Source: an uncultured Eubacteriales bacterium (lineage in GTDB: Bacteria; Bacillota; Clostridia; Oscillospirales; Acutalibacteraceae). Taken from it: a DNA stretch of 10,704 bases. The notes beneath the pieces were generated by a model. The model had not been told where the DNA came from, did not search any database, and was given only the letters and a program-made list of their open reading frames with translations. The position numbers and the translations under genes are program-made. This document shows, one piece after another, positions 1 to 10,704 of this stretch (positions are counted from its first letter, which is position 1; the number at the start of each line of letters is the position of its first letter). The stretch covers positions 1-10,704 of the forward strand of contig ONXZ01000027.1 in the NCBI GenBank assembly GCA_900321905.1, read 5' to 3'.

Positions 1-39
1 ATAACGCAAACGAAACTCTTCTACGGTAACACATCATGA
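1..39 (+). CDS. Possible C-terminal end of an upstream gene (partial)
   Basis: The first 39 bases can be read as twelve codons ending in TGA (ITQTKLFYGNTS), just before the ribosome site of the terminase small-subunit gene. This fits the tight gene packing of the rest of the module. The stretch is too short to identify, and another frame (stop at 27) could equally be the true end of the upstream gene. Confidence 0.25.
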   Translation: MTQTKLFYGNTS

Positions 40-52
40 AAGGGAATTGAAA

Positions 53-370
53 ATGGCAAGGAGAAAAAAGAGCAAAAGCGAAATTATTGAGGACGGTCTT
101 ATGAAACTCGCCACGGGCAACATTGCGGACGCGGTATCGCTGCTGTATCTCAGCGATGAGGAAGCAATTGAAAGGTTGCCGAAGTTAAATCTGTTTAACG
201 TGAGCGAAATCAAAAGGCCTAAGGGTGGCGGACTTGAAATCAAGTTTTTTGACAGAATCAAGGCGTTTGAGCGGCTAAGCGATAATGCGAGCGGTGAAAA
301 AAGCGAGGAACTCGGCTTTTATCAGGCACTTGAAAACAGTATTGAAAACGCAGAGGGGCGAAACACCTGA
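53..370 (+). CDS. terS: Terminase small subunit-like protein
   Basis: This 105-residue protein is probably the DNA-recognition subunit of the packaging terminase, which would bind phage DNA and load it onto the large subunit encoded 2 bases downstream. It has a basic N-terminus (MARRKKSKSE), a helical segment, and a C-terminal stretch LFNVSEIKRPKGGGLEIKFF followed by a helix. That pattern resembles small terminase-associated proteins of Clostridia phages. I see no clear helix-turn-helix, so the assignment rests on resemblance and on position immediately before terL. The ATG at 53 is preferred over an in-frame TTG at 47 because AAAGGGA at 39-45 lies 7 bases before it. The assignment is moderately sure; the gene itself is near certain. 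Confidence 0.75.
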   Translation: MARRKKSKSEIIEDGLMKLATGNIADAVSLLYLSDEEAIERLPKLNLFNVSEIKRPKGGGLEIKFFDRIKAFERLSDNASGEKSEELGFYQALENSIENAEGRNT

Positions 371-372
371 TT

Positions 373-1626
373 ATGATTAAGTTCAAGACGTTTTCAAAAA
401 AGCAGCTTACCACGCTTAACTGGTGGTGCAAAGGCAGTCAGTACAATGACAAAAACGGTATTATCTGCGACGGCGCGGTGCGCTCAGGCAAAACACTTTG
501 TATGTCCATTTCCTTTATAAGTTGGGCGTTGTACCGTTTCAGCGGCACCTCGTTTGCGATGTGCGGCAAAACCATTGCATCGCTGCGGCGCAACGTTATT
601 ACACCCCTGCTGCCTGTCCTTAAAGCGCTCGGCTTTGCAGTGGAGGAAAAAATCAGCCGCAACTACCTTGAAATCAGAAAGGGCAACGTGAAAAACCGTT
701 TCTATCTGTTCGGCGGGCGCGACGAAAGCTCGGCTGCACTGATACAGGGTATGACCCTGGGCGGCGTTCTTTTTGACGAAGTGGCGCTTATGCCGCGCTC
801 TTTTGTTGAGCAGGCGCTTGCAAGATGCTCACTCGAAGGTACAAAATACTGGTTCAACTGCAACCCTGAACACCCCTATCACTGGTTTTATAATGAGTGG
901 ATAAAAAAATCAGTGCAAAAAAATATGCTCTTACTTCACTTTACTATGGATGACAACCCTTCCCTTTCGCAAGATGTTAAAAACCGATACAAAAATCTCT
1001 ATTCAGGTGCGTTTTACGAGCGTTTTATCGAGGGCAAATGGGTAGCGGCTGACGGTCTTGTTTACCCTATGTTTGACGCAAAACGGCATATCAGAGAAGC
1101 GGACAGTTTTGACGAATACTACCTGTCGTGCGACTACGGAACGGTTAACCCGTTTTCGCTCGGACTGTGGGGACGCAGCGGCGGTGTATGGTACAGAATT
1201 AACGAGTACTACCATTCCTCACGCGACAAAGGCGTTCAGTTGACTGACGAGGAATACTACGCCGAACTTGAAGCGCTTGCAGGCGAAAGACAGATTACCG
1301 CGCTGATTATCGACCCGTCCGCAGCGTCCTTCATTGAAGTTGTACGGCGGCACGGCAAGTTCAGGATAATCAAAGCCGACAACGATGTGCTGAGCGGCAT
1401 TAACCGGGTTTGCACAGCGCTCAAGGAGGGCGAAATATTCTTTTCCCCGCAATGCACGGACACACTGCGCGAATTCTCAGTTTACCGCTGGGATAACGAC
1501 ATAAAACGCGACGCACCAAAAAAGGAAAACGACCACGCAATGGACGATATTCGCTACTTTGTGCATACAGTTTTGGGCAAGAGCAGCGATGACTGTTCCT
1601 TCTCCATTGCGGTTGAAAGGAAGTGA
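373..1626 (+). CDS. terL: Terminase large subunit (packaging ATPase/nuclease)
   Basis: At 417 residues this is the motor that pumps DNA into the prohead through the portal and cuts it. Residues 34-41 (GAVRSGKT) are the Walker A loop, and D135-E136 in GGVLFDEVALMP are Walker B with the catalytic glutamate. FNCNPEHPYHWFYNEW is the usual coupling segment after the ATPase. The C-terminal RNase H-like nuclease shows its acidic residues in LSCDYGTVNPF, ALIIDPSAASF and NDHAMDDIRYF. Length matches the PBSX XtmB / Terminase_3-type family, with no key residue missing. A weak ribosome site AGAGGGG (352-358) lies rather far (14 bases) from the ATG, so translation is probably coupled to terS. An intact motor means the element should still be able to package DNA. 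Confidence 0.96.
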   Translation: MIKFKTFSKKQLTTLNWWCKGSQYNDKNGIICDGAVRSGKTLCMSISFISWALYRFSGTSFAMCGKTIASLRRNVITPLLPVLKALGFAVEEKISRNYLEIRKGNVKNRFYLFGGRDESSAALIQGMTLGGVLFDEVALMPRSFVEQALARCSLEGTKYWFNCNPEHPYHWFYNEWIKKSVQKNMLLLHFTMDDNPSLSQDVKNRYKNLYSGAFYERFIEGKWVAADGLVYPMFDAKRHIREADSFDEYYLSCDYGTVNPFSLGLWGRSGGVWYRINEYYHSSRDKGVQLTDEEYYAELEALAGERQITALIIDPSAASFIEVVRRHGKFRIIKADNDVLSGINRVCTALKEGEIFFSPQCTDTLREFSVYRWDNDIKRDAPKKENDHAMDDIRYFVHTVLGKSSDDCSFSIAVERK

Positions 1627-1630
1627 AGCC

Positions 1631-2794
1631 TTGGGAATTTTTAAGAAGGACAAACCATCACAGCAAACCAAACCCGAAAGCGGTGCAACTGCGATAATGA
1701 CAAGCAGCATAAGCGCTCACCCGTTCAGTTCACTCAGGGGTTACACGCCTATGGCAGGCAGTAACGGCAGAGTTTACAAATCACTGCGCGAGGCTGTGCC
1801 GATTATTGACGCGGCAATACTCAAAATTGTCAGACTTATGGGCGGTTTCAGTTTTAAAACGGGTGATGACGTGTTTGACGCGCAGATGAACGACTACTTT
1901 GGCAAAATTAACGTAGGCGGCAATCAGACAGGTATTCAGGCATTTATAGATAACTACGTTGAGCAACTTTTGACCTACGGCACGGCTATAGGCGAAATGC
2001 TCTATGACGGACACGGTTTTTACGCGCTTTATAACGGCGAGCTTGAAGTGCTTGACGTCAAAAGAAAGAGCGGCAGTATTGAACCTGAATTTTTTAACAC
2101 GTCATCAGGCAGACCTGTTGCAGTGAAACATCCTGAAAAACTGCTGTTTTCCGTGCTGAACCCAGAGCCGGGCAGTCTTGTTGGCACAAGCCTGCTGAAA
2201 GGCTTGCCGTTTGTCAGCAACATTCTGCTGAAAATTTACAACACAATAGGCACCAACTGGGAAAGAGTCGGCAATCTGCGCTACGCTGTGACATACAAGC
2301 CGCAGAACGACGGCACCGACAAGGCGTTTGCAAAAGAACGCGCTAACCAGATGGCTTCTGCGTGGAAAGACGCTATGGGCTCAAAAGAGAGCGTTAAGGA
2401 TTTTGTCGCTGTGGGTGATGTAAAAATCAGCGTTATCGGCTCTGATAATCAGATACTCGACAGCGAAGTGCCTGCAAGGCAGATGCTTGAGCAGATTATT
2501 GCAAAGACAGGACTTATGCCATATATGTTCGGTCTGAGTTGGTCAACCACCGAGCGTATGAGTCAGCAGCAAGCGGATATTCTCACCACGGAACTTGAGG
2601 CTTACCGCCGCATTGTTACACCGATTATTGAAAAAATCGGCAGAGTTTATCTTGCGCTTTGCGGCAATGTAAGCGAACTTGAAATTGAGTGGAACGACAT
2701 CACTCTGCAGGACGAAACTCAACTTGCTCAGGCACGGTTGTACAACGCTGAGGCGGACAAAATTTTAACGGAGGTGAACGGCACTGAACAGTAA
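1631..2794 (+). CDS. Phage portal protein
   Basis: This 387-residue portal forms the dodecameric ring at the capsid vertex through which terminase packages DNA and to which the neck attaches. The start is read as TTG at 1631, giving a typical portal N-terminus (GIFKKDKPSQQ). AAAGGAAG at 1616-1623 sits 7 bases upstream and the terL stop is just before. Upstream ATG options would add a stretch overlapping terL with no portal-like character. Family features include the early RVYKSLREAVPIIDAAILK, the segment LLFSVLNPEPGSLVGTSLLK, and the C-terminal SWSTTERMSQQQADILTTEL with following helices. The gene overlaps the protease gene by 11 bases. The identification is firm at family level. Confidence 0.92.
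   Translation: MGIFKKDKPSQQTKPESGATAIMTSSISAHPFSSLRGYTPMAGSNGRVYKSLREAVPIIDAAILKIVRLMGGFSFKTGDDVFDAQMNDYFGKINVGGNQTGIQAFIDNYVEQLLTYGTAIGEMLYDGHGFYALYNGELEVLDVKRKSGSIEPEFFNTSSGRPVAVKHPEKLLFSVLNPEPGSLVGTSLLKGLPFVSNILLKIYNTIGTNWERVGNLRYAVTYKPQNDGTDKAFAKERANQMASAWKDAMGSKESVKDFVAVGDVKISVIGSDNQILDSEVPARQMLEQIIAKTGLMPYMFGLSWSTTERMSQQQADILTTELEAYRRIVTPIIEKIGRVYLALCGNVSELEIEWNDITLQDETQLAQARLYNAEADKILTEVNGTEQ
2770..2786 (+). promoter_or_regulatory. Ribosome site and CTG start codon of the protease gene
   Basis: GGAGG at 2770-2774 lies 9 bases before a CTG at 2784 in the protease frame. An in-frame TGA at 2775 closes the frame just upstream, and the next ATG in frame is at 2952, inside the conserved protease domain. 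No ATG, GTG or TTG exists in frame between the stop and the conserved N-terminal motif, so CTG is the best available start. Confidence 0.65.
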
Positions 2795-3713
2795 CAACAC
2801 ACCAAAAACCGATATTGAAAAAATCAACCTGTTCACACGCAAAACTCTGACAGAGGACGAGGTTTACACCTTTACCGTAAAACTCTGCAACAACGATGTT
2901 GACAGGGATTTTGAAAAGTTTTCACGTGAGGCGTTATATGCCCTTGCGCCGATGTTTGTGGGCAAAACGGGTATCTTTGACCACTCCATGAAGAGCGCCG
3001 ACCAAAAGGCGCGAATCTACGAAACATTTGTTGAAAAAGAAAGCGGCAAAACCACGCTTGACGGTGAGGATTTGTATGTTCTCAAAGCAAAGGTTTATAT
3101 GCTGAAAAACGACGGCAACAAATCGCTGATTGACGATATTGAAGCAGGAATTAAAAAGGAAGTTTCCGTGTCCTGCTCGATGAACGAGAGCATTTGCTCC
3201 ATCTGCGGCAAAGACAAACGTCGCGGCGGCTGCACGCATATCGGCGGAAAACTTTACGGCAAAAAACTTGCATTTACTGTGCTTGGCGCCCCGTCTGACG
3301 CTTACGAATTCAGTTTTGTGGCTGTGCCTGCACAGCGTGAAGCAGGAGTTACAAAAACATTTAAATCAAAGGGGTATGATATGGACAAAGTACTTAACAC
3401 AATAAAATCCTGCGCCGGCGAAGTGACTTTGACAAAGGAGCAGGCAGACGAGGTTAACGATTATATCGAAAATCTCAAAAGCGGTGCAGAACTTGGCGAG
3501 GTCTATAAAAAAGAACTTATGAGCGAAGTCACGGCAAAACTTATGCTCGCTCTGCCAAATGTTGACGGCGAACTGCTTAAATCCGTTACGGCTGTTATGA
3601 CAGTTAAAGAACTTATGGGATTTAAGAGCGGTCTTGGCTCGGCTATGACTCCCCAGCTTGCACCAAAGAAAGAAAACAAAAAGAATACGGACTACTCTCA
3701 ATTCAGAATTTAG
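2784..3713 (+). CDS. Prohead maturation protease fused to scaffold domain
   Basis: Read from CTG 2784 this is 309 residues. It should cleave scaffold and capsid proteins inside the prohead during maturation. The N-terminal part has LCNNDVDRDFEKFSREAL and then GKTGIFDHS, with His67 the likely catalytic histidine. KKEVSVSCS (about 124-132) carries the likely catalytic serine (Ser128 or Ser130), and DAYEFSFVAVPAQREAGV closes the protease domain near residue 190, as in phage serine proteases of the U35/S78 type. A Cys-x2-Cys-x8-Cys-x-His cluster (C138, C141, C150, H152) sits inside the domain. The remaining ~110 residues are helical and charged, as expected of scaffold, and end just before the decoration gene. 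The usual ATG (2952) would delete the VDRD motif, so it was rejected as the start. Confidence 0.85.
   Translation: MNSNNTPKTDIEKINLFTRKTLTEDEVYTFTVKLCNNDVDRDFEKFSREALYALAPMFVGKTGIFDHSMKSADQKARIYETFVEKESGKTTLDGEDLYVLKAKVYMLKNDGNKSLIDDIEAGIKKEVSVSCSMNESICSICGKDKRRGGCTHIGGKLYGKKLAFTVLGAPSDAYEFSFVAVPAQREAGVTKTFKSKGYDMDKVLNTIKSCAGEVTLTKEQADEVNDYIENLKSGAELGEVYKKELMSEVTAKLMLALPNVDGELLKSVTAVMTVKELMGFKSGLGSAMTPQLAPKKENKKNTDYSQFRI
3381..3713 (+). CDS. Probable nested scaffold protein (internal start, same frame)
   Basis: An in-frame ATG at 3381 is preceded by AAAGGGG (3368-3374) with 6 bases between, and starts exactly where the protease domain ends. It would give a separate 110-residue helical, charged protein (MDKVLNTIKS...), made in addition to the protease-scaffold fusion. 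The arrangement matches lambda C/Nu3, where an internal start makes free scaffold in excess over protease. The ribosome site and placement are seen; that both products are made is inferred. Confidence 0.5.
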   Translation: MDKVLNTIKSCAGEVTLTKEQADEVNDYIENLKSGAELGEVYKKELMSEVTAKLMLALPNVDGELLKSVTAVMTVKELMGFKSGLGSAMTPQLAPKKENKKNTDYSQFRI

Positions 3714-3722
3714 GAGGTAAAA

Positions 3723-4070
3723 ATGAGTATTTCATACAAAGGTTATAATAACAACACTATTACATTTGAAACAGACGGCAACATTACAGTCGGTGCCCCC
3801 GTATCAATAGACAACACAAACTGCGCAATTAACGCAAGTGTAGGCAGCGATTTTATCGGCGTATGTACCGCAATAAGAGGCACCTGGGCAAGTGTTCAGA
3901 CTGACGGCTATGTTGAAATTCCTTACGAAGGAATGGATCCGTCTACAGGCATTATTAAACTTGTCAGCGCAGGCGGAGGCAAAGTTAAAAACGGCGGTGC
4001 TGACGATATTGCTGTATACAAAGTAATCAAGGTCGATACCGAGAACAAAATCGTAGGAATTATCCTTTAA
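3723..4070 (+). CDS. Capsid decoration (cement) protein
   Basis: This 115-residue, beta-rich, glycine-rich protein is encoded between scaffold and major capsid genes, the usual place for a head-stabilising protein that binds the outside of the expanded capsid. VGAPVSIDNTNCAINASVG, DFIGVCTAIRGTWASVQTDG and YVEIPY follow the pattern of gpD/DUF2190-like cement proteins. AGGAGGT at 3712-3718 overlaps the upstream TAG stop and lies 4 bases before the ATG, predicting strong expression. The exact family cannot be settled by eye. Confidence 0.8.
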   Translation: MSISYKGYNNNTITFETDGNITVGAPVSIDNTNCAINASVGSDFIGVCTAIRGTWASVQTDGYVEIPYEGMDPSTGIIKLVSAGGGKVKNGGADDIAVYKVIKVDTENKIVGIIL

Positions 4071-4085
4071 TTACATTTAATTACA
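4066..4085 (+). repeat. Perfect 10-base tandem duplication before the capsid gene
   Basis: TTTAATTACA occurs twice in direct succession (4066-4075 and 4076-4085). The first copy holds the decoration gene stop codon. The second ends one base before the capsid ribosome site AGGAGGT (4087-4093). The AT-rich doubled leader may keep this ribosome site unstructured, or may be a simple slippage duplication. Confidence 0.85.
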
Positions 4086-4100
4086 CAGGAGGTATTTATT

Positions 4101-5090
4101 ATGGCATATGATAATCTGAAAATTGAAAAGGAACTCTACACATCCGGCAAAAGTTTTACAAAGGCGCTTGAAAGCCTTGACCCGTCTGAAAACTATGTGG
4201 GCACTCCCCTTGAGGGACTTGACGCGTATCAGCGCCAACTCAAGCGTTTTGATATCAAGGTTTCGGGCAATGATTCCGACACGGTATCTAAATTCTTCCA
4301 GACTTCCGACTCGTCCGCGCTGTTCCCTGAATACGTTGCAAGAGCCGTAAGACAGGGACTTAACGAATCTGATGTTGTAAGCCAGATTATTGCGGCTACA
4401 ACCAACATCGACTCGCTTGACTACAGAGCAGTTGAAAGCATTGTGGACGAAAACGCGTTGGAAAACGAACACATTATGGAGGGCGCGTTTATCCCCGAAA
4501 CAACGGTTAAACTCAAGGACACCCTCACACCGCTCAACAAGCGCGGCCGAATGCTCGTGGCTTCATACGAAGCGGTTAAGTTCCAGAAACTTGACGTGTT
4601 CACCGTAATCCTCAAGCAGATTGGCGAATACATTGCAAGATGTCAGACATTTGACGCAATCCAGACGCTGTACAGCCTCAATCAGGACGATATTCACCAA
4701 TTTGAAAACGGCATTAATTATTCCGAACTCATTGATTTCTGGAGTCTTTTTGACCCATACAATCTCACAACTATTGTAACGGACGCCGCTACAATGACGG
4801 AGATGCTTAAACTCGACGAGTTCAGAGATGCTGCGGCAGGTCTTAACTTCCACGGCACGGGCTCAATGATTACACCTTTCGGTGCAAACATTGTAAAGGC
4901 AAGTTGCCTTGCAAACCAGAACGTTTTAGTCGGTCTTGACAAAAACTATGCGCTTGAAAAGGTGCAAGCAGGCGACGTTGTAACTGACTTTGACAAACTC
5001 ATTGACCGTCAGCTTGAACGCGCAACTGTAAGTTGCATTGCAGGATTTTCACCTATTTTCAAGGGCGCTTCACAGATTGCTTCGTACTAA
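4101..5090 (+). CDS. Major capsid protein, HK97 fold
   Basis: The 329-residue protein sits after protease, scaffold and decoration genes and before the connectors, as the shell subunit should. Features of HK97-fold capsid proteins from Clostridia phages are visible: FFQTSDSSALFPEYVARAVR at about 75-95; the E-loop and beta region with FIPETTVKLKDTLTPLNKRG; the long P-domain spine helix around residues 154-190; the A-domain with MITPFGANIVKASCLANQNV; and a C-terminal RATVSCIAGFSPIFK. No large N-terminal delta domain is present, which agrees with a separate scaffold domain. The ribosome site AGGAGGT is ideal (7 bases spacing), fitting the most abundant product of the operon. Confidence 0.93.
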   Translation: MAYDNLKIEKELYTSGKSFTKALESLDPSENYVGTPLEGLDAYQRQLKRFDIKVSGNDSDTVSKFFQTSDSSALFPEYVARAVRQGLNESDVVSQIIAATTNIDSLDYRAVESIVDENALENEHIMEGAFIPETTVKLKDTLTPLNKRGRMLVASYEAVKFQKLDVFTVILKQIGEYIARCQTFDAIQTLYSLNQDDIHQFENGINYSELIDFWSLFDPYNLTTIVTDAATMTEMLKLDEFRDAAAGLNFHGTGSMITPFGANIVKASCLANQNVLVGLDKNYALEKVQAGDVVTDFDKLIDRQLERATVSCIAGFSPIFKGASQIASY

Positions 5091-5105
5091 AGCGAGGTAG
5101 TTTGT

Positions 5106-5462
5106 ATGATTGATATTGAGAGCGTAACCGAAACTCTGTGCACCATATCCGGCATAAGTGCAGAGGAACTTGAAAACTATTCCGTTTTGATTCAAAATTC
5201 AGCAAGCGTCGTTGAAACCTCGCTCATTGATAAAAGCCTTGAAAACGACAGCAGAATAATCTATCTTGCCGCAACGCGCGCATACTACAATATTATGCTC
5301 ACAGGCACAAATGCTGACGACGTAAGCGATTTTGCTGCGGGGGATATAAAAATCAGCCTGCGTTCACAGCCTGCTGAAAGCGCGCTGAAACTTTATCAGG
5401 AAGCGGCGGAAGCAGTGAGCGGACTTTTGCGCGATAACGGTTTTGTTTTTAGAGGTGTGTGA
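5106..5462 (+). CDS. Head-tail connector (gp6-like adaptor)
   Basis: A 118-residue mostly helical protein directly after the capsid gene, the usual place of the adaptor ring that docks under the portal (gp6 of HK97, gp15 of SPP1, YqbG-type). RIIYLAATRAYYNIMLTGT is a central helix typical of the fold, and SALKLYQEAAEAVSGLLRDN another. GAGGT at 5094-5098 is 7 bases before the ATG. The assignment rests on position, size and helical pattern. Confidence 0.7.
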   Translation: MIDIESVTETLCTISGISAEELENYSVLIQNSASVVETSLIDKSLENDSRIIYLAATRAYYNIMLTGTNADDVSDFAAGDIKISLRSQPAESALKLYQEAAEAVSGLLRDNGFVFRGV

Positions 5463-5463
5463 T

Positions 5464-5826
5464 ATGCGTAGTTTTAGTCATACAATCAAAAAGTACCTTG
5501 AAATGGTTGGCCGCAAGGCAACTGTGGTTAAAGAAAACGGCGGCGAAGACGAGTTCTTCGCCGTTATGGAGCAAACCTGGAAAAGGAACAAAACCAATTT
5601 TGAGGACCGCGCTATGAAACCCGGCAGGGTTTACAACGAATACTGCGAAATTTTGTGTCCGTTTGACATCAATCTGAAGCAGTACGGCAAAAACGACATT
5701 TTTATTATTGAAGGCGAAAAGTATGAACTTTGCCGCGCAGAGCAGGTTAAGGCTTACGGCAAGATACAGTTTTATCGCGGAATTATAAAAAAGATAAGGG
5801 AGGCTGATAACAGTGTATTTGGCTGA
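5464..5826 (+). CDS. Head closure / neck protein (XkdH-like)
   Basis: This 120-residue protein has an N-terminal helix (FSHTIKKYLEMVGRKATVV) and then mainly beta strands, ending KIQFYRGIIKKIREA. That composition and position fit the head-closure ring protein that seals the packaged head. The ATG at 5464 is chosen because AGAGGTG (5451-5457) lies 6 bases before it and the preceding stop ends at 5462. The frame is open further upstream without a start supported by a ribosome site. Function is inferred from gene order. Confidence 0.6.
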   Translation: MRSFSHTIKKYLEMVGRKATVVKENGGEDEFFAVMEQTWKRNKTNFEDRAMKPGRVYNEYCEILCPFDINLKQYGKNDIFIIEGEKYELCRAEQVKAYGKIQFYRGIIKKIREADNSVFG

Positions 5827-6244
5827 TGAGGTTGAAAAATATATTGCAATGATGAAATCCAAAGACTACTACAGCGACAAATATGTTATTGCCGCCTACC
5901 CTTATGTATACAGTCCGACAAGACTTGACAGACCGCTTATTACTGTATCGCCGTGCGGCATTGACGCTAATCGCGCAGGTATTGGCGCTGATGAATTTTT
6001 TGCAAAATACAAGATAAGAATTGACGTATTTGTGCCGCAAAACGGCACATCGCCGTGCGTGAGCGATATAATCGGCACTATACTTGACGACGCGGCAGAA
6101 TTTTATCCGCTTGCGTATTCCGTCAGCGAAATTACGGCTGACGACAGCATATCCTGTTTTACGGCATGTGTTAAACTGACGCACAGCGGACTAATTCAGC
6201 AGGAGGATAATAATGAATCAGGAAGAACAGAAAACAGAGATTAA
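5813..6244 (+). CDS. Neck or tail-terminator-like protein
   Basis: A 143-residue alpha/beta protein beginning at GTG 5813, with AAGGGAGG (5796-5803) 9 bases upstream and 14 bases of overlap with the previous gene. The pattern of a strand (KYKIRIDVFVP), a helix (SDIIGTILDDAAEF) and a late strand (FTACVKLTHSGLI) is that of tail terminator / tail completion proteins (gpU, gp17 and XkdJ-like), which cap a tail tube and join it to the head. Its last ~11 codons overlap the following small gene and look like low-complexity linker. A tail terminator with no tail tube gene nearby is odd. Confidence 0.6.
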   Translation: MYLADEVEKYIAMMKSKDYYSDKYVIAAYPYVYSPTRLDRPLITVSPCGIDANRAGIGADEFFAKYKIRIDVFVPQNGTSPCVSDIIGTILDDAAEFYPLAYSVSEITADDSISCFTACVKLTHSGLIQQEDNNESGRTENRD

Positions 6245-6326
6245 CAACAACACCTTGCAGGAAATCAGCGATTACCTGCAACTTGATTCACGAAGATACG
6301 ATAACACAATAAAGGAGGACGAGTGA
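6213..6326 (+). CDS. Unrecognised 37-residue acidic protein
   Basis: A 37-codon gene (MNQEEQKTEI...IKEDE) starts at ATG 6213 with AGGAGG at 6201-6206, 6 bases away. It overlaps the preceding gene by 32 bases and shares one base with the next ATG (TGATG at 6324-6328). The product is very acidic and mostly helical by composition (LQEISDYLQL), with no transmembrane segment or known motif. It occupies the place where sheath, tube, chaperone and tape-measure genes stand in PBSX-like phages. It could be a small structural plug, a chaperone or a remnant; no function can be assigned. The strong ribosome site and coupling argue that it is translated. Confidence 0.7.
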   Translation: MNQEEQKTEINNNTLQEISDYLQLDSRRYDNTIKEDE

Positions 6327-6841
6327 TGAACACTGCAAAAATGGGTTACAAGGGAATGACCTTTGACGTCAACCCTGCCACAATCAGAACGGATTTCAGC
6401 AAAAAAGTTGCGGTTAAAACAATTCCGTTTGGCTTTGGTAAAAGTACGGAAATATGCAGAATGCCTGTTAAGATTACGGGCAGCGGTATGTTTTGCGGCA
6501 AAAACGCAGGGCAAAACGCGCACCGTCTGATGCAAGTATTTGAAAAAGGCGGCTCATCATATCTGTTTTTGCCAAAACTTGCGCCGATTAAAGCGTTTTT
6601 TACTGACCTTACAATGCGCGTGGGTGCAGACAGCGAGAGCATTGAATACACCTTTTCTTTCACCGAGGACTGCGTTGAAAAGCAAAGTCGCTACCCGTTT
6701 GGCTACACATATGCAAAACAAGGCGAAAATCTGTACGACATTGCTAACAGGTGCAACATCACTGCTGACGCACTGTTTAGTGCCAACGATTTTATGGATA
6801 TGTTCTCCGTGCAGGAAGGTGACAAAGTATGGCTGAGATAG
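6326..6841 (+). CDS. Baseplate protein with C-terminal LysM domain (XkdP/gp53-like)
   Basis: This 171-residue protein has an N-terminal baseplate domain: GYKGMTFDVNPATIRTDFSK, then PVKITGSGMFCGKNA, and FTDLTMRVGADSESIEYTFS. A LysM domain follows at about 126-171 (YTYAKQGENLYDIANRCNIT, ending VQEGDKVWL). Proteins of this architecture sit between tape measure and hub genes in contractile phages; the LysM part may bind hub or cell wall. ATG 6326 is preferred to an in-frame GTG at 6323 because AAAGGAGG (6311-6318) lies 7 bases before it. It overlaps the hub gene by 13 bases. Confidence 0.85.
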   Translation: MNTAKMGYKGMTFDVNPATIRTDFSKKVAVKTIPFGFGKSTEICRMPVKITGSGMFCGKNAGQNAHRLMQVFEKGGSSYLFLPKLAPIKAFFTDLTMRVGADSESIEYTFSFTEDCVEKQSRYPFGYTYAKQGENLYDIANRCNITADALFSANDFMDMFSVQEGDKVWLR

Positions 6842-7782
6842 TTGCAAAACTGCGTTATATTTCGGGTGAGTTCTTTGAGGTTGAAAACCTTGTCTATATG
6901 GAACTCACCGGCGACCTTGATGCAGCGTGCGACGGACTGCGGCTGAGGTTTTACAGCAAAAATGAGTTGCCTGAAGTGAAGGAAGTCACCCTTTATATTA
7001 ACGGTGAAAAAGCGTTTTTCGGTTATTGCGACAAGCAGGAATTCACAAAAAACAAACACGGCGGCAGCATATTTATTTATGCTCGTTCAAGCGCTGCGCT
7101 GCTTGTGGATAACGAGGCAAATCCAGCCACCTACAACTCACCGAGCACTAACGTGCTGTTTCACGCGGAGGCAAAGGCGTTTGGCTTTAAAAACAAACTG
7201 CCCGACCTTGTGTCTGAGCACGAATACTCAGTTGAAAAAGGCACCTCCTGCTACGGTGCTGTTAATCAGTTTGTTAAAACGCTGACTCAGACGTCGATAC
7301 GGGTGAACTGTGAAAACGAACTTGTTTTGCCCGACGACAGCAAAACCACGGACCTTGACCTTACCGATATAACGGAGTTTAAAAAGTGCGTAAACCGCGC
7401 CGCACCTGTCACGAGGATTGATTACAAAATCAGCGCAGAAACGCCGTATAACCGCCACTATAAGAGCAGGTTTTGCGAAGGTGCAAAAATTATGCGAACA
7501 AGAAAACTCAACATATCCTCACTGCCCGCCTGGCAACGTGAATACACGCTTGCAGACATTATGCAAAACGCGGCGAAAGACTACTATACAGTCACCACCG
7601 TTATTGACGGCTGTCATATTTTTGCTCTGAATTCAAGGGCAAAACTGAGCGGCGTTCTTTCGCCAGATGACAATTACAGACTCTACCGCACCGTTACGAC
7701 ATATGATGAAAGCGGCGAAAAAACGAAACTCGTTTTCCTTAAACACAACGATTTGAAGGAGGTCAGTTATGTGGCTGAGTAA
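6829..7782 (+). CDS. Baseplate hub protein (gpD / XkdQ-like)
   Basis: The 317-residue product matches the XkdQ/YqbQ-type hub, the trimer in the middle of the baseplate to which tail tube and spike attach. Its length is normal for that family. Features include an N-terminal beta domain with YMELTGDLDAACDGLRLRFY, a second strand-rich part (KEVTLYINGEKAFFGYCDKQ), a middle domain with SIFIYARSSAALLVDNEANP, and a C-terminal part with TLADIMQNAAKDYYTVTTVI. AGGAAGG at 6813-6819 is 9 bases before the ATG. No cell-wall hydrolase domain is fused to it. Confidence 0.85.
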   Translation: MAEIVAKLRYISGEFFEVENLVYMELTGDLDAACDGLRLRFYSKNELPEVKEVTLYINGEKAFFGYCDKQEFTKNKHGGSIFIYARSSAALLVDNEANPATYNSPSTNVLFHAEAKAFGFKNKLPDLVSEHEYSVEKGTSCYGAVNQFVKTLTQTSIRVNCENELVLPDDSKTTDLDLTDITEFKKCVNRAAPVTRIDYKISAETPYNRHYKSRFCEGAKIMRTRKLNISSLPAWQREYTLADIMQNAAKDYYTVTTVIDGCHIFALNSRAKLSGVLSPDDNYRLYRTVTTYDESGEKTKLVFLKHNDLKEVSYVAE

Positions 7783-8128
7783 AACAATTGGCAAAAGTAT
7801 TGCGGATAACAGAGCCCAGAAAGGCAGCATTACTATTTCCGGCTCTGCCGATTTGGAGGCGCAGTATACTGCCGGAGCAAAGAATATGGAATCATACACG
7901 CCTTACGGCTACACCTCTGCCGCGCCGATTGGCGAGGAGGTAGTTGTTATCCCCTCGTCGGACGGCGAAATTGCGCTTGGAACACGCTGCAAAACGAGTG
8001 AACTGCAGAGCGGCGAAGTTATGATTTCCTCACTCGGCGGAGCAAAGATTATACTGAAAAACGACGGCACCGTTGTTATTAATTCGACGGTTATCGGTCG
8101 GGAAGGAGTGATTGGAAATGGCGTATAA
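7769..8128 (+). CDS. Short baseplate spike protein (gpV / Mu gp45-like)
   Basis: A 119-residue protein whose middle (GEEVVVIPSSDGEIALGT) and end (SLGGAKIILKNDGTVVIN) follow the gpV/gp45 spike pattern: an OB-like part followed by a short beta-helix needle. It lies between hub and gp25-like genes, where the spike belongs. It is shorter than P2 gpV and contains no histidine at all, so the apical His-x-His iron site of P2-type spikes is absent. The ATG at 7769 has AAGGAGG upstream (in TTTGAAGGAGGTCAGTT), and the gene overlaps the hub gene by 14 bases. Confidence 0.72.
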   Translation: MWLSKTIGKSIADNRAQKGSITISGSADLEAQYTAGAKNMESYTPYGYTSAAPIGEEVVVIPSSDGEIALGTRCKTSELQSGEVMISSLGGAKIILKNDGTVVINSTVIGREGVIGNGV

Positions 8129-8456
8129 ACTGATTGACGGCGACTACGTTGTGCCGCAGGGTGAAAAGACGCCGACAGAGTGCGACTACATTGATGAACT
8201 TGTGCAAAACGCGCAGGTTGTGCTTACTGCAAAACGCAGAAAATTTTACCCCAACAAAAACTTTGGTTCGCATATATACTCAACTCACGGCGAGCCGATA
8301 GAGGCTTATCTTGAACTTGCGGCACGGCAGGCAGTTGATACGGTTGACGGCGTGTACATAAAAAGCGTATCTTACAGCGATAACAAAGCAACCATTGTAC
8401 TGACAGCAAACGACACTGAAAGGACGGTGATAATCAGCAATGAAAGCAACATATGA
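8118..8456 (+). CDS. Baseplate wedge protein, gp25/W-like (XkdS-like)
   Basis: This 112-residue protein belongs by pattern to the gp25/gpW/XkdS group, which joins the baseplate wedge to the first ring of the contractile sheath. RRKFYPNKNFGSHIY at residues 40-54, followed by a helix (AYLELAARQAVDTV) and strands, is typical. ATG 8118 is chosen over TTG 8112 because AAGGAG (8103-8108) is 9 bases from the ATG and only 3 from the TTG. Its presence implies descent from a contractile-tailed phage, although no sheath gene is seen here. Confidence 0.82.
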   Translation: MAYKLIDGDYVVPQGEKTPTECDYIDELVQNAQVVLTAKRRKFYPNKNFGSHIYSTHGEPIEAYLELAARQAVDTVDGVYIKSVSYSDNKATIVLTANDTERTVIISNESNI

Positions 8457-9504
8457 TGAGATACTTAAAAGAATGCAAAACACATTTTTTGAAAACTGCG
8501 GGCAGACGGCTGACGTATACAGCGATATCGGTGCGAGGTTTCAGGCAGTTGCGAGCGAACTGTTTAATCTTGCGTGCTACAGCGAATTCGTGCTGAAGCA
8601 GACTTTCGTGCAAAGCGCAAGCGGCGATTATCTTGACAAGCACGCTGAACTGCGAAATATGCAGCGAAAAACTGCCGCAAAAGCATACGGCAGCCTGACG
8701 TTTTATATTTCGGAGCCGCTCGAAAGCGACGTTCCTGTTCCTGAGGGCATAATCTGCTCGGTTGAAGGCAGCGAGTACCTGCAGTTTGTCACAACTCAAA
8801 GCGCTGTTATCCCTGCAGGCGATTTAAGTGTTACCGTACCTGCACAGGCACTTGAAACCGGCAGCGCCTACAACGCAAAAGCAGGTACAGTTACAACGAT
8901 TGTTACGCCTCCGGGCTTTGTCAACCGTGTGGAAAACGCACTTGATTTTGAAGGCGGCTGGGACGACGAAAGCGACGAAGCACTGCGAAAACGCATAATG
9001 TCCTCATACAGCGTACCGCCCACAGGACTTTCGCGAAAAAGCATTGCCGAAGTTGTTATGAAAATTGACGACGTGCTTGACTGCAACGTAATAAAACGCG
9101 CCGCAAACGACCTTGATGTATATGTAAAAACAAAGGACGGCACTATCAGCAACGAACTCAGAGCGCAAATTAATGACGCGCTGCTCGTTGCGTATGTGAC
9201 AATTGTTACCCCGACTATCACGCTTGCCACACGCCGTGAATACAACCTGACCATCACTGTATCCCCAACGGACGGTGACAGCACGGAGGTTATTGACAGC
9301 ATTAAAAAAGCAGTGAAAAGCTACACGGACGGTATCCGAATTGGCGAAAGCGTTAATCTGTCCGAAATCTACTATCTTGTGTCTTACAGCGCCCCGGTTA
9401 AAGACTGCGTTGTAAAATCAGACCAGGCGATTAACGGGACTATTATCTGCCGCGAGGATTCATACTGGGTGCCGAGCGAAATTGTGGTGGAATGTTATGA
9501 ATAG
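8440..9504 (+). CDS. Baseplate J-like protein
   Basis: At 354 residues this is the main wedge protein (P2 gpJ, XkdT). Family landmarks are in order: SASGDYLDKHAELRNMQRKT at about 60; ALETGSAYNAKAGTVTTI near 137; and FEGGWDDESDEALRKRI near 170, the characteristic GG-D-E-SDE-R motif. The long C-terminal alpha/beta domain includes REYNLTITVSPTDGDSTEVI. It overlaps the gp25-like gene by 17 bases. GAAAGGA (8418-8424) is farther than usual from the ATG, so translation is likely coupled. Complete and of normal length. Confidence 0.93.
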   Translation: MKATYDEILKRMQNTFFENCGQTADVYSDIGARFQAVASELFNLACYSEFVLKQTFVQSASGDYLDKHAELRNMQRKTAAKAYGSLTFYISEPLESDVPVPEGIICSVEGSEYLQFVTTQSAVIPAGDLSVTVPAQALETGSAYNAKAGTVTTIVTPPGFVNRVENALDFEGGWDDESDEALRKRIMSSYSVPPTGLSRKSIAEVVMKIDDVLDCNVIKRAANDLDVYVKTKDGTISNELRAQINDALLVAYVTIVTPTITLATRREYNLTITVSPTDGDSTEVIDSIKKAVKSYTDGIRIGESVNLSEIYYLVSYSAPVKDCVVKSDQAINGTIICREDSYWVPSEIVVECYE

Positions 9505-10075
9505 TATTTACCAAAGGCTTGAAACGCTGTTAAAAAACACGGGTATTGCATTTAACCAAAATGGAATTTCAAAAGCAGAGGTGCTTGCGTATTCTGCAGG
9601 AATTGCATTTGTTTGGGACATAATTAAAAAGGCGCTTGACGATGTGTTTATGGAAAACGAATCAACGGCAAAAAAATATGCTGTACTGCTTAACATTGAC
9701 CCGAACCGCTACACTATCGCCGACCTTAAAGACGAAATCAAAAGGCGCCTTGCAATGGATTTTGCACACGGCACTGTGACTGAGCACGACGCGGCGTTTG
9801 ACGCGGTAGGCTCAGGAAGTTATGATTTGTTCCTCGACCCTGAGGACGAGTTCCCGACAATCGTTTTTTCAGATGTTGATATTGAGGATTTGCCGCAACT
9901 TGCAAAGTTTATTGAGGCGTACACCTGCATATCGGAAAGAACGTTCTACGACGGAAACGGTATGACTTTTGACGACTGGGACGCATGGAACCAGACGTTT
10001 TATACACTTGACAAAATGGCTTTGCCGTTTAACATTTTAGATTATTTAAGGAGTGATATGATTGAGCAGCACTAA
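9497..10075 (+). CDS. Baseplate/tail protein gpI (XkdU)-like
   Basis: A 192-residue protein downstream of baseplate J, in the place of P2 gpI / XkdU, which links wedge and fibre. YAVLLNIDPNRYTIADLKDE and the following IKRRLAMDF recall the XkdU-type N-terminal helical region. The C-terminal half is acidic (FLDPEDEFPTIVFSDVDIED), and DWDAWNQTFYTLDKMALPFN is near the end. ATG 9497 is preferred to the in-frame TTG at 9482: GGTGG (9486-9490) lies 6 bases from the ATG, which overlaps the J gene by 8 bases. The family is assigned from order and general pattern. Confidence 0.75.
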   Translation: MNSIYQRLETLLKNTGIAFNQNGISKAEVLAYSAGIAFVWDIIKKALDDVFMENESTAKKYAVLLNIDPNRYTIADLKDEIKRRLAMDFAHGTVTEHDAAFDAVGSGSYDLFLDPEDEFPTIVFSDVDIEDLPQLAKFIEAYTCISERTFYDGNGMTFDDWDAWNQTFYTLDKMALPFNILDYLRSDMIEQH

Positions 10076-10538
10076 CAAAACACCAAATCTTGAACTGAAC
10101 AACTGGGTTGGTTCAGATATACCTAAACGCGAAGATTTTAACGAGGATAATAATATACTTGACTGGACTATCGGCAGTCACCTTGACAACACCACAATGC
10201 ACACAACTGCGGCGGAAAAGTCTAAAATCAACTCGCCCTTTGTGATTACAGCATACACGGGCAACGGCTCATCTTCGCGTCAAATCACAATCACAAGCGA
10301 ATTTGAGCCAAAATGGGGTCTTGTTTTCAAAACAGGTTACACACCTCAGATAATGGATATTGATAACAGAACAGAGTATAACTACTTTGGTATTTTTACG
10401 CAAAACGGCTCAAATATTGGACTTTCGCTCAGCGGCAAGAAACTGACGGTTCAGCAATCTGCAACGTCAGTGCTCGGCAACGAAATCCGCAGTTATAACG
10501 AAAACGGCTCGCCTTACATCATTATCGCGTTCAGATAA
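10062..10538 (+). CDS. Short tail-fibre / receptor-binding protein
   Basis: This 158-residue protein ends the operon. Its N-terminus (TPNLELNNWVGSDIPKREDF) and the HLDNTTMHTTAAEKSKI segment resemble N-terminal attachment regions of Clostridia phage tail fibres. The rest is a beta domain (FVITAYTGNGSSSRQITITS ... GLVFKTG ... YIIIAFR) like a compact fibre head. TTG 10062 is the start: AAGGAG (10048-10053) is 8 bases upstream, and the nearby ATG at 10058 belongs to the frame of the preceding gene. No chaperone or additional fibre gene follows. Target receptor unknown. Confidence 0.8.
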   Translation: MSSTNKTPNLELNNWVGSDIPKREDFNEDNNILDWTIGSHLDNTTMHTTAAEKSKINSPFVITAYTGNGSSSRQITITSEFEPKWGLVFKTGYTPQIMDIDNRTEYNYFGIFTQNGSNIGLSLSGKKLTVQQSATSVLGNEIRSYNENGSPYIIIAFR

Positions 10539-10559
10539 AAAAATCGCCGATTTTTCTTT
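10539..10559. terminator. AT-rich hairpin, likely (bidirectional) terminator
   Basis: AAAAATC (10539-10545), loop GCC, GATTTTT (10549-10555), then CTTT: a 7-bp stem with A- and T-tracts on either side, right after the fibre stop codon. It is placed to end the structural operon. The stem has a single G-C pair, so it may be weak. Confidence 0.6.
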
Positions 10560-10585
10560 ACAACAAGCCATAAATATACTATAAT
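10557..10585 (+). promoter_or_regulatory. Sigma-A-type promoter of the DUF1015-family gene
   Basis: TTTACA (10557-10562) and TATAAT (10580-10585) are separated by exactly 17 bases. This is a near-consensus vegetative promoter, about 45 bases upstream of the start codon of the flanking gene, and it overlaps the tail of the terminator hairpin. The flanking gene thus has its own promoter, independent of the phage operon. Confidence 0.75.
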
Positions 10586-10588
10586 AAA

Positions 10589-10615
10589 TTGTCAAAAATA
10601 AATATATAATGACAA
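10589..10615. repeat. Inverted repeat TTGTCA-N15-TGACAA in the leader
   Basis: A 6-base perfect dyad straddles the expected transcription start and the ribosome site region of the flanking gene. It could be an operator or a weak leader hairpin. Dyads this short also arise by chance in AT-rich DNA. Confidence 0.35.
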
Positions 10616-10627
10616 GAGGACAGATTT

Positions 10628-10704
10628 ATGGCAGTTTTTAAAGCATTTAAGGCATTTCGGCCTTCGGTGAAAAATCAGGCGCTTATCCCTGCGCTTCCTT
10701 ACGA
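10628..10704 (+). CDS. DUF1015-family protein, N-terminal part (chromosomal, partial)
   Basis: The 25 complete codons visible (MAVFKAFKAFRPSVKNQALI, then PALPY) match the start of DUF1015-family proteins, which typically open with a lysine/phenylalanine-rich F-K-x-F-x-A-x-RP stretch and reach (A)LPYD/PPYD shortly after. These are conserved bacterial proteins of uncertain biochemical role, not phage genes. AAGAGGA (10614-10620) lies 7 bases before the ATG, and the gene has its own promoter. It marks the return to host chromosome and runs off the window edge. Confidence 0.8.
   Translation, partial: MAVFKAFKAFRPSVKNQALIPALPY

Follow-up and report, generated by a model that had tools for sequence, protein, structure and literature searches.

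The window, the whole stretch of 10,704 bases analysed here, is an entire contig (C154) of a draft genome of 274 contigs and 84% completeness belonging to a gut or rumen bacterium. Very probably it represents a complete, vertically inherited GTA-like operon with a PBSX-type terminase, which specifies an almost tail-less particle and arose through stepwise loss of the tail. Its 17 genes lie on a single strand, with a small-terminase-like (TerS-like) gene first and a fibre gene last (Table 1). The element is best called GTA-like, since inheritance, gene content and selection all fit this description; the shape of the particle, its DNA packaging and its transfer we infer from the genes.

Table 1. 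Genes of the window in order of position. Several of the names are given by position or from weak matches, as stated in the last column.
Feature	Position	Strand	Basis
Small-terminase-like, 107 aa	47..370	+	Terminase_2 E 0.0015, below curated cut-off; in 17/17 genus loci
Large terminase (TerL), PBSX family	373..1626	+	TIGR01547 above cut-off; phrog_2 4e-50
Portal	1559..2794	+	phrog_30703 3e-125
Scaffold/protease-position gene	2784..3713	+	phrog_16951 (function unknown); ATG start of ORF list at 2952
Cement/decoration protein	3723..4070	+	phrog_4588 1e-16
Major capsid protein, MCP (Phage_capsid_4)	4101..5090	+	PF25209 1.7e-9; phrog_3922 2e-74; weak HK97-type TIGR01554
Head-tail adaptor (con1)	5106..5462	+	Position, weak phrog_541 E 0.05; 17/17 genus loci
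Head completion/stopper (con2)	5443..5826	+	Position, phrog_939 E 1.4e-4
Tail terminator, first gap border	5813..6244	+	Profile homologue of modelled relative's N-terminal domain
37-aa gene	6213..6326	+	Motif LDSRRYD; alignment
Tube-initiator/baseplate-type, C-terminal LysM; second gap border	6323..6841	+	LysM, DNA_circ_N just over cut-off; weak phrog_16855, phrog_184; alignment
Baseplate hub	6829..7782	+	phrog_177 2.7e-5
Spike, Mu gp45-like	7769..8128	+	PF06890 2.3e-4, below cut-off; phrog_25991 (unknown function)
Baseplate wedge gene, gp25 position	8112..8456	+	Position, weak phrog_43 E 0.07
Baseplate_J wedge protein	8440..9504	+	PF04865 4e-40
gpI-position gene	9482..10075	+	Position only; in 17/17 genus loci
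Fibre/receptor-binding protein, 158 aa	10062..10538	+	Alignment; phrog_33092 4.5e-5 (unknown function)

A contractile tail module of the PBSX, P2 or Mu type has a sheath gene after the neck genes and a tube gene, whereas the window has neither. Upstream of the gap the operon runs from the TerS-like gene through TerL, portal, scaffold/protease-position gene, cement and MCP to the two connectors; the 37-aa ORF is the sole gene between the tail terminator and the LysM gene, which is followed directly by the hub and then by the Mu gp45-like spike, the gp25-position gene, Baseplate_J, the gpI-position gene and the fibre. A preliminary description of this DNA had reported that a neck gene and a LysM gene are parted by one 37-codon gene alone, with clean overlaps and ribosome sites on both sides. 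The coordinates, the gap, the starts, the overlaps and the sites are all as described. The stopper overlaps the terminator by 14 nt, the terminator overlaps the 37-aa ORF by 32 nt and the latter overlaps the LysM gene by 4 nt; the 37-aa ORF is preceded by an AGGAGG ribosome site and the LysM gene by AAAGGAGG. The gene named as a neck gene does border the gap, but judged by its fold it is a tail terminator: its profile homologue, the N-terminal domain of a relative that was modelled, has structural matches to lambda gpU, to the collar of the R2 pyocin and to the RcGTA chain 6tba_4A. A sequence search of solved structures with the terminator alignment returned nothing beyond two unrelated chains with weak scores (E 0.59 and 1.2), and the same search with the LysM alignment returned essentially LysM-domain chains. 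The N-terminus of the LysM protein is of the DNA_circ_N/hub type according to the family scan. A tube hidden within the terminator or the LysM gene was considered and rejected: comparison of both with the tube profile by hhalign gave no match, and the fold of the terminator is gpU-like.

TerL scores 202.5 bits against TIGR01547, the PBSX family equivalog (cut-off 105.05), and its Walker A lysine, its Walker B acidic pair and the aspartates of the three C-terminal motifs are invariant among 19 aligned sequences. The weak match of the TerS-like protein to Terminase_2 covers profile positions 56-128 of 141 only, and its N-terminal part may be missing. The true start of the portal probably lies downstream of 1559. 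In-frame TAG codons within the portal matches raised the question of recoding; they were put down to the final stretch of the TerL frame, which overlaps the portal, because the ORF of the locus L041 starts past the flagged stretch. At the other end of the operon, the fibre gene shows 20 invariant positions across the 18 sequences of the genus alignment, and it closes the operon in relatives as well. In family scans, extended by a further one for ten of the genes, none of the window's 17 genes had an integrase, replication or regulator match, and the window contains no lysis genes.

To determine how far this architecture is conserved, 17 loci of the same genus with enough flanking sequence were compared. 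Gene order and gap were identical in all 17, and all genes apart from cement, which was not detected in four loci (L049-L052), were open frames. Since all 17 loci have the gap, it is due neither to chance nor to a collapsed assembly; a single-strain deletion is ruled out in the same way, and the earlier view that the gap is not a ragged deletion holds. The portal was found in 53 of 60 genomes of the genus, at one locus per genome, and in G059 it consists of two adjacent pieces in separate frames. It was unmatched in seven genomes (G001, G002, G007, G039, G044, G050 and G052), some of which hold unrelated phage tail or holin genes. Within the order, 43 of 295 genomes were positive with the MCP profile, each with a single match; among the 26 genomes listed for the window's own family, 20 were positive.

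The chromosomal neighbours are shared too. Downstream of the operon lies a DUF1015 gene (two members confirmed by Pfam) in 15 of the 17 loci, at a distance of 26-103 nt in 11 and of 0.9-1.5 kb in four. The remaining two, L047 and L048, have an M28 peptidase instead, which is found further downstream in five other loci. On the upstream side, the four closest loci have a homologue of RecG. Scans of five flanking proteins from relatives (two DUF1015, two M28 peptidases and RecG) identified every one as bacterial. One locus per genome together with shared neighbours means that the element is vertically inherited at an orthologous chromosomal site. The genes of the operon are under purifying selection: relative to the nearest relative, omega was 0.06-0.22 in 15 of the 17 genes, 0.42 in cement, the fastest evolving gene of the operon, and undefined in one. 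Even where MCPs of the genus were down to 50% identical to that of the window, the architecture was conserved. In one member of the genus (L047:5706-6506) Baseplate_J measures only 266 aa and the gpI-position gene 139 aa; the wedge may also be shrinking there.

The preliminary description had offered two readings of the gap, a short-tailed or tailless particle or tail proteins supplied in trans. To search for tail genes elsewhere in the genome, sheath and tube profiles were built from the element's relatives. Neither profile matched in any of 70 genomes of the genus. In control genomes, most of which were themselves profile sources (nine of the ten for sheath and 14 of the 15 for tube gave rows; G268 did not), the sheath profile was positive in 10/10 sheath-bearing genomes and in 0/10 others, and the tube profile in 15/15 expected genomes and 0/5 others. 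The tube profile also reaches diverged copies, since an earlier 16-row version detected the tube in 11 further loci. With general models, matches do occur in the genus, none of them in the genome of the window: Phage_sheath_1 matched 2/70 genomes (G011 and G052, the sheath of an unrelated phage; only G011 also carries the portal), and the tape-measure model PhageMin_Tail matched 9/70. Baseplate_J of the window is the single match in its own genome (G000), and in six genomes of the window's genus tested it occurred once per genome, inside the operon in 6/6. The holin PF05105 was found in 8/41 genomes of the genus and was absent from G000; as it gave no pattern, no second operon or lysis partner was identified. 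Taken together, these searches speak against a supply of tail proteins in trans, and the anatomy of the operon and its relatives favour a particle with a short tail or none.

Relatives that carry a sheath, a tube, a chaperone-position gene and a ruler candidate of 119-229 aa at the exact position of the gap (type F) do exist. Such loci would speak for a deletion if they were close, but they belong to other families, and the clade of the genus is gapped throughout. Type B relatives have kept the tube only, and type A, to which the window belongs, has neither sheath nor tube; a chaperone-position gene is likewise missing from the clade of the window. Type C comprises 27 loci (for example L069, L071-L073, L075-L078, L082, L084 and L086) in which a fibre-homologous domain is joined to the terminator in one ORF of 270-328 aa and no baseplate genes were detected; possibly, this fusion protein is a whole tail in one protein. 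The list of structural matches for its model is taken up by the terminator domain. In type D loci the operon ends after the terminator, and the hub is the last gene in the three type E loci, all of family code f26, to which a Ruminococcus-like genome also belongs. Baseplate_J was not found in any of the type C and D genomes tested, 21 in number (17 C and 4 D, whose completeness is not given), nor in the further type D genome G332, and it was detected in 6/6 baseplate-bearing control genomes.

The tree calculated with FastTree from TerL, portal and MCP (113 rows, midpoint root) showed that the architecture types follow clades. In the clade of the window, which has a support of 100, 28 rows are of type A and a single one is truncated by its contig end. 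Loss of the tube recurs within a tube-bearing clade (L116, L184 and L185), and type C falls into two groups of the tree, so that the terminator-fibre fusion may have arisen twice. With sheath-bearing loci to either side of the midpoint root, loss of the tail appears the simpler direction compared with a tail that was never gained, but this root is not independently fixed. The tube of the relatives has a tube fold, and its model matches chains of the RcGTA virion 6tba. A number of loci show further rearrangements. The stopper is fused to the tube in L110:3981-4721 and L117:5834-6538 and the terminator to the tube in L004:9109-10227; in L116 and L184 both terminator and tube went undetected. L172 (G347, family code of a Flavonifractor-like genome) has a tube, with no sheath or hub detected, and is placed by the tree close to loci with a sheath; it may represent an independent loss of the sheath. 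MCPs of the family also occur in Ruminococcus (the top named matches are Ruminococcus sp.; that of R. flavefaciens is 74% identical to L181) and in Flavonifractor.

Immediately before the LysM gene, one would normally find the tape measure. Each of the 17 loci of the genus has a counterpart of the 37-aa gene, called at 29-56 aa, where the greater lengths result from upstream starts, and in the alignment the genus conserves its motif LDSRRYD. In tube-only loci this position is mostly occupied by 40-60 aa. In the ten readable loci of sheath-bearing relatives, the protein right before the LysM gene is 119-229 aa long, and eight of these ten proteins carry a very similar C-terminal motif (e.g. RDARRYDG). 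A small-gene profile run against 161 ORFs matched L171 (8.6e-9), L056 (1.4e-4) and L173 (1.1e-3) and, more weakly, L137 (2.4e-3), L175 (5.8e-3) and L176 (0.014); in the same search it failed on L170 (6.6) and L174 (0.18) and gave no hit in L177-L179. The 37-aa gene is thus probably a vestige of the tape measure, of which the end that stays on the hub would have been retained. As a tentative scheme, to which we give somewhat less than even chances, the lineage could be dismantling its tail step by step: sheath and chaperone would have been lost, the ruler reduced to the 37-aa plug and the tube given up, and sister clades would have gone on to lose the baseplate as well, so that the terminator-fibre fusion makes up their whole tail. 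Were this true, DNA could be delivered without an envelope-spanning tail; kin recipients could, for example, import released DNA by their competence machinery.

The gene content suggests how such a particle might work. The PBSX-type terminase would fill a small capsid with host DNA, perhaps without sequence recognition, as the short TerS-like protein weakly hints. That the packaged host DNA would be random, and too short for the entire cluster, we infer by analogy, from the PBSX-type TerL and from the GTA-like packaging described for related families (PMC12946183). Adaptor, stopper and terminator would close the filled capsid, and the terminator ring would dock straight onto the LysM ring and the hub, in which the 37-aa protein may sit as the leftover plug of the vanished tape measure. 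LysM ring, hub, spike and wedges would form a sheath-less, podovirus-like stub, in which nothing would contract because the sheath is absent. Baseplate and fibre could anchor the particle to kin cells by their peptidoglycan; the conservation of the fibre would suit kin binding rather than the diversifying host range of a phage. Import of the DNA would be left to the recipient, and lysis and uptake functions would be encoded outside the operon.

Other functions were weighed against this GTA-like reading. Puncture by tailocins is driven by the sheath. The window has a PBSX-family TerL, and a PBSX-like particle might package DNA and yet act on kin as a bacteriocin. We regard such a killing particle as rather unlikely, given that the sheath is absent here and that type C relatives are entirely without a baseplate. 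PBSX itself does not inject its DNA, and the point is left open for FpGTA in the published account (PMC12946183), which speaks in favour of the idea. It is unlikely, too, that the element's own tail proteins sit in a second operon too diverged to be detected. FpGTA does have a second operon, about 125 kb away from the first, but as described it encodes baseplate, fibre, RBP and lysis genes and no sheath or tube (PMC12946183). The window already has baseplate and fibre, and Baseplate_J is single and within the operon in the six genomes of its genus that were tested; moreover, the tube and sheath profiles stayed at 0/70 even though the 16-row tube profile had reached 11 further loci. One genome lends the second operon some support, as G368, an f26 genome, has Baseplate_J at C7:3229-4230 and the MCP on another contig, C19. 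A second operon like FpGTA II is possible there; in five other f26 genomes tested (G089, G191, G243, G296 and G353) Baseplate_J was absent.

Capsid-forming PICIs carry capsid and terminase genes without a tail tube; they are mobile, encode an integrase and use the tails of helper phages. The window resembles such a satellite in that capsid, terminase and connectors are encoded and a tail tube is missing, and a few genomes of the genus do hold other phage tail genes (sheath in 2/70, tape measure in 9/70) from which a tube and sheath might be borrowed. Unlike a capsid-forming PICI, however, the element has retained its own baseplate and fibre and occupies an orthologous site in single copy, with no integrase or regulator match among its 17 genes. 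Furthermore, the tape-measure model, as the one tail model counted here, was unmatched in 61/70 genomes of the genus, and the terminator-fibre fusion of type C offers no obvious place for a borrowed tail. This reading is therefore decidedly improbable. A functionless, decaying prophage remnant would account for the missing lysis, integrase and replication genes and for the portal of G059 in two adjacent frames, but hardly for omega values that stay below 0.5 in all genes for which they could be estimated, open frames in 17/17 loci of the genus apart from cement, invariant acidic residues in TerL and an architecture kept while MCPs fall to 50% identity; we consider it very improbable. The GTA-like operon with a reduced tail remains the reading we prefer.

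Among known systems, PBSX of Bacillus subtilis shares with the window the TerL family, a baseplate gene order of that type and a single domesticated locus. PBSX has a sheath, a tube, chaperones and a tape measure. Compared by description, the window differs from it in that none of sheath, tube and chaperones was found and only the 37-aa gene stands in the ruler position. RcGTA of Rhodobacter capsulatus is a vertically inherited particle operon with a siphovirus-type tail in a host of another phylum, and the terminator and tube models of the relatives match chains of its virion (6tba); no relation at sequence level emerged in the searches made here. The closest published case is FpGTA of Faecalibacterium (Borodovich et al. 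2026, PMC12946183), to which the window is likened by description, particles having been seen there and genes alone here. Its account describes particles of about 40 nm with no identifiable tails that contain 8.4-8.9 kb of host DNA, and judges them most likely podovirus-like, leaving open a possible loss of the tail; random packaging is also reported for Ruminococcus callidus (4.6 kb) and Onthomonas, and PBSX is called GTA-like and is said to kill and not to inject its DNA (PMC12946183).

In FpGTA, operon I contains terminase, portal, scaffold and MCP, and operon II, present in some strains, contains baseplate, fibre and lysis genes (PMC12946183). Like the window, FpGTA is described as an operon of about 10 kb with TerL, portal, scaffold and MCP and with no replication genes, in a gut host of related families; it was found in 12/12 Faecalibacterium genomes examined by its authors (PMC12946183). 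Its small terminase is reported to have no obvious DNA-binding domain (PMC12946183); the short TerS-like protein of the window, with its weak Terminase_2 match, may be of this kind. By accession numbers the portal and MCP of FpGTA lie two genes apart, as in the cement-less relatives found here. The two differ in that baseplate and fibre belong to operon II in FpGTA (PMC12946183), whereas in the window they are within the same operon, in which no lysis genes were found. No protein named as Faecalibacterium was among the best 120 of thousands of matches listed, and no other description of such an element was found by searches of published open-licence PMC articles.

A 2026 report of particles with no identifiable tail and with random gut-bacterial DNA considered that tails are perhaps lost in purification or very short (PMC12946183). 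The element family offers a genetic reason, as tail genes are not in the operon across many genera of related families, and capsid and terminase stay under strong selection while tail genes are absent. The element may thus help to explain tail-less DNA-carrying particles of the human gut. The relatives constitute a natural deletion series, from a full contractile tail through tube only and no tube to the terminator-fibre fusion, which can be compared step by step; this series of tail loss is unusual and well resolved. It opens to test the minimum tail of a particle derived from a tailed phage, the shrinking of a tape measure to a plug and the movement of genes by inherited particles among common gut and rumen bacteria.

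Several database records filed as viral contain the operon. Four human faecal records named "Bacteriophage sp." (L055-L057 and L059; MT835508.1, MT835769.1, MT835952.1 and MT836604.1) do so, and L055 has long flanks without operon genes; these phage entries may be pieces of bacterial chromosome, perhaps from DNA that had been packaged. The record L003 from a viral collection (IMGVR_UViG_2585428093_000001), presumably from an isolate genome by the form of its name, also spans the operon. It is apparently the same element as L047 (G005) and thus, it appears, a domesticated operon classed as a virus.
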